DNA of 64,000 nucleotides from Desulfobacterales bacterium. Lineage in GTDB: Bacteria; Desulfobacterota; Desulfobacteria; Desulfobacterales; JAAELO01. Position 1 is the stretch's first letter. Each line of letters begins with the position of its first letter. Positions 1 to 64,000 of this stretch are shown here, in pieces. The stretch is taken from positions 1 to 64,000 of the forward strand of contig JAAELO010000071.1 of assembly GCA_024226555.1 (NCBI GenBank), read 5' to 3'. The translations under genes were made by a program, and so were the position numbers. Below the pieces are notes generated by a model. It was not told the DNA's origin, did no database searches, and saw only the letters and a program-made list of their open reading frames with translations.

Positions 1-261
1 AAAAAAATTCCGGGTTTTTCTGTAAATAAACAACGCGTTATCAAGGGTGCCATTTCTGCTCTTTCCAGTGATTACTACGTCATGGTTGATGAATGTTTGA
101 TTCCAATGGCAAAAGAGGTGCTAAAAAATGGAAAAAGCCCTGGTGCTATGCCTGTTAGAAATATTAAAAAACCAATGGTGTATTTAAACACAACACAGGC
201 AAAAAAGATTGATCTTATAATTCCTCGTAAAGTTAAAAAAAGAGCATTAAAAACTTATTAA
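1..261 (+). CDS. ABC-type solute-binding protein, C-terminal fragment
   Basis: Open in frame 1 from the window edge to a TAA at 259-261, giving 86 residues of a protein whose start lies outside the window. The tail resembles the end of the ABC transporter substrate-binding family PF04392 (TrpX-like). It has a region resembling the family's second lobe, ending in a segment reading VYLNTTQAKKIDLIIP, where family members usually show a V-Y-x-N, Ala-x-x-x-G-(I/L)-x-I-P pattern. In this copy the usual Gly is replaced by Asp. A hairpin follows 15 bp after the stop. The substrate cannot be judged from this fragment. The assignment rests on the short C-terminal motif only. Confidence 0.6.
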   Translation, partial: KKIPGFSVNKQRVIKGAISALSSDYYVMVDECLIPMAKEVLKNGKSPGAMPVRNIKKPMVYLNTTQAKKIDLIIPRKVKKRALKTY

Positions 262-276
262 AGCTTTTACTTCAAT

Positions 277-310
277 AGTCAATAACTACCAGTTGAGGTG
301 GTTATTGACT
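277..310 (+). terminator. Hairpin after the truncated solute-binding gene
   Basis: A 14-bp stem (277-290 with 297-310, one G-T pair) closes on a 6-base loop, 15 bp past the stop codon. It is followed by an A run rather than a T run on the plus strand, so it may be a weak or factor-assisted terminator. The position fits 3'-end formation. Confidence 0.45.
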
Positions 311-585
311 AAAAAATGTTTTCCATAAAATGGAGTTAAAATAAAAGCAAAATATTGATATTCAGCACCTGCAGGGATATTTATCTTATTTTTTAATTTT
401 AGAAATGGTTTCTAACAAATATCATATGAATTATTTTATTTTTTTCGATCATTTTAAAAATCCTGAACGAGCCGAATGCAATCCATTAAAAATAAGATGA
501 AATATCTTCAAGTAGATAATCATCCTCTTTCTTCCTACCCACAATACCTCAAGGGTAGGAAGAGAAACCTCTTGATTTGTAAACT

Positions 586-1068
586 CTAATAATTATTTGG
601 AGAAATAAAGAGTGAATAACTCTTATTTTTAGGGTCATAAGAAGAGCTAAGGTCTATAGAGTTCAATAATGAACTCTTGCCACCCTTTGGTTTAAAAAAA
701 ATATGTTGATTAACTGTAAGACCCATAACTGTAACATTCACCGTGATCGGTCTTTTTTTCCACTTATTAGCCTCAAGGTCCGATATTTGCTTTACATACC
801 ACTCATCCAATTCCTTTTTTGTTACGTCATCAATTTTTTCTGCTTTAAACTCAACTGAATAACTAGATGTTTTTTTCTTAATTTTAACAAATTTAAATTT
901 TTCAGGAATTTCAAAACCAAATTCATTTAATCTTTCCATCATACCGGCTTTAGTTTTAATAGAATGTTTCTTAGATTTTTTTTTATGTTTTTCGTTCTTT
1001 GGCGAACTATCACAGGAAAATAACGAGAATGACAAAGCAATTAAAAGTAATATTGATAATTTCTTCAA
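586..1068 (-). CDS. Small lipoprotein of unknown function (TTG start)
   Basis: The protein starts with a short Lys-Lys N-region, a hydrophobic stretch and a lipobox ending FSLFSC, then a very Lys-rich linker (roughly residues 25-40) and a soluble domain of about 120 residues. It should be an acylated, membrane-tethered protein. The start is chosen at TTG 1066-1068: an in-frame ATG at 1081-1083 overlaps the GGAGG at about 1077-1082, which lies 8 bases before the TTG. Starting at the TTG gives a clean lipoprotein signal peptide (MKKLSILLL...). I do not recognise the mature domain. It has no close partner: its upstream neighbour is divergent. Confidence 0.7.
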   Translation of the reverse strand: MKKLSILLLIALSFSLFSCDSSPKNEKHKKKSKKHSIKTKAGMMERLNEFGFEIPEKFKFVKIKKKTSSYSVEFKAEKIDDVTKKELDEWYVKQISDLEANKWKKRPITVNVTVMGLTVNQHIFFKPKGGKSSLLNSIDLSSSYDPKNKSYSLFISPNNY

Positions 1069-1270
1069 AATCAAATCCTCCATAATTATTTTGTTAAATA
1101 AATTTACAAACGTTGAAAACAAATACTATAGTATAGTTTATTATCAGCGTGTTAGCAAATTTGTACTCAACAAGTACATTCACTCTAAACATGAATTGAC
1201 ATGAATGCTTATAAGGGCATGTTTTTATAGAATAAACTCTAATAGTTAATTGCTAAAACAGGAAAATTCA

Positions 1271-2443
1271 ATGGGAATAAAATCTATTAAAATCACTGTG
1301 TTTTTCATTTCATTAATTCTGTTATTTAATTCTGAAGCTGCCTTTTCAAGAGATGTAAAAGTATATTACAAGAAAAGTTCTGCAGGGGGATATGATTTTT
1401 ATGCCGATAATAATTTTAATATTGATTGCTGGGTAAAGATAGAGTTCCCAGCTATTAAAAATCTTGAATTGAGTGTAGATCTACCTTTTTCAAAAAGCCT
1501 GAGTGCAAACTCTAAAAAGAAATTTCTTTTTAAAGCCAGGCCAGTTTCAAAAAGAAAGGGATATTCAATGAAGTATTCCTATTTGTCTATAAAAGGTGAT
1601 CCATCAGCATCACATGATGATTCGTACAGGTATTTATTCCCCTATAGGCATGGGGCAAAATTCAAAATAAGTCAGGGTTACAAAGGAAAAGCAACCCACT
1701 ATGGTGAAAATAAATACTCTCTTGATTTTGGAATGAAAACAGGAACCAGAATTGTAGCTGCAAGAGAAGGTCTTGTTGTGGAGGTTAAGGAAGACTCTAA
1801 TATTGGCGGGCCTGAAAAAAAGTATGATAAACATGGAAATTATGTTCTTATTTATCATAGCGATGGTACCTTTGCGAATTATGTTCATTTAAAACAAAAC
1901 GGAGCTATTGTTAATGTAAATGATCGTGTTAATGCAGGTCAGTTAATTGGGCTTAGTGGAAATACAGGAAGGTCATCCGGCCCCCATCTTCACTTTAGTG
2001 TAAGTAAACCAACATATAGCGGAAAAAGAGTAACAATACCTGTAAAGTTTCTTAATTATAATGGAGAATCTGTAGATCCTGAAGTTGGGAGATATTATTA
2101 TTCAACCCATTACGGAAAAGATGGATATAAAGTTATACTTGGTGATGATATACGTAATGAACAATATGAAAGCTATTTCAAAAAAATAAAATCAACAGGG
2201 AAAGTTAAATTCAGAACAGAAGTGATTGATGATACCATTCTTGTTTTTGTTAGAAACGGAACAAATAGTAAAATATCTATGGTTGCGGATTTTAAACTGG
2301 AGAATCTCTCTCCAAGTAAAGGGATACCAGTTAAAAGTGTAGTCAGGCCTCATTCAGAGGTTTTTGTGTGTTTTTTAAGAAGAATTGATAATAAAAAGGG
2401 ATACTCTTTTTCCACACAATGCCAGTATAGAAAAACCAAATAA
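1271..2443 (+). CDS. Secreted M23-family metallopeptidase (LytM type)
   Basis: An N-terminal signal peptide (hydrophobic run up to about residue 25) leads to a roughly 95-residue beta-rich region and then an M23 peptidase core. That core shows the zinc-site pattern: a His in ATHYGENKYSLDFG with the downstream Asp, and the HLH of GPHLHFSV after the G-x-S-G-N-T-G segment. M23 enzymes cut peptide crosslinks in peptidoglycan or act on proteins such as elastin. A C-terminal region of about 120 residues has no family I can name. The ATG at 1271 is preferred over the TTG at 1250 because AGGA sits 7-8 bases before it. It is monocistronic, with a hairpin 32 bp after the stop. All expected metal ligands appear present, so it is likely active. 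Confidence 0.85.
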   Translation: MGIKSIKITVFFISLILLFNSEAAFSRDVKVYYKKSSAGGYDFYADNNFNIDCWVKIEFPAIKNLELSVDLPFSKSLSANSKKKFLFKARPVSKRKGYSMKYSYLSIKGDPSASHDDSYRYLFPYRHGAKFKISQGYKGKATHYGENKYSLDFGMKTGTRIVAAREGLVVEVKEDSNIGGPEKKYDKHGNYVLIYHSDGTFANYVHLKQNGAIVNVNDRVNAGQLIGLSGNTGRSSGPHLHFSVSKPTYSGKRVTIPVKFLNYNGESVDPEVGRYYYSTHYGKDGYKVILGDDIRNEQYESYFKKIKSTGKVKFRTEVIDDTILVFVRNGTNSKISMVADFKLENLSPSKGIPVKSVVRPHSEVFVCFLRRIDNKKGYSFSTQCQYRKTK

Positions 2444-2474
2444 TGTATTTGTCTGAACTGTAATATTAATAATA

Positions 2475-2504
2475 TATGGGCGGAGGGGGCAACCACCGCC
2501 CATA
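2475..2504 (+). terminator. GC-rich hairpin after the M23 peptidase gene
   Basis: A perfect 9-bp stem (2475-2483 with 2496-2504, TATGGGCGG) encloses a 12-base loop, 31 bp after the stop. No clear T run follows, so termination is probable but not proven. Confidence 0.5.
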
Positions 2505-2584
2505 ATATCTCCTGGTATCAGTCCAGAGGTGTTTGTTGCTTAGAAATTATTCATAAATCAATAGATAAAAAATCTGAATAATTT

Positions 2585-3040
2585 CTAATCAACACAAGCA
2601 TCGGGATTTTCTAAATACCACCTTTCCAGGAGCATATTGGCTTCTTGTTTTTGTACATCCGTTAATTTTTTATAACCTCTACCAAATTTCCATCCGTATC
2701 CCCATCTGTATGGTGTATTAACATATGGAGAACCACCAGCACGAACACCGGAGTAAAATAGAAAACCAAGAGCTTTGTTTCCGGTTTTTTCAGCAACACA
2801 CTCTCCTAATTCCTTGTCAGCATTTCTTCTTTGTTTCCATGATCCACCTTTCCAGTATGAAATATCATGAATTAAACAACATTCACACCATAAATTAGGG
2901 TCATATGATGGACCTTCGGGTGCTATTGAGGAGCAACCATCAAAGAAAAAATCATCAATTATATCCTCGCCCAGAACAGAGTCACTTGTAAGAAGTAATA
3001 GAATAAACAATACAGGTACAATAAGCTTAAATCTTTTCAT
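2585..3040 (-). CDS. Secreted phospholipase A2-like protein
   Basis: The signal peptide covers about residues 1-24. The mature part has the phospholipase A2 active-site signature C-C-x-x-H-D at Cys54-Cys55-Leu-Ile-His58-Asp59, followed by Tyr and Trp, with further Cys at 36, 52 and near the middle and end that could pair. An Arg/Asp-containing helix (RRNADKELGECV) resembles the second catalytic helix, where an Asp completes the His-Asp dyad in true enzymes. The usual Ca-loop is not obvious, so lipase activity is uncertain. The product should be periplasmic or secreted. The SD is AGGAG about 11 bases before the ATG. No operon partner. The alternative is a structural Cys-rich protein that merely shares the motif. 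Confidence 0.6.
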   Translation of the reverse strand: MKRFKLIVPVLFILLLLTSDSVLGEDIIDDFFFDGCSSIAPEGPSYDPNLWCECCLIHDISYWKGGSWKQRRNADKELGECVAEKTGNKALGFLFYSGVRAGGSPYVNTPYRWGYGWKFGRGYKKLTDVQKQEANMLLERWYLENPDACVD

Positions 3041-3401
3041 AATTTTCTTAACTCCTGCTAAAATTTATATTAATCTGCTAATTGACAACCTCTCTTGTAT
3101 ATAGAAATTTCAATTTTATAAAATAAGTGTCCATATGTGTTAACAAAGTTTATTGTATAAAACAATAATTTGAATAGTACAAAATCAGATAAAAATCAAA
3201 CTGTACAGATAAATATCTTAAATAAAAATTAATACTAAAGTATAGATTTGAGGATTGATTTCTGCTGAAATCATTGGCTTAAATGAAGAATAACTCACAA
3301 AGATACTATGTTTTTACAAAAAAATATTTTTCAATATCCTTAAAAATATTTTTATAATAATGGAAAGACAGGGTTTAAATTATTTAATACAGAAGCGGTT
3401 A

Positions 3402-3530
3402 TCAATTGTTCCATTTTCCGAATGACAGAATATTTGCTCTTGTAAGATGTGGAAGGACATAAGCAAGGAGCTGTTCAAGGGAAGCATTGTAGGTGCGCAA
3501 ACCAAAAATAAGCAGAAAAAGCAGTGACAT
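3402..3530 (-). pseudogene. Possible gene remnant or small hydrophobic ORF
   Basis: A 42-codon frame starting MSLLFLLIFGLRTYNASLEQ and ending at TGA 3402-3404 lies in the 537-bp gap between the phospholipase-like and lipoprotein genes. The local base composition is richer in G+C than the surrounding gap. There is no Shine-Dalgarno and no family match I recognise. It could be the end of a decayed gene. The rest of the gap (3041-3401 and 3531-3577) shows only A+T-rich sequence. Confidence 0.2.
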
Positions 3531-3577
3531 GAAAAAGATAATTCTTGCGATACCGCTGTTCTAAAACCTATTTTATT

Positions 3578-4495
3578 TTACATCTGTTTGTGAAAAACAA
3601 ATTTTTCATCTCCTTTTTGGATTGTGATTCTGGTATCAGAGGTTTCTGATATTTTAAATACTCCCTGTTTTTCCATAACTTTTTTTGTAAATATAGATTT
3701 CATATTCCTGACAGAATGGTCCATCTTTGGCTTAAGTTTCATTTTAAGGACCTGAATTTGATAAGGACTCATTTTTTTAATAACAGGGTTCTGGTAGTTT
3801 AAATCCATTTTAGAGTGAATGTTTGAAAGAACAACTAAAAGATAATTACGATCTGTTTTCCAGCGACCTTCATATGTGAATGTCATTAAAAGATCCTTTT
3901 GAACTGATTCACCTTTAATATTAAAAGTATTACCTTTTAAAAATGAGACCTTTAAGTTTGTTAAAAGAAATTTTTTCTCAGATAGATCCTTAGAATTTTT
4001 CTCAGATAGATACCATTTACCAATGATTTTATCGGAAGTAATATAACCTTCATTTATGTTTTTTACAAAAGATATTCCTTTAACGAAATTTCCTTTGAGA
4101 TCTTTGGAATTGCCTTCAAGCAATTTATTATTTGTAACTTCCAGGGAGAATGTATCAGCAATCCAGTTTTCATCCCCTTCAATTTTTTCTCCTGTTATCT
4201 CAATCTTGCGCTCCTTAATTGAGATTTTAACAGTTTCAAAAGCTTTATTTATTTTCTCACCGGCAAGTACATCATTTTGAACATAAACGATTGAGATCAA
4301 TCCCATATATGAGTTTGAATTAATCTTTTCTGTTATTAGTAAACTACCTGAGTAGTCAAGCCACCCTTTTATTTCCCACTTATCATCAATTTGAAAATTA
4401 AAATAGCCTGAAGAAGCTTTTATAAGCTCTGAATTACAAGCTATTAAAAAAAACACAATCAAAAAAATAACTTTTACAGGTAGCAATTTCTTCAT
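3578..4495 (-). CDS. Lipoprotein of unknown function
   Basis: A lipoprotein signal peptide (MKKLLPVKVIFLIVFFLIAC) ends in the lipobox LIAC, with Asn at +2. About 285 mature residues follow, with repeated beta-strand-like segments including GKWYLSEKNS and YEGRWKTDRNYL, a lipocalin-like or DUF-type pattern for measuring small beta domains. I cannot name the family. The start is ATG 4493-4495, not the TTG at 4507, because GGAG lies 7-8 bases upstream and the lipobox spacing is then normal. A MITE copy (4521-4649) sits directly upstream and separates it from the next minus-strand gene, so it probably has its own promoter or depends on read-through across the element. Confidence 0.65.
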   Translation of the reverse strand: MKKLLPVKVIFLIVFFLIACNSELIKASSGYFNFQIDDKWEIKGWLDYSGSLLITEKINSNSYMGLISIVYVQNDVLAGEKINKAFETVKISIKERKIEITGEKIEGDENWIADTFSLEVTNNKLLEGNSKDLKGNFVKGISFVKNINEGYITSDKIIGKWYLSEKNSKDLSEKKFLLTNLKVSFLKGNTFNIKGESVQKDLLMTFTYEGRWKTDRNYLLVVLSNIHSKMDLNYQNPVIKKMSPYQIQVLKMKLKPKMDHSVRNMKSIFTKKVMEKQGVFKISETSDTRITIQKGDEKFVFHKQM

Positions 4496-4516
4496 TATAA
4501 TCTCCAAAATTTTGCT

Positions 4517-4653
4517 TATTGGGAACCTCTAATAACTGATCTTTTTGCGAAATACTGCTTTTTCAAAAAAAACAACTGTGGTAAAATCAACCCATTGTTT
4601 TTTTCTCAGCCTTGTATTTCATCAAAAAATCTAATTATTAGAGATTCCCTATT
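4517..4653 (-). mobile_element. MITE copy 1 with TATT target duplication
   Basis: The core at 4521-4649 (129 bp) begins GGGAACCTCTAATAA and ends in the inverted form TTATTAGAGATTCCC. It is flanked by TATT at 4517-4520 and again at 4650-4653. Its reverse complement aligns along its length with the copy at 36498-36626, including the terminal repeats and an inner ATTTTACnACAGTTnTTTTT-like block. It has no coding capacity. Confidence 0.85.
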
Positions 4654-4677
4654 GTTGGAACGGGTTTTCTTTAAACA

Positions 4678-5343
4678 TCATGTTAAGCGATTGGTAGTAT
4701 TCTCAAAATCAGCCCCATCTTTTTTCATTTGCTCCCACTCATCATCAGAGATACTTGGCATACACATTGTCTCAGGTATCTCTCTTTTAAGAACAGTATC
4801 TTCATACTCATTGGTCCAGGCGTGTCCTTTGCTACTTATTGTGGTTCTGTCCCAGTTTGGGTTGAATAAAATATTTGCATTTTCATAAAAACCTGATGTG
4901 TAAAGTTCTTCTAATTTAATAAGAAACTCATAATTTTCAAGGGCGTGCGAAGGTACTTCAGATTTGTCTTTGTACTGATACATATATCCGGGAGCACCTA
5001 ACCAGAAAAGCAGAAGAGCAGTTCCTTTGTCACAGCTCTTGTTGTTAATTATCTTTCTAAGAGAACCAAATCCATTATCCCAATTATACCTCTTAGCTGC
5101 CTCGTGCATTTTTCCTGGAGTATCAAATTCTCCTTCATCACCTTCATCGTAGTACTTATTCAGTTTGGACTGAATCTGTTTTTCAAAATTCTTTCTGGCT
5201 GTGGCATCATCTTTAAACTCTTTTTGTGAAATTCTTGGATTCGATCCTAATGCTCCATACTCTATTTCATATCTGTTTTCAATCAGTTCAATACTCCAGA
5301 ATTTACTGGAATGTCCGTCCATGCAGTAAAAATTTCTTTTCAT
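4678..5343 (-). CDS. WGR-like domain protein with C-terminal DUF4274-like region
   Basis: Residues 1-65 match the WGR-domain pattern: an aromatic start, KFWSIEL, a YGALGS segment in place of the WGR(I/V)G motif, then KEF...A..NF and a final Lys-x-x-KYY. WGR domains are found in PARPs and bacterial regulators and are thought to contact nucleic acids. Residues about 80-200 contain RYNWDNGF, a Cys-Asp-x-G-x-A segment and FWLGAP, which I associate with DUF4274. The gene is 15 bp downstream of the MuiA-like gene on the same strand, so probably co-transcribed. The role is unknown. The WGR call is firmer than the C-terminal one. Confidence 0.6.
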   Translation of the reverse strand: MKRNFYCMDGHSSKFWSIELIENRYEIEYGALGSNPRISQKEFKDDATARKNFEKQIQSKLNKYYDEGDEGEFDTPGKMHEAAKRYNWDNGFGSLRKIINNKSCDKGTALLLFWLGAPGYMYQYKDKSEVPSHALENYEFLIKLEELYTSGFYENANILFNPNWDRTTISSKGHAWTNEYEDTVLKREIPETMCMPSISDDEWEQMKKDGADFENTTNRLT

Positions 5344-5358
5344 TTTTTTATTACCTTT

Positions 5359-6954
5359 CTAATCTAATCCTACTATTTCAAGTTCCTTTGAATATTCAAC
5401 TGAGAAAGAGAAAGGAATTACTACTTTTTTCATACTCTCAATTGTGTAAAACCATTCAAAGAAATTAAATTCATTTCTTCTAAGCTTATCAGTATCTTTC
5501 TCATATTTAGGTTCAATAAGATTGACTATAATGTTGTCACTGTTTGTTATGGGGATCTGATCCCAGACAACGATCTCCTCTTCGGTCTTTTTGTTGTTCG
5601 TAATCTCGATCAGATATTCGTAGATGTATTTATTTCTCTTGTGGAAAAAACCATTATTTTTCTGATATTTTTTCAGAAATTTATGCTCAATCTTTATCCC
5701 TTCATCAACTCCAAGATATGTCCAGAACTCTTCATCCGGGGAGACATTCTTAATAGAAGCATGGGTAACAAAGTTATTATCCATGAATACATTGGTTTTA
5801 CCTGGTAAAAATGGAAATTCAGTTTCATTTTTTACCTTTGTTTTTAAATATGCAAATTCAGATAGCTTTGGAACACTTGAATATCTGAATTTAGCATTAA
5901 ATTCACGGATCATTATTGTTGCGGAATGTTCATTATTGTCGCTTAAAATTGAATTCTTTCCTGGTATTTCGAATATTACAGAGGTCGTATTTGTCTGGAT
6001 ATTTGCTTCTTCGGGTTCTATAGACTCGGGGTAATCATCGAAAGCCGCTTCCTCCTTCAGGTCATCATCATGCATCTGATACATATTAGCAGCCATTGCG
6101 ATTGGTTCAGGGGCAGCTGCACCAACTTTCATGCGAGATGGTCGAAAGACCTCCAAATGCCAGGGAATAAGCGCAGGTTGCTCGCCACCTCGTTGTGGCT
6201 GGGCAGTTGATAGATTCAGATTAATATCATTCCAGTCCTCTCCTGTATTTTGGAGAATCATGGCGTGATAACTTAGCTCCATTTTTTTTGTACCTGTGTC
6301 TACCCTCAAATCATAAAAAGGAGTCCATTTTGGTCCATAAACAATGTATGTTAGTTGAAGAGTTACAGCTCCATCCTCCTTTGCTTTCAGGAGGATTTCA
6401 ACATTATTAAGAGTTTTGTTCTGGATATAATCGATGTCATAGATTTCATTCATCACTTTTTCCAGATCATTTTTTACTGCAGTCTCCTCTTTCATAGTGC
6501 TGCGGATCTCTTTATCAAGCTCTTCATTTTTCCTGCGATAAAAATCCACCATTTTAATCCATTTTTCCGGATCAAGTTCCACTGTTGAATCAGAATCGCT
6601 TATGCCCGTAAGCTTTTTTGATATATTATCAATAAATTCTTTCTCTTTGTTAGCCTGATTAATAGAGTCGGATACTGATAAGAGTTTTTCATCGAGCTCT
6701 TCTTTTCTGCTATATAACTCTTTCTGCATTTCATTTGGGGCCATTGTGAAGTGTTCTTTTTTAAAAGTTATGTCTTTTAAAACGGCACTTCCTGATCCTT
6801 TAACCTGGATGCTATTTTGTTCTATAGCTTCAGGAAGTCTTTTATACTGAACGGATTCTTCACCTTTGATGATGTTGACAGTGCCTTCTCTTGTTATTTG
6901 TGCTCTGTCACGGAAAACTGTTACAGAAGTTATTACTGATTCAAGAGTTTTCAT
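5359..6954 (-). CDS. MuiA-family protein (DUF4140/DUF4139)
   Basis: The N-terminal domain (about residues 8-60) has the DUF4140 pattern (VTVFRDRAQITREGTV), followed by a long charged coiled-coil (about 75-175) and a DUF4139 beta-rich region (about 195-528), with the typical VYGPKWTPFYDLRVDT and NTGEDWNDINLNLSTAQP segments. The family is named after a mucoidy inhibitor, but its biochemical activity is not established. There is no signal peptide here, so a cytoplasmic location is likely. The length (531) is normal. It lies 59 bp after the beta-barrel gene and 15 bp before the WGR-like gene, all on the minus strand, with no terminator between them. Confidence 0.8.
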   Translation of the reverse strand: MKTLESVITSVTVFRDRAQITREGTVNIIKGEESVQYKRLPEAIEQNSIQVKGSGSAVLKDITFKKEHFTMAPNEMQKELYSRKEELDEKLLSVSDSINQANKEKEFIDNISKKLTGISDSDSTVELDPEKWIKMVDFYRRKNEELDKEIRSTMKEETAVKNDLEKVMNEIYDIDYIQNKTLNNVEILLKAKEDGAVTLQLTYIVYGPKWTPFYDLRVDTGTKKMELSYHAMILQNTGEDWNDINLNLSTAQPQRGGEQPALIPWHLEVFRPSRMKVGAAAPEPIAMAANMYQMHDDDLKEEAAFDDYPESIEPEEANIQTNTTSVIFEIPGKNSILSDNNEHSATIMIREFNAKFRYSSVPKLSEFAYLKTKVKNETEFPFLPGKTNVFMDNNFVTHASIKNVSPDEEFWTYLGVDEGIKIEHKFLKKYQKNNGFFHKRNKYIYEYLIEITNNKKTEEEIVVWDQIPITNSDNIIVNLIEPKYEKDTDKLRRNEFNFFEWFYTIESMKKVVIPFSFSVEYSKELEIVGLD

Positions 6955-7013
6955 CTATTGTTATCTCTCCATATATTTTTATAACTGAACCGAATTGCAT
7001 TACAGTATCAGAC

Positions 7014-8126
7014 TTAAAATCCTGCTACTATTAAAAGCATCACTTCTCTTCTGTGGGATTCTTTAGAGGAACTATCCACATTTAATCCCTCACCGTACCT
7101 GATAATTATGGGTAGTCCACCTAACGATTCTATTCCATAGTAAAAACCAGCTCCCAAACTTCCTATGGTCTGATCTTTATCGCTATTATTAACATTGGAT
7201 AGATCTATTGATTCAAAGTATAGAAGATCTGCATAGAGCAATAATCGCCTGTTCTTTGTGAAATGATACTCATGACTGAAATTACCTGAAAGAATTTTTT
7301 TTGCCCGGAATTCGTATCTGTAGAAACCAGCAGCTGTATACTGACTGGCAAGACCACCAACTCCAAAATCGGTAAGAACATCAAGATTATAACCATTTCC
7401 CCCTGAAAGAACAAGCTCCCCTTTATTTTTTTTTGTATAGTCAATTGGGATCTTCCACTTGAATGTCTGTTTGTTATAGTCATCTTTTGAAATTGATGTT
7501 GAGTCAAGCGTCCAGTTGGCTAAATCGTCACGGTATCCCTGGATAAATGTGACTTCAAACTCCCCTTTTTTGCCAAAAAAAGAACCTTTGTGCGCTAATT
7601 TAATACTATGGATATCTGCTTTATAATCCGGAGGCAAAACAAAAGTTGAGGATGTATCATCATTGGTATCAAACCATGCTTTTTTATACTGGTACTGGTA
7701 TGTAATATCCCATTTTTTAGTAAACTCATATCTCGCTGAAAGAAGAAAAGATGCGCTGCTTCCATCATATGTATATTGCTCGAGCATTTCTCCATTTTGG
7801 TATATATCTGTACCTAAGCTCTCAGAAAGGGCTGTACCTTTGACGCCATAACCCAAATAAATATGTGTCCAGGGTATTTCATGCTCCATTCTTGCTGTTA
7901 GTGTTGAAGTTTCAAGCTTTATATTAAGCGCACCATTTAATGGATAATCTTCTGTATTATGGTCCCAGTAAATGAGCGGTGTGAAAAGACCTTCATCAGA
8001 ATCAACAGGCATAAAACCGCCAATAACTATAAAGTTTTCATACTCAGTTCCATATGAAGAGAGTGGGGAAATTATTATCAGAAAAAAACAATATATCAGA
8101 AGCAGACAGCTTTTTTTTAGATTCAT
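7014..8126 (-). CDS. Predicted outer-membrane beta-barrel protein
   Basis: A signal peptide (about residues 1-26) is followed by 340 residues of alternating amphipathic strands with aromatic girdle residues (YQYQYKKAWF, GFYRYEFRAKK), and the protein ends in Phe (VMLLIVAGF), the C-terminal aromatic recognised by the Bam machinery. The second half resembles the barrel region of surface-antigen/BamA-like proteins, with a glycine-rich strand order ending in GAGFYYGIE. No POTRA or other N-terminal domain is present. It is the first gene of a likely operon with the MuiA-like and WGR-like genes. SD AGGAA is 6-7 bases before the ATG. The function is not known. Confidence 0.65.
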   Translation of the reverse strand: MNLKKSCLLLIYCFFLIIISPLSSYGTEYENFIVIGGFMPVDSDEGLFTPLIYWDHNTEDYPLNGALNIKLETSTLTARMEHEIPWTHIYLGYGVKGTALSESLGTDIYQNGEMLEQYTYDGSSASFLLSARYEFTKKWDITYQYQYKKAWFDTNDDTSSTFVLPPDYKADIHSIKLAHKGSFFGKKGEFEVTFIQGYRDDLANWTLDSTSISKDDYNKQTFKWKIPIDYTKKNKGELVLSGGNGYNLDVLTDFGVGGLASQYTAAGFYRYEFRAKKILSGNFSHEYHFTKNRRLLLYADLLYFESIDLSNVNNSDKDQTIGSLGAGFYYGIESLGGLPIIIRYGEGLNVDSSSKESHRREVMLLIVAGF

Positions 8127-8544
8127 CTTAATTTCCTTTTGAAGTTTTATTTTTTTAGATTCCCTATAAATAAAAATCGTAAATTATAATCCTGAAATTT
8201 GCAAAGAAAATCAAAACCTTTTAGTAGTCTGATTATTTAAAGGACCGTATCAAGGCCGTGTTTTTCTTATTTAACACTTAAAAAATGTAACAATTGTGGA
8301 TTTCATCAAAAAATACTTATTGCATCAGGCCTAATATTCATAAGTGTTTGTAATAATAAGTTTCGTAAGATTCATAACTAATACGTATTAAATGGAACAA
8401 CCTTTTTTAAATCCCTTGTCTTGCGTGTCATTTAAAAAGTAACTATAAGTTATTCATAATAAAAATAGAGACAGGTAGTTGCTTTTTTTTAATTCACACG
8501 ATAGGTATGATAAATTCGAGTTTAAAAAAAAATGGAGTATAAAG

Positions 8545-9930
8545 ATGCAACAGGTTCTTATTGTTGATGACAGCACAATGATGCGCAAGGTCGCACGTGA
8601 TTTTATTGGAATCACCAATGTAATGATAACTGAAGCTGAAAGTGCCGAGGAAGGTCTTGTATATATAGAAAAAAAAGATTTCGATCTGATTATCACAGAT
8701 ATTGATATGCCAGGGCTTGATGGCCTTGAATTCTGTAAAAAAATAAAAGCCAACTCAAAAAGGCAAAGTATACCAATTATTGTTCTTACTTCATTTGAAA
8801 CTGAAAAAGAGATTGATAGAAGCTTCCAGGCCGGAGCATCTGCCTATGTTTCAAAATCTGAAATAAAAAGAGATCTTGGAAAAACCGTAAATGATATTTT
8901 AAATAAATCTGAATTTAACCGAGGTCATACAGTTCTTGTTGTTGAAGATTCCAAAATGATTAGTGGAATTGTTGAAAGGGGTCTGTCACAGGCAGGTTTT
9001 CAGGTAGTAACAGCTGAAAATGGGCAGGAGGCACTTAATGAGATGGTCAGGAAAACACCGGATCTTATTTTGAGTGACATTGAAATGCCTTTAATGGATG
9101 GCCTTGAGTTTTGCAAAACTGTACAAAGAGATTCAAAATATAAAAATATACCCTTTGTTGTTATGAGTACAAATAACAGCAGAGGTATTATGAAAAGAAT
9201 GTTAAGTGAAGGTGCCGAGACATTTGTAACAAAGCCATTTAATATTGATCAGCTTGTTATGCTTATCGATAAACTTCTTTCTGACCAGTATTTGCACCTT
9301 CTATACAGAAAAAAGAAGCTTGATGATGAAAGAAAAATAACCCTTTCCAGTATTGCAAGTTTGGTTGCAGCACTTGAAGCAAGGGATCCATATACAAAAG
9401 GTCATTCAGAGCAGGTTGCTTCCATAGTTGCTGGTATGGCAGAACTCCATGGCGAATCCCAAAAAACTATTGAGATGATAAAAGTTGGGGCAAAACTTCA
9501 CGATGTTGGAAAAATCGGTATTAAAGATAGTATCTTATTAAAAGAAGGATCATTATCTGACAAGGAATATACACATATAAAACAACATGTGATAATAGGA
9601 GCATCAATACTGGAACCAATAGATAGTCTCTCCGACATTATCCCTATTATAAGAGATCATCATGAACAGTACGATGGAAAAGGATATCCAAGAGGTCTTA
9701 AAGGGGAAGATATAAATATCTGGGCAAGAATGACAAGCGTTGCAGACACTTTCCATGCAATGACCAGCAAAAGGCCTTACAATAAAGGTGCAAGTATTGA
9801 AGACGCTGTGGAGATTATAAATAATCAGAGAGGCACACAATTTTGTTCATATTGTGTAGATCTTTTTCTAAAGTACCTTAAAGGTGAGATGCCGGATTCC
9901 AATTTCGATTTTGTTAAGAAGGTTTCATAA
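8545..9930 (+). CDS. Response regulator with two receivers and HD-GYP domain (c-di-GMP phosphodiesterase)
   Basis: There are two receiver domains: residues 3-120 with phospho-acceptor Asp52 (TDIDMPG) and Lys near YVSKSE, and 128-245 with Asp178 (SDIEMPL) and Lys in TKPF. An HD-GYP domain follows (about 265-455) with the HD pair at His319-Asp320 (LHDVGKIGI) and HHEQYDGKGYPRGLKG. HD-GYP proteins hydrolyse cyclic di-GMP. All signature residues are present, so it is likely active and controlled by phosphorylation. The start is ATG 8545, with GGAG 8 bases upstream. The TTG at 8479 adds a poor extension. It is monocistronic with a terminator at 9986. A PilZ protein lies at 14820. The 418 bp upstream contain no other gene. 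Confidence 0.9.
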   Translation: MQQVLIVDDSTMMRKVARDFIGITNVMITEAESAEEGLVYIEKKDFDLIITDIDMPGLDGLEFCKKIKANSKRQSIPIIVLTSFETEKEIDRSFQAGASAYVSKSEIKRDLGKTVNDILNKSEFNRGHTVLVVEDSKMISGIVERGLSQAGFQVVTAENGQEALNEMVRKTPDLILSDIEMPLMDGLEFCKTVQRDSKYKNIPFVVMSTNNSRGIMKRMLSEGAETFVTKPFNIDQLVMLIDKLLSDQYLHLLYRKKKLDDERKITLSSIASLVAALEARDPYTKGHSEQVASIVAGMAELHGESQKTIEMIKVGAKLHDVGKIGIKDSILLKEGSLSDKEYTHIKQHVIIGASILEPIDSLSDIIPIIRDHHEQYDGKGYPRGLKGEDINIWARMTSVADTFHAMTSKRPYNKGASIEDAVEIINNQRGTQFCSYCVDLFLKYLKGEMPDSNFDFVKKVS

Positions 9931-9985
9931 TAGGATCTAATAGTTTTTTAATAAAAAGCGTAGTTCGAGTTTATTTTAATAGTCT

Positions 9986-10017
9986 AAGTCTGTCAGAAAT
10001 CTCTGTCAGGCTTTTTT
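9986..10017 (+). terminator. Rho-independent terminator of the HD-GYP gene
   Basis: An 11-bp imperfect stem (AGTCTGTCAGA with TCTGTCAGGCT) around AATC, followed by six T residues, lies 56 bp after the stop codon. Confidence 0.8.
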
Positions 10018-10096
10018 ATTTTTAACTTCAAGTCTTTTCATAATTATTAATAATAAAATCTATATGAAGACAGATCATATTGATTTTCAAATGCAT

Positions 10097-10368
10097 TTAG
10101 TTTAATTTTTTTTCCAAAATATCTGCCATCACTTCAAAATGTTCAAAAGGAGGCATTATGCAGGGTCCATTAAAGAGTGATTTTGCAATATCAAGCAGAT
10201 TGAACACATGGCAAGAGCGCTCATGTTTGGTTTTGCAACTGGGTTAGATGCTACACTAAATCCTTCAGATTTTAGGTTCTTAAGAGAATCCAGTGTTGTT
10301 AATAATTTTTCAGGATCTGGCCCGGCCGGAGGCACAACTTCTATTGTTATGTTAAAGTTGTCATTCAT
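10097..10368 (-). pseudogene. Methylenetetrahydrofolate reductase-like gene with internal deletion
   Basis: The first part, from ATG 10368, encodes about 53 residues starting MNDNFNITIEVVPPAGPDPE and containing SNPVAKPNMSALAM. This is the start of a MetF-like TIM-barrel enzyme. Just after that the frame changes. In the next frame the same strand reads LLDIAKSLFNGPCIMPPFEH and continues to a TAA at 10097-10099, which looks like the C-terminal end of the same kind of protein. Together they give only about 90 of the roughly 290 residues expected, so some 200 codons appear deleted and the two ends are joined out of frame. The intact-looking 70-codon ORF is therefore a remnant. The SD GGGAA upstream is still recognisable. 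The exact substrate class cannot be decided. Confidence 0.6.
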
Positions 10369-10443
10369 AATATGATTCCCTGATTATAGGGTTTTAAGAA
10401 AATCATAATATGAAGTGTAAACATCTGTCAATGATAGGAGTTC

Positions 10444-10496
10444 GAGACTGTGTCACAAATGCACCTTTGCCCAATTTCTATTTGTGACAAAGACTC
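10444..10496. repeat. Inverted repeat downstream of the YoaP-like gene
   Basis: TGTCACAAAT at 10451-10460 pairs perfectly with ATTTGTGACA at 10480-10489, and the flanks GAGACT/AGACTC extend it imperfectly. It lies 16 bp after the end of the minus-strand YoaP-like gene. There is no T run, so it may be a weak terminator or a small mobile-element end. Confidence 0.4.
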
Positions 10497-10511
10497 TGTT
10501 CCTTGAATTAT

Positions 10512-11288
10512 TTACAGAAAATTAACTTTGGTTTTGTCCATGATTTTGTCAAATCTGTTATCCATACAAACACTGATGTCAGTTGTAACAAATTTACCTT
10601 TATAAAAAATACTGAATATTGTTGCTGGAGTTGGAGATTCTTGAGCCTGCTCCATAGTCTCAAATTTTATAACTTTTAGAGGCAAATTTCTTTTTCCCAT
10701 GGTTTCGGCTAATGAATTTTTAACATGATATTCTGAAAATGGACATCTGTTTGAGTAGTATACAACAAAACCTTTGTTATCCGGGGGGGCGCAAAGAACT
10801 GACTGATTAAATGATACCTTTTTTGCTTTAGGATTTAACTTCCTGACCAAAAGACTAAAGCCGGATTCTGTACTTTCAGATATTTCAAAGCCTTGCTTGA
10901 GAAACCACTTTGTATCACTCATAAAATGGAACTTTTTTGTACCCACAATTGTTACAAGACCATCTTTACCCTGGGCAATTGAATCATCAATGGCGTATTG
11001 TAACAAAGCTTTACCATGTCCGTTTTTTTTATATTTTCCTGAAACCCAAAAACAGTTTATGAGTGTCTGATTGGGTGCTTTTATCGGTACCCAGGCTTTT
11101 TCTGCAGGTCCGTATTCAATAAATACTTTTGCTCGTTCATCTAATCTTCGAAATACATAGCCATTCTCAAACTCTTTTTTTAACCATTTTTTTTTAAGTT
11201 CATAACTTTCCTTGCATTTTTTGTCGGAAAAAGCGCAGCAAATATGTTCCGTATCAATATTTTCACTTGTCAGGTTTATGTAAGTCAT
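10512..11288 (-). CDS. GNAT acetyltransferase with C-terminal YoaP-like domain
   Basis: The N-terminal half (about residues 1-155) is a GNAT fold with an acetyl-CoA-binding segment around GKYKKNGHGKALLQYAI. The C-terminal half has YYSNRCPFSEYHV and TPATIFSIFYKGKFVT, which fit the YoaP-like thioredoxin-related extension. The family is poorly characterised and its substrate is unknown. The start is ATG 11286-11288, preceded by GGAG, giving 258 residues like other family members. The open frame continues upstream to 11423, but that extension has no ribosome-binding site and low-complexity composition. It is a single-gene unit, since the next minus-strand gene ends in its own terminator. Confidence 0.75.
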   Translation of the reverse strand: MTYINLTSENIDTEHICCAFSDKKCKESYELKKKWLKKEFENGYVFRRLDERAKVFIEYGPAEKAWVPIKAPNQTLINCFWVSGKYKKNGHGKALLQYAIDDSIAQGKDGLVTIVGTKKFHFMSDTKWFLKQGFEISESTESGFSLLVRKLNPKAKKVSFNQSVLCAPPDNKGFVVYYSNRCPFSEYHVKNSLAETMGKRNLPLKVIKFETMEQAQESPTPATIFSIFYKGKFVTTDISVCMDNRFDKIMDKTKVNFL

Positions 11289-11467
11289 TAAATTCCAACT
11301 CCATTTAATTGTTAATTGATTATTATTTATAAACGTTATCAGAAAATAGTGACAGCTATATGTCAGTTCTATTTTAAATTTGGAAGTTAAAAATGGGAAT
11401 CTCTGAAAATTGGAGTTTTCCAAATATTTTGTTATTTTTTAATAGTAATTATAAACAGGATAGAAAA

Positions 11468-11516
11468 AACCGGGGTTTTTCTCGCGGAAGAAAATCTTTC
11501 AAACCCCGGTTGTAGC
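11468..11516 (-). terminator. Rho-independent terminator of the sodium symporter gene
   Basis: Read on the minus strand, an 11-bp GC-rich stem (AACCGGGGTTT with AAACCCCGGTT) is followed by a T run. A second smaller hairpin (CTAACCAAA/TTTGGTTAG, 11521-11544) precedes it. Both lie between the stop codon at 11564 and the next gene. Confidence 0.85.
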
Positions 11517-11563
11517 ACTCCTAACCAAAATGGAATTTGGTTAGAAGTTGGAGGTGCCTCATG

Positions 11564-13045
11564 TTATTTGATTTTTTCATTATCCTTACTTTTAATCTTA
11601 GATAGAATAAAAGCTCCCAGAGGAATGAAAACGAACATTACAAGAAATCCTATAAATTCGGCAGACCTTGAGTATCCACCATATGGACTTTTAAAGCGGG
11701 TAATAGCTTCAGAAATCAGAAGTACTACAAGAATGACAGGGGCAACATATTTTATCATTACCTCCCATACTTTACCTAATTTAAGGCCAGGCATTTCATT
11801 ATTATGGTCAATAATCTTTTTAGTTCCAAAAACCCATCCAAAAACATAACATTCAATTATACAAACCAGGGCAAGGCCAAAGAAGTTCAGGAAATAGTCG
11901 ACAATATCAAGCCAGTATAGCCCTGCTCCTGAGATAAAAATAAGTCCGAACATAAATGCAACGAGTGCTACTGTTATATTTGCTCTTTTATGTGTCCAGC
12001 CCAGTTTATCTCTTAAGCCTGATGTGACACCCTCAACAAGTGAAAAAGCAGAATCTATTCCAAGAGTAAGAAGCATTACAAAGAAAAGAACACCAAACAG
12101 ATTATTTAACATAGGTAATTTATTTATTATAGTTGGATAGACTACAAATGCAAGTCCGGGTCCAGACGCTTTTAATTCATTAATAGGAGTGTTTGTAGAA
12201 ACAGAAAGATATCCAAGTGCTCCAAATACTGCCAAGCCACCTAAAAATGCTGTTAAAGAATCTCCAATTGCAACAATATAAGCATTTGTTACAATATGTG
12301 TTTTTTTAGGCAGATAGCTTCCATAGGCAAACATTATTGAGAAACCAATACTCAGGGAGAAAAAGACCTGGGTATATGCAGCGAGCCATACTTTCCCGCT
12401 TAGAAGTTTAGTAAAATCAGGTGTAAGGTAATATGCTAATCCAACATCTGCACCTTCTAAGGTTACTCCTCTTACAACGAGAACAACTAAAATAACCCAT
12501 GGAACAAGTACAGTGAGGTAAACAATTTTTCCCACTGTTTCAGGACCTTTCCAGATACAGGCAACTATTGAGATCCATGTAAGGATTAAACCAATAAACA
12601 GGGGTAATTTTATACCACCAAATTCAAAAGCTCCTTTTGTAAGACCCAATGTTTCTTTAAAGAAAAAATCGGATGTATTGCTACCCCATCCGAGGGAAAA
12701 TGCATCCCAAAGATATTTAAATGACCAACTCATAATAGCTGCATAATAAGTTGTTATAACAAAAGCAATACCAATAGCTATCCAGCCAAATAACTCATAC
12801 TTTCCTTTTACACTTGCAAAAGCACCGGAGGCAGCTCTTTGTGTTTTATGGCCCATTGAAAGTTCCATGATTAATATAGGCAATCCGGCTGTCATCAGTG
12901 CTATCAAAAATGCAACCAAAAATGCACCACCACCATTATTGGCGCAGATATATGGAAATCTCCAGATATTACCTAAACCTATAGCCGAACCGATTGCTGC
13001 AAGCACGAAAGAACTTCTACTTTCCCATTGACCCCTAGCTTCCAT
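11564..13045 (-). CDS. Neurotransmitter:sodium symporter family transporter
   Basis: The protein has about 12 membrane segments and the family N-terminus: an Arg/Trp start (RGQWESR), then AIGSAIGLGNIWRFPY, whose unwound first helix binds Na+ and substrate, and NGGGAF. Members carry amino acids or related compounds with Na+, as in the LeuT/TnaT fold. The substrate is not predictable. The length (493) is normal. SD AGGAGGG is 6 bases before the ATG. The gene is alone, with a strong terminator downstream. The 455 bp upstream (13046-13500) show no ORF worth calling. Confidence 0.9.
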   Translation of the reverse strand: MEARGQWESRSSFVLAAIGSAIGLGNIWRFPYICANNGGGAFLVAFLIALMTAGLPILIMELSMGHKTQRAASGAFASVKGKYELFGWIAIGIAFVITTYYAAIMSWSFKYLWDAFSLGWGSNTSDFFFKETLGLTKGAFEFGGIKLPLFIGLILTWISIVACIWKGPETVGKIVYLTVLVPWVILVVLVVRGVTLEGADVGLAYYLTPDFTKLLSGKVWLAAYTQVFFSLSIGFSIMFAYGSYLPKKTHIVTNAYIVAIGDSLTAFLGGLAVFGALGYLSVSTNTPINELKASGPGLAFVVYPTIINKLPMLNNLFGVLFFVMLLTLGIDSAFSLVEGVTSGLRDKLGWTHKRANITVALVAFMFGLIFISGAGLYWLDIVDYFLNFFGLALVCIIECYVFGWVFGTKKIIDHNNEMPGLKLGKVWEVMIKYVAPVILVVLLISEAITRFKSPYGGYSRSAEFIGFLVMFVFIPLGAFILSKIKSKDNEKIK

Positions 13046-13500
13046 TTTACCCTCCTAAAATGAATCGGAAATATATGATAATACTAAACAGTGTTAAATG
13101 ACGTTTATCAAACTAAAGTTTGTTTCGTTGATTTGTCAAGATAAAAAATTTGATATCATCGAATATATTTTATTCATATCAAATATTTATCTGTTTTTAC
13201 TGAATAATATTTATATTATTAATGTTTTTTATAAAACCATTATTGAATTTTAACAGGTGATCTGACAAAAGAATGAAGAAGGTTGCAAATTTCGGATTTA
13301 AAGCTTTTATAAATGCGAAGTCCTGTAATGGGTTTAAAATTCTGTATACATAAACCTTAATTGTGAATAGATTTAATATTGTCAATATTTACTCTAAACC
13401 ATATTTAAAAGAATTCTAACTTTACTGAAAATTCCCAACATGTTATTTTATTTGAATTATCACGTCTTAAAATAATCAAAAAACAATAAAGGAGCAACTC

Positions 13501-13941
13501 ATGGAGAAATTTTTAAAGATAATTATCCTGGCAATATTTTCAGTTTCGGTTTTAGTATCCTGCGGAGATGGAGAAAGAAAAGAAGCTCCTTTTGAGTATA
13601 GATTCACATCAAATTCCTCTGCTGTGATAACCTACAAGGGTCGGCAATATGTTCTGACAAAATATCGTGAAAATGAAAATGTTCCTTTTGAATACGAATT
13701 TGAAGATGATGGTGATCTAGATATCATAATAGAAGGTGTTGAATATGATTTAGATAGCCCATTTGATTATGATAGGCCTAAATCGAAGAAGCTCTCAAAA
13801 GCACAGAAAGAACAGGCTAAAAGAGTTAAGGCTGCAAAGTTAGCTGCTAAAAAAGCAAAAAAAGCTGCTAAGAAAGCAAAAAAAGTTGCTAAGAAAGCTG
13901 CTAAGAAAGCGAGGAAAGCTGCTAAAAAGAAAAAGTCTTAG
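13501..13941 (+). CDS. Lipoprotein with Lys/Ala-rich histone-like tail
   Basis: A lipoprotein signal peptide ends in LVSC (about residue 21). The middle is acidic and beta-rich (YEFEDDGDLDIIIEG), and from about residue 98 the tail is composed almost only of Lys and Ala, with a repeated A-K-K-A-K-K pattern like histone H1 or TolA-type helices. An outward or periplasmic helix of this charge could bind peptidoglycan, LPS or nucleic acid; that is inference. SD AAGGAG is 6-7 bases before the ATG. The next gene starts 58 bp later on the same strand, so co-transcription is possible. Confidence 0.7.
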   Translation: MEKFLKIIILAIFSVSVLVSCGDGERKEAPFEYRFTSNSSAVITYKGRQYVLTKYRENENVPFEYEFEDDGDLDIIIEGVEYDLDSPFDYDRPKSKKLSKAQKEQAKRVKAAKLAAKKAKKAAKKAKKVAKKAAKKARKAAKKKKS

Positions 13942-13999
13942 ATCTGATAATATTATAAAAGATCTGGAATATTTTACTATTGTTGAAGGAGGTCAATTT

Positions 14000-14608
14000 A
14001 TGGGAAAGATTTACTCATTTGATGGTGTGATTCCGGTTATCCATCCCGATACTTTTGTACACCCTGAAGCTGTTATAATTGGGGATGTGGTAATAGGAAC
14101 TGGTTGTTATATCGGTCCATGTGCATCTTTAAGAGGTGACTTTGGCCAGATTGTAGTAGGAGATGGGGCAAATATTCAGGATTCATGTACATTACATTCC
14201 TTTCCGGGAAAAGGAGTTATTGTTGAAGATGAAGGCCATGTTGGACATGGCTCAATTCTCCATGGTTGCATAGTTGGAAGAAAAGCTCTTGTAGGAATGA
14301 ATGCGGTAGTTATGGATGGTGCTGAGATTGGAGAACAGGCATTTATTGGGGCAAATGCATTTTTAAAAGCCGGCTTTATAGTGCCTCCAAAGCATCTTGT
14401 CGCAGGAAATCCTGGTAAAATAATAAGGGAGTTAAAAGAGGAGGAGATGAACTGGAAAGCAGCCGGAACAAAAATATACCAGAGTCTTGCTATAAGATCA
14501 AAATCATCTCTCAAAAGGGTTGAACCTCTCACAGAGTTGGATGAAGATAGAGGAAAAGTCTCCTGGGATGAGGAGTTCTTAAAACCTCTTCTTGAAACAA
14601 GAAAGTAA
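14000..14608 (+). CDS. Gamma-carbonic-anhydrase-like hexapeptide protein (PaaY/CaiE type)
   Basis: A left-handed beta-helix made of hexapeptide repeats (residues about 10-165) with the metal-site pattern LHSFPG, EGHVGHGSILHG and GMNAVVMDGAEIG, followed by LVAGNPGKIIREL and a helical tail. It is close to the PaaY/CaiE group, which contains gamma-class carbonic anhydrases and thioesterases, so the reaction cannot be fixed. The His ligands seem complete. The start is ATG 14000, with AAGGAGG ending 6 bases upstream. The longer frame from 13886 overlaps the Lys-rich tail of the preceding gene and is not credible. A terminator follows at 14615. Confidence 0.8.
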   Translation: MGKIYSFDGVIPVIHPDTFVHPEAVIIGDVVIGTGCYIGPCASLRGDFGQIVVGDGANIQDSCTLHSFPGKGVIVEDEGHVGHGSILHGCIVGRKALVGMNAVVMDGAEIGEQAFIGANAFLKAGFIVPPKHLVAGNPGKIIRELKEEEMNWKAAGTKIYQSLAIRSKSSLKRVEPLTELDEDRGKVSWDEEFLKPLLETRK

Positions 14609-14614
14609 AAAAAT

Positions 14615-14645
14615 AGGGTTAGGTATAAATAGCCTGACCCTTTTT
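14615..14645 (+). terminator. Rho-independent terminator
   Basis: A stem AGGGTTAGG(T) with (A)GCCTGACCCT, then five T residues, lies 6 bp after the PaaY-type gene. Confidence 0.75.
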
Positions 14646-14819
14646 CAAATAAAAAGTTTCTCTCATTAAGCTTCAATTAGTAAACATCTTCTGCCTATCA
14701 TATTGTATGTATTATAAAAAAACGAATCAGTTGTGAACCATTTCATTCCATAGAAATAGAAAATGTGTATAAAAGTGATCTTAAATTAACAAAATTGTGA
14801 ACTAAAAGAGATTGCTGAA

Positions 14820-15632
14820 ATGAGATTAGAACAAGAGACAAAAAGAAAAGGTATATTTAGTAACTTTATCAATAGTTATGTAAAAAACTCAATGCCGGAG
14901 AATTTTCCAAAACCAGGAAGTTCAATGATGCTTGAGCTTAGAAAGGACAAAACAGGTATTTTTACTCAGATTCCTGTGGAACTTTCAAGTGTTAATAAAA
15001 GAGTTCTGATTCTAAAATCCTTTGGGAATGTTAAGGGGTTTTCAGAAAATGGAAGACTATATTGTACTTTTGAAAACAATACAGTAAGGCAATATACCGA
15101 TATAAAAACAATTGGTATTACTAAAAACAGTATATGTATCAAAATTGTAAATTGTGTTTTCACCAGAGCAAAACAAAGGGAATATGAGCGTTTACCATAT
15201 AAAGAACACTACAATTTTTCACTTAAAGCAATCAGAGTTCCTGAAAAAAATGATTCCTATAGGAAATATAATCAATATATGAAATTTTTTTTTAAGAATT
15301 CTGCTATAAAAAATATTTCTCCCGGTGGTATTGGACTTTTGTCCGATTCAAAATACTCAGATCTTATTAAAGAAGGTGTGAAAATCAATGTGAATATCTG
15401 TTTTGGTGAACGCATGGAGTACAGATATTTCAAAAAGATGATTAAATGCAGAACATTGCCTAAAGTCATACAAACTAAAATTACAGTGAGAAAAAAAATT
15501 GATCAGTCCGGTCTCAATTATATTGGATTTCAATTTGAGAACATTGAGAAAAACCGTTTTTTTCTTGTAGACACTTTAAATAGAATAAACCAATCTGAAG
15601 ATGTTTCAAAAAATAAACTTTCTTATAATTAA
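14820..15632 (+). CDS. PilZ-domain protein, likely cyclic-di-GMP receptor
   Basis: The N-terminal half (about residues 1-120) resembles the flagellar-brake type PilZ partner region. The C-terminal half has the c-di-GMP motifs: an Arg-rich switch QREYERLPYK and NISPGGIGLLSD, corresponding to R-x-x-x-R and (D/N)-x-S-x-x-G. The residues needed for ligand binding appear present. It would act as an effector that changes a motility, secretion or envelope process. A terminator at 15638 follows, and it forms a single-gene unit. The start ATG has only a weak upstream AGAG. Target unknown. Confidence 0.75.
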   Translation: MRLEQETKRKGIFSNFINSYVKNSMPENFPKPGSSMMLELRKDKTGIFTQIPVELSSVNKRVLILKSFGNVKGFSENGRLYCTFENNTVRQYTDIKTIGITKNSICIKIVNCVFTRAKQREYERLPYKEHYNFSLKAIRVPEKNDSYRKYNQYMKFFFKNSAIKNISPGGIGLLSDSKYSDLIKEGVKINVNICFGERMEYRYFKKMIKCRTLPKVIQTKITVRKKIDQSGLNYIGFQFENIEKNRFFLVDTLNRINQSEDVSKNKLSYN

Positions 15633-15637
15633 AATCA

Positions 15638-15667
15638 TGCTGGGAGTAATTTTACTCCCAGCACGAT
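15638..15667. terminator. Bidirectional terminator between convergent genes
   Basis: A 12-bp perfect stem (TGCTGGGAGTAA with TTACTCCCAGCA) lies between the ends of the PilZ gene (plus) and the alpha-2-macroglobulin gene (minus). An AT-rich tract follows on both sides. Confidence 0.7.
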
Positions 15668-15673
15668 TTTATT

Positions 15674-18600
15674 TTACTTCTTTAAATCGTAATACCCCTT
15701 ATTGTGTAAAATCATATATTTTATATTATCTAAATTCTGAAAATTGAAAAAAACTTTTGCTGTGTCACCCTGATACATTACCAAATATTGATTATCATCA
15801 TTTTCCAGTCTTTCATCATCAGGAGTATACATCCTTTTTGTGCCATCTTTCATAACAGCTTCAATAGCCAGATAATTAATATATGAGACTTCTCTCTCTT
15901 TCTCTTTTATAACAAGGGTGTCACCAATTATACCGATTCTTTTCTTAAGGAGTTTTTCATTGGTTTTTCCAACTATGTTGGTCAAAATGGTTCCTTTTTT
16001 AACTAGTGCACCATCTCTATCGTATGAATAAATAAAAGGACATGCTGCAGAATCATCAGGGTCATAGCTTGTTTGAAGGGCCACATTGACTTGTCTTCCC
16101 GTTTTACTTGCTGTGATTTTAGGATTGTACATTGCTTCCACGTTAATACCAGGTAAGTAAAATTTACCTAAATAGGTTGCATTTAGTAGTACTTTGAAAC
16201 GTTTCATTTCACCTGCTTTCAGGTTGAAATATGTGTATATTCTATCATCCCTTATATCCTGATAGTCAATTCCTGGTATTGGGCCTGTTCCCGAATAGAA
16301 CCTTGGATTATGGATCTCCCAGCCTGAAGGAACGATATATGAAAGAACAAGATTTTCATAATCCCTTGTACTTGTATTTGCAACAGAGATGTCTGCGATA
16401 AAATCCCGTCCCTGCATCATCTCTTCAAATTCTGCAATCTGATCCTTTACACCATAGTAGGATGTATTAATTGAAAGGCCTTTTTCGAAAGCCACTTCAT
16501 CTCCAATGTCAGGAATTCCTTCTTTTACAATGTTTATATATATTTTGTTATTGTTCCTGCTTTTAAACTGAATATCAGTTCCTTTAAGATTGATATTTTT
16601 AAGTACTTTATTAACAATTAAGCGATCTGATTTAATCAGGACATCTTTTTCATGATTAGTTGAATATGTAAACTCAAAAGCACCACTTGTTTTGGAACCT
16701 GAATAATATTTAAACAAAGAGAGCAATGAATAAGCAAGGGTCTGGGTGCTGTAGCTTTTACCTGTAGAAAGTCTTTTGGAAATATTAAGAGCAATCTCTT
16801 TTGCTTTTTCTCTTTCATTCATATTTGACAGAGACAGAAGAATTATTGCTTTATCTCTGAGTCCAGATCCGTAAGTATTACCAAGCTCGTTGTAACTTGC
16901 AACATTGAAAGATGTATTTTTTGCAATCTCTTTTGCAATCTCTTTTTGGCCTGCTAAGTAATAGGACGCAGAGAGCATAAACTTTGAAATATTATCAAGA
17001 CTCTTTGATTCTTTTAAACGATTCATCGCGCCTATTTGTGGAGAATTCGCAAGAGCTAAAGTATATAATCTGTATGATTGTAATAGCTCAGATCTTTTAC
17101 CACCTGCAGTCCATGAATTTGCAGATGTATTCTGGAAATTTTTCCAGTTTTTAATCATAAGTGGCGGAACATAATAACCTTTTTTTGAAGCTTCAATCAG
17201 AAAGTGCCCGGCATACGTTGTTCCCCAGTTGTCAGCACTATAACTGCCTGGCCAGTATGATAATCCTCCTGATTCAAGCTGAAAAGAGCTTAATCTTTCA
17301 ATGGCTGCCTTTATATTCTTTTCAACCGATTCAACTTTGGTTTTAGACATGACAAGCATCTTAGAAAGATATAATTGGGGAAATACAGATGATGTGGTTT
17401 GTTCAATACAACCATGTGGATAACGTATTAGGTAATTAAGTCTTTTTGTAAGTCCCATCTCAGGTATTACAGAAGCTTCTAAGGTGATTCTGTTAGTTCC
17501 TGATATCCCAACTGGAATAATTTTAGTTTTATAATTTTTATCTTTTGTTAATGTGCCTTTCTGAACAAGCGTTATTTTAGGGTTAGGATTTCTTATATCA
17601 ATATTGATTATATGTTCAGCTTTTTCATTTTTTGAATTTGCTATGACTTTAAACTTTGCTTTTCCGGTTTTTGAACCGACTCTTATTTTAAAATAGGTCA
17701 GTTTATCACCAACTCCTTTAAATGAGAGTGTTTTAACAGGCTTTCCAAGAACTTTTAAGTGATCATCTACCTCAATTTTTAGATTTACATTTTTTATCTT
17801 ATCATCAAGAACAAAGGCATTAACGGGCACCTCAAGAACTTCTTTGGGGCTTAAAACCCTTGGTAGCGTTGCCATTACCATTAATGGTTTTCTAACAGGA
17901 ACTGTTTTTTTAGCTAAACCATAAGCGCTTTTATTTCCTGCAACCACCATAATCCGAACAGCACCGATGTATTGAGGTATTTTAATTATGTGTTTATTTG
18001 AGGCTCCTTTAGACAAGGTGTACGGGCCTTCAAAATGAACCACAGGGGGAAATCTCTTCTTCTCTTTCTTTTCACCACCTTTTTCTTCCTCTTCTGCATC
18101 ATCACCACCCAAAGCAAGCAATCTTTCGAGATCGCCACCATATGCACCTGTTACCTCATCAAAAATATCCCATGTTCGAACGCCTAAAGCTTCTCTTTTA
18201 TTGAACATTTTTCTGAGATTTGCTGTTTTGAATCTTGTTAAACCTAACAACCCCTCATCAACCATCGCGATCGTATAGGTCATGGGACTGCCATTTTTCT
18301 CACTGATATTTATAGTTGTTGTCTGAAGAGGTTCTAATTCGTCTTTTGCCTGTAAAACAGGAGATAAAATGGTATCGGGGTTTTCAACCATTATGGGAAT
18401 AACGCCATATAACCTTATGGGTCTGTCATTTTTTTTCTTAGCATGAGGCTGTAGTAGGCTGATGCAGGCATAAACATTGGGACTCATTGCACCTGTTATT
18501 TTAAAAGAAAATCTATTTTTGCCCTGTTTAAGAGAGATCCATCTCTTTTCTAAAACACCAGAGCCGTTTTCAACTGTAAATAAAGCCCTTCCTTGCTTTG

Positions 18601-21600
18601 CAGATGGAAGGTTGATTGTTGCAGTCTCTCCCCTTGTATATTTTTTCTTGTCTGAGGTAAAATTTAATACGCTTGCACCAGGGCCTTTATCATCCTGGGC
18701 TCTACCAGCCCAGCCCGGCCAGTCAATATATGCTATTTTACCAGTACTGTGGTTACCATTAAGATCTGTTACTCTAACTAAATATCTTCCCCAGGATGGA
18801 TATTTTACCTTAAACTTCCACTCTCCAAATCCGTTTTTAGTCGATATGACACTGGATTTAATCTCTTTAGTGCTTGAAGATGAAGTAAAGTTTGCAAGTG
18901 ATTCAGACGTTTTATCATACCACCATTTCCAGGATATCTTATAAAGAGTAACTTTGACTCTTTTTAATGAAACAGGTTCTCCTCTGTTGTTTATTGATGC
19001 AACTTTCACGGTATGGTCAATATCAGTTAGAAGCATACCCCTTGCAACATCACCTTTTGGCATTTTTACACCAACATAATTAGAAAATGGGTGAAAAGGA
19101 ACGCTTATGGAATCTGAACTGAAAGCACCGCTGCTTTCAAAAACCCTGCTATAAAAACTTGCGCTTAACATTCCCGGAGCATGACTGTTAACATCTATAC
19201 TTTTGTTAAAATTGACATAACCTTCAGAGTCCAGAGAACCATTAAAAAGTGTTTGCTTTGAAGAACTAAATACTCTTGAAGGGTCATCGAAGGCATAATC
19301 AGTAAATCTTTTAAATTTTGTTGGTTTGCTGTTAAGAGAAACACTTACATCAGCTGAGAGATGTGAAGCCTTTGCACCATGTAACCACTGACCAAAAAGT
19401 TTAAATCCGAGGTTTCCATCATCTTTATATAGAGCTTTTTTATCTCCATAATTAAGCTTGACCTTAAGTCTGTTGGGGATAACAGTTTCAACTTTAATCT
19501 GTTTGGCAAAAGTTAAGCCCCCCAGATTGACTACTGCTTTCCAGTTGCCGGTTTGAGCAGAATTATCTGTTTTGAGTTTAAAAGCATGGAAGTTATTAAG
19601 AGACTTTTCAGGAAGAAAACTCTCAATCAACTGACCCTTTGGATTAAAAAAATCAAGTGAAACAGGGTGGTTTTTGGGTAGAACACCTTTTTTATCCTCA
19701 AGAACAAAAGTCAGAAAGATGTTGTCTCCAGGTCTCCAGACTCCCCTTTCTCCATATATATAGCCTTTAACTCCCTTGTTGACCTTTGCTCCTGCAACAT
19801 CAAAGTGGCTGACAGGTAGAGAGCTGCTTTCATTAAGTTTTATATATCCTTTCTGACCTTTCTTTTCCACAGTCAGATAAAAAGGAACACCCCTAATTTT
19901 AAGGTTGGAAAAGCCTTTGTTATTGGTTTTTCCTTTTGAGATAAGCTTATTCTGGTAGTTATAAGCTTTTATATTAACGTCACCAATGATATTGGTACTT
20001 AAAATATCGGTTGTAATTACATGAAGTACTCCATCTCCACCATTTTTAACGGTTATTCCTATATTTGAGGCAATATAGTTTCTTGATACAGTGACTTTTC
20101 CATTATATTCTTTATTGTAATATGCATCTTTGCATGGGTTTCTACGATCTTCCCAACCATCCCGTTCAGAATAATAGTAATCCCAGGAGCTACTCTCTTT
20201 AACTTTTGTATCTTCTTCATTTTGAAAGGGCGGTTCCTTAACAACAGGAGTTTGTCTATCTATAACAGAGCAAGGATAGGAAGAATTACTTCTGTTAAAT
20301 GAAAGTGTTAGTCTAAAAAGACTGTTAGGGTGTTTTTTAAATAGTTCAGTAGCATCAAGTGAATATCTTGTCCATTTTACAAGGTTGTTTTTGTCTGCTT
20401 TCAGAGGGATAGTTTTCCTAAAGATAAATCTACCAACTCTCTTTATTTCTCTATTTCCATCCATTTTATTGACCTGTAGAAACTGACCAATATTTTTACT
20501 GAAAACTTCAAGAGCTGTAACCTGTACAGAGTTCAGATTCACAGCTTCGAATGGGATTTTTAGATTTTCATTTCCCGGAATAATTACCCCTTTGCCAACA
20601 AACCTAACCCCGGGTTTGATATTTTCAAAGATAACATCTTTTGAATAATCCTTATCAAGCCTTACTCCTTCAATATTTTTTATACTATTATATACTTTGA
20701 CTCTGTAACTACCCTCTCTAACCTTTGAAAGATAGGCTTTAACAATGTTTCGCTCTATTTTAAATCTTAAATTTTGTCCTCTAAGAGTAATCAAACCTCT
20801 TAAATTTTGTGAGGGTAGAAGTGGATCTGAAAATCTTATTTTTATATATTGCTGTTTTCCTGTTACAGCAGCGATCTCCGAAACCTGAAACAGGCCTCGT
20901 CGGATGACAGGTATTAAACGGTTTCCTGTTTTATCAACCCCTATTTTATCTCCATTCCAGCTAATTCTTACATTTGATTTTGAATTCTGTCTTTTTATCC
21001 CTTCAACTGTAAAGAAATGATTTTTTCCACTGGGGCTGTGGTTCCATAAAATTTTAAGCTTTAAATCATCCTGGGTTGCTTTTAGAACATTTTCTATCTT
21101 CGCATCATCTTCAGTGTCTGCTGTAGCGACTGACCCTGTTAGTTTTTGATTGGTCAGGTCGTTGTAAGCGACAGAAGAAAGCCCATCTATATTAATTTCG
21201 AAGGATTGCTTTATAACAGAAAAATCAAAGGAAAAATCGCCTAAATTTTTAGCTTTTTTAATAGAGTTTTTGAGGTTTAGAGTGGCTTTATACCTTTTTC
21301 CAGATTCGAGATTTTTTTCAGGGTAGAATGTTAATTCATTTTGTTCATTCCAGTAAGCAGTACCTTTGATTGATGGTTCAAAACTAAAGATGTCTTTAGC
21401 TTTCCCACCCACCATCTCTTTAGAAACAGCATCTTCAACAAATTTAACCCTGATAAGAGACTTTTTTGATATTGATCCATAGGTGTGAGAATATACAACA
21501 TGTTCCCACTTTGTTACTTTACCATCTTTAGTATCAGTTTTATCATCACTTCCACATGATACAATAAGAAGTAATATCAATATAATTATAAAGATACGTT

Positions 21601-21604
21601 TCAT
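15674..21604 (-). CDS. Lipoprotein alpha-2-macroglobulin with thioester motif
   Basis: This is a 1976-residue bacterial alpha-2-macroglobulin. A lipobox ends LIVSC (about residue 17), then come one Ig-like segment (about 60-115), macroglobulin domains with the MG2-type RGVWRPGDN (about 620), an acidic/basic bait-like linker (EEEEKGGEKKEKK, about 1170), the A2M domain, and the thioester motif PHGCIEQTT with Cys1399-Glu1401-Gln1402. Family members trap peptidases that enter the periplasm, through a thioester that opens when the bait is cut. It is the last gene of a minus-strand operon behind two alpha/beta hydrolases and an O-antigen ligase. SD AGGAGA precedes the ATG by 6 bases. A second, larger member sits at 28754. 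Confidence 0.9.
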   Translation of the reverse strand: MKRIFIIILILLLIVSCGSDDKTDTKDGKVTKWEHVVYSHTYGSISKKSLIRVKFVEDAVSKEMVGGKAKDIFSFEPSIKGTAYWNEQNELTFYPEKNLESGKRYKATLNLKNSIKKAKNLGDFSFDFSVIKQSFEINIDGLSSVAYNDLTNQKLTGSVATADTEDDAKIENVLKATQDDLKLKILWNHSPSGKNHFFTVEGIKRQNSKSNVRISWNGDKIGVDKTGNRLIPVIRRGLFQVSEIAAVTGKQQYIKIRFSDPLLPSQNLRGLITLRGQNLRFKIERNIVKAYLSKVREGSYRVKVYNSIKNIEGVRLDKDYSKDVIFENIKPGVRFVGKGVIIPGNENLKIPFEAVNLNSVQVTALEVFSKNIGQFLQVNKMDGNREIKRVGRFIFRKTIPLKADKNNLVKWTRYSLDATELFKKHPNSLFRLTLSFNRSNSSYPCSVIDRQTPVVKEPPFQNEEDTKVKESSSWDYYYSERDGWEDRRNPCKDAYYNKEYNGKVTVSRNYIASNIGITVKNGGDGVLHVITTDILSTNIIGDVNIKAYNYQNKLISKGKTNNKGFSNLKIRGVPFYLTVEKKGQKGYIKLNESSSLPVSHFDVAGAKVNKGVKGYIYGERGVWRPGDNIFLTFVLEDKKGVLPKNHPVSLDFFNPKGQLIESFLPEKSLNNFHAFKLKTDNSAQTGNWKAVVNLGGLTFAKQIKVETVIPNRLKVKLNYGDKKALYKDDGNLGFKLFGQWLHGAKASHLSADVSVSLNSKPTKFKRFTDYAFDDPSRVFSSSKQTLFNGSLDSEGYVNFNKSIDVNSHAPGMLSASFYSRVFESSGAFSSDSISVPFHPFSNYVGVKMPKGDVARGMLLTDIDHTVKVASINNRGEPVSLKRVKVTLYKISWKWWYDKTSESLANFTSSSSTKEIKSSVISTKNGFGEWKFKVKYPSWGRYLVRVTDLNGNHSTGKIAYIDWPGWAGRAQDDKGPGASVLNFTSDKKKYTRGETATINLPSAKQGRALFTVENGSGVLEKRWISLKQGKNRFSFKITGAMSPNVYACISLLQPHAKKKNDRPIRLYGVIPIMVENPDTILSPVLQAKDELEPLQTTTINISEKNGSPMTYTIAMVDEGLLGLTRFKTANLRKMFNKREALGVRTWDIFDEVTGAYGGDLERLLALGGDDAEEEEKGGEKKEKKRFPPVVHFEGPYTLSKGASNKHIIKIPQYIGAVRIMVVAGNKSAYGLAKKTVPVRKPLMVMATLPRVLSPKEVLEVPVNAFVLDDKIKNVNLKIEVDDHLKVLGKPVKTLSFKGVGDKLTYFKIRVGSKTGKAKFKVIANSKNEKAEHIINIDIRNPNPKITLVQKGTLTKDKNYKTKIIPVGISGTNRITLEASVIPEMGLTKRLNYLIRYPHGCIEQTTSSVFPQLYLSKMLVMSKTKVESVEKNIKAAIERLSSFQLESGGLSYWPGSYSADNWGTTYAGHFLIEASKKGYYVPPLMIKNWKNFQNTSANSWTAGGKRSELLQSYRLYTLALANSPQIGAMNRLKESKSLDNISKFMLSASYYLAGQKEIAKEIAKNTSFNVASYNELGNTYGSGLRDKAIILLSLSNMNEREKAKEIALNISKRLSTGKSYSTQTLAYSLLSLFKYYSGSKTSGAFEFTYSTNHEKDVLIKSDRLIVNKVLKNINLKGTDIQFKSRNNNKIYINIVKEGIPDIGDEVAFEKGLSINTSYYGVKDQIAEFEEMMQGRDFIADISVANTSTRDYENLVLSYIVPSGWEIHNPRFYSGTGPIPGIDYQDIRDDRIYTYFNLKAGEMKRFKVLLNATYLGKFYLPGINVEAMYNPKITASKTGRQVNVALQTSYDPDDSAACPFIYSYDRDGALVKKGTILTNIVGKTNEKLLKKRIGIIGDTLVIKEKEREVSYINYLAIEAVMKDGTKRMYTPDDERLENDDNQYLVMYQGDTAKVFFNFQNLDNIKYMILHNKGYYDLKK

Positions 21605-21618
21605 TTTTTTCTCCTGGA

Positions 21619-22542
21619 TTAATTGTTTATAGAATGTAACCAGTTAAATATATCTTCATACACTTCTGTTTTGTTAATTTCGTTAAGGATTTCGTGTCTT
21701 GCTCCACTGTAAAATTTTAAATCAACTCTATTTATACCTTGATTTTTGAAAAGATCAAAAACATTTTTTACACCCTTTGTGAAATCTCCAACAGGGTCAT
21801 TTTCTCCTGAGATCATAAACAGAGGTAAATCTTTTCTAATACTGTTGAGGTTTTTAGGGTTATTAATTTTTAATATACCTCTAAAAAGATCCAGGTATAG
21901 ACCTGCAGAGCAGATCTCACCACACATTGGGTCATTGATGAATTTATCCACCTCACTGTTATCACAACTTAACCAGTCCTGATCTGTTCTGTTTGGTTTG
22001 AAATTACTGTTGAAGTTTTCAAAGGAAATTTTATCAAGAGATTTACATTTACTCTTTTTACCAAATATAAGAGATTGTATTTTTGCAAATAAGAAACCAG
22101 GATACATTACAAATCCTGGATGTCCACCCGTTCCAATAATGACAGCTCCTTTGATATCGTTACTATAACTTAATAAATAATCCCTTAGGAGCATGGAACC
22201 CATACTATGGCCTATTTGAAATAGGTTTGAATCTGGATGTTCTTTTTGTATATGGTTTGAAAGGGTGTGTATATCGGAAACAACATGATCCCAGCCATTT
22301 TGATTTCTGAAATAGCCAAAAGAGTTGGTTTTCTCTCCAGTTATACCATGTCCCCTGTGATCATTGGCATATACTGTGAATCCTTTTCCCACAAGATATT
22401 TAGCGAATTCATCATATCTTCCTGCATGTTCTGCTACTCCATGGGAGATCTGCACCACAGGGTTTTTAGAATTTGTACACCATTTGTAGACTGTAAACTT
22501 AGTGTTATCGATTCCTTTTAATTCGAAAAGATCATAATTCAT
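21619..22542 (-). CDS. Alpha/beta hydrolase, monoacylglycerol-lipase-like
   Basis: Serine hydrolase of about 307 residues with the serine aminopeptidase S33/monoglyceride lipase pattern: oxyanion region HGVAEHAGRYDEFA, NDHRGHG, nucleophile elbow GHSMGS, and a C-terminal acid/His pair (GENDPVGD and GARHEIL). There is no signal peptide, so it is probably cytoplasmic. Substrate is likely a lysophospholipid or monoglyceride, but this is by family only. SD AAGGA is 6 bases before the ATG. It lies 14 bp upstream of the alpha-2-macroglobulin and 9 bp downstream of the lipoprotein lipase, so they form one transcript. Confidence 0.8.
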   Translation of the reverse strand: MNYDLFELKGIDNTKFTVYKWCTNSKNPVVQISHGVAEHAGRYDEFAKYLVGKGFTVYANDHRGHGITGEKTNSFGYFRNQNGWDHVVSDIHTLSNHIQKEHPDSNLFQIGHSMGSMLLRDYLLSYSNDIKGAVIIGTGGHPGFVMYPGFLFAKIQSLIFGKKSKCKSLDKISFENFNSNFKPNRTDQDWLSCDNSEVDKFINDPMCGEICSAGLYLDLFRGILKINNPKNLNSIRKDLPLFMISGENDPVGDFTKGVKNVFDLFKNQGINRVDLKFYSGARHEILNEINKTEVYEDIFNWLHSINN

Positions 22543-22551
22543 GTTGTATCC

Positions 22552-23412
22552 TTATCTGTAGAGATAGTAAGAGGCTCTCGCAGCAACCTCTGGTTCTTTA
22601 ACAAGATCACTGTGATCAAAGTCAGGGTAATCTGCGATATGGATAGCTCCTTCAATTATTGCTGAATCATAAGGAACAAGACCATCATTATCTTTATTAG
22701 TTTTTAATTTAATAAATGTCCAGCCAAACATCAATTCACCGCCCCACCCAAAGCAGTCTTTTCCATCACAATCCCCTCTAATTGTATATATTTTACCATT
22801 GTCAGCTAAAGGGGAATTATATATCGGGTATTTCTTGTTAAAATCTCTAATGAATTCGGGTTTGAGATTGGAAATCGCCTCTGTTGCATTCATAAAAAAA
22901 CCGGCCCACTCAAAATTATCAGCCAGAGGTGAACCTTTGTGTGGAGTCCCCAATGTGACAAGTCCATTAACGGTATTCGGGTTTTTATGTATAAATGCTC
23001 TTGAAACAAGGCCACCCATACTGTGGGCAATTATAGAAAAATTTTTGTTCAGAGATCTCTTTTCCTGAAGAAGTTTTATCTTCTTTTCAAGAAGGAAGGC
23101 TTGTGTTTCTATGCTTTGATCACCCGCACTACTGTCATCTTTACCACAACTATATATGATTTTATCATTAAGTTTTTTTGCAGAAAGAAGATCGGACTCG
23201 TTTAAATATACTGTATATACATTTTCAGAACCCCAGATATTCAGACACACACCAAGGAATTTTTCTCCCCAGGGATGTTTATTTGTAAGACCATGGATTA
23301 AAACAAGATCATGTTCGTTAATACTATTTTTTTTGAGATTTAATTTTTGGTGATTGCAGGTTGAAGCTATAATAAAGAAGAGAATTAATGATATGTATTT
23401 CAACAGTTTCAA
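22552..23412 (-). CDS. Exported lipase/esterase-type alpha/beta hydrolase (TTG start)
   Basis: The start is TTG at 23410-23412 with AAGGG 8 bases upstream. A hydrophobic signal ends at Cys19 (IASTC), close to but not a perfect lipobox, so it is either a lipoprotein or simply secreted. The lipase core has LVLIHGLT (oxyanion strand), nucleophile elbow AHSMGG, GLVTLGTPHKGSP (PGAP1/triacylglycerol-lipase-like), an acidic residue in NDGLVPYDSA and a later His (DHSDL). The expected triad is complete. It sits between the O-antigen ligase and the second hydrolase, 9 bp before it. Acts on lipids or esters in the periplasm, by inference. Confidence 0.75.
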   Translation of the reverse strand: MKLLKYISLILFFIIASTCNHQKLNLKKNSINEHDLVLIHGLTNKHPWGEKFLGVCLNIWGSENVYTVYLNESDLLSAKKLNDKIIYSCGKDDSSAGDQSIETQAFLLEKKIKLLQEKRSLNKNFSIIAHSMGGLVSRAFIHKNPNTVNGLVTLGTPHKGSPLADNFEWAGFFMNATEAISNLKPEFIRDFNKKYPIYNSPLADNGKIYTIRGDCDGKDCFGWGGELMFGWTFIKLKTNKDNDGLVPYDSAIIEGAIHIADYPDFDHSDLVKEPEVAARASYYLYR

Positions 23413-23447
23413 ATAATCACCCTTCTCTTTAGACCATTATCGATTCT

Positions 23448-24647
23448 TTAACTCTCTTTCTTCAACCCATTTTCTAAATAGGGATTAACAACTAAGCATC
23501 CAGAAAATAAAATCAGATAAAAAATAATAGCACCATAAGATATTAATTCTGTATGGAAACATTGAGTCGCAAAAAAACCAATAGTTGATGTAAGTGCTGC
23601 AATTACATATAAACTCTCATCATCACTTAATTTTTTATAGTTTTTTATTTGAGTATATATAATATAAAAGAGACTTGACATAAATAAAGTAAAGAAGATA
23701 AGACCATTTTTTATAAATATTTCCAGAAAACTATTATGAAAATCGTGTGTATAAAGGAAAGCATTTTTATATTTTTCCTGATATTCCATTGGTTTTGACG
23801 AGAGAAATTTTTGATATAATTCCTTACCTTTTTTAATACCTGTTCCAAAGAAAAGATTTTCTTTCGAAAACTCTATACCTGTTACCCATAAATTTAATCT
23901 TGAAACATTGGAGTGATTTGTATTTGTGTTTGCAATTGAGTTGAATCTGTCTGTTTTATTATTAAATATAATAGAAATTAATAAAATTATTAATATAAAA
24001 GGCAAAATTAACTTTCTTTTAAAAAACAATATATAAAAAACTGACCCTAAAAACCAGCCTACCCAGGCTCCTCTACTTTCAGTCATAATTGTGGCATAAA
24101 TCAGAATAGGTATAGATATGCCTAAAAAAATTCTAATGGGAAGTTTTTTTCTAAGATTAAAAACAAGAACACTATTTATTAATATTACCAGCATTAACAT
24201 ATCTGCTGTTCTACCCACAGGATGTTTACCATTAAAAACAGTTGAGAATTGACCTTTAAAAAGACCATACAATACAGCTAAAATTGCAGAAATTGTTAGC
24301 GCAACTATTAACACTTTTAAAGAATTTTTATTCCGTACAAACACTGCAAAAGGTAGTATTGTTAGCATAAATTTAAACTGGTTTAAAAATTGGCCGGATC
24401 CTTCAAAGCCGCTATGGGAAAAACAACTAAGAAAAAAACCAATAATATAGGTTGCTAATAGAATAGTGACATATTTTTTTTCAATAAAAAACTTTCTTTC
24501 ATATGAAACGATATAAATCAGACTTAAAATAATTAGTAAAAGAAGGAAACCATTTATTGCAGCTTTTGATATAAAAAGTGATATACAAAGCAATATAATA
24601 AGTATGAATCCGGTTTTCTGGATCCCTTTTTCCCAATTTATTTCCAT
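23448..24647 (-). CDS. O-antigen ligase-type (Wzy_C/WaaL) membrane protein
   Basis: A multi-pass membrane protein of about 12 segments, with the Wzy_C-type large loop in the second half (about residues 230-310) that contains GTGIKKGK and HDFHNSFLEIFIKNG, the H-N-x-(F/Y)-L region typical of O-antigen ligases. Its job would be transfer of polysaccharide from lipid carrier to lipid A-core or another acceptor. The start ATG 24645-24647 (MEINWEKG) gives a sensible cytoplasmic N-terminus. The frame continues upstream to 24701 without a ribosome-binding site. It heads the operon with two hydrolases and the alpha-2-macroglobulin. No other LPS genes are in view. Confidence 0.75.
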   Translation of the reverse strand: MEINWEKGIQKTGFILIILLCISLFISKAAINGFLLLLIILSLIYIVSYERKFFIEKKYVTILLATYIIGFFLSCFSHSGFEGSGQFLNQFKFMLTILPFAVFVRNKNSLKVLIVALTISAILAVLYGLFKGQFSTVFNGKHPVGRTADMLMLVILINSVLVFNLRKKLPIRIFLGISIPILIYATIMTESRGAWVGWFLGSVFYILFFKRKLILPFILIILLISIIFNNKTDRFNSIANTNTNHSNVSRLNLWVTGIEFSKENLFFGTGIKKGKELYQKFLSSKPMEYQEKYKNAFLYTHDFHNSFLEIFIKNGLIFFTLFMSSLFYIIYTQIKNYKKLSDDESLYVIAALTSTIGFFATQCFHTELISYGAIIFYLILFSGCLVVNPYLENGLKKES

Positions 24648-24815
24648 AAAACTAAAAACCTCATAATTAAAGCTTAACGCAAGCATTATTAAACATTGCA
24701 TAAAAAACTATAGAATCCAAATTCTCTATATTTTTTTATACCAATCTTTGAAAAAGCTAACAGTTATTTATTGTTCAGATTTGAATACATAAACTGAAAT
24801 GAATTTGATAGCAAC

Positions 24816-24846
24816 ATAAAAAAGAGGTTTGTTAAACCTCTTTTTT
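24816..24846 (-). terminator. Rho-independent terminator of the pta-ackA operon
   Basis: On the minus strand, AAAGAGGTTT pairs with AAACCTCTTT around a three-base loop and is followed by T residues, 51 bp after the ackA stop. The plus strand also carries a T run (24841-24846). Confidence 0.85.
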
Positions 24847-24897
24847 ATGTGTTTTATTATTGAATTTTAGTGCAGATACAGATTGAAATTATTACAA

Positions 24898-26106
24898 TTA
24901 ACTGTTTTTAATCGAATCCACAGCATCTTTTGCAATCTGGAGCTCTTCATTGGTAGGTATAACCCAAAGCTGAACTTTACTTTCATCCTTACTAATCTTT
25001 TTAGGCTCCTGTATTCTTCCCTCATTTTTTTCAAGGTCAAGTTCAATGCCTAATCCTTCAAGGTTACTGCACACAGATGCTCTGACAACATCATCGTTTT
25101 CACCAATACCAGCTGTAAAAACAATAACATCCACATTTCCAAGAGCTGCATAATATGCACCTATATATTTTTTAACTCTGTATGCGAACATGTCTATTGC
25201 AAGTTTTGCTCTTTCATCGCCCTTTTCAATGCTCGCATGGATGTCTCTCATATCATTCATCCCGCAGATACCCTTTAATCCACTATCTTTGTTCAATATG
25301 GCATCAACTTCTCTAAGTCTTATTCCTTTTCTTTCGGCGATATAACCTGCTATAGCAGGGTCAATGTCCCCACATCTTGATCCCATCATTACACCAGCAA
25401 GTGGTGTCATTCCCATTGATGTATCGATGCATTCTCCATTTTTAACAGCAGCTATTGAGCCACCATTTCCAAGGTGAACTGTGATTACATTTATATCTTC
25501 AGGATTTTTGCCCATTTTACGTGCTACAAATCTACTAACAAATTTGTGGGATGTCCCATGGAACCCATAGCGTCTGATCTTAAGATCTGTATAGAATTCA
25601 TATGGAAGTGGATAAATATACGCATAGGGAGGCATTGTGCTGTGGAAGTCTGTATCAAAAACTGCAACATTTGGTGTGCCAGGCAGAAGTTCTTCTGCAA
25701 CCTCTATTCCCATAAGGTTTGCTGGATTATGAAGAGGAGCAAGAGGATTATTTTCTTCAATGGCTTTTTTAACATCTTCATTGATGAGTTTAGCACCTTT
25801 GGAAGATTCACCGCCCTGCACAACTCTATGTCCTATTAACTCAATCTCATTCTTTTCCTTTATTACACCGGTATCTTCTCCGGTTATCATCTCAATTACA
25901 AGATGCATTCCTTTTCTATGATCAACTATCTCACAATCAATATTTGTTTTTTCAACATCATCACCCTGATGTTTTTTATGGGAGATAGTTCCTTTTTCCT
26001 CTCCTATTCTTTCAATCAGACCAGAAGCCATGAGAGATTGATTTTCCATATTCAAAAGCTGATATTTAAGTGAGGAACTACCTGTGTTTATTACAAGAAC
26101 TTTCAT
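24898..26106 (-). CDS. ackA: Acetate kinase
   Basis: Acetate kinase of the normal 402-residue length. The N-terminus has VLVINTGSSSLKYQL. The catalytic region includes FDTDFHSTMPPYAYIYPLP, RRYGFHGTSHKFV, HLGNGGSIAAVKNG and the C-terminal FTAGIGEND. It converts acetyl phosphate and ADP into acetate and ATP (reversible). It lies 21 bp after pta on the same strand, the usual arrangement for acetate production or assimilation. The downstream terminator suggests that the operon ends here. Confidence 0.97.
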   Translation of the reverse strand: MKVLVINTGSSSLKYQLLNMENQSLMASGLIERIGEEKGTISHKKHQGDDVEKTNIDCEIVDHRKGMHLVIEMITGEDTGVIKEKNEIELIGHRVVQGGESSKGAKLINEDVKKAIEENNPLAPLHNPANLMGIEVAEELLPGTPNVAVFDTDFHSTMPPYAYIYPLPYEFYTDLKIRRYGFHGTSHKFVSRFVARKMGKNPEDINVITVHLGNGGSIAAVKNGECIDTSMGMTPLAGVMMGSRCGDIDPAIAGYIAERKGIRLREVDAILNKDSGLKGICGMNDMRDIHASIEKGDERAKLAIDMFAYRVKKYIGAYYAALGNVDVIVFTAGIGENDDVVRASVCSNLEGLGIELDLEKNEGRIQEPKKISKDESKVQLWVIPTNEELQIAKDAVDSIKNS

Positions 26107-26127
26107 TTTTTAAAACCTTAATATTTA

Positions 26128-28236
26128 TTATTTATTATTTTTCCCGGCATGTGCCTGGATGGCTGTTATAGCCACTGTATTAACTATATCTGCTACATTG
26201 CATCCCCTGCTAAGGTCGTTAACAGGTTTGTTAAGGCCCTGAAGAATAGGACCAATTGCGAGAGATCCTTCTGTTGACCTTTGCACTGCTTTGTAGGTAT
26301 TGTTTCCGGTATTTAAATCAGGAAAAACAAAAACTGTTGCATTTCCAGCAACTTTGCTTCCCGGCATTTTTAGATTAGCAACCTTGGGATCAATTGCAGC
26401 ATCATACTGAACTGGTCCGGCTATTAAGAGGTCACTTCTTTTCTCTTTGGCAATGGCCCTTGCTTTTGCCACTTTTTCAACATCAACACCAGATCCTGAT
26501 GTACCTGTTGAATATGAGAGCATGGCAGTTAGTGGTTCTATTCCAAATGTTTTAGCAGTTTCAGCCGATGCTATTGCAACCTCAGCAAGTTCTTCAGCCG
26601 TTGGGTTTGTAATGATAGCACAATCTCCAAAAACCAAAACTTTGTCTTTCAGGCACATCAGAAAAACAGATGAAACAACAGATGCCCCTGGTTTTGTTTT
26701 AATAATCTGAAAAGCAGGTCTGATTGTATGGGCAGTTGTATGTCGTGAACCAGAAACCATACCATCAGCATCACCCTTATGGGTCATCATTGTACCAAAA
26801 TAGGTTTCATCAGAGATCGCATCCCTTGCATTATCTCTTGTAATACCTTTTACTTTTCTAAGCTGGTAGAACTCTTCAACATAGTCATCAAAAAGCGGGC
26901 TTTTTGAGGGTTCAATTATGTTAACATTTGGAAGGCTCAGGCCAAGGGTTGATATCTTGTTTTTTATGAGCTCTTCTTTACCAAGTAATGTAATGTCACA
27001 CACATCTCGTCTCAAAAGAATATCCGCAGCATTTAGAATTCTCTCACCAATTCCTTCTGGTAGAACAATATGCTGTTTATTTTTTCTCGCTCGTCCAATA
27101 AGTTTATATTCAAACATCTGTGGAGTTATTCTCTTTGATTTATGTGAAATCAGTTTTTCCTTGAGTTCACTACGCTGGATATTTGTATCAAAGAGACCCA
27201 GAGCTGATGATATCTTTTTCTTATTTTTTGGATCTATTGTAACATTACTTTTATGAAGAGAATCTACTGTTGGATAGGTGGAGTCTTTTGTCAGAAGGAC
27301 AGGGACTGGTATACCGTGCCATCCTTCAACCAGTTTCTCGATACTCTTGGGTGGAAGTTTGCCCCCTGTAAGGACAATCCCTGAAACATTTGGATAACCA
27401 GTTGATATTCGTGATGCCATAGATGCGAGAATGATATCAGGCCTGTCATTTGATGTAACTATAAGGTCTCCTTCCTGAATATAATTTAAGAAGTTACTTA
27501 CCTGCATTGCAGCTACAACAACATTGTCTATCTTTTTATCAAGGTATTTTCTTCCATAGATAACCTGTGCATCGAGCCATTTCAGCACATCAAGCATTGT
27601 AGGGTTTGAAAGTGCTTTCTCTTCAGGAATTACATAGGCAACACCATTGGGTATATTTATGTTATCAGATAAGGCCTTTAAAATAGCTTCTTTATCTGAT
27701 TTATCAGCCCTGTTCACTATAACACCCATTGTATCAACCCCTTTTTCAGAAAGGGTGTCAATTGCAAGTTGTGATATGCTGACTATCTCTTCAACATTAT
27801 GGTTCTTTCCGTTACTGATTGTAATTGCAGGACAACCAAGGTTTTCAGCTATTGCAGCATCAATGTCAGAATTAAAGGATTCATGTCCATCCTCGAAATC
27901 AGTTCCTTCAATTAAAACAAAATCGCATTTTTCCTGAAGCTGTTGATATTGATTCAGGATTATTTTCATTAGCTCTGAATGCCTGCCTTCATGAATCAGC
28001 ATTTTTGCCTGATTAAGATCAACCGCATACATATCGTCATAATCAAGTTCTAAATTGAAATGGGATTTTATAAGATTTATATCATGATCCATTTTACCTT
28101 CAGGTTGTGACTTGATAATTGGTCTGAAGAAACCAACTTTTCTGATATCCCTTAAAAGAAGCGCCATTAAACCAAGTACGATAACTGATTTTCCACTTTT
28201 TTCAGTAACTGTTGTTATATATAAGCTATTAGCCAT
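26128..28236 (-). CDS. pta: Phosphate acetyltransferase, long form
   Basis: 702 residues, the long type with an N-terminal AAA-like (dethiobiotin synthetase-like) regulatory domain, a DRTGG domain (about 210-320), and the C-terminal phosphotransacetylase domain (about 370-700) with MVSGSRHTTAHTIRPA and GFC-type segment near the end (RGCNVADIVNTVAITAIQA). It makes acetyl phosphate from acetyl-CoA for AckA. The start is ATG 28234-28236; a TTG 12 bases upstream is also open, but the strong GGAAGGGG lies directly ahead of the ATG. It is co-transcribed with ackA. The 500 bp upstream (28249-28753) hold no gene. Confidence 0.95.
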   Translation of the reverse strand: MANSLYITTVTEKSGKSVIVLGLMALLLRDIRKVGFFRPIIKSQPEGKMDHDINLIKSHFNLELDYDDMYAVDLNQAKMLIHEGRHSELMKIILNQYQQLQEKCDFVLIEGTDFEDGHESFNSDIDAAIAENLGCPAITISNGKNHNVEEIVSISQLAIDTLSEKGVDTMGVIVNRADKSDKEAILKALSDNINIPNGVAYVIPEEKALSNPTMLDVLKWLDAQVIYGRKYLDKKIDNVVVAAMQVSNFLNYIQEGDLIVTSNDRPDIILASMASRISTGYPNVSGIVLTGGKLPPKSIEKLVEGWHGIPVPVLLTKDSTYPTVDSLHKSNVTIDPKNKKKISSALGLFDTNIQRSELKEKLISHKSKRITPQMFEYKLIGRARKNKQHIVLPEGIGERILNAADILLRRDVCDITLLGKEELIKNKISTLGLSLPNVNIIEPSKSPLFDDYVEEFYQLRKVKGITRDNARDAISDETYFGTMMTHKGDADGMVSGSRHTTAHTIRPAFQIIKTKPGASVVSSVFLMCLKDKVLVFGDCAIITNPTAEELAEVAIASAETAKTFGIEPLTAMLSYSTGTSGSGVDVEKVAKARAIAKEKRSDLLIAGPVQYDAAIDPKVANLKMPGSKVAGNATVFVFPDLNTGNNTYKAVQRSTEGSLAIGPILQGLNKPVNDLSRGCNVADIVNTVAITAIQAHAGKNNK

Positions 28237-28753
28237 AACCCCTTCCAAACACGTTTTATTAATATATATAAAAAAATCAATTCTTTAAAATTTCACTGTT
28301 TTTCTAAGACGAATTTAAAAAGCAGAAAAGAAAGAACTTAACGATTAATTTCACTGATTAGCATAAGTTAAACAATAATAACAAGTTAAACTTATAAATA
28401 CAAGAGATCTAATCCATAAAATTTTAAAATGCTGATAACATTAATAATTTCTATTTTCTCCATTCCATTTGTGAAATGGTTCATATTTATTTTCATTTTC
28501 CTCTGCTATGCAAGTAAAATTATAATTAATCAGGTATTATTTTGATATAATCAGAATTAATTGTAGAAATGATAAGATTTTAGCCCTAAGTTTTTTTATA
28601 AATACTAACCATTAGAAAAAATTTTATTGTTCTTATTAATGGTATGTTATAAAAAATTAAATTAGAAAATCTTTTCATATTTAACTTAATTCAGAAACTA
28701 AACATATTTTATAGCTCAGTTTATTAACTCTATATAGATGGGGTAGAAACTAA

Positions 28754-31700
28754 ATGGAAAAAAAAGAAAATTCAAAGGAAGGTAAAGGAAAGAAACTCTC
28801 CATGAAGAAGATGAAGAGTCTGTTTTCAAAGAAAAGTCTTATAATTCTTGGTTCAGTAATAGTTGCTGTTTTTCTGATAACCCTTTTAACAGAATTTTTT
28901 ATGGTCACAAGAGTTTCTGATGTGACAGGCCTTGAAGGTGTTGATGCAAGAGGGGGAGAGATAACGATAACATATAGCAGTAAGGTAAAAAGAACGGCCT
29001 ATAAACCTGCTAAAGGTCTGTATACCCGGGTGAAATTGAGTAAAGACCGTTTAGTTGAGACCCACACCCTGTTAAAGCCGACAAAATATAATGCATCATT
29101 TAAATTAATTAAAAGATCCTATCTGCATAAGAGCAAACTCTTTGGTTTCTTTACACCAAAAAAAGAGCTTATTGTAACAACTCAAATAGAAAAAATTTCT
29201 GTAAAATCCTTAATACCTCCTGAAAATAGTAATCCGGCACCAGAAACCATGGATAACCAATTGGTTCTACAGTTTAAAGGTGAAGTCAGGGGTAATTATA
29301 AAAAAGGTGTAAATATTCCTGCTAAAGAAATGTCTTTTGTAAAGATGACTCCAAGCGTTAGTGGATATTTCAGATGGAGTGATGATTCAACTCTGACATT
29401 TAATTTTACCGGAGAAAAACCAAAGTTTGAGACCAAATATGAGTTTGAGATATATCCGGAAAAATTTGTAAATAAAAAATATCAGAACTGGGTTGGGGGA
29501 GATAAAAGAAAATTTTCTGTGAAAACTTCGAAAAATGAGGTTTATATCACCGATTTCTCTCTTAAAAATGATATTAACTGGCAAACCCCTCTAACAATCG
29601 AATTTTCAGGTAATATGGTTAGCGCCCTTGAAGTGCTAAAAAGAAAATCCAAATCTGTAGTTCCAATAAAAATGAGCCCTGAGCCTGGTGGATACTGGAT
29701 CTGGGAAAATGCCAGAACTATTAAATTCAGACCAGATAGTTATACTGGTTGGCCTGTAAGAAAAACCATTAAAGTAAAAATTAAAAATACTATTAACCGT
29801 GATTCTGAAAGAAAATGGAGACCTGGTAAAACAAATGGAGAGTATTCTTTTAATGTATTGCCAAGGTATCAATCAATTAGTTCATACAATCTACATGGCG
29901 AAAAAGTTGAGTTAAATGAAGATCTTATCATCAAATTTTCAAGGGATATAGTTAAAGAGGCTCAAATTGGTAAAAGGGTAGGAAATGGTAATGTTTCCTC
30001 CAAAATACCATTTATATTCGAACCACACATTGCTGGAGAATTTATATGGACAAGACGGGACAAGTTAAAATTTCGTCCTGTAAATCTTTGGTCACAGCTT
30101 AAAGAGTACAAAGTTAAACTTAATCCTGGCTATAATCCGGACCCGCGTTATGAGTGGAAAGGTACCAGGGATTTTAAATTTAAAACTGTTGAAAATGTTG
30201 TTGATGCAAAGTTTTATTTCACACCGGAAAACAGAATATCCCCTTCACGTTTTTTCTCCGAACCTGGTAGATATAAACAAAGTGAAGATGTAAAAACAGA
30301 AGCAAGGCTCTGGATCTTGTTTGATAAGAAGATTGGAAAATTTCTTAAATCAAGGACAGATCTTGAAGATGCTGTTAAAATCACTCCGGCTGTTAAAGGT
30401 AAGTACTCATGGTTGAGTCATAACCTTCTTGAATTTTTACCAGCAGAAAACTGGAAAGAGAAAGAATCCTATAAGATTGATCTTACCAAAAGACTATTTA
30501 CACACCCTGAGCAGCATTTTTATAAAGATAAAAACAAGTTCAAATTTGAAACTGCAAAGAATATAGTTTCTTTTACAACTTTTAATGAAAAGAACAGAAA
30601 CAAAAAAACACCATATGTTCAATGGCCCCATGAAAGTATTGTTATAACTTTTTCCAAAAATATGAAAAATGCTTTAAGTGTAGGAAAAGTTTATGAAACA
30701 AAAAACCTGGAAGCAAAATATCATCCTGTTTTAATAACACCTGCAATAGACGCAACATTTCTATGGAAAACAAAAAGACATTTAATTATAAACCCAAAAA
30801 AATATCTTAAACCAGAGGCTTTATATAGCGTTAATCTTAATAAAGGACTACTACCCCAAAGTGAATCCAAATTTAATATAGGAACTGATTTCTATCTGAA
30901 AACAGATAAAAACTATGTTAATATTTCAAGATTTACACCCCAGGGAAGAGTTGGCAGAAGAATTGTAATCGATGTTAGATTTGATAAGAATATTAAACCT
31001 GAAGCTTTAAAAGTTGGTAGTATTGATAGTGAAAATTTGTTTGCAATTTCGCCAGCAATTAAGGGTGACTGGATTTGGCTGGCCCCTGATAAACTTCAGT
31101 TTAAACCTGTAAATCCGCTTGATTCAACAACAAAATATAAGATCAGTTTTAACGGAAAAAATTTATCAGATAAACAGTTCTCCTTCGCTAAAGGTGTAAT
31201 AAATCAAAAGTTTAGTTTTCACACAAGAGCACTTCATGTTGTTAGTTCCTCAGCAAGATTTGAGTTTAATGAAAAAGATATTTTAAAGCAAAAGTTCTAT
31301 CTTGATTTTGAGCTGTCAGATGCTGTTAAAGATGAGGACCTTAGAAAGCACTTTAGTATATGGTACAAAAAAAGGAAGAGTAATGGTTCATACGTAGAGG
31401 TTCCACTTCTTTATAATCTTCAGAATATGGATAGTGGCTCAAAGCTATTAAGAAAATTCTCTGTTGTCAGTAAATGGATCGATAGACCAGCCAGTGACAG
31501 AAGAATAGAATATAAGATAACTGAAGGTATTTCGCCATTTAAAGGTAATCTTAATATGGCAAACAGCTATTCCAGTTATTTCTATCAGGAAAAACCCAAA
31601 CACATCAGGTTAAACTACGTTAACTGGAGATTTGCAGATAGAAAATATAAAGCTGAACTAACTATAAATGCCCCCGTTGAACCTGAAGTCTTGTCCAGAT

Positions 31701-34700
31701 ATCTGACTATCAAAGACAGGCGTGGTAAAAAATTAAAGTATGATATTGCTGTTACCAATTCAGGAAGCAGTTACAAATTCAAATATGAAATTACTTCAGG
31801 ATTTGATCCGGGTAGTCATTACAACTTTATAATTAAAGAGGGTATGCTTGCAACAGATGGAGCTTTTGTATCAAATACAATCAATAGAGCTTACAACACA
31901 CCGAATTTAAGAACAGAACTAAAGTTTGCTCATAAAGGAAATTTCATCTCTGTAAGAGATCTGAATAAGGTTCCTATACTTTCAACAAACAAAAATGATT
32001 TTAAAATAAGAATTCACAGAATTTACGCTAACAACGTCAGATATTTTCTAAACAATAGAATAAGCAGCTACAGCATCAATGATGTTGCTAAAGAGGTTTA
32101 TAATAAATGGTACAGTGTAAAGAGAAAACTTGGTGGTTATAGTAAAGTTAAAAACAAGCAGGTCGTAACCCATGTTGATATGACCAAGATGTTTAAGGCT
32201 AATAAATATGGTCTTTACAGAATAACAATTGGTTATAATAAAGAGAAAAGATGGTTCCTTGCTACAGATATTGGAATTATTGCAAGAAAAGCAGGGGAAA
32301 GAATAAGTGTCTGGACCAACTCTTTGAATTCCGTTTCAGCCAAATCAAACGTACTTGTTCAGGCTGTAGACAGATGGAATCAGGTTGTTGGGTCTGGCTA
32401 TACAGATGGTAACGGATTTGTTCAGATTAAAACAGGGAAAAACCGTGTAACACATCTTATAGCAAAACAAGGTGAAGACTACTCCTTTATCCATTTTCAA
32501 AAGCATAAGGATTCCATGAAGGGATTCGATATTGAAGGAGTTCCCCACGCAAGGAGTTTTTTAAGGTCATACATTTATTCCGACAGAGGTGTATACAGAC
32601 CAGGGGATAAAGTTCATTTAGTAACAGTAACCCGTGGTAAGGAAGGAGCGCTTCCCCGAAATTTTAATGTGAAATTCAGATTAACTGATCCTGTTGGAAA
32701 AACAATTGTTAATGAAAGGTACAAGCTTGGCAAAGACGGACTTTTTGTTTACGATTTCAGAGTTCCTGCAGAAGCTAAAACAGGTAAGTGGAACGCATCT
32801 GTATATTGGGGTAGTAGTCTCAAAGGTAATTACACCTTTCAGGTGGAAGAGTTTATACCAAATAAGATAAAAGTAGGTTTAAAACTTATTAGTAAAAACA
32901 TCCACACCGGAGAGAAGCTTAAATTCAGAGTAAAGGCAAATAACCTTTTCGGTCCACCAGCATCAAACAGGCCCGTTAGAGGAAGGATAAATCTAAGATC
33001 AACAAACTTTAAACCAGAGGGTTTCTATAAGTATTCGTTTGGTAATGCAGATACTATATTCAAAAGGATTGATCACGAACTTGCTGAAAACAAGTTAAGT
33101 GATGAAGGTATATATGATTATGAATATACAGTTCCTGAAGGTATAAAGTCACCATCCGGTTTAAGAGCTTCCTATTCAGCCACCGTAATAGATGATGGTG
33201 GTAGAGCTGTTTCGAGTTATGGATCTGTAAATGTCCTTATGTATAGTCAATTTGTTGGAGTCAGCAAACTTACCAAAGATATCTCTAAAATAGATAACCC
33301 CGTTGGTTTCAGTGTGGTGAATGTGGACTCTAAAGGAAAGCAAATTGCAAGAGCTCAGCAAAAGCTTACCGTAAAGATATACAGAAATAAGAAAATTACA
33401 CACTATAGAAAAAATACCCGTGGTTATTATAGATATGTAACAGAAAATGAGAGAGTTCTTGTTGAGGAGTTAAATGATCCAAGGTCTTCTGATGGAAAAT
33501 TCTTTTTCACACCAAAGTACAGTGGCCAGCATATTGTGGAGGTGGAAGATCAGGTTGGAAAGCAGGTAACACACTATAAATTTAATGTCAGAGGTGGTGA
33601 GGACAGAGGATTTATTGAGATAGCAGATAAAGTTGAATTTAAAGTTTTAAACAGCTCCCCATCTGTGAATGACACACTGAGAGTTGAAGTCAGAACTCCA
33701 ATCTATCCCGGTAAAATATTGATAACAGGGGAAAGAGAAAAAGTTCTTTTCAAAAAAGTTATAATGGTCCAGAAACCAAAAACTGTGGTTTCTATTCCTG
33801 TTAGCAGCAGTTTCTTTCCAAACTTTTACCTTACTGCAATGGCTATAAAGCCAGTTAAAAGAGGTAGTAGTAAAGATCCTATTTACACAACAGGAATTCT
33901 GAATGTTAATGTGAAAAACAGATCTCACACCCCTACACTTAAGTTGATTGCACCTGGAAGAGTAAACCCAAATGGAAAGTTGACAGTAAAAGTAAAAGTC
34001 AGCGATATGAACAACTCCAAAATGCATTTTACAATCGCTGCTGTGGATGAAGGAATTCTGTCCCTGACAAAATATAAACTTCCTGTAATGAACAACTACT
34101 TCAATAGAAAGCTTAGACTTGAAGTTGGTCATTATTCAATGTACCCACTAATTATGCCATATGAACCGGATGTTAAGTACAATATTCATCCATCTGGTGA
34201 TACTCCTTCAAGAAGTTTAGTCAGGAAGAAGAGAGTTAACCCCGAATCAAGCCAGAGAGTGAAATCCACAGCTCTATGGTCCGGACTTCTCAAGTTCGAT
34301 AAAAATGGTGAAGGGACTGTAACATTTGATGTTCCAAACTTTAATGGAACACTCAGGGTTATGGCCGTTGCTTTTGGTGATAAGCGTTTTGCTTCAAGTA
34401 AAAAAGCTGTTGTTGTTCGTGATAAGCTTGTAATGAAACCAACTCTTCCAAGGTTCCTTGCAACGGGAGATGATTTCATTATACCTGTTAACCTGTTTAA
34501 TGGTGCAAGCCGCGGAGATGACATTAAGGTTACTCTTAAAACAACAGAACATGTAACATTAAGAGGGTCTGCAACAAAAAGTGTATATGTGAATAATAAC
34601 AGAGATGGAGCTTTGGGATTTGCCATCAAAGTTAATAACATTCTTGGATTATCAGAGTTTATATTAATTGCCGAAGGTGCCGGAGAGACCACCCGGAAAA

Positions 34701-36292
34701 TTATTAAAATTCCTGTGCGAACGCCAGGCTCTATTGTTTCGGTTATGGATAGTGGAAGTGTTGATAAACTGTCCCCTAAAACAATCAAACTTCCAAAAAG
34801 ATTTGTTGAGGGTACCCAGGATTTTGCAATGAAGATCACTTCAAATAAACTTACCCAGTTTCAGAATGGTCTTAAATATTTGCTAAAATATCCACACGGT
34901 TGTCTGGAACAAACCACATCTAAATTGTTCCCACTACTATATTTTTCTGATCTTGCAGAATCTTCCGGCAATATGTTTCCAAAAGGAAGAAGAGCAAGAT
35001 ATTATCTGAAAGAGGGTATTAAAAAGATTGAGAGAATGCAGCTTGAAAATGGTGCTTTCTCATACTGGGAGGGCGGAAGAAGTGTTAATAAATGGGCATT
35101 TGTATATGCGGCTCATTTTATTGTTGAAGCAAAACGAGCAGGTCTCAAAATAGATACAGATATATGGAATAACATGTTCTATCAGCTTGAGCAGATGACC
35201 TCAGTTGCTCTGTCCGGTATCAATATAAATGATAGAAATTACGGAATAAGCCATTATATATATTCTCTTTATGTTATGGCCCTTGGCGGAGAAAATGTTT
35301 ATTCCAAGCTTAACTACGTATATGAAAAATATGGTGAAGAGATAAAGTTGCATAATAAAGCAAGATTGGCAGCATCATTTGCTATCCTAGGTCATAAAGA
35401 AACTGCTAATAAAATTATTGCAGGAATATCTGACTTTTCAAGTTATGACTCGAATTACTACGATACCGGTGGAAATTTTGGATCAAGTGTTCGGGACCTT
35501 TCCATTGTTCTTGATTCTGTGATTTCGGTTAATTCATCTGCAAAAGTTATCCCGATTCTTGTGGATAAAATTGCAAATAAAGCTTCCTATGGTAGATGGG
35601 GTTCCACTCAGGAGAATGCCTATGCTTTCTTAGCAATTGGTAAAGCACTCTCTAAAAGCAGTTCCATGAGGACGAAACTGAAAATCAGACTTGGTGATGG
35701 AACAATCGTTCCTTTTAAGAGAGAAGTTTTACTTAAAACACCAGAGCTCTTAAAAGGAGAAGTCAGATTAGAAGTAAAAGGTAAAGGAGAGATATCATTC
35801 CTTTGGGAAGCAACAGGAATTGATAAGAATCCTGCATCACTTCAGGATGATAAGGGTGTTAAAATAAGAAGAGCATTCCTTGACAGAAACGGAAAGAAAG
35901 TGAAGCTTTCTGATATAAAGCAGGGAGACCTTCTTGTGGCAGAAATTACAATGAAGTCATCTTCCGGAACCCTTGAAAACTTTGCTATTACAGATCTGCT
36001 TCCAATGGGATTTGAAATTGAAAACACAAGACTTGCAACAAGTGCTTCACTGCCTTGGATCAAGCAAGGCGTAACACCTGATCATCTGGATATCAGAGAT
36101 GACAGAATAAATCTGTTCGTCACAGTGGATGAAAGAGAGAGGAAGTACTACTATACAGTTCGGGCTGTTACAGTAGGAAACTTTAAAATACCTTTTATTC
36201 ATGGGGAAGCTATGTACAATCCAGCTATTTTTAGTAAAGCAGATAGTGCTCAGCTTAAAATCAAACTTCCGGTGATTCAAAACGGTAATTAA
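28754..36292 (+). CDS. Giant membrane-anchored alpha-2-macroglobulin with six N-terminal Ig-like repeats
   Basis: 2512 residues, much larger than the roughly 1650 of E. coli YfhM. An N-terminal membrane anchor (about residues 28-50) lies after a Lys-rich cytoplasmic tail, then six repeats of about 104-122 residues, each with a G-x-(F/Y/W)-x-W pattern and a (L/I)-x-(F/I)-x-P strand (W near 207, 314, 431, 552, 671, 774). Then come the MG2-type RGVYRPGDK (about 1280), an AVDEGILSL segment (about 1763), the A2M domain (about 1838-1895) and the thioester PHGCLEQTT with Cys2050-Glu2052-Gln2053. It should trap peptidases at the inner membrane. pbpC follows 361 bp later on the same strand, the classical pairing, but a terminator and a MITE lie in between. 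Confidence 0.9.
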   Translation: MEKKENSKEGKGKKLSMKKMKSLFSKKSLIILGSVIVAVFLITLLTEFFMVTRVSDVTGLEGVDARGGEITITYSSKVKRTAYKPAKGLYTRVKLSKDRLVETHTLLKPTKYNASFKLIKRSYLHKSKLFGFFTPKKELIVTTQIEKISVKSLIPPENSNPAPETMDNQLVLQFKGEVRGNYKKGVNIPAKEMSFVKMTPSVSGYFRWSDDSTLTFNFTGEKPKFETKYEFEIYPEKFVNKKYQNWVGGDKRKFSVKTSKNEVYITDFSLKNDINWQTPLTIEFSGNMVSALEVLKRKSKSVVPIKMSPEPGGYWIWENARTIKFRPDSYTGWPVRKTIKVKIKNTINRDSERKWRPGKTNGEYSFNVLPRYQSISSYNLHGEKVELNEDLIIKFSRDIVKEAQIGKRVGNGNVSSKIPFIFEPHIAGEFIWTRRDKLKFRPVNLWSQLKEYKVKLNPGYNPDPRYEWKGTRDFKFKTVENVVDAKFYFTPENRISPSRFFSEPGRYKQSEDVKTEARLWILFDKKIGKFLKSRTDLEDAVKITPAVKGKYSWLSHNLLEFLPAENWKEKESYKIDLTKRLFTHPEQHFYKDKNKFKFETAKNIVSFTTFNEKNRNKKTPYVQWPHESIVITFSKNMKNALSVGKVYETKNLEAKYHPVLITPAIDATFLWKTKRHLIINPKKYLKPEALYSVNLNKGLLPQSESKFNIGTDFYLKTDKNYVNISRFTPQGRVGRRIVIDVRFDKNIKPEALKVGSIDSENLFAISPAIKGDWIWLAPDKLQFKPVNPLDSTTKYKISFNGKNLSDKQFSFAKGVINQKFSFHTRALHVVSSSARFEFNEKDILKQKFYLDFELSDAVKDEDLRKHFSIWYKKRKSNGSYVEVPLLYNLQNMDSGSKLLRKFSVVSKWIDRPASDRRIEYKITEGISPFKGNLNMANSYSSYFYQEKPKHIRLNYVNWRFADRKYKAELTINAPVEPEVLSRYLTIKDRRGKKLKYDIAVTNSGSSYKFKYEITSGFDPGSHYNFIIKEGMLATDGAFVSNTINRAYNTPNLRTELKFAHKGNFISVRDLNKVPILSTNKNDFKIRIHRIYANNVRYFLNNRISSYSINDVAKEVYNKWYSVKRKLGGYSKVKNKQVVTHVDMTKMFKANKYGLYRITIGYNKEKRWFLATDIGIIARKAGERISVWTNSLNSVSAKSNVLVQAVDRWNQVVGSGYTDGNGFVQIKTGKNRVTHLIAKQGEDYSFIHFQKHKDSMKGFDIEGVPHARSFLRSYIYSDRGVYRPGDKVHLVTVTRGKEGALPRNFNVKFRLTDPVGKTIVNERYKLGKDGLFVYDFRVPAEAKTGKWNASVYWGSSLKGNYTFQVEEFIPNKIKVGLKLISKNIHTGEKLKFRVKANNLFGPPASNRPVRGRINLRSTNFKPEGFYKYSFGNADTIFKRIDHELAENKLSDEGIYDYEYTVPEGIKSPSGLRASYSATVIDDGGRAVSSYGSVNVLMYSQFVGVSKLTKDISKIDNPVGFSVVNVDSKGKQIARAQQKLTVKIYRNKKITHYRKNTRGYYRYVTENERVLVEELNDPRSSDGKFFFTPKYSGQHIVEVEDQVGKQVTHYKFNVRGGEDRGFIEIADKVEFKVLNSSPSVNDTLRVEVRTPIYPGKILITGEREKVLFKKVIMVQKPKTVVSIPVSSSFFPNFYLTAMAIKPVKRGSSKDPIYTTGILNVNVKNRSHTPTLKLIAPGRVNPNGKLTVKVKVSDMNNSKMHFTIAAVDEGILSLTKYKLPVMNNYFNRKLRLEVGHYSMYPLIMPYEPDVKYNIHPSGDTPSRSLVRKKRVNPESSQRVKSTALWSGLLKFDKNGEGTVTFDVPNFNGTLRVMAVAFGDKRFASSKKAVVVRDKLVMKPTLPRFLATGDDFIIPVNLFNGASRGDDIKVTLKTTEHVTLRGSATKSVYVNNNRDGALGFAIKVNNILGLSEFILIAEGAGETTRKIIKIPVRTPGSIVSVMDSGSVDKLSPKTIKLPKRFVEGTQDFAMKITSNKLTQFQNGLKYLLKYPHGCLEQTTSKLFPLLYFSDLAESSGNMFPKGRRARYYLKEGIKKIERMQLENGAFSYWEGGRSVNKWAFVYAAHFIVEAKRAGLKIDTDIWNNMFYQLEQMTSVALSGININDRNYGISHYIYSLYVMALGGENVYSKLNYVYEKYGEEIKLHNKARLAASFAILGHKETANKIIAGISDFSSYDSNYYDTGGNFGSSVRDLSIVLDSVISVNSSAKVIPILVDKIANKASYGRWGSTQENAYAFLAIGKALSKSSSMRTKLKIRLGDGTIVPFKREVLLKTPELLKGEVRLEVKGKGEISFLWEATGIDKNPASLQDDKGVKIRRAFLDRNGKKVKLSDIKQGDLLVAEITMKSSSGTLENFAITDLLPMGFEIENTRLATSASLPWIKQGVTPDHLDIRDDRINLFVTVDERERKYYYTVRAVTVGNFKIPFIHGEAMYNPAIFSKADSAQLKIKLPVIQNGN

Positions 36293-36321
36293 TTTTTAGT
36301 TTGTTGAGTATATGAAATAAC

Positions 36322-36354
36322 TTTATGCACATGGATTTAATCCATGTGCATAAA
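36322..36354 (+). terminator. Perfect 14-bp hairpin after the alpha-2-macroglobulin gene
   Basis: TTTATGCACATGGA pairs perfectly with TCCATGTGCATAAA over a 5-base loop. The T run is short, so this may be partial termination before pbpC. Confidence 0.6.
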
Positions 36355-36493
36355 CTTTATATAAGACCCTGCCGGGAGCCAAACTTTTGAACAACCTACA
36401 TAAAAAACTCTAAAAACGTAAGTTTTTTATTCAAGGTTTGACAAACTGGTTTTTAAAAGTCCATAAGTTTACTGCCAGAGGCGGTTTTTCATT

Positions 36494-36630
36494 TAAAGGG
36501 AACCTCTAATAATTAAATTTTTGGATGAAATACAAAGCATTTCAAAAAATAACGAGCCGATTTTATTACAGTTTTTTTTGGAAATAACAATGTATTTCGC
36601 CAAAAGAGAGGTTATTAGAGATTCCCTAAA
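36494..36630 (+). mobile_element. MITE copy 2 with TAAA target duplication
   Basis: The core at 36498-36626 (129 bp) has ends GGGAACCTCTAATAA and TTATTAGAGATTCCC, flanked by TAAA at 36494-36497 and 36627-36630. It sits between the alpha-2-macroglobulin and pbpC genes, ending 27 bp before the pbpC start. Confidence 0.85.
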
Positions 36631-36653
36631 GCAAATGTTAAGGTTTTTGTTTA

Positions 36654-39032
36654 ATGTTAAAAAGATATATGTACAGATTGTTTGTTGTGTTGCTTTATGG
36701 ATTCACGGCTCTACTTTTATCCTTAGCTTTTATAACGCTTCCTGAAGACAAATTATCACCACATCAGGCATATCGGTTTTATGACAGGAATGATCAGCTT
36801 ATTGCGACTCTCATAGCTGAAGATGAAACTTTCCGAATGCATATACCTTTAAAGAAGATATCTCCTCTGTTTATAAAAACTCTTCTGACCCATGAAGACC
36901 AGTATTTCTACTCACATTTTGGTGTAAACCCTTTATCAATAATTCGTGCTGCATTCTCAAATTTAAAAGAGGGACGTGTTGTTTCAGGTGGTTCAACAAT
37001 CACTATGCAGTTAGCGCGGATGATAGAAAGGAGAGACAGGAACCTCTGGTCTAAAATAATTGAAGCATTAAGAGCCATAAGGCTGGAGTTAAAATACAGT
37101 AAGGATGAAATACTGGCACACTATCTTGCCCTTGCTCCATATGGAGGTAATATTGAAGGTGTTCAGGCAGCATCATACAGCTATTTTGGAAAACCAGCTT
37201 CCGAATTAAGTATAGGCGAAATTGCTCTTTTAGTTGGTATTCCAAAATCTCCGACAAAGTACAGGCCCGATAGACATCCGGAAAGGGCAATTATTGTGAG
37301 GAATTCAATACTTGTAAAGATGGTGGATAATGGTTTGATTAATAAACTGCAGTATGAAAGAGGTCTTAGGGAACCGGTAGACGTTAAAAGAAAGCGTTTA
37401 AGAAACATAATTCCCCATTTTGCCTGGATGAACCGGCTTGAAACTCCAAAGAAGTATATCTACAGAACCACAATAGATGAAAATATTCAGGTAAGGGTCA
37501 CTAAGCTTCTAAAAAACTATATTGCTACTCTGGAAGATTATAATATAACCAATGCTTCAGCGGTCGTGATAGACAATAAAACATCTGAGGTGAGAGCTGT
37601 TGTTGGTTCAGTTGATTATTTTTCTGTCGATGCTCTCGGTGCAAATAATGGAGCATTCATTCCAAGATCCCCGGGGTCAACACTGAAACCTTTTTTATAT
37701 GGGATAGGTTTTCAGGATGGAGCCATAGCTGAAAAAACTATTTTATATGACATTCCGATAAATTACGCAGGTTATTCACCGGAAAACTACAGTAAGGAAT
37801 TTACAGGAACTGTAACCGTTGATGAAGCTTTGACAGAATCTTTAAATGTTGTTGCTGTGAGGTTAAGCAGAAAACTTGGGTATAAGAAACTCTATAATCT
37901 TCTGAAAAAAGGAGGAGTTTCATCTCTTAATAAACCCGTTGATTATTATGGCTTACCTCTGGTTTTAGGAGGAGTTGAGTTAAAACTTGTTGAGCTTGTT
38001 AATCTTTATTCAGGTTTGGCAAGAGGGGGCGTATACAGATCTTTTAAAACAATGAAAGAAAATAAAATATTCAAAAAAGAGGAAGATGTCAGAATTCTGT
38101 CCAAAGAGGCAACATGGCTCGTCTCTCACATAATGAAAGATGTGGAAAGGCCGGATTTTCCCGAGAGTTGGATGTTTACAAAGAACAGGCCGGATATTGC
38201 TTGGAAAACAGGAACTTCATATGCACATCAGGATGCCTGGAGTGTTGGCTTCACCCCTGAATATACAATAGGTGTATGGCTTGGAAATTTTAACGGATCA
38301 CTCTCCAAAGGGCTTTCAGGAAGTGGAACAGCAGCCCCGGTTCTTTTTGATATTTTCCAGGCGTGCCTTCCATCTGTTCGAAAAAGTTGGAGCAAACGAC
38401 CAGAGGCTGTGGTGAATAGAAAAGTGTGTATGGTTAGCGGTAAAACTCCTTCGAGATTTTGTAAAAACCTTGTTTCAGAATTATATATAAAAGATCTGGA
38501 TGGAAAAACCATATCTGAAAATTGTGATATTCATCAGGAGATAGCAGTGGACATAAGATCCGGAAAGCAAGCTGTTTCTGAAACCCCTAAAAAATATATC
38601 AGAAAAAAGATATATGAGATCTGGCCATCAGAGGTCGCAACATTTCTTTATAAACATGGTGTCCCTGTTCGAAAAGTTCCTCCCTATGAAAGTTCGTCAA
38701 TGGCAGGTCAAAAATATTATGACCCTGTGATTTTGTCACCTGTGAAAAATACAATCTATTATAAAAGATTTGATAAAGTTGATCCGGAAGACCATGGAAT
38801 AAAGTTATCGTGTGCAATTACAAATCGCTGTCGAAAAGGATTTTGGTTTTTAAACAATAAAATTATTGCAGAAACTGATCTTTCAAAGGATATTATAATA
38901 AATCCGGGACCTGGAGAATATGACATTATGCTGCTTGATGATACAGGTGGAAAAGCAACAGTAAAGCTTACAATAAAAGATAGCAGGGAGCTTATAGAAC
39001 AAAAACCGGAAGAAAACCCTAAGGAGTATTGA
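36654..39032 (+). CDS. pbpC: Penicillin-binding protein 1C
   Basis: Bifunctional peptidoglycan synthase of 792 residues. An N-terminal membrane anchor (about residues 8-28) is followed by a GT51 glycosyltransferase domain (about 50-220) with HEDQYFYSHFGVNP (catalytic Glu) and GGSTITMQLAR. The transpeptidase domain (about 290-545) has SPGSTLKPF (SxxK), SLNVV (SxN) and KTGTSY (KTG). The C-terminal BiPBP_C domain (about 690-780) carries NRCRKGFWFLNN. It is paired with the preceding alpha-2-macroglobulin, as in E. coli, where the two are thought to guard and repair the wall after peptidase attack. The SD is weak (AAGG). Membrane protein 39032 overlaps its stop by one base. Confidence 0.95.
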   Translation: MLKRYMYRLFVVLLYGFTALLLSLAFITLPEDKLSPHQAYRFYDRNDQLIATLIAEDETFRMHIPLKKISPLFIKTLLTHEDQYFYSHFGVNPLSIIRAAFSNLKEGRVVSGGSTITMQLARMIERRDRNLWSKIIEALRAIRLELKYSKDEILAHYLALAPYGGNIEGVQAASYSYFGKPASELSIGEIALLVGIPKSPTKYRPDRHPERAIIVRNSILVKMVDNGLINKLQYERGLREPVDVKRKRLRNIIPHFAWMNRLETPKKYIYRTTIDENIQVRVTKLLKNYIATLEDYNITNASAVVIDNKTSEVRAVVGSVDYFSVDALGANNGAFIPRSPGSTLKPFLYGIGFQDGAIAEKTILYDIPINYAGYSPENYSKEFTGTVTVDEALTESLNVVAVRLSRKLGYKKLYNLLKKGGVSSLNKPVDYYGLPLVLGGVELKLVELVNLYSGLARGGVYRSFKTMKENKIFKKEEDVRILSKEATWLVSHIMKDVERPDFPESWMFTKNRPDIAWKTGTSYAHQDAWSVGFTPEYTIGVWLGNFNGSLSKGLSGSGTAAPVLFDIFQACLPSVRKSWSKRPEAVVNRKVCMVSGKTPSRFCKNLVSELYIKDLDGKTISENCDIHQEIAVDIRSGKQAVSETPKKYIRKKIYEIWPSEVATFLYKHGVPVRKVPPYESSSMAGQKYYDPVILSPVKNTIYYKRFDKVDPEDHGIKLSCAITNRCRKGFWFLNNKIIAETDLSKDIIINPGPGEYDIMLLDDTGGKATVKLTIKDSRELIEQKPEENPKEY

Positions 39033-39649
39033 TGAGAACTGATAGAAAAATAGGCGTTTTAAGTATATTTTACTTCCTTTGTTCAATATTAAGTGGGTTC
39101 ATGTTTATCTACGCAGGAGGGTTCAACTTGAGGGGAGAATCTCTCTACGCAAATTTGTATGCAGAAGCCATTCTTGTTTTTCTTCTCTGTTCATTCGGCG
39201 CTCTTGTTGTATCTATTGTAATAAGATCAACAAAACCAGATGATGAGGACTATAAACTTTCCTCAGCTTTTAAAATTGCTGCCGTCATTTTTTTTACTTT
39301 TCTGGTCGTATTACTTCTATATTACATTATTAATATTTTTATTCAGGATTCATATATTGGTAGATGGGGAAAATCAGGAACATTTTTAATTGTAGCAAGG
39401 CATTCAATATTGAAAGCATTTCTGGTTGCAAACGGAGTTTTTATCGCCATTGCTATGGTTCGTTTTCATTTTACAATCAAAAATATGATTATTCTTTCTA
39501 TCATCACAAGCATAGTTATCGGTGGGATAGGATTTCTGGCAAAGATTCTGATAAATAAGCCATCAGAATCCATCATATTTGAAGTTGGTATATTTATAGT
39601 TTCATTCTTTACAGTGATAGCTGTAAATTTGAAAAACAAAGGCTCTTAG
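39032..39649 (+). CDS. Small multi-pass membrane protein, coupled to pbpC
   Basis: About 205 residues with roughly five predicted membrane helices and no motif I recognise. Start ATG 39032-39034 overlaps the pbpC stop by one base (TGATG) with AAGGAG 6-7 bases upstream, so translation is coupled. An in-frame TTG three bases earlier is also open. Co-transcription suggests a wall or membrane role next to PBP1C. It could be a partner or a regulator, but that is unproven. Confidence 0.7.
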   Translation: MRTDRKIGVLSIFYFLCSILSGFMFIYAGGFNLRGESLYANLYAEAILVFLLCSFGALVVSIVIRSTKPDDEDYKLSSAFKIAAVIFFTFLVVLLLYYIINIFIQDSYIGRWGKSGTFLIVARHSILKAFLVANGVFIAIAMVRFHFTIKNMIILSIITSIVIGGIGFLAKILINKPSESIIFEVGIFIVSFFTVIAVNLKNKGS

Positions 39650-39658
39650 TAAAAAAGA

Positions 39659-39880
39659 TTACCAATCTTCTCTTAGCCAGTAGATTTCAATAGCATTTTT
39701 GCCATCAGGATCTTTTACTGCTTCCTCTTTATTCTTATAGATATAAAGTGCCGGATAATTTGAAACTGGCATTTCTTCAAAGTTTGGAAAATCCTCATCC
39801 AGTTTTCTATCTCTGATATCTATATAAGTGTCCGGGTGTTTTTCAGTGGCCTGTTCAAATGTTCTAAATCTAAATCCCAT
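39659..39880 (-). CDS. Small soluble hypothetical protein
   Basis: 73 residues from ATG 39878-39880, with AAGGAA about 7 bases upstream. The protein is acidic and rich in Tyr, Asp, Glu and Pro (for example DEDFPNFEEMP and LYIYKNKEEAV), without signal or membrane segment. I recognise no family. It ends 10 bp from the preceding plus-strand gene, facing it. The longer frame to 39913 has no ribosome-binding site. Confidence 0.55.
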   Translation of the reverse strand: MGFRFRTFEQATEKHPDTYIDIRDRKLDEDFPNFEEMPVSNYPALYIYKNKEEAVKDPDGKNAIEIYWLREDW

Positions 39881-40036
39881 AATTAATTCCTTTTTTATTA
39901 TTGAAAACAGCATGATATAACAGATCTTAAGATAAAATTAAAGATTTGATTTTTACATTGCTGAACTGTAGGTGCTTAGAGAGGTTTAAGAGAAACAATA
40001 GTGGGCAAAATTAATCACCCACTAATCTATTATTTA

Positions 40037-41446
40037 CTAAGGAGCTATCCTTATTGTCGGATAAACACCTTTGTTTGGTCCTGTTCTGTAAGGCTGAAGT
40101 GTATTCAATGAAGCATTCTGCTTACTTTGAGCATGTCCTTCATTTTCACCATCTTTTGCAAATGCACCGTTCAGTTCAAGAATATGTTTAATTCTGCCTT
40201 TGAAAGCATTAACAAACACATCTCCATCACCTTTAAACTCCATTCCTTCTGATGTGGCTTCTTTTGTTGCCATAAGATCTTCAGCAGAAATTGAATTGAT
40301 CTCAACATCTTTCTGTGAACCTATGAAACCCCAAACTATATGGTTTGCAGGAACTTTAATGGCTTCGTCAGAATCGATAATTGTATGGGGCATAACTATA
40401 CAATCCTCACCAATTGAAATTCTGGAATCCTTTTTACCATTTAAAAAACTGTTAAAACCAACAAAAACATTTGGTTCAAGGTCAGAATTTATGATTTTGC
40501 CACCGTGGGCTGTAACATTAAAACCTTTCAGATGAGAATTAATGATGTAGCAGTTCTCCTGAGCATTTGAACCTTCACCCATTATTGCATTTTCAAGGTA
40601 TGATCTCTGGCAGGCCATCACATTCTCACCGATTCTGGTTTTTCCTTTAATCAGACAGAAACGGCTTATAGATGAACTTTCAGGAGCTTTAAACGGTTCA
40701 AGATCAACCTGAGCATAAAGTCTTTCAAACTCATTCTTTCTATCCTCAACAAAATCAACAAGAACTCCCTTTGGAACAGATGAATCATCAATATATACAT
40801 ACTTTTTAAGGACATCCGGATTATACTTATATATAAATGAGAAACTGTCATTTTCCACCAGAATTGTCCCAGGATTTATAGATCTGTGGAAAAGCTCATC
40901 TGCCTGTAAATAGGAATATTCTCCAACAATGCATGAGTGTAGAGACATGAGGTCAACTGTCGCATATGGTCCAATATAGCAACCCGCAACTGTTGAACCA
41001 TGAATGTTGGAATAGTGCGTGGATACAGTATTTCTAATGTAAAACTCTTCAGGAGTTTCAGGATTATGTGAGTTACTGTGAACAAGAGTTTTAAATAAAA
41101 AACTACCTTTTATTTTTATTTTCTCATCCTGAGCAAGAGGGACTTTATAAGAATCACTTATTATATCACCCTTTCTTTTTAACTCATCACCCCTTATTTC
41201 ACTTTTATATACAACTGACCTTTTAACTGAACACTTACCAAGAAAGTAACTTCCTGATATATTCGAATTTTTAAAATTAAGTGATAAAGGATGTTGTGAT
41301 GTAACTCCATATGTTGCAGAAAATTTAAGCATTTTTTCCAGATTTGCTATCGACCTGATATACGGCTCAATATCATATTCATATGCCCTTAAATTTGCAT
41401 TAACACGATCAACTATTCTGTCTAAAAGATAATTTAATTTTTCCAA
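40037..41446 (-). CDS. Left-handed beta-helix protein, possible acyltransferase-like
   Basis: 470 residues if started at TTG 41444-41446, which has GAGG 6 bases upstream; the upstream ATG at 41476 lacks a ribosome-binding site. The sequence shows repeated V/I-x-G-x-x hexapeptide patterns (GSYFLGKCSVKRSVVYKSEI; STVAGCYIGPYATV; VGFNSFLNG; IGEDCIVMPHTII), typical of a left-handed beta-helix as in sugar nucleotide acyl- or nucleotidyl-transferases. No nucleotidyltransferase Rossmann domain is visible, so it is more like a stand-alone helical barrel. C-terminal residues about 430-470 are low complexity. Upstream of the gene (41447-41662) there is only an A/T-rich hairpin at about 41485-41505. Function not assigned. 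Confidence 0.65.
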   Translation of the reverse strand: MEKLNYLLDRIVDRVNANLRAYEYDIEPYIRSIANLEKMLKFSATYGVTSQHPLSLNFKNSNISGSYFLGKCSVKRSVVYKSEIRGDELKRKGDIISDSYKVPLAQDEKIKIKGSFLFKTLVHSNSHNPETPEEFYIRNTVSTHYSNIHGSTVAGCYIGPYATVDLMSLHSCIVGEYSYLQADELFHRSINPGTILVENDSFSFIYKYNPDVLKKYVYIDDSSVPKGVLVDFVEDRKNEFERLYAQVDLEPFKAPESSSISRFCLIKGKTRIGENVMACQRSYLENAIMGEGSNAQENCYIINSHLKGFNVTAHGGKIINSDLEPNVFVGFNSFLNGKKDSRISIGEDCIVMPHTIIDSDEAIKVPANHIVWGFIGSQKDVEINSISAEDLMATKEATSEGMEFKGDGDVFVNAFKGRIKHILELNGAFAKDGENEGHAQSKQNASLNTLQPYRTGPNKGVYPTIRIAP

Positions 41447-41662
41447 GATATTTACCTCATTAAAAATTATATTCATGTTCGGAGAAAAAAAAGCTACGCT
41501 TTTTTAAGACCTCCCACTAATTTACTTTTTGTAACATCTTAAAATTATTATATTTTAAATACCCAACTGATTTTATTTAAAATAGACATGAATATAACCT
41601 GAAATCTGTATTTTGACAAATTCTGAAGTAAGTTTTTATGAAAAAAATATGAAGTATGAAAT

Positions 41663-42517
41663 TTATGAATCTGATAAAATTTTCTTTAGCATTTTTATTT
41701 TATCAATATCCAAAGAATCTTTTGCAATTCCAACCGTATAATCACCAAGAGTTTTGTATATCTCTAAAAGATCATCACGATCTTTACTAATTGCATTAAT
41801 ATGATTTGCAACAGTTTCACCATCACCCCTTACTATCGGACCAGTCAGGGCTTTATGAGTTCCGTTTTTTTCTATGTTTTTTAAAGTTCCCGAAATAAGT
41901 GGAGAGATAACACTAAAGCAATCTTCCCGCTTTATTCCTGATGTTTCAAGAAGGCTGATCGAAAAATCCATTAGGGAGACAAGGTAGTTAGAAGCAACAA
42001 CAGCAGCAGCATGATAGAGAGTCTTGGATTCAGTTTTAATTCGAAAGCTTTTAGCTTCAAGATCAGAAGCTATCATCTCACCAGCTTTTACAGCATCCTC
42101 TTCACCCTCAACAGCAAAAATAACTCCCTTAAAAGGATTTTGAGCAAATGATTTTGAAGCAACGCTCTGTAGCGGATGAACAGAACCAGTTATGGCTCCA
42201 CAGCTTTTTGCTGACTCAAGAAGAGTTGAAGGCTGCGCCCCACTACAGTGGAGTACAATAGCTCCTTCTTTAAAACCATTGTTTTCGACTATCTCCTTTG
42301 TTACCTCTTCAATCAATCCATCAGGTGTTGTTATTAAAATAATATCAGCATCAATCGTTATCTCATATGGAGTTTGTGATATTTTAATACCGCTGTCCGG
42401 TTCGTTTGATATATCCGTCTTTGAATATCCAATAAGCTTATAACCGCACTCCTGAAGAAATGTCCCAAAAGCTGTTCCTACTTTTCCATATCCTACTATC
42501 GCAATAGATGGTTTCAT
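41663..42517 (-). CDS. NAD(P)-binding Rossmann/DUF2520 dehydrogenase-like protein
   Basis: An N-terminal Rossmann fold with GYGKVGTAFG (dinucleotide-binding glycines) and DIILITTPDG, then a helical DUF2520 region with HCSGAQPS, GSVHPLQS, YHAAAVVASNYLV and ALTGPIVRGD. This is the pattern of the DUF2520/6-phosphogluconate-dehydrogenase-fold family, whose physiological substrate has not been firmly assigned. It is single on its strand; the next 1.6 kb upstream are non-coding. The ATG at 42517 has AAGGAG about 7 bases upstream. Confidence 0.8.
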   Translation of the reverse strand: MKPSIAIVGYGKVGTAFGTFLQECGYKLIGYSKTDISNEPDSGIKISQTPYEITIDADIILITTPDGLIEEVTKEIVENNGFKEGAIVLHCSGAQPSTLLESAKSCGAITGSVHPLQSVASKSFAQNPFKGVIFAVEGEEDAVKAGEMIASDLEAKSFRIKTESKTLYHAAAVVASNYLVSLMDFSISLLETSGIKREDCFSVISPLISGTLKNIEKNGTHKALTGPIVRGDGETVANHINAISKDRDDLLEIYKTLGDYTVGIAKDSLDIDKIKMLKKILSDS

Positions 42518-42779
42518 GTAGATCTCTCCTTTGTTAAGTGCGGTTTAATTATTTTAATTTTTGTTCTTATCATCAAATAATTTATGCATTTATTCAACCG
42601 GATTGGTCAATATAAAAAACAATTGAGATGATGCGCTTAAAAAACAAAAATATTATAAAAAACACCTCCGGTGGTCCTCCCGGAAGGTAAACTTTTAAAA
42701 AGTTTAATAAATAGGTTTTTTAAAAGCTATTAAACCTTTGTAGAGGTGATTTCAAAATATTTTTAATTTAACAATCGAA

Positions 42780-42845
42780 CGTCATTCCTGAGAATAAAAG
42801 AATACAAATGGAACATTTGTTTTTTTATGAGTCAGGAATCCATGT
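42780..42845. repeat. REP-like palindromic element
   Basis: ATTCCTGA at 42784-42791 is matched by TCAGGAAT at 42832-42839, with an inner small hairpin ACAAATG...CATTTGT. The outer part resembles widespread GTCATTCC(T/C)G...(C/A)GGAATCC intergenic palindromes. Non-coding. Confidence 0.5.
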
Positions 42846-42874
42846 TTTAGGGTTTTAGGTAGATCGAATTTGTT

Positions 42875-42908
42875 GGAGTGGCTGGATATTCAACAACCCA
42901 ACCACTCC
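42875..42908. repeat. Terminator-like hairpin resembling the one after the FAAL gene
   Basis: GGAGTGGCTGG pairs with CCAACCACTCC (one mismatch) over a 12-base loop. Its arms resemble those of the terminator at 46473-46507 (GGAGTGGTTGG/CACTCC). It is not next to any gene end. Confidence 0.45.
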
Positions 42909-42941
42909 TTTCTCTTCTACAGAAACACCTTTTTCACGCCG

Positions 42942-43011
42942 ATTTGCTATTCTGGACTATAAAAAAAATTACGGGCAGAACAATCTCAATCAAGTATCCA
43001 GAATAGCAAAT
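42942..43011. repeat. 15-bp perfect inverted repeat
   Basis: ATTTGCTATTCTGGA at 42942-42956 pairs with TCCAGAATAGCAAAT at 42997-43011, enclosing 40 bases. It could be a mobile-element remnant or structured RNA. No gene encloses it. Confidence 0.6.
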
Positions 43012-43150
43012 GTTATGTAGTATTGTTTATCGTAGCCTCACCTCAATCACGCAGAATCAGTGTTGTACCTGAAGAAATTCTTCAGTAACTTTTTTTTTTA
43101 ACTATTCTTTGAATCTTATCAGGTTTTTACCGATTCCAAGTTACACATGG

Positions 43151-43265
43151 TAACCTCTAAGATTATTAAACCAATTAGAAACATGGCTTGAGAAAAAGAA
43201 CTATAAAACAAAAAAGGTTTAGCTTTTTTTCGAAGAAAGCCCTGATCCGTAATTCTTAGAGGTTA
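43151..43265. repeat. Diverged palindromic element related to the MITE family
   Basis: Inverted ends TAACCTCTAAGAT and TTCTTAGAGGTTA share the AACCTCTAA core with the MITE terminal repeat (AACCTCTAATAA). The 115-bp interior does not align clearly with the others, and no target duplication is evident. Confidence 0.45.
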
Positions 43266-44155
43266 GCAACCAACTAAACCAGATCAAATATCAGTTTAAA
43301 AAGTGGTAGACTCTGCACTATTAAAGCTCATGCAGCATTCTATACTTGATTTAATCAATTTTAATTGTTTTCGGTGTAAAATCTGCCCGGTGTGAAAGAG
43401 GCGTTGACGGAACTTCTGTTTATAGGTAAAACGTATGGTAGCCATAGCTCTTTTTCCTTTATGTCTGAAGAGTTATCGTTAGAGTCGGTTTGAGGGGGCT
43501 ACCTCTTTCCGGCTCGCTCTGAAATAAAAACATTAAATTGTTTTTATCTGTCTTAAAAAATCTTATCGTCTGTCTTTTGTTTATTCAAGATTAAAAATAC
43601 ATTATTAAAAAATAAATTTTACAATATGTTCTTTTTTTGAAAATTTAATAATTTTTTCACACAATAAAATTAATTCATATTAATGATAATGAATTAAACG
43701 TAATAATATAAAAGGTTACAAGGGGGTTGGATATTATTACATCAATATTTCTAAACTATTTATTTGCAAATAATTTGCTGTGTCAATCATAAAAACTAAC
43801 TTGTGTTGTTTTAATATCAGTATTAATTACAGGTAGATAATGCAATCTGAAAAATATTTAATAAATTAATCTTATATAAAATTTAAACGAATTTATTGAG
43901 GGACATTCCTACAGGTATTAAATGACTAAAATCACACAATATTTTACATAAAAACATTTGTGATTCCACACAATAGCCCAAATTAAGCATTTAACACAGA
44001 AATTAGAACTGTTTTTATGATTGTAAAACTTAAGTAAAGACAACAATAAAGAGGGTCTTCGTTGAATAATAGTTTGACAATTAATACAGTAAGACTATAA
44101 TAAATTGTTTTAATGAATTTATATGAATCTAATTGTTATTTTTAAACGTTATCTT

Positions 44156-44569
44156 ATGAATATGAAAACAAGACTATTAAAACTATTTATTATTGTTTTC
44201 CTTTTTTCTTTTGTTAATGCATATGCTGGAGATCGGATACCAAGCTTACTTGTTGGAAATTCCTGGAAATTGAAAAAAACAAGTAAAGGATCACCCTCCA
44301 AAATGTTTATAAAAGAATATAAAGTGAATTTTTTACACAATGGTAATTGGTTTTACGAATGTAAGTTAACTGGAAAGTACAAAGGAATGACAATGAAAGG
44401 TTCTGGAAAATGGAATGTTAAAGGGGAAACACTTATATATACTGCAGGTGATAACTCCGGAAAAAGTCATATTGAAATTGACGGTGATATTTTAAAGTTT
44501 GATCCAGATCCAGTCGTTTTCTATAACGGTTCTGAACCAATAAAAACACTTTATTACAAAGATAAATGA
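44156..44569 (+). CDS. Secreted lipocalin-like hypothetical protein
   Basis: 137 residues from ATG 44156 (an alternative ATG lies at 44162). A signal peptide (KTRLLKLFIIVFLFSFVNA, cut near Ala) is followed by about 115 residues of short beta strands (NSWKLKKTSKG, GNWFYECKLTGKY, GSGKWNVKGETLIYT), the layout of a small lipocalin-type barrel. No family name is safe. There is no clear SD. It precedes the FAAL gene by 116 bp on the same strand, with different base composition. Confidence 0.55.
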   Translation: MNMKTRLLKLFIIVFLFSFVNAYAGDRIPSLLVGNSWKLKKTSKGSPSKMFIKEYKVNFLHNGNWFYECKLTGKYKGMTMKGSGKWNVKGETLIYTAGDNSGKSHIEIDGDILKFDPDPVVFYNGSEPIKTLYYKDK

Positions 44570-44685
44570 GTAGGTTACATATTTGTGTTTTAATATCGTA
44601 TGCAAATTTTTTATATATTAATAAAAAATTATTTATAAAGATCTTTTATTCCTAATAAATTAGGAAACTTTTAAGGAGGTTTTTT

Positions 44686-46440
44686 TTGATTAACATGACA
44701 ATTGTCGACTTTTTGAAGGATAGAGCCACCAGAAATGCAGACGATCTTGCATTTCGGTTTATGGGCAACGGTGAAATAGACGGGCCTATGACAGAGTGGA
44801 CCTTCGCAGAGCTATTTCATCAGAGTGCCGGAGTAGCTGAAGATCTAGTTGAACAAGGACTTTCAGGCTCAAGCGTTCTTCTTGTTTTTCCTCCGGGCCT
44901 TGATTTTGTGAAGGCTTTCTATGGTTGCCTCCTCGCAGGAGCACGGGCTGTTCCTGTTCCGCTTCCTAATCCCAAAAGTAAAAATCCTTTTGGTAGAATA
45001 TTTAAAACAGCTGCGGTTAGTGGTGGAACGACTGTTTTAACCACTCAACAGTTAGCAGATATGGTTCCGGAAGGCTCTGATATGCCTGTAACATTAAGGG
45101 CTGTAACCGATCGTGTTGTAACCGATTGGAACGGGCCTAAGGCTGAGATGGATGAGGTAGCTTATTTACAGTTTACTTCAGGCTCGACCGGTCATCCAAA
45201 AGGGGTAGCCGTTACTCATGCCCATGCAATTGCGAACCTCCGTGTTATGGGCCAGATGCTGCGCATTAAACCTTCGAAACCTGGTATAGTTTGGGCACCA
45301 CATTACCATGATCTGTGCTTAGTCGGGCATGTTCTGGGACCTGTGCACTTTGGGTTTGAATCTACACTAATGTCTCCTTTGGAGTTTCTTATGAAGCCTG
45401 TGCGCTGGCTGCGTGCGATGAGTCATTACAAAATAGCAAACACAGCTTGTCCTAACTTTGGTTACGAATATGCGGCACGAAGGATAAAGCCAGAAGATTG
45501 TGAGGGACTTGACCTTAGCCATTGGGAAGTCGCAGGAAATGGTGGCGAACCTGTTCTCCCTCAGACAATGGAAGTGTTCAACAAAAAGTTTGGTCCGTTT
45601 GGGTTTAGACCTCAGGCCTTTATGCCCACATATGGAATGGCTGAGTCTGTGCTCTTCGTAGCTGGATTGAAATCGGAAACTAAGCCTCCAAAGTTGCTTA
45701 CACTAAGCTCAACAGATTTGGAGACTCACAAAATCAGTCTTTTAGATGAGAATGATCCCGATGGACGGATTGTTGTAAGTTGTGGAAGTCCAGGATCTGA
45801 TCATAAGATTATCGCTGTGGACCCTGAAACATTTACCCAGTGCAATCCAAACCAGGTTGGTGAGTTGTGGTTAAAAGGGCCAAGTGTGCCCGGCGTTTAC
45901 TGGGGAATGCCAGAGCAATCTGAAGCTACCTTTGGGGGACGTCTATCTGATACAGAAGAGGGACCATTTCTTCGTACCGGTGATTTGGGGTTTGTTGCTG
46001 ATGGTGAGATATACGTAACAGGCCGTTTAAAAGATCTGATTATCATCGCCGGACGAAACCACTATCCGAGTGATATTGAACTAAGCGTGCAGCGTTCAGG
46101 TGCTCCGGTTCGTCTTGGGTCTTGTGTGGCAATCTCAGAGCGTATCAACGGCGCAGAAGAGCTTATTATTGTTGCTGAAGTGGATGACAGAAAGCTTCCA
46201 GCTGATGCTAAGAACGGTGCATCTGAATCCCTGGATGAGTTCTGGGCCTCAGCTGTGAAAACTGTACAGGGCGCGGTTACCAAGGGACACAGCTTATCTG
46301 TAAGATCCGTGGTGTTTGTAGAACCTCGGAGTCTTGAAAAGACCTCAAGCGGTAAACCTCGAAGGAGTTATTATCAGTCACTCTATCTTAAGGGTGATCT
46401 TGCTATGCTTCACGAGACAAAAGCACCTCAGGCAGCTTGA
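44686..46440 (+). CDS. Fatty-acyl-AMP ligase (FAAL)
   Basis: 584 residues of the adenylate-forming superfamily. The N-terminal domain has LQFTSGSTGHPKGV (ATP-binding loop), APHYHDLCLVG, ACPNFGYEYAARRI, YGMAES and GNGGEPV, which are typical of FAALs rather than CoA ligases; then RTGDLGF and ITGR-like (VTGRLKDLIIIAGRNHYPSDIE) hinge and GKPRRSYY near the C-terminus with the catalytic Lys region. It would activate a fatty acid as acyl-AMP for transfer to an acyl carrier protein. The start is TTG 44686, with AGGAGG 6 bases upstream; an ATG 9 bases later lies too far from it. The gene is visibly richer in G+C than its neighbours, a sign of transfer. No carrier protein or PKS/NRPS gene is in the window. 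Confidence 0.85.
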   Translation: MINMTIVDFLKDRATRNADDLAFRFMGNGEIDGPMTEWTFAELFHQSAGVAEDLVEQGLSGSSVLLVFPPGLDFVKAFYGCLLAGARAVPVPLPNPKSKNPFGRIFKTAAVSGGTTVLTTQQLADMVPEGSDMPVTLRAVTDRVVTDWNGPKAEMDEVAYLQFTSGSTGHPKGVAVTHAHAIANLRVMGQMLRIKPSKPGIVWAPHYHDLCLVGHVLGPVHFGFESTLMSPLEFLMKPVRWLRAMSHYKIANTACPNFGYEYAARRIKPEDCEGLDLSHWEVAGNGGEPVLPQTMEVFNKKFGPFGFRPQAFMPTYGMAESVLFVAGLKSETKPPKLLTLSSTDLETHKISLLDENDPDGRIVVSCGSPGSDHKIIAVDPETFTQCNPNQVGELWLKGPSVPGVYWGMPEQSEATFGGRLSDTEEGPFLRTGDLGFVADGEIYVTGRLKDLIIIAGRNHYPSDIELSVQRSGAPVRLGSCVAISERINGAEELIIVAEVDDRKLPADAKNGASESLDEFWASAVKTVQGAVTKGHSLSVRSVVFVEPRSLEKTSSGKPRRSYYQSLYLKGDLAMLHETKAPQAA

Positions 46441-46472
46441 TTAAAAACAAGATTTACATGAATTAATATATT

Positions 46473-46507
46473 AAGGAGTGGTTGGATTAACAATCACTCC
46501 TTTTTTT
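46473..46507 (+). terminator. Rho-independent terminator after the FAAL gene
   Basis: AAGGAGTG pairs with CACTCCTT over a loop and is followed by T residues, 33 bp past the FAAL stop. Any transcription of the next gene must read through or start anew. Confidence 0.8.
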
Positions 46508-46530
46508 ATTGTGACCATGGAGACTCAAAT

Positions 46531-47112
46531 ATGATAGTTGAAACTTTCTCACATTATCAAACAATAACTGAGAAAGAGTTTTGCTGTGTGCCAGCAGTTC
46601 TGCAGATGATTCAAGGTCGTAGAGGTCTGAGCTACCATACACAAGACCAGATAGGTTACGAGCTTGGGTTGATTGTTCCGCAAGGTTTGGAACATTTATT
46701 TGACAAGGTTAGAACAGGTAATGAGCCTTCTGCTGGATATGGAACTCAAACTTCAAGAGAGGAATTTTCTATCCAAAAATATTTTGTCCGCAATAATCTG
46801 CCTCTTAGACTTACAAAACTACGTCCTACTTCATTGCATGAATTATCGGAACAAATACTCACATCTTTAAAAGAGGATGCAGATGTCATTATTTGTTATA
46901 ATAGTCAAATTCTTTTTGGAGATGGTGATATTGAGCATGTTTCCTTAATTCAACAATTTGACACTCTAAACAGAAAAATCTTGGTGGTTGACCCAGCTAT
47001 AGGTGTTCCGAAATTACGCAATGCTCAATTAGATCGACTGTTAGGTGCTGTAACTAACGATGCAGTAAGTGACAACAGTGGTTTATGGATTGTATCGGAT
47101 GAAAAGAAGTAA
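46531..47112 (+). CDS. Papain-fold (C39-like) protein
   Basis: 193 residues with a Cys near the N-terminus (EFCCVPAVLQMI, Cys18/Cys19), a His in IEHVSLIQQFD and an Asp/Pro in ILVVDPAIG, the order of the peptidase C39-like cysteine protease family. No signal peptide and no transporter part are present, unlike bacteriocin-processing C39 enzymes, so it acts in the cytoplasm or has another function. It lies 90 bp after FAAL, beyond a terminator. The upstream GGAG is 9 bases from the ATG. A link to FAAL is possible but not shown. Confidence 0.6.
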   Translation: MIVETFSHYQTITEKEFCCVPAVLQMIQGRRGLSYHTQDQIGYELGLIVPQGLEHLFDKVRTGNEPSAGYGTQTSREEFSIQKYFVRNNLPLRLTKLRPTSLHELSEQILTSLKEDADVIICYNSQILFGDGDIEHVSLIQQFDTLNRKILVVDPAIGVPKLRNAQLDRLLGAVTNDAVSDNSGLWIVSDEKK

Positions 47113-47285
47113 CATAATTAAAAATAGCGACGAAAGGTGCCTTTAAAAATCTTAATTTTGAGATGAAGTACAATTGAGTCGGAAATTATAAACCGCAGGA
47201 ATATGGTTTTAATATTTCGAGATTTATCATTTTCGACTTAAGCAGTAATTCGCTCAAAAGTGAGTTTTTTTAGGTCTCCTTCAAA

Positions 47286-47321
47286 ACAAAAAGGGAAGTG
47301 AGAATTATCCCACTTCCCTTT
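47286..47321 (-). terminator. Rho-independent terminator of the SLC13 gene
   Basis: AAGGGAAGTG with CACTTCCCTT and a T run on the minus strand, 20 bp after the permease stop. Confidence 0.85.
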
Positions 47322-47341
47322 ATATAAGGAACAACTATTTT

Positions 47342-49303
47342 TTAATAGAAGGCATAAAGCATTCCAATAAGAACAATTAAGAATAACACTGTCATACCGG
47401 CCCCGGCTCTGGCGTAGTCCATTGTTTTGTAACCACCAGGGCGCATGATGAGGGCATTCACCTGGTGTGTTGGAAGAACAAATGTGTTGGAAGCGGCAAT
47501 AGCTACAACCATTGCAGTAATTCTTGGGTCAGCACCGGCTTTTACGGCCATGGACATGCATAATGGAACAAGAAGAACTGTTGCACCAACGTTTGATACT
47601 ACCAGGGTGAAGAAGGAAGTTAGGATTCCTACAACCAGAAGGAAAACTATTGTTGGAACAGATCCAATTGAATTCATAATGGTTGTGGCAATAAATTCAG
47701 CTGCTCCGGTTTTCTGGAAGGCAAGACCTAATGGTATCAAACCACCGAGGAGAAAAACTGTCATCCAGTCCACAGATTCATAGGCTTCATCCACGCTCAG
47801 CACATTGGTTAATATCATTCCAAGTGCACCTGTTAACAGACATACGGAAAGTGATAATTTCATACCAGCAAATCCTATGAGTCCCATAACAGGTTCAAAG
47901 CCCATAACAAGAGCAAGTGCGACTAAAAGCCATGTAACAGCAATTTTGGCTTTGTTGTCACGCATTATTTCACCTTTAACCTCAGTGGTGAAAGCAAATG
48001 TGCTTCTGGTTTTCAGCCAGTGGAATACTCGCCATGGACCGTACATCAATACCGCATCACCAGCTTTAAAACGATGCTCCGACAAGTCTTTAAAATTACA
48101 ATAACCTTCTGTGCATATTGTTATTGGAACTGCATCAAAGGTTTCACTGAAGTGTACTTCACCAAGCTTTTTCCCCACAAGGTCTGAACGGCTGGTAATA
48201 ATGCCTTCCATTAGACCTGAGTTGTTTGGAGAAAGATCTTCTGCAAAAAACTCAACATCGGTTTTCAGAGTATATCCCATCTCTTTAGCCATATTTTCAA
48301 CAATCTCTTTACTGTGAGCTATGACAGCAAAAATATCATTGTTTTCGAGGCGATCTGTGCTTCTTGGTGCAAGTGTTTTTATCTTTTTGTCCAGATGCTT
48401 AATTGCAATGATATTGATATGAAACTTCTCATGAATATTCAATTCTTCAAGTGTTCTTGGATCATTATGATCTTCAGGAACTGTCAGTTCAAATATTCCT
48501 TCTATCATGTCATAGGTATCAACTATTGAATCTGGAACCAGTGAATCATCACTATCATCTGCAGTTTTTGCAGGTAAAACAAATCTACCTAAAATAATGA
48601 AATATATAATGGCACTGGCCACAAGTGCTATACCAATAGGTGTTTGAGTGAAAAGTCCGAGTGGCTCAATCTTTTCAGGCATAAATCCCAGAGTGTTTGC
48701 CTGTTCAATTAAGTCATTGAGCAGAATCGTTGGACTTGCACCAACAAGGGTCATGGTACCACCGATAATAGCGCAGAATCCCATTGGCATCAGAATTCTG
48801 GAAATAGGAATACCTGTTTGCTTTCCGATTCGAATGGCAGCGGGCATGAAAAGTGCGGCAGCTCCAATATTCTGCATAAAACTCGATATAAAAGCAACTG
48901 TTCCTGAAATCAGTGTAACTATTCTGCTTTCAGCTTTGCCTGCAATTTTTAGAATTTTACGGGCCAGTATGTTCATAACACCTGTTTTATCTAATCCGGC
49001 GCCAATAATAATAACTGCAATTATTGATACAACAGCATTACTGGACAGACCGCTAATCGCTTCTTTGGGGGTGACCACTCCTAAAATCGGAAGAATGACC
49101 ATCATGATAATTCCCACCACATCAACCCTTACAAATTCAAAAATAAAAAGGATGATGGCTAAAACCAGCACGCCCATTACAATTCCCATCTGAGCTGTAA
49201 ATGGTACATCTTTAACTTCTGCGAATGAAGCTCCTGGCAGTAATAACAGACAAATACTGATAGTTGCCAGGATGCATAGGAACCGATGCATTCTATTTTT
49301 CAC
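47342..49303 (-). CDS. SLC13-family anion permease with RCK-C domains
   Basis: About 650 residues. The membrane part has two inverted halves (about 35-250 and 430-653) with the PTIL/SPTILLNDLI and FVLPTHQVNALIM substrate-loop signatures of the DASS/SLC13 group. In between (about 265-420) there are two TrkA-C-like regulatory domains. Transports a dicarboxylate, sulfate or related anion with cations. A GTG start at 49301-49303 with AAGGAGGG upstream gives a signal-like N-terminus; the ORF start at 49369 overlaps the preceding gene. Last gene of the signalling operon, ended by the terminator at 47286. Confidence 0.85.
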   Translation of the reverse strand: MKNRMHRFLCILATISICLLLLPGASFAEVKDVPFTAQMGIVMGVLVLAIILFIFEFVRVDVVGIIMMVILPILGVVTPKEAISGLSSNAVVSIIAVIIIGAGLDKTGVMNILARKILKIAGKAESRIVTLISGTVAFISSFMQNIGAAALFMPAAIRIGKQTGIPISRILMPMGFCAIIGGTMTLVGASPTILLNDLIEQANTLGFMPEKIEPLGLFTQTPIGIALVASAIIYFIILGRFVLPAKTADDSDDSLVPDSIVDTYDMIEGIFELTVPEDHNDPRTLEELNIHEKFHINIIAIKHLDKKIKTLAPRSTDRLENNDIFAVIAHSKEIVENMAKEMGYTLKTDVEFFAEDLSPNNSGLMEGIITSRSDLVGKKLGEVHFSETFDAVPITICTEGYCNFKDLSEHRFKAGDAVLMYGPWRVFHWLKTRSTFAFTTEVKGEIMRDNKAKIAVTWLLVALALVMGFEPVMGLIGFAGMKLSLSVCLLTGALGMILTNVLSVDEAYESVDWMTVFLLGGLIPLGLAFQKTGAAEFIATTIMNSIGSVPTIVFLLVVGILTSFFTLVVSNVGATVLLVPLCMSMAVKAGADPRITAMVVAIAASNTFVLPTHQVNALIMRPGGYKTMDYARAGAGMTVLFLIVLIGMLYAFY

Positions 49304-49349
49304 TTTAATTCCCCTCCTTGTCAAAATTATAAATTTGAATAACAACAAT

Positions 49350-50012
49350 TTAATTGTTTTCAGAATCATGTTTATCCAGAAAGAAGAGTAAGCAGATCTT
49401 CCCTTCCTCCTGGGTTATTTTTGCGTCAAGTATTTTCAATACTTCTTCAATCGTATTGCTGTGAAAGTTGCTTTTTGTTTTATTAACTCCTGAAAATTTG
49501 ATACCGAGTCTTTTTGCATCACTGTTAATGCTGATAATTATTTTTTTGTTCTGATCTGCATTGTCAGCAGCGTATAGCAGGCATTCCCCCATGAGTTTTA
49601 AAAAAAGAAAGTGCCTGATATAAATCTCAATGGGTTCCTCTGCAGGTAGAACTTCAGCAGATACCTCTATTTGAGCTAAGGGTCTTTTTAAAAGATTTAA
49701 CACAAGATTTAATAAAATTTCAGGATTTACAGTTTTCTTTTCCTCATCAGTACAATGGGCAAAACGATTCAGACTGCTGATTGTTTCGTGTGAATTCTTT
49801 ACCTGTTCACTGATTTTTTTGCAGATCGATATCCACTTGTCTATGTCTGCGGGGTGTCCCTGCTTTGCCATTAACCCAAGATCTTCCATTAATCCTGCAT
49901 TTTCATTAATGATGCCTATGGTGTTGTTGAGTTCATGGGCAACAGTTGCTGTAACCTTACCAAAAAACTTTAAACTTTCTGTACTAAGATTCCAGTCCGT
50001 ATTCACAATCAT
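49350..50012 (-). CDS. Histidine-kinase-like protein without recognisable ATPase motifs
   Basis: 220 residues. A clear histidine phosphotransfer/dimerisation segment (TVAHELNNTIGIINENAGLM, with His26) is followed by a region at about 100-210 that has the length of a HATPase domain but lacks the N-box, and the G1, F and G2 glycine motifs. Such proteins can act as phosphotransfer partners rather than kinases (similar in principle to ChpT/Spo0B), though this is inference. It overlaps the receiver upstream by four bases (ATGA). Gap of 46 bp to the permease. The H-box copies that of the full kinase at 50377. Confidence 0.6.
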   Translation of the reverse strand: MIVNTDWNLSTESLKFFGKVTATVAHELNNTIGIINENAGLMEDLGLMAKQGHPADIDKWISICKKISEQVKNSHETISSLNRFAHCTDEEKKTVNPEILLNLVLNLLKRPLAQIEVSAEVLPAEEPIEIYIRHFLFLKLMGECLLYAADNADQNKKIIISINSDAKRLGIKFSGVNKTKSNFHSNTIEEVLKILDAKITQEEGKICLLFFLDKHDSENN

Positions 50013-50371
50013 ACCCCTTCCATAAGTTCATTCATCTTTCCGATGAGGTTGTTTATGTCGATTGGTTTAAACAGATAACTATCCTCACCGCCAATTGCGG
50101 AACCTGCTTTATAATTAAAATCAAGTCCCTGACCAGTACAAAAAAGAATATGGATATCAGGGCAAATCTCCCTGATTTTCTCCCCAAGCTCTATGCCACT
50201 AATCCCCGGCATCTTAATATCCAGTACTGCAATATCATAATCATTCTTCTGGACGAGCCTAAGAGCTTCTTCTCCGCTGGTTATCCAGTCTGTTTTAATG
50301 TTTCTGAACGATAATCTCTCTGCTAATGTCGAGATTAGTTCTTTTTCATCGTCCACTAGTAAAACATACAT
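50009..50371 (-). CDS. Single-domain response regulator
   Basis: 120 residues, a CheY-like receiver: LLVDDEKE acidic pocket, phospho-acceptor Asp in VLDIKMPG, Lys in LFKPID. No output domain. It starts 5 bp after the histidine kinase and overlaps the HK-like gene by four bases, so it belongs to the same operon and may pass phosphate between them. Confidence 0.9.
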   Translation of the reverse strand: MYVLLVDDEKELISTLAERLSFRNIKTDWITSGEEALRLVQKNDYDIAVLDIKMPGISGIELGEKIREICPDIHILFCTGQGLDFNYKAGSAIGGEDSYLFKPIDINNLIGKMNELMEGV

Positions 50372-50376
50372 ATTTT

Positions 50377-52134
50377 TTATTCCTCTTCATCTATCTGATA
50401 TGGAAGTGTTATTATAAAGGTTGTTCCAACTCCGGCATCACTATCAAATTCAAGAGTGCCATGCAGATCACGGATTAAACCGTAGGTTAAGGAAAGGCCT
50501 AAGCCTGTTCCTCCAATTTCACTTTTTGTAGTAAAAAATGGTTCAAAGATCTTTTTCTGATGTATTGTGGAGATACCACAACCATCATCCTGAACATGAA
50601 GTTCAATACTGTCTTCCCGGGCATTGTCTTTGATGCGGATGGTTAATGTACCTTTTTCATCCATGGCTGCAATGGCATTGTTCATGAGGTTAATAAGAAT
50701 CTGCTGAAGCTTCCCGTTATCTGTAACTATCTCGGGTAAGTATGGATGAATATGCACATCAATATTAATTGATTTATATTCCGCTTCTTTATGAATAAAG
50801 CCAAGGACTTGCTGAATTGTATCTTTCACATTAATATTCTGTACTGAACTATCAGTTTCTCTTGCAAATCCAAGTAGTCTGTGGGTAATAGTTCCTGCCC
50901 TCTCAACAGCTGAGACAATAGAACCAACAGTGGATATCAGTCTTTCGTCATCTTTATATTCATCAAGAAAAGTAAAAAGATCTTGCAGGAGTCCTGCCTT
51001 CTCATTGATAATTGCAAGTGGATTATTTATTTCATGTGCAACACCGGCGGCTAACTGGCCAATTGAAGCCATTTTGCTACTACGGGAAGCTTTTGTCAGG
51101 TATACCTGTCTGAGTTTATCTGCACGATATAATACATTTACAACCCAGGTTACAAGAATAAGTACAGCTATTAAAACAAACAAAGCGGAAAGGGATACCA
51201 TGATCAGAATATGGGACCTGATACGTTCCATGAACACTTCATAATTATGATTTGATAATAGAATCCCAAGTTTCATATCTGTATTTCCAATTGCACTGAT
51301 CCCGGAAAACAGGAATTGTCCTCCTTTCAGGTTTTTATCTGGATTTGGTAATACTTCAGATAAAGGAAGTTTGGTTGATTTATGAAAAGAGGTACTAAAA
51401 CCAGGTTTTCCGAAATAGGCCGATGATGTCATAAGAATACCGTTTTTATCCATGATGTAGATATCTACGATATCCTTTAGTTTCAGTTTTTTCAGAAACA
51501 GATCTGTTGAGATATTATTGATGATTCCTGCAAGGAAAAAAACTTCCCCATTATTTTGTTTAAGTTTAAGACCTGCAACAAGATGGGGTTCCCCTGATTT
51601 TGTAACTATCACATTTATAAAATAATCTTTTTTCCAATCAATTTCTGTAAGATTTATTTGCCAGCATTTTGAGAGAAATTCATCATCATCACAGCATGAA
51701 ACAAGGCATCCTTTTTTTCCAATGACATTCAGGCTTGAGAAATTTACATTGGTTTTCTTTATGTTTTTAAGAACACTATTCAGAAATCCCTTACTTTTAA
51801 ATTGATCAGCAGGAAATTGAGAACTTATGATTCTGAGTGTGGAAACATACTGATCCAGAAATATTTCCACATCAACAGCCCCGCCTCTTGATAAAACAGC
51901 TGTTTCTAAAAGTAGGTCTGTGATAGTTTCTGTTTTATTGTTTTCATAGAAAAAAAAGGTTGATATCGCAAGTGGTATCAACGTTAATCCAAAAATTGCC
52001 TGAATCAAAAGAATCCATTTGTTACGGAAAATATATTGTTGGCCTTTTTCACCAGCAACACGCTCCTGATGATGCCAGAATTCAGGTACTTTATTTTTCA
52101 GGAACTTCATTTTATTTTTTTCAGATTTTGACAT
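50377..52134 (-). CDS. Membrane sensor histidine kinase with periplasmic sensor
   Basis: 585 residues. The first membrane segment (about 42-64) and the second (about 310-335) flank a periplasmic sensor of about 240 residues, with no family I can name safely (Cache-like layout). Cytoplasmic part: H box GVAHEINNPLAII with His367, N box LINLMNNAIAAMDE, G1 DDGCGIS, F-box FEPFFTTK and G2 GGTGLGLSL, all intact. The ligand is unknown; its neighbourhood of anion permeases suggests an extracytoplasmic anion or small molecule. The start overlaps the stop of the upstream hybrid by one base (TAATG). Confidence 0.9.
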   Translation of the reverse strand: MSKSEKNKMKFLKNKVPEFWHHQERVAGEKGQQYIFRNKWILLIQAIFGLTLIPLAISTFFFYENNKTETITDLLLETAVLSRGGAVDVEIFLDQYVSTLRIISSQFPADQFKSKGFLNSVLKNIKKTNVNFSSLNVIGKKGCLVSCCDDDEFLSKCWQINLTEIDWKKDYFINVIVTKSGEPHLVAGLKLKQNNGEVFFLAGIINNISTDLFLKKLKLKDIVDIYIMDKNGILMTSSAYFGKPGFSTSFHKSTKLPLSEVLPNPDKNLKGGQFLFSGISAIGNTDMKLGILLSNHNYEVFMERIRSHILIMVSLSALFVLIAVLILVTWVVNVLYRADKLRQVYLTKASRSSKMASIGQLAAGVAHEINNPLAIINEKAGLLQDLFTFLDEYKDDERLISTVGSIVSAVERAGTITHRLLGFARETDSSVQNINVKDTIQQVLGFIHKEAEYKSINIDVHIHPYLPEIVTDNGKLQQILINLMNNAIAAMDEKGTLTIRIKDNAREDSIELHVQDDGCGISTIHQKKIFEPFFTTKSEIGGTGLGLSLTYGLIRDLHGTLEFDSDAGVGTTFIITLPYQIDEEE

Positions 52135-53357
52135 TAATTACTCGATTCCATTGCTTTTTCGTTGGCCTTTTTAATAACATTACTAAGTTCTGTGATATTT
52201 AATGGTTTATGGAGGTAGTCAAAAGCCCCAAGTTCCAGGCACTGGTTTTTATCCTCTTCGGAACCATGTCCGGTTAGTATGATAACTTCAATTGACGGAT
52301 GGGTTTCTTTAACTTTTCTTAATATATCAATACCACTCTCTCCTGGCATTTTCATATCAAGAACCATAACATGTGGGTCATCCTGTTCGATTAAATTTAG
52401 AGCTGATCTTCCATCATGGACAACAGCAGAACCCATATTTCTAAGGGTTAAACGTTCAGAAAGTGTTTTTACAAAATCCTGCTCATCATCCACAAGAAGA
52501 ACTTTTGAGGGTTGGTTTTTATCATATTTTCTATAAACCTGATGTTCAGACAAGTCACCGTCAACACCAATTTTAATACCTCTGACACCATCAACTAATT
52601 CAACAATTGACCATAACTCTTTCTTTAGTTTATTGAGCTGGGATGAATCTTTATTAATTGCAATCCTGATTTTCTCATCTGTTGAATATACGGTAACATC
52701 ATGTCCTTTTTTAGCCAGTGCCACCTCAACCCTTGCAAGAAGGCTAAAATCCTTTATTGCCTGTGTTGATCTCTCGGTTGGCTGAAAGATATCTTCATTC
52801 AGGTTTTCTGTAATCAGATCACATGCTTCTTTAACCGATTCTGTATTCATAGGTATGATAAGATCATAATCAGTTGGATTAAAAGCTTCATTTATTCCGC
52901 AATATTTTGCCATCCACTTTGCTAACTCAATATCAAGTTTACGTATGTATTGTTCCGGATCTTTTGCAGTTCCTCCATTTTTAAGAAATGTTGCGATACG
53001 AAAGGGCATATCAGCGATCAACCCAATACGAAAAAAGTGTGTGATCTCTCTTGGGATAAGTTGTGTAGGATACCCTGAGAGAATAAGATCTCTTCCGGCA
53101 GATGCCATAAGCATTTTTGAAATGACTAACTTGATATATGCCAGAGCATATTTTTTTTCATGTGTAAATTTTTCAAAAACTGATGTTTTAAGCATAAGTG
53201 CTTTTCGCACCTTCGACTCATTCATACCTGAGAGTATTGAAGCTTCATTTACAATTTGATCTGTGGATGTATGGCGGAAATTTGTTCTTCTATATAGCTC
53301 ATCTATTAATTGATCTTCCTTACAGTATCCAGCACTGAATGCCTTTATAATTGCCAT
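52134..53357 (-). CDS. Hybrid regulator 2: cytidylate-kinase-like head plus receiver
   Basis: 407 residues. Residues about 1-180 resemble the cytidylate-kinase-like family (PF13189-type: N-terminal loop region, FTHEKKYALAYIKLVISKML, and DYDLIIPMNTES), but the Walker A loop is replaced by SAGYCKED, so ATP binding is doubtful. Residues about 200-270 are a BON-like or small alpha/beta segment (TVYSTDEKIRIAINK). Residues 282-400 are a receiver with VDDEQDF, Asp in VLDMKMPG, and Lys in YLHKPL. The head may sense or bind a ligand. It forms a tandem pair with the gene at 53400, 42 bp apart, and is directly followed by the histidine kinase. Confidence 0.75.
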   Translation of the reverse strand: MAIIKAFSAGYCKEDQLIDELYRRTNFRHTSTDQIVNEASILSGMNESKVRKALMLKTSVFEKFTHEKKYALAYIKLVISKMLMASAGRDLILSGYPTQLIPREITHFFRIGLIADMPFRIATFLKNGGTAKDPEQYIRKLDIELAKWMAKYCGINEAFNPTDYDLIIPMNTESVKEACDLITENLNEDIFQPTERSTQAIKDFSLLARVEVALAKKGHDVTVYSTDEKIRIAINKDSSQLNKLKKELWSIVELVDGVRGIKIGVDGDLSEHQVYRKYDKNQPSKVLLVDDEQDFVKTLSERLTLRNMGSAVVHDGRSALNLIEQDDPHVMVLDMKMPGESGIDILRKVKETHPSIEVIILTGHGSEEDKNQCLELGAFDYLHKPLNITELSNVIKKANEKAMESSN

Positions 53358-53399
53358 TTTGTTAATCTCCCTGTAGAAAATTATATTGAAATCTTATAA

Positions 53400-54605
53400 C
53401 TAATTTTTTGCGTTAATTTTTTCATAAGCTTCTTTCATAGTGCTTGTTAAAAGGTCAATGTCAGCAGGTTTTTGGAGGTACGCAAAGGCCCCAAGCTCCA
53501 TACATGTTTTTTTGTCTTCCTCTGATCCGTGTCCGGTTAGGATTATAACTTCGATGTATGGTTTTGTTTCCTTTATTTTCTTTAATACTTCAAATCCATC
53601 TACTCCTGGCATTTTCAGATCCAAAAGCATAACTTCAGTATCTTCTTTTTCAGTCATCTCCAAAGCCTGCTGCCCGTCATAAGCAATTTCACTGGGGAAT
53701 TCTCTAAGTTTCAATCTCTCAGAAAGTGTTTGAACAAACTCTTTTTCATCATCAACAAGTAAGAGCCTTAATGGTTTTTCAACATCAAGTCTTCGCACAA
53801 CAGTGGTAGAATAATAATTTTTTCCAAGTTTGGTCTCTACTGACTTAACATCAGGAACTTCTTTTGCAAGAGAGGTTATTTTCTGTTTGAATTTTGAAAG
53901 CATTATTACACTTTTATCAATCGTAACGATTACATTGCCTTCATCAGACTCAACTTCAAGTTTACTTCCAGCTTTTGAAAGAGCTAAGGCAACCTTAGAA
54001 GATAGCTGGAAATTAACCATCTCTTTTTTGATAAAATTATCTACTTTGAATTTTTCAGAATGTTTATTTATCAGATCTACAGATTCATTTACATCAAGTT
54101 TATCTGTTGGAATAACAATATCGTAAAGTTTTTCATCAAATGCACCCTTACCAGTAATTTCTTTTGTTAGTAAAACAGAGTGTTTATCAAAATTGTTAAT
54201 TGCTTTTAGTGTTTCTTCTCTTGCGTTTCCATGGAGATCCATTCCTGTTTTTATACGGTTCTCTTTATCTGTTATGATAAGAATACGGATAATATGTGAG
54301 AAACTCTTAGGAATAAGGTGTCCAAGAACTCCATGTAAAAGACATTTTTCACTTTTTAAAGATTCAGAAATGGTTTGCCTTAAACAGGCAAGACATTTTT
54401 CCTTTTCATGGGTAAAATCATTGAATGCAATCTTTTTGTTCTGGAGTACCTTTTGAATGGTAGATAGCTTTAAATTGTAATTTTCAGCTGTCCGCTCCAT
54501 AATCTCTTTATCAGTTATGAGATTATATCCGGCCTCTGTTTCAAGTTGTGAGATTATTTTTTGTGCATTTGAATACAATCCGTTTGAAATTGTTAAAACT
54601 GGCAT
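53400..54605 (-). CDS. Hybrid regulator 1: cytidylate-kinase-like head plus receiver
   Basis: About 401 residues from ATG 54603-54605 (GAGG 5 bases upstream; a GTG 6 bases earlier is also open). Same three-part layout as the following gene: a kinase-like head (about 1-180) with a degenerate loop (ISNGLYSNAQKI) and FTHEKEKCLACLRQTI, a middle domain, and a receiver (about 275-395) with VDDEKEF, Asp in LLDLKMPG and Lys in YLQKPA. The paralogues are similar mainly in the receiver (TGHGSEED is shared). A sigma-54-like promoter lies 55 bp upstream (54660-54675), making this the first gene of its operon. Confidence 0.75.
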   Translation of the reverse strand: MPVLTISNGLYSNAQKIISQLETEAGYNLITDKEIMERTAENYNLKLSTIQKVLQNKKIAFNDFTHEKEKCLACLRQTISESLKSEKCLLHGVLGHLIPKSFSHIIRILIITDKENRIKTGMDLHGNAREETLKAINNFDKHSVLLTKEITGKGAFDEKLYDIVIPTDKLDVNESVDLINKHSEKFKVDNFIKKEMVNFQLSSKVALALSKAGSKLEVESDEGNVIVTIDKSVIMLSKFKQKITSLAKEVPDVKSVETKLGKNYYSTTVVRRLDVEKPLRLLLVDDEKEFVQTLSERLKLREFPSEIAYDGQQALEMTEKEDTEVMLLDLKMPGVDGFEVLKKIKETKPYIEVIILTGHGSEEDKKTCMELGAFAYLQKPADIDLLTSTMKEAYEKINAKN

Positions 54606-54659
54606 ATTCACCTCATCTATTTTGGGTTGTAATTATTGCTACTGACGTAAACAGTTATG

Positions 54660-54675
54660 AGCAATATCCATACCA
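54660..54675 (-). promoter_or_regulatory. Sigma-54 (-24/-12) promoter of the hybrid-regulator operon
   Basis: On the minus strand the sequence TGGTATGGATATTGCT matches the sigma-54 consensus TGGYAYRN4TTGCW at every specified position, with T as the permitted Y at base 4. The spacing gives a start site near 54648, about 43 bases before the gene at 54605. A sigma-54 activator is encoded 1.2 kb upstream. It is unusually strong for a site read by eye. Confidence 0.75.
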
Positions 54676-54823
54676 TAAAAAAACAGATGAAATATTAAGG
54701 GGTTATGATTTGTTGAATTTTAAAGGGTACAATGTGAAACAATATGAAACGCACAAAAAGACACGTTATGGAACATTATGAGATATTATATGGTTCTAAT
54801 GATAATTAATTTAGAATTTACTG

Positions 54824-55195
54824 CTACTGCTTTAGGACTGTTGATATTCTGTCAATTAAATCTTTAATATCAAGAGGTTTCATGAGGTAGTCAGCAGCTC
54901 CAAGTCGCATTCCTTCCATTCCGGCTTTTGTGGAACCATGACCTGTTAGAAGTATCACAGGAAGGTTTGGTTGAGTGTTTTTTATAAGTTTAAGAGTCTC
55001 AATCCCATTTAAACCATGCATCATCAGGTCGAGAATAACAATGTCAAACGACTCATTGTCCAGAAGATCAATCCCGCTTTGCCCGTCGTTTACAGCATGA
55101 GCTTTGTATCCTCTGAATTCAAGTCTTTGAGCAAGAGTACTGACAAACTCTTCCTCGTCATCAATCAATAAAATTTTTATGTTGTTATCAGACAT
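54824..55195 (-). CDS. Single-domain response regulator
   Basis: 123-residue receiver with LLIDDEEE, Asp in VILDLMMHGLNG (MPG replaced by MHG) and Lys in LMKPLD. Starts 8 bp inside the end of the NifX-like gene, so translation is coupled, with AAGGA upstream. No output domain. A gap of about 220 bp, carrying the sigma-54 promoter, separates it from the hybrid regulators. Confidence 0.9.
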   Translation of the reverse strand: MSDNNIKILLIDDEEEFVSTLAQRLEFRGYKAHAVNDGQSGIDLLDNESFDIVILDLMMHGLNGIETLKLIKNTQPNLPVILLTGHGSTKAGMEGMRLGAADYLMKPLDIKDLIDRISTVLKQ

Positions 55196-55547
55196 TTTTT
55201 CCTTCTATAACCCTTTCACTGAGCAAGTCACAATTTTTCAAGGAATCGTTAAGATATCTTTCAAATGCTACATCACATTTTCCAGAAACATTGTCAAATA
55301 TTGACAGTTTTTTCCATTTTAAAAATTGATAATACTCATCTTCGATAGCACCGCAGATCAGAACACTAATATTTTCAGCAAGTATTCTGTGACAGAGATC
55401 TTCAGGAGAGGATCTGGGTAAAACAACATTTTTTTTCTCTTCAATAGTGTTTTTTCCTGAAATGATTGCAATCATAACTTCGGTTGCAAGATCGAAGCGG
55501 GGTGCTACTTCATCATCGCAAAGTGGTATAATAATTCTCTTAATCAT
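55188..55547 (-). CDS. NifX/NifB-type dinitrogenase cofactor-like protein
   Basis: 119 residues from ATG 55545-55547, starting MIKRIIIPLCDDEVAPRFDL. The APRFD segment and the alternating strand-helix layout fit the Nitro_FeMo-Co domain family (PF02579), found in NifX and NafY-like proteins but also in many uncharacterised redox or iron-related proteins. No nif genes are present. The open frame extends upstream to 55658 but has no sensible start there. Only a weak SD is visible. Followed by the receiver gene with an 8-bp overlap. A metal/redox sensing role in the signalling block is conceivable. Confidence 0.65.
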   Translation of the reverse strand: MIKRIIIPLCDDEVAPRFDLATEVMIAIISGKNTIEEKKNVVLPRSSPEDLCHRILAENISVLICGAIEDEYYQFLKWKKLSIFDNVSGKCDVAFERYLNDSLKNCDLLSERVIEGKNV

Positions 55548-55583
55548 AATATTACAACAGTATATATGAAAAAAAATATTTAT

Positions 55584-55778
55584 GGAATCTCTAATAATTA
55601 GAATTTTTATTGAAAGACTACGTTTATAAAAGCTTTCAGTTTTATAAAATCTCTGCATGAGAAAAAATAACGAGTGATTTTACAACAGTTCTTTTTTTGT
55701 AATATACTCCGTTGTTTTGTTTTTATTTCTCATAAAACAACTTAAGTATTTCGGTCAAAAGGCAATTATTAAAGATTC
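55584..55778 (+). mobile_element. MITE copy 3, degenerate and longer
   Basis: The left part GGAATCTCTAATAATTAG, the middle (AATAACGAGTGATTTTACAA) and the right end (GTATTTCGGTCAAAAGGCAA...TTATTAAAGATTC) match the other copies in order, but internal additions (about 60 bp) and altered ends make it 195 bp. No target duplication is visible. It lies between the sigma-54 activator's stop and the NifX-like gene. Confidence 0.65.
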
Positions 55779-55804
55779 AGTTAAAAAACTCTTTATTAAT
55801 AGAC

Positions 55805-57229
55805 CTATTCTAATTTATAATGTTTTATTTTCCGCCATAAAGTACTCCTTCCCCATCCTAAAATCCGGGCTGCTTCGGCTTTCTTACCTCTGGTCTTAAT
55901 AAGAGTCTCAAGGATCATTTCTCTTTCAGTTTGTCCCCAGGTCCCTTGTTCCGAAACTTCTTCTTCTATATTTGGAGGAGCATAAGTTACGGTAGCATTG
56001 TTTTCTACCTCTGGAACAGGATCAACAGATTCCTGTTTAAAATAATCAGGTTCCTCCAGCAAATATGCGGGAAGATGTACAGTTTCTATAGTTGGTGTAT
56101 TGGCAATACTTACTGCATATTCAACGATATTTCTTAGTTCCCGGATATTACCTTCATACTTGTAGCTGAGAAGAAGTGTTAAGGCTTTCTTTGAAAATCC
56201 TTTTATGTCTGCCCCAAGCTTTTTTTTATATGTATTGAAAAAGTAGTCTAAAAGCAATCTCACATCTCCCTCTCTTTTTCTAAGGGGTGGCAGATGAATC
56301 CTTGCAACGTTCAATCTGAACAGAAGATCTTTTCGAAATAGTTTATCATTAACCATCTGCTCGAGGTTTCTGTGGGTTGCTGCAATCATTCTCACATTAA
56401 CTTTGAAACCCTTTGTACTTCCAAGGGGGTAAATAATTTTGTCATCAAGAAAAGTTAATAACTTTACCTGAAGTGAGAGGGGAAGGTCTCCAATTTCAGT
56501 TAGAAAAATGGTCCCATTATGGGCAAGTTTGAATCTGCCAGGTTTATTTTCCACAGCTCCGGTAAAAGCCCCTTTCTGATGTCCGAAAAGTTCAGATTCA
56601 AGTAGTGTTTCCGGTAGTGCACCACAGTTTATTTTTATAAATGTGCCTGATGTTCTCTCGGATGTTTGATGCATGGCCTCAGCTACAAGATCTTTTCCTG
56701 TTCCGGTTTCACCTGTAATCAAAACGGATACGTCACTTTGTGCAAGAACAGGAAGTGTCTGGAAAATTTTCTCCATCTGCTCACACCTGCCTATTATATT
56801 TGCAAAACTATAAGCCAGGCTTTTTTTTGTATCTAATTTTTCAGAAGTTCTCATGTCTGATATTGTTTCAATATAGCCTGCTGTTTTCCCATTAATATCA
56901 ATAATTGGCGCTGATGTAATCTGTATTGGAAGAAGCTGCCTGTTGATGTTGATCATATCACTTTTACAGGAGATAGCCCGACCATCTCCATCTATTTTCA
57001 AAACAGGACAATCACTTATGCATGCTGCTCCCCTAAGTATGTTACGGCAGTGTATTCCACGAGCAAGGGATGTGGAATACCCTGACAATGCTTCAAAAGT
57101 TCTGTTCAAAGCAATGACTCTGCGATCAGTATCCAATATTATGACACCAAGGGGAATTTCATTAATCAGATGTATGAAATTTAAGGGATTTGTTAAAAGG
57201 TTATTTATTTGTGGATGAGAAAAATCCAT
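55805..57229 (-). CDS. Sigma-54-dependent activator with PAS domain
   Basis: 474 residues. PAS domain (about 12-125) with a cysteine cluster (HCRNIL, AACISDCPVLK), then an AAA+ domain (about 145-375) with Walker A GETGTGKD, GAFTGA contact loop and the R-finger region, and a C-terminal Fis-type HTH (AEAARILGWGRSTLWRKIKHY). The Walker B reads FLTEIGDLP, with Thr244 where an Asp is usual, and Glu245 retained. Start ATG 57227-57229 (AAGGA upstream). It likely drives the sigma-54 promoter at 54660. PAS cysteines could bind a metal or sense redox state. The Walker B change might impair ATP hydrolysis. Confidence 0.85.
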   Translation of the reverse strand: MDFSHPQINNLLTNPLNFIHLINEIPLGVIILDTDRRVIALNRTFEALSGYSTSLARGIHCRNILRGAACISDCPVLKIDGDGRAISCKSDMININRQLLPIQITSAPIIDINGKTAGYIETISDMRTSEKLDTKKSLAYSFANIIGRCEQMEKIFQTLPVLAQSDVSVLITGETGTGKDLVAEAMHQTSERTSGTFIKINCGALPETLLESELFGHQKGAFTGAVENKPGRFKLAHNGTIFLTEIGDLPLSLQVKLLTFLDDKIIYPLGSTKGFKVNVRMIAATHRNLEQMVNDKLFRKDLLFRLNVARIHLPPLRKREGDVRLLLDYFFNTYKKKLGADIKGFSKKALTLLLSYKYEGNIRELRNIVEYAVSIANTPTIETVHLPAYLLEEPDYFKQESVDPVPEVENNATVTYAPPNIEEEVSEQGTWGQTEREMILETLIKTRGKKAEAARILGWGRSTLWRKIKHYKLE

Positions 57230-57458
57230 ACTGTCCTTCAGATATATTATTTCATAATACACAAAATATGAAGTTTGAATTATTATAGTTTCTTTAAAAT
57301 ACTTATCATCCAGGATGAGTATAATCAAGGAACCTAAATCTCAAATGAAAAACACATCTTTTTTAAGTTATTATGAAGAATCGAATCACAAGAGAACTTA
57401 ATTCTTAAATTCAGTGCCAGTTATTTGTTAAAACTAAAGAGATCTTCAAGGCATTGAT

Positions 57459-57587
57459 TATAGGGAACCTCGAATAACAGCATTTTGACCGAACTACTGC
57501 AAAAAGAACTGTTGTAAAATAGCCTCGTTATTTTTTTCTCATCTTTGTAATTTCAATCAAAATTCTAATTTTTAGAGGTTCCCTATA
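57459..57587 (-). mobile_element. MITE copy 4 with TATA target duplication
   Basis: The core at 57463-57583 (121 bp) runs from GGGAACCTCGAATAA to TTTTTAGAGGTTCCC, flanked by TATA at 57459-57462 and 57584-57587. It lies in the divergent gap between the activator and sulP genes, so it could affect their promoters. The remainder of this 620-bp gap is A+T-rich, with a long T/C tract near 57650. Confidence 0.85.
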
Positions 57588-57849
57588 GATAAGTCATTGA
57601 TAATTGAGAATTTAGGAATGGGATTATTTTTATGTTTTTCAACGATTCTCCTTTTTTTTTCCCCCTTTTTTTTATATATTGACTCGTTCTGATTGTAACA
57701 TCCTTTTATAAGGGGAAATTTTTTTTCAGAATTTATGTTGTTGTTTTTATTAAGAATTCAAAACACACAGAACAGATGTGTTTTAATTATAAAGTTTAAA
57801 AGTTTGTAAGTTTTAAAATTTTAATTATTTTGAGGGGAGAAAAAACACA

Positions 57850-60003
57850 ATGTTAGCTAAAATTTTTCCGTTCTTGCTGTGGTTTAAAGATTACTCCACA
57901 GACAAAGCAAGGACAGATCTCGTTGCCGGTATTACTGTGGCAATGGTATTAATTCCACAATCGATGGCATATGCCCAGTTAGCTGGTCTTCCAGCTTATT
58001 ATGGTCTATATGCTGCATTTTTGCCGCCGATGGTGGCTTCACTATTTGGTTCAAGCAGGCAACTTGCGACCGGACCCGTTGCAGTTGTTTCGCTTTTGTC
58101 CGCAGCATCTCTTGAACCTCTCGCAACAGCGGGTGGTGAAGCCTTTATAGCATATTCAATCATTCTTGCCCTAACTGTTGGTATCTTCCAGTTTTTTCTG
58201 GGTGTTTTCAAGTTAGGGCTTGTTGTTAACCTTTTATCACATCCTGTTATTAACGGGTTTACAAATGCAGCCGCAATTGTAATTGCATCTTCACAGTTTT
58301 CAAAACTGTTTGGAGTATCAGTTGATAAAGCCACCCATCATTATGAGACAATCATTAATGTATGTAAGTCAGCATTCCACTACACACACTGGCCAACTCT
58401 GGGTATGGGTGTTCTTGCGATACTGATAATGGTTGTACTAAAAAGGGTTAATCCAAAAATACCAAATGTTCTTGTGGCTGTTCTTGTGACAACTCTTCTT
58501 TCCTGGGGATTAAATTTTAATAATGATAAAATAATTACCCTTGAAAACATTAAATCTCCTGAAATAGTTGCTACAATAAATAGTTTCAATCAGGACATAA
58601 ACAGTATTGAATCTTTAAGTGACAAAAGGGCTATTCTTAATCAAAATCTTAAAAAAGAGAAAGAAATAGTCGCAGAGCATCATGGGGTTAAAACAGTTAA
58701 ACTTGCAGATTTGGAACATGAATTATCAACAATTCAGATTCAAATTGATGCAAAGAAAAAAGCGGCCCATGAAAAGCGTGAAAGTTTGAGACTTACACAT
58801 TTTTCAATTGCAAATGATGCCAGTGAAAAACCTGATTTTTCTATTCGCACTGAAACCAATGTGGGTGATGGAAGAAAATGGAGAATCAGTATTGGTAACA
58901 AGGTTGTAAAGACTGATAAAATCAAAATGGTTGGAGCTGGTGCTGTTGTTGGAACTATCCCCGATGGCCTTGCTCCTTTTATTATTCCAAAAGCGCCTGG
59001 TGAAATAGGGTATTTTGGTGCTTTCCTTCAACTTTTACCCATTGCAATTCTAATCTCATTATTAGGTTTTATGGAAGCTATTGCAATTGCAAAATCAATG
59101 GCTGCAAAAACTGGTCAGAAACTTGATCCTAATCAGGAACTAATAGGTCAGGGACTTGCAAACATTATTGGTTCTTTTGGTCAAAGTTATGCTGTTTCCG
59201 GATCATTTTCCAGATCTTCGGTCAACTTACAAGCCAATGCAGTAAGTGGAATTTCATCTGTTGTTACTAGTTTAGTTGTTGCTATTACACTGATTTTCTT
59301 TACACCACTTCTATATCATCTACCTCAGGCTGTTCTTGCAGCTGTAATTATGATGGCTGTTATTGGGCTTGTTAATGTTAGTGGTTTTGTTCATGCCTTT
59401 AAAGCAAAGAGATCAGATGGTATTATTTCTGTTATCTCTTTTGTTTGTACTCTTTATTTCGCCCCACACCTTGGAGATGGAATCTTTGTAGGTGTTGGTC
59501 TTACTTTTGGTGTGTTTATTTTCAAAAATCTTCGTCCAAGAGTTGCTTTCCTTTCAAGGTCAAAGGATGAATCTTTAAAGATTGCTCTAAAATCCGGTCT
59601 TAAGGAATGTGATCATATTGCTGTTGTTAGATTTGATGGATCATTAATCTTTACAAATGCAACATACCTTGAAGACAGAGTTCTTGAGCATATTGCAGAG
59701 ATGAAAGAGCTTCGTGCTGTTCTTGTTGAATCAAGTGGTATAAATGATCTTGATGCTTCAGGAGAAGATGCTCTATCTGTTCTTGTTGATACCGTTCGTG
59801 ACAGTGACAGAGATATCTATTTCTGCGGTGTAAAAGAGGAGGTTCTTAGTGTTATGGAAAGAACACACCTTCTTGAAAAAATTGGTGAAGAGAATATCTT
59901 CCCTGATAGCGAAGAAGCACTTCATAAAATTAAAAATATTATCCATGGTAAAGGACAGTGTCAGTCTTGTCCTCTAAAGGATTTTATACCTCTTGAAGCT
60001 TAA
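57850..60003 (+). CDS. SulP-family anion permease with an unusual soluble insert and STAS domain
   Basis: 717 residues. The first half has the SulP signature (LIPQSMAYAQLAGLP, the YGLYAAFLPP segment, and NAAAIVI helix). Between about residues 224 and 367 there is a charged, partly coiled-coil insertion (Glu/Lys/Gln-rich helices then a soluble strand region), after which the usual GTIPDGLAPF transmembrane core resumes. C-terminal STAS domain (about 585-700) and a short Cys-containing tail (CQSCPL). It transports sulfate or a related anion. SD GAGGGGAG is about 9 bases before the ATG. It is divergent from the sigma-54 activator and ends at a terminator. Confidence 0.85.
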   Translation: MLAKIFPFLLWFKDYSTDKARTDLVAGITVAMVLIPQSMAYAQLAGLPAYYGLYAAFLPPMVASLFGSSRQLATGPVAVVSLLSAASLEPLATAGGEAFIAYSIILALTVGIFQFFLGVFKLGLVVNLLSHPVINGFTNAAAIVIASSQFSKLFGVSVDKATHHYETIINVCKSAFHYTHWPTLGMGVLAILIMVVLKRVNPKIPNVLVAVLVTTLLSWGLNFNNDKIITLENIKSPEIVATINSFNQDINSIESLSDKRAILNQNLKKEKEIVAEHHGVKTVKLADLEHELSTIQIQIDAKKKAAHEKRESLRLTHFSIANDASEKPDFSIRTETNVGDGRKWRISIGNKVVKTDKIKMVGAGAVVGTIPDGLAPFIIPKAPGEIGYFGAFLQLLPIAILISLLGFMEAIAIAKSMAAKTGQKLDPNQELIGQGLANIIGSFGQSYAVSGSFSRSSVNLQANAVSGISSVVTSLVVAITLIFFTPLLYHLPQAVLAAVIMMAVIGLVNVSGFVHAFKAKRSDGIISVISFVCTLYFAPHLGDGIFVGVGLTFGVFIFKNLRPRVAFLSRSKDESLKIALKSGLKECDHIAVVRFDGSLIFTNATYLEDRVLEHIAEMKELRAVLVESSGINDLDASGEDALSVLVDTVRDSDRDIYFCGVKEEVLSVMERTHLLEKIGEENIFPDSEEALHKIKNIIHGKGQCQSCPLKDFIPLEA

Positions 60004-60026
60004 GAGTTATTAAAAAAAGAATTTAG

Positions 60027-60063
60027 AAAGAGCCCTTCATTAATTTGAAGGGCTCTTTTTTTG
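60027..60063. terminator. Terminator between convergent sulP and lysC
   Basis: AAAGAGCCCTTCA with TTGAAGGGCTCTTT forms a long stem, followed by seven T residues on the plus strand. It may serve both convergent genes. Confidence 0.85.
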
Positions 60064-60117
60064 TTCATTCTACTTCTGATATTCATTTTTAATCCAAGCT
60101 GCTTTGCCATTCTCTGT

Positions 60118-61335
60118 TTATTCTGTTTTCTCCTCAACAAATTTTTCATGACAAAGTTTGACAGCTTGTTTGAGCTTTCCCCTTGGAACAAGAAATGAAA
60201 TTCTAAATGAGGTTGTCGAAAAACCTCCGATCTTTATCCCTTCATTCTTAAGAAGGTTCATAATTTCCAATAATATTAGATTGTCGACATTTAAGCCGTC
60301 ACCAATAAGCGAGATAGCTGAGTATTCATTATCAAATCTGATGTTATCACCAAACTCATCTTCAAGAGAGTTTTGCACCTTTTCCCATGAATATATATTG
60401 CCGGAAGATACAACAAAAGAAGCTCTCGATGGAAATTGTTGTTCCAATGCTTCAGCTGTATGAAGTTCTTTTATTGAAATATTTTGCTCTTCAAAGATTT
60501 TTAAAGTTCTGTAGAAGTATTTGAGGGAATCTTCACCGCTGATTCTAACCCTTGTTATCTTCTCTTCGGAAACTACAGATTTTACCCCTTTGACAGTTCC
60601 CTTTTCAATGCGCCTGATTACAGTTTCTTTCTTTCGGTCAAAGGTTGATCTTGCATAGATTGCAATCTGTTTTGCTTTGGCAAACTCAACAGCCTGGGCA
60701 TTTAAAACTTTTGCACCAGCATTGCTCATCTCCTGCATAACCTGATAGGATATTTCAGGTAGATGTTGCGCATTTTTAATCATAGACGGATCTGTGGAAT
60801 AGACTCCATCCACATCGGAATATATTTCACACCTGTCAGCATTAAGTGCTGCTGCTAAGGCAACTGCTGTGGTATCTGAACCACCCCTGCCAAGTGTTGT
60901 TATATCTCTTCTGTAGCTAACTCCCTGAAAACCACCTACAACAACAACTTTTCCTTTTGCCATCTCATCCTGAACTCTGAAGGGTCTAACTTCAATAACT
61001 CTTGCATTGTTGTGTCTGTCATTTGTAATAATTCCACATTGTGAACCGGTTAAGGAAACAGCTGGAACTCCTAATTCTTTTAAAGCCATGCATAGAAGCG
61101 ACATTGTTATCCGCTCACCGGTACTTAAGAGCATATCCATCTCTCTTCCCGAGGCATTTTTTGTGATTTCACCAGCCATACCAACAAGGGAATCTGTTGT
61201 CTTGCCCATGGCAGAGACAACAACAGCAATGTTGATACCGGATTTTTTTGTTTCAGCAACAAGCTTAGCTATTCTTTTAATTTTTTCAATATCTGCAACA
61301 CTGCTACCACCAAACTTTTGTACAATGCAATTCAT
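60118..61335 (-). CDS. lysC: Aspartate kinase
   Basis: 405 residues. The kinase domain (about 1-245) has [35 protein letters not shown] and [22 protein letters not shown]. Two ACT domains (about 265-400) follow. It phosphorylates aspartate, the first step of Lys, Thr and Met synthesis, and is normally feedback-inhibited through the ACT domains. A single gene on its strand; the upstream neighbour ends in a MITE (copy 5). Confidence 0.95.
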
Positions 61336-61371
61336 AGGATTCCCTTTTCCTTTATCTTTATTTCTTATCTT

Positions 61372-61509
61372 TATCGGGAATCTCTAATAACCGCCTTTTA
61401 ACCGAACTACTGCGTTATTACGAAAAAAAAACTGTTGTAAAATCAGCTCGTTATTTTTTCTAATGCCTTGCATTTCAATCAAAATTCTAATTATTAGAGG
61501 TTCCCTATC
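61372..61509 (-). mobile_element. MITE copy 5 with TATC target duplication
   Basis: The core at 61376-61505 (130 bp), GGGAATCTCTAATAA to TTATTAGAGGTTCCC, is flanked by TATC at 61372-61375 and 61506-61509. It lies between lysC and the lipoprotein gene at 61505, whose stop codon straddles the element's edge. Confidence 0.85.
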
Positions 61510-61927
61510 CTTTATCCCTTAGAATTCTGTATTTTATTTCTGAAGGATTTACACTCATAACCTGAATAAGTAGAGATTCAAACCTGAAAACACAGGGCTT
61601 TTTTAATATTATTATATGTTTTTCTTTTGCAATGGGTTTTGCATTACTACATTTATAATTTTCTGATTCAAGCAGAATGTTTTTACCTGTTACATTTTTG
61701 TAGACCAGATCAATCCTTAAGCAATCAAGCAATTTATGTTTAGTAATACCATTACTCTGTTCAAATTTTTTATGTGTCATTGAGAACATCGTTCCACCTT
61801 TTTTAACAACCTTTATCTTACCAGATGGGAAATCTTTAAAAACAGATGAGATATATGGTTTATTTACAACCTTTGATGAACAGGAAACAAGGAAAACCAT
61901 TGTGATAAAAATCAGTATATTTTTCAT
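61505..61927 (-). CDS. Small lipoprotein, 3' end at a MITE junction
   Basis: 140 residues with a lipoprotein signal peptide (lipobox LVSC, about residue 16) and a soluble part of mixed beta character. No family recognised. It overlaps the upstream phosphoesterase stop by four bases (ATGA). The TAG stop is plus-strand 61505-61507, with one base from the end of MITE copy 5 and two from its target duplication. So the C-terminus may have been shortened or altered by insertion. SD GGAG lies in the preceding gene. Confidence 0.65.
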   Translation of the reverse strand: MKNILIFITMVFLVSCSSKVVNKPYISSVFKDFPSGKIKVVKKGGTMFSMTHKKFEQSNGITKHKLLDCLRIDLVYKNVTGKNILLESENYKCSNAKPIAKEKHIIILKKPCVFRFESLLIQVMSVNPSEIKYRILRDKG

Positions 61928-62436
61928 TTATGCTCCGGATGCGGGGGTAGTTCAATTCTTTCTATATCGAAAGACTCTGTATTTATTATACAAAAGCCAG
62001 GGGAACCGTCTTTTCCCATAACTTCACCGGGATTTAAGAGTAATGTTTCTCCAACTTTACTCTTGTAAAATTTATGGGTATGACCAAAACAAACTACATT
62101 GTACTTATTAGTAGCAGCAAGGCCCTCTGCAATATCTTTGTAATGGGTAAAACATATCGATATTCCATTAATTTCTATTTCACCTTTTATCCCGTGAAGT
62201 TTTATATTATTTGATTCAGCTAATGACATTTGGGTTGCACTGAAATGGTCCCCGTCATTATTACCAAAAACTCCATGGACCGGAATAGAAGCTTTATCAA
62301 GCTCTTTTAACATAAATGGAGAGATGAAATCACCGCAATGTATTATCAAATTACATTTTTTTTGGACTATTATTTTTATGGCTTTTCTTAAATTCCAGAT
62401 GTTATCATGGGAATCGCTAATAACAGCTATTTGCAT
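61924..62436 (-). CDS. YfcE/MJ0936-type metallophosphoesterase
   Basis: 170 residues with the calcineurin-like metal ligands: ISDSHDN, IHCGDF, FGNNDGD, and the FGHTHKFY at the C-terminal side. All motifs are intact. Such enzymes are manganese-dependent phosphodiesterases of broad substrate. Translationally coupled to the lipoprotein downstream (4-bp overlap). Confidence 0.9.
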   Translation of the reverse strand: MQIAVISDSHDNIWNLRKAIKIIVQKKCNLIIHCGDFISPFMLKELDKASIPVHGVFGNNDGDHFSATQMSLAESNNIKLHGIKGEIEINGISICFTHYKDIAEGLAATNKYNVVCFGHTHKFYKSKVGETLLLNPGEVMGKDGSPGFCIINTESFDIERIELPPHPEHK

Positions 62437-62650
62437 TTTGATCTTACTCCAGATTTTGTTTATTTTTCACAATAGTTTTTTATCATTAAATTAGCAGGGA
62501 AAACAAGTGTATTAGGATTATCAAATCAAAAATTTTCGAAAACATTATTGACTCTTTTAATGATATAACTGATTATTAATAATACAAAATACTATTACTA
62601 ACATAGTTAAACATCCATTAAAATACAGATTAATACCTATAAGGTTAATC

Positions 62651-63337
62651 ATGGAAACAGTTGATCAGATTAGAACAGTTTTCAAAAATGCAGAGACATT
62701 CAGAGTATTTCTATCAAAGCAAAATATTAAATTAGAAGAAAAATACGGATTTACACCTGAAAATACACACTTTTCTGAAGGTGGATGCTCTGATGAAATA
62801 AATGAACCCGAGCTCCTCCTTATGGAACAATACTGGGGAGAAAGATTTAAATTTGGAGGATTGGCAGGATATTGCCATGGCGGTCGATCCGGTTTAACAG
62901 CGTTTTCACATCACGTTCCTGAATCACATGGAAAAAAAAATTTAATAATTCTTTCCGGACCTCATATTGGTTTTCATGAAGGTACGTGGGGAAAAGTTAT
63001 TAGAGTAGGGCATGATAAACTAACATCTTCATGCGGTTCAATCGATGCAATAATAAATGAAGGGTATGAAAATATTGTAAATAAAGAAAAGGAGATGTTG
63101 GATTTGCAGCAACATTTGGTTGAGCAACTTTTAATACCTTACCTTGAAGATTGTGATAAACCTAATATACTTGATGCGACAAGGTTTTTAATGGCTAAAA
63201 TTGATACAGATTTGCTTAATATAGTTAAGGATTTAAAAAAACAATTTAAAGGTAAGATTATTTTGATAACCGGAATTATTATTAACACTGAAAAGGAGAA
63301 CTATTTTAATCGTTCAACCGTAGAGATATTTGAGTAA
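62651..63337 (+). CDS. LCIB-family (theta-type) carbonic anhydrase-like protein
   Basis: 228 residues. The pattern resembles limiting-CO2-inducible protein B: GGCSDEINEPE (Cys46, Asp48), FGGLAGYCHGGRSG, FSHHVPE, LILSGPHIG, and SSCGSIDAI. The Cys, Asp, His and second Cys are candidate zinc and catalytic residues, and the Arg of GGRSG is also kept. LCIB-type enzymes interconvert CO2 and bicarbonate. The C-terminal 90 residues are helical, typical of the family. SD AAGG is 7 bases before the ATG. It is a single gene; a gamma-type homologue lies at 14000. Confidence 0.8.
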   Translation: METVDQIRTVFKNAETFRVFLSKQNIKLEEKYGFTPENTHFSEGGCSDEINEPELLLMEQYWGERFKFGGLAGYCHGGRSGLTAFSHHVPESHGKKNLIILSGPHIGFHEGTWGKVIRVGHDKLTSSCGSIDAIINEGYENIVNKEKEMLDLQQHLVEQLLIPYLEDCDKPNILDATRFLMAKIDTDLLNIVKDLKKQFKGKIILITGIIINTEKENYFNRSTVEIFE

Positions 63338-63543
63338 CATCTGTCCAATTTGTAATACAGCCTCTAAATTATAAAATCTGGTCTAAGATTGATTTAGATA
63401 ATCACATTTTTATTACAGACAGGCTGTGTTATTATAAATAAAGGGAATCTTTAAATTTATATATGACATTGTGAACAGTTATTCCGAATCTATTTTTTTT
63501 TAGAAATCTATATCTTGCTAATTGACACAAATTAGGAATCGAT

Positions 63544-64000
63544 ATGAAAAATATACTATTAATATTCTCTATTCTTATAATACTTACAACATATTGTTGT
63601 GCAGGAGAAAAAGTAACTATTACTACAAACGATTACGCCCCCTATACCTCTACAAAGAATAATGGTTCTGGGTTTATACTGGATATTGTTCGAAAGACCT
63701 TTAAGGAAGTTGGTGTCGAAGTTGTTTATGAATTTTACCCCTGGAAGAGATGCGAATTTTATGTTGAACATGGAAAGGCTTTTGCAACAACACCATATTT
63801 CAAAACAGAGGAGCGTATAAAAAAATACAATTTTTCTGAACCAATTATTTATTCTTACAACAGAATTTTTTACAATAAAGAAAAGTTTCCAAATGGATAT
63901 GAATGGAATAAGATTGAAGATTTCAAAAATTATGAAATAGGTGGTATTCTTGGGTATTGGTATATACCTGAATTTAAGCGTGCAGGACTTTCAGTTTTCT
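63544..64000 (+). CDS. Amino-acid-type periplasmic solute-binding protein, N-terminal part
   Basis: An ATG at 63544 (AGGA six bases upstream) opens a frame of about 152 codons that continues past the window. A signal peptide (about residues 1-22) is followed by VTITTNDYAPYTS, a GSGFILDIVRK segment, PWKRCEFYVEHGKAFATTPYF and IPEFKRAGLS, the pattern of solute-binding protein family 3 (polar amino acid type). Could feed an ABC transporter or act as a sensor-type binding protein. The end is missing. Confidence 0.75.
   Translation, partial: MKNILLIFSILIILTTYCCAGEKVTITTNDYAPYTSTKNNGSGFILDIVRKTFKEVGVEVVYEFYPWKRCEFYVEHGKAFATTPYFKTEERIKKYNFSEPIIYSYNRIFYNKEKFPNGYEWNKIEDFKNYEIGGILGYWYIPEFKRAGLSVF

Follow-up and report, generated by a model that had tools for sequence, protein, structure and literature searches.

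Genes of the locus

The window, by which we mean the whole 64-kb stretch of Desulfobacterales DNA that was analysed, carries a block of signalling and transport genes on its minus strand. Read in the direction of that strand, the order is an activator gene, a NifX-like gene, a receiver gene, a gap holding the candidate promoter, two genes that we call CK1 and CK2, a histidine kinase gene, a second receiver gene, the gene of a 220-aa protein and a DASS transporter gene. The genes and the terminator that follows them are listed here, together with a neighbouring permease gene on the plus strand.

57850 to 60003, plus strand: SulP anion permease with a STAS domain (PF00916 and PF01740), divergent from the activator gene
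55805 to 57229, minus strand: activator (enhancer-binding protein) of the PAS, AAA+ and Fis-type HTH plan, with GAFTGA and conserved PAS cysteines Cys61, Cys70 and Cys74
55188 to 55547, minus strand: NifX-like protein (dinitrogenase Fe-Mo cofactor family, weak match to PF02579), start probably ATG 55547
54824 to 55195, minus strand: stand-alone receiver (PF00072), upstream of the promoter
53400 to 54605, minus strand: CK1, a degenerate cytidylate-kinase-like domain (PF13189) with a receiver (PF00072), first gene of the predicted operon
52134 to 53357, minus strand: CK2, a second kinase-like/receiver protein, of a SulP-linked type whose relatives elsewhere are encoded immediately after SulP genes
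50377 to 52134, minus strand: membrane histidine kinase (PF00512 and PF02518), probably with a Cache-like sensor region
50009 to 50371, minus strand: stand-alone receiver (PF00072) with the phospho-acceptor motif
49350 to 50012, minus strand: putative ChpT/Spo0B-like phosphotransferase of 220 aa, a helical hairpin with invariant His26 and a degenerate ATPase domain
47342 to 49369, minus strand: DASS/SLC13-family anion transporter with an inserted TrkA-C domain (CitMHS, Na_sulph_symp and TrkA_C), last gene of the predicted operon
47290 to 47321, minus strand: intrinsic terminator, a 14-pair stem with a T-rich tail, 20 bp past the transporter stop

From CK1 onward the genes overlap or lie at most 42 bp apart, and the six of them run into the terminator; we infer that they are transcribed as a single six-gene operon. 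The earlier note on this DNA had placed a "first hybrid-regulator gene" at its head, within a "signalling block". A gene with a receiver does lie directly downstream of the promoter, but it encodes a degenerate cytidylate-kinase-like domain fused to that receiver; likewise, the signalling genes are present, but because the operon ends in an anion transporter we regard it as a transport regulon rather than as a signalling block only.

Although relatives of CK1 retain the kinase fold together with the receiver, the P-loop GxxxxGK is absent from all 38 aligned kinase-receiver sequences. We therefore rejected the idea that CK1 and CK2 are active cytidylate kinases, the nucleotide-binding P-loop having been lost, and consider the CK1 relatives probable receiver-controlled pseudo-kinases; fusions of the CK1/CK2 type may represent a pseudo-kinase output domain. 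The histidine kinase of the window has a weak dCache match (E 0.22), and its homologue at a related locus (L092) matches the same model at E 8.7e-11. No DNA-binding domain was found in the stand-alone receivers of the window, and the PAS-type sigma-54 activator is the one DNA-binding regulator of the block.

The 220-aa protein shares with ChpT and Spo0B a helical hairpin bearing an invariant histidine and a degenerate ATPase domain. Residues H26 and N30 are invariant in 40 sequences, and no ATP (G) boxes were found in the C-terminal part. Its structural model (pLDDT 91) matches the folds of histidine kinases and of 4fpp, a "bacterial phosphotransferase" that we take to be ChpT; identity to 4fpp is 9%, and phosphotransfer is putative. 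Together these features suggest that the protein is a phosphotransferase. The ~220-aa ChpT/Spo0B-like family recurs in more than 40 related loci, and no Pfam model matches it above its cut-off.

The probable sigma-54 promoter and its paired upstream sites

Three elements lie in the 218-bp gap between the receiver gene at 54824-55195 and CK1.

54660 to 54675, minus strand: candidate sigma-54 promoter, TGGTATGGATATTGCT, with the -24 GG at 54674-54673 and the -12 GC at 54662-54661; exact consensus, conserved downstream of orthologous activator genes
54730 to 54751, minus strand: putative upstream activator site nearer the promoter (proximal), CGTTTCATATTGTTTCACATTG; its start lies at -76 relative to the -24 box
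54764 to 54785, minus strand: putative distal upstream activator site, TATCTCATAATGTTCCATAACG, at -110 from the -24 box and 34 bp from the proximal site

The promoter is an exact match to TGGYAYRN4TTGCW at the place and on the strand first proposed, reading from 54675 to 54660, and is the sole exact match in the 64-kb window; its -24 GG and -12 GC elements have the invariant spacing of this promoter class. The likely start of CK1 is ATG 54605, with the ribosome site GAGGTGA, where the mechanical ORF began at GTG 54611. The distance from promoter to ATG is thus 54 bases, in agreement with the 55 bp originally reported, and transcription is predicted to start at about 54649.

Could the 16-mer be a chance match, with transcription of the operon starting instead at a sigma-70 promoter or continuing from the upstream receiver gene? 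Dinucleotide shuffles of the window gave a mean expectation of 0.11 matches, and 10 of 100 shuffles contained at least one, so that on window statistics alone the 16-mer could arise by chance at about the 10% level. A sigma-70-like site matching 9 of 12 positions, with TG, is also present at 54873-54846. However, sigma-70-like sites occur near chance density (44 vs 37.9 expected), and the position, strand and enhancer geometry of the sigma-54 promoter are conserved across families. It is this conservation across loci that lifts the window promoter above chance, and we consider a fortuitous match very improbable.

The 16-mer is thus very probably a real sigma-54 promoter. Across the whole assembly (7.7 Mb, 904 contigs) the exact sigma-54 motif occurs 46 times, against 5 occurrences of a reversed control pattern, indicating that this class of motif is strongly enriched in the organism; its genome encodes a single rpoN gene (PF04552, 1.8e-59, on contig C581).

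Upstream of the window promoter and of related promoters we found a repeated element, TGTTTCAWWWTGTTTCAWWWTG, with a 10-bp period. The repeat was spotted by eye and then modelled; an automatic palindrome count of the upstream regions was dominated by simple A/T dyads. The element is found in 51 of the 52 promoters compared, that of the window included, and 33 of the 52 carry it as a pair at exactly 34 bp, an arrangement that appeared in no shuffled set. When a matrix built without the window was scored over all positions of the 64 kb on both strands, 54730-54751 was the top-scoring position (24.9 bits), and the distal site and a further register overlapping it (54754-54775) scored 16.3 and 18.0 bits, ranking fourth and second in the window. 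Across loci the half-sites are concentrated near -113/-103 and -79/-69, counted from the -24 box; in the window the two sites are centred near -126 and -92 relative to the predicted start, roughly three helical turns apart. Judged by sequence, the paired conserved sites at -110 and -76 correspond to the upstream enhancer sites of a sigma-54 promoter.

Elsewhere in the window genome, no such element was found preceding a sigma-54 promoter. Because the combination of enhancer and promoter was found only here in that genome, the regulon of the activator is probably this single operon. The possibility that this element also acts on the SulP gene was considered and rejected, as the promoter region of that gene has no enhancer match above 12 bits.

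The activator and its conservation

The gene named in the earlier note as the partner of the promoter does lie at 55805-57229, with its ATG at 57229. Its product has a PAS domain at the N-terminus, an AAA+ domain with Walker motifs and a GAFTGA loop (PF00158, 2.1e-66) and a Fis-type HTH (PF02954, 5.3e-13), the make-up of an enhancer-binding protein, and would bind DNA. GAFTGA is intact in the window protein and kept in at least 93% of 62 aligned sequences. We rejected a classification as an NtrC-type (two-component) response regulator, as the N-terminal receiver is absent and a PAS domain stands in its place, which makes the activator one-component in type. PrdR, NtrC, NifA and NorR have a similar domain plan and GAFTGA, but their NCBIfam models score the window protein at 342, 324, 298 and 313 bits, in each case below the curated equivalog cut-off, so the activator is not an orthologue of any of them.

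Three cysteines of the PAS domain are conserved (Cys61 in 61 of 62 sequences, Cys70 in 57 and Cys74 in 58), as are two of the NifX-like protein (Cys89 in 59 of 60 sequences and Cys102 in 60 of 60, numbered from the mechanical ORF start), whose gene directly follows that of the activator in nearly all loci. These residues hint at a redox or iron-sulfur signal. Orange-protein genes also include NifX-like proteins among their products. A MITE-like repeat of ~125 bp with inverted ends lies at 57470-57605, 55576-55778 and 61383-61508; copies flank the activator gene in opposite orientations, and one overlaps the beginning of the NifX-like ORF as mechanically called. The genome as a whole has at least 40 copies, of 78-91% identity.

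Of the 292 genomes sampled from the order, 71 have an orthologue of the activator, at ~46-72% identity, and close homologues are present in 32 of 86 genomes of one family; the ~60 activator loci examined are all of one order and not fully independent. The NifX-like gene almost always comes next to the activator gene, and after it the genes of a histidine kinase, of a receiver and of the 220-aa protein are often found. At 28 of 59 loci the 5.5 kb downstream of the activator gene hold an exact sigma-54 promoter on the activator strand, and at none do they hold one on the opposite strand; reversed-pattern controls gave exact matches at 0-1 of the 59. Allowing up to one mismatch, the promoter is found on the activator strand at 44 of 59 loci, vs 2-4 in controls. 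All of 49 aligned promoters have GG and GC, which the search required, and their other consensus letters are near-invariant. At eight activator loci (L106, L108, L130-L132, L136, L137 and L140) there was no recognisable promoter within the stretch examined.

The genome has many candidate AAA+ activators (74 at a first look), and several related loci have an extra NtrC-type pair, so the promoter might be served by an NtrC-type response regulator or some other activator rather than by its neighbour. We consider this improbable. It is with this one family of activators that enhancer and promoter are found together, and rearrangements have not parted them from it: in four cases (G035, locus L002; G081, locus L087; L111; L112) the same promoter and sites lie ~8-27 kb from the activator gene, and in G035 and G081 they stay with the first gene of the target despite a distance of ~9-27 kb. 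Conversely, the combination is absent upstream of kinase-receiver genes from genomes without the activator, 0 of 17 having such a promoter. Two things thus support the pairing of the 55805-57229 product with this promoter: dozens of genomes conserve them together, and the loci share the paired upstream sites. A practical consequence is that the enhancer motif allows the target operon to be found in relatives even when the activator gene lies elsewhere.

In our view it is highly likely that the sequence at 54675-54660 functions as a sigma-54 promoter, with the 55805-57229 product as its activator, and that it drives the six-gene operon. The activator would bind the two enhancer elements at 54764-54785 and 54730-54751; its GAFTGA loop would contact sigma-54 RNA polymerase, and ATP hydrolysis would open the promoter. 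Transcription would then pass through CK1, CK2, the histidine kinase, the receiver, the phosphotransferase and the DASS transporter and end at the 47290 terminator. The activator probably responds to an internal signal, which would be sensed by the PAS domain with its three conserved cysteines, by the NifX-like protein, or by both.

Transport, substrate and published systems

The 675-aa transporter at 47342-49369 belongs to the DASS/SLC13 (CitMHS/Na_sulph_symp) family, and its PDB matches include VcINDY and SLC13 proteins. DASS transporters (PF00939) also lie downstream of the promoter in 36 related loci, usually in a 490- or 537-aa form. The TrkA-C-containing form, shared by the window and a close relative (L141), differs from the usual 490-aa subtype, and the common form has no match in the window genome at E 1e-20. 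A SulP gene lies directly upstream of the activator gene at L083 and close upstream at L082. The window genome contains dsrA, which identifies the organism as a dissimilatory sulfate reducer.

The operon would be read, in our proposal, as an anion uptake unit, most likely for sulfate, with its own phosphorelay. Gene context and literature make sulfate a reasonably likely substrate of the DASS transporter. Sulfate uptake by sulfate reducers changes between a low- and a high-affinity mode; the recognised candidates for the transporters in these bacteria are SulP and DASS proteins, and the molecular control of high-affinity uptake is described as unresolved (PMC5840216). It is less likely, though a serious alternative, that promoter and enhancers are real and the anion is a C4-dicarboxylate, citrate or another oxyanion, so that the regulon serves carbon uptake or some other purpose. 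CitMHS is the best match of the window transporter, dicarboxylate carriers are among its PDB relatives, the DASS family transports dicarboxylates as well, and in Desulfovibrio the genes for lactate, pyruvate and transport are commonly under sigma-54 regulators (PMC4641369). Against this, published accounts of these bacteria treat SulP and DASS genes that come with similar signalling genes as sulfate transporters (PMC5840216, PMC11887813), a SulP gene neighbours that of the activator in the window and at L082 and L083, and the host is a sulfate reducer.

A 2025 paper describes a DASS cluster with two-component and CBS-domain proteins as a sulfate-uptake cluster of Desulfosarcina variabilis and other Desulfobacteraceae, with a separate SulP cluster, and finds it widespread in the family (PMC11887813). 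Like that cluster, the loci studied here combine a DASS transporter with many two-component proteins and Cache-type histidine kinases, and on gene content they appear to be the same. In the published model the proposed regulators are Cache-type histidine kinases, WalR-type response regulators and TetR; in the window, by contrast, the receivers have no DNA-binding domain and a PAS-type sigma-54 activator is present instead. The main text of PMC11887813 names no sigma-54 promoter, activator or enhancer for the DASS or SulP clusters, and none appeared in the other literature searched; so far as these sources show, the sigma-54 step is absent from the published model.

Single-component AAA+ activators beside a sigma-54-dependent operon are likewise known from Desulfovibrio vulgaris (DVU2106, which controls orange-protein genes, DVU2275, DVU2827 and DVU3142). 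The targets of such activators there are cell division and orange protein, pyruvate, electron transfer and others (PMC4641369), with no sulfate-uptake/phosphorelay operon listed, and no TGTTTCA tandem element was seen in the text consulted. As a kind, then, the unit of sigma-54 promoter and one-component activator is familiar; as a regulon it appears undescribed in the literature searched. Beyond the earlier note, which lacked the enhancer element, the analysis adds the paired enhancer, the wide conservation of the arrangement and its target, an operon for the uptake of an anion that is probably sulfate.

More tentatively, and with rather less confidence than we attach to the substrate, we suggest that this regulon of one activator, one paired enhancer and one promoter is the missing sulfate-uptake switch of the Desulfobacterales. 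The cysteine-bearing PAS domain and its NifX-like partner would sense intracellular sulfur or redox state, and the surface-sensing phosphorelay, itself expressed from that promoter, would feed back on the transporters. The DASS sulfate transporters of D. variabilis were constitutive over the conditions tested, which counts against the proposed activation of the operon, although those conditions varied the organic substrate (PMC11887813). Promoter, enhancer code and activator offer a concrete candidate for such a switch in bacteria that dominate sulfate reduction in marine sediments.

Two variant arrangements were seen among related loci. At L033, L034, L037, L039, L041 and L043 genes for a kinase-receiver protein, a histidine kinase, a receiver and a phosphotransferase come after that of a SulP permease; these loci have no sigma-54 promoter, and their genomes lack the activator except that of L043, where it lies elsewhere. 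The window operon looks like a merger of such a SulP-linked cassette with the activator-linked one. At L085, L086, L088 and L089, which belong to a single genus, this promoter stands before a kinase-like gene that lacks the receiver and a DASS gene; the genes for potassium uptake by TrkA and TrkH come next, and may connect the uptake of anions with the balance of cations.
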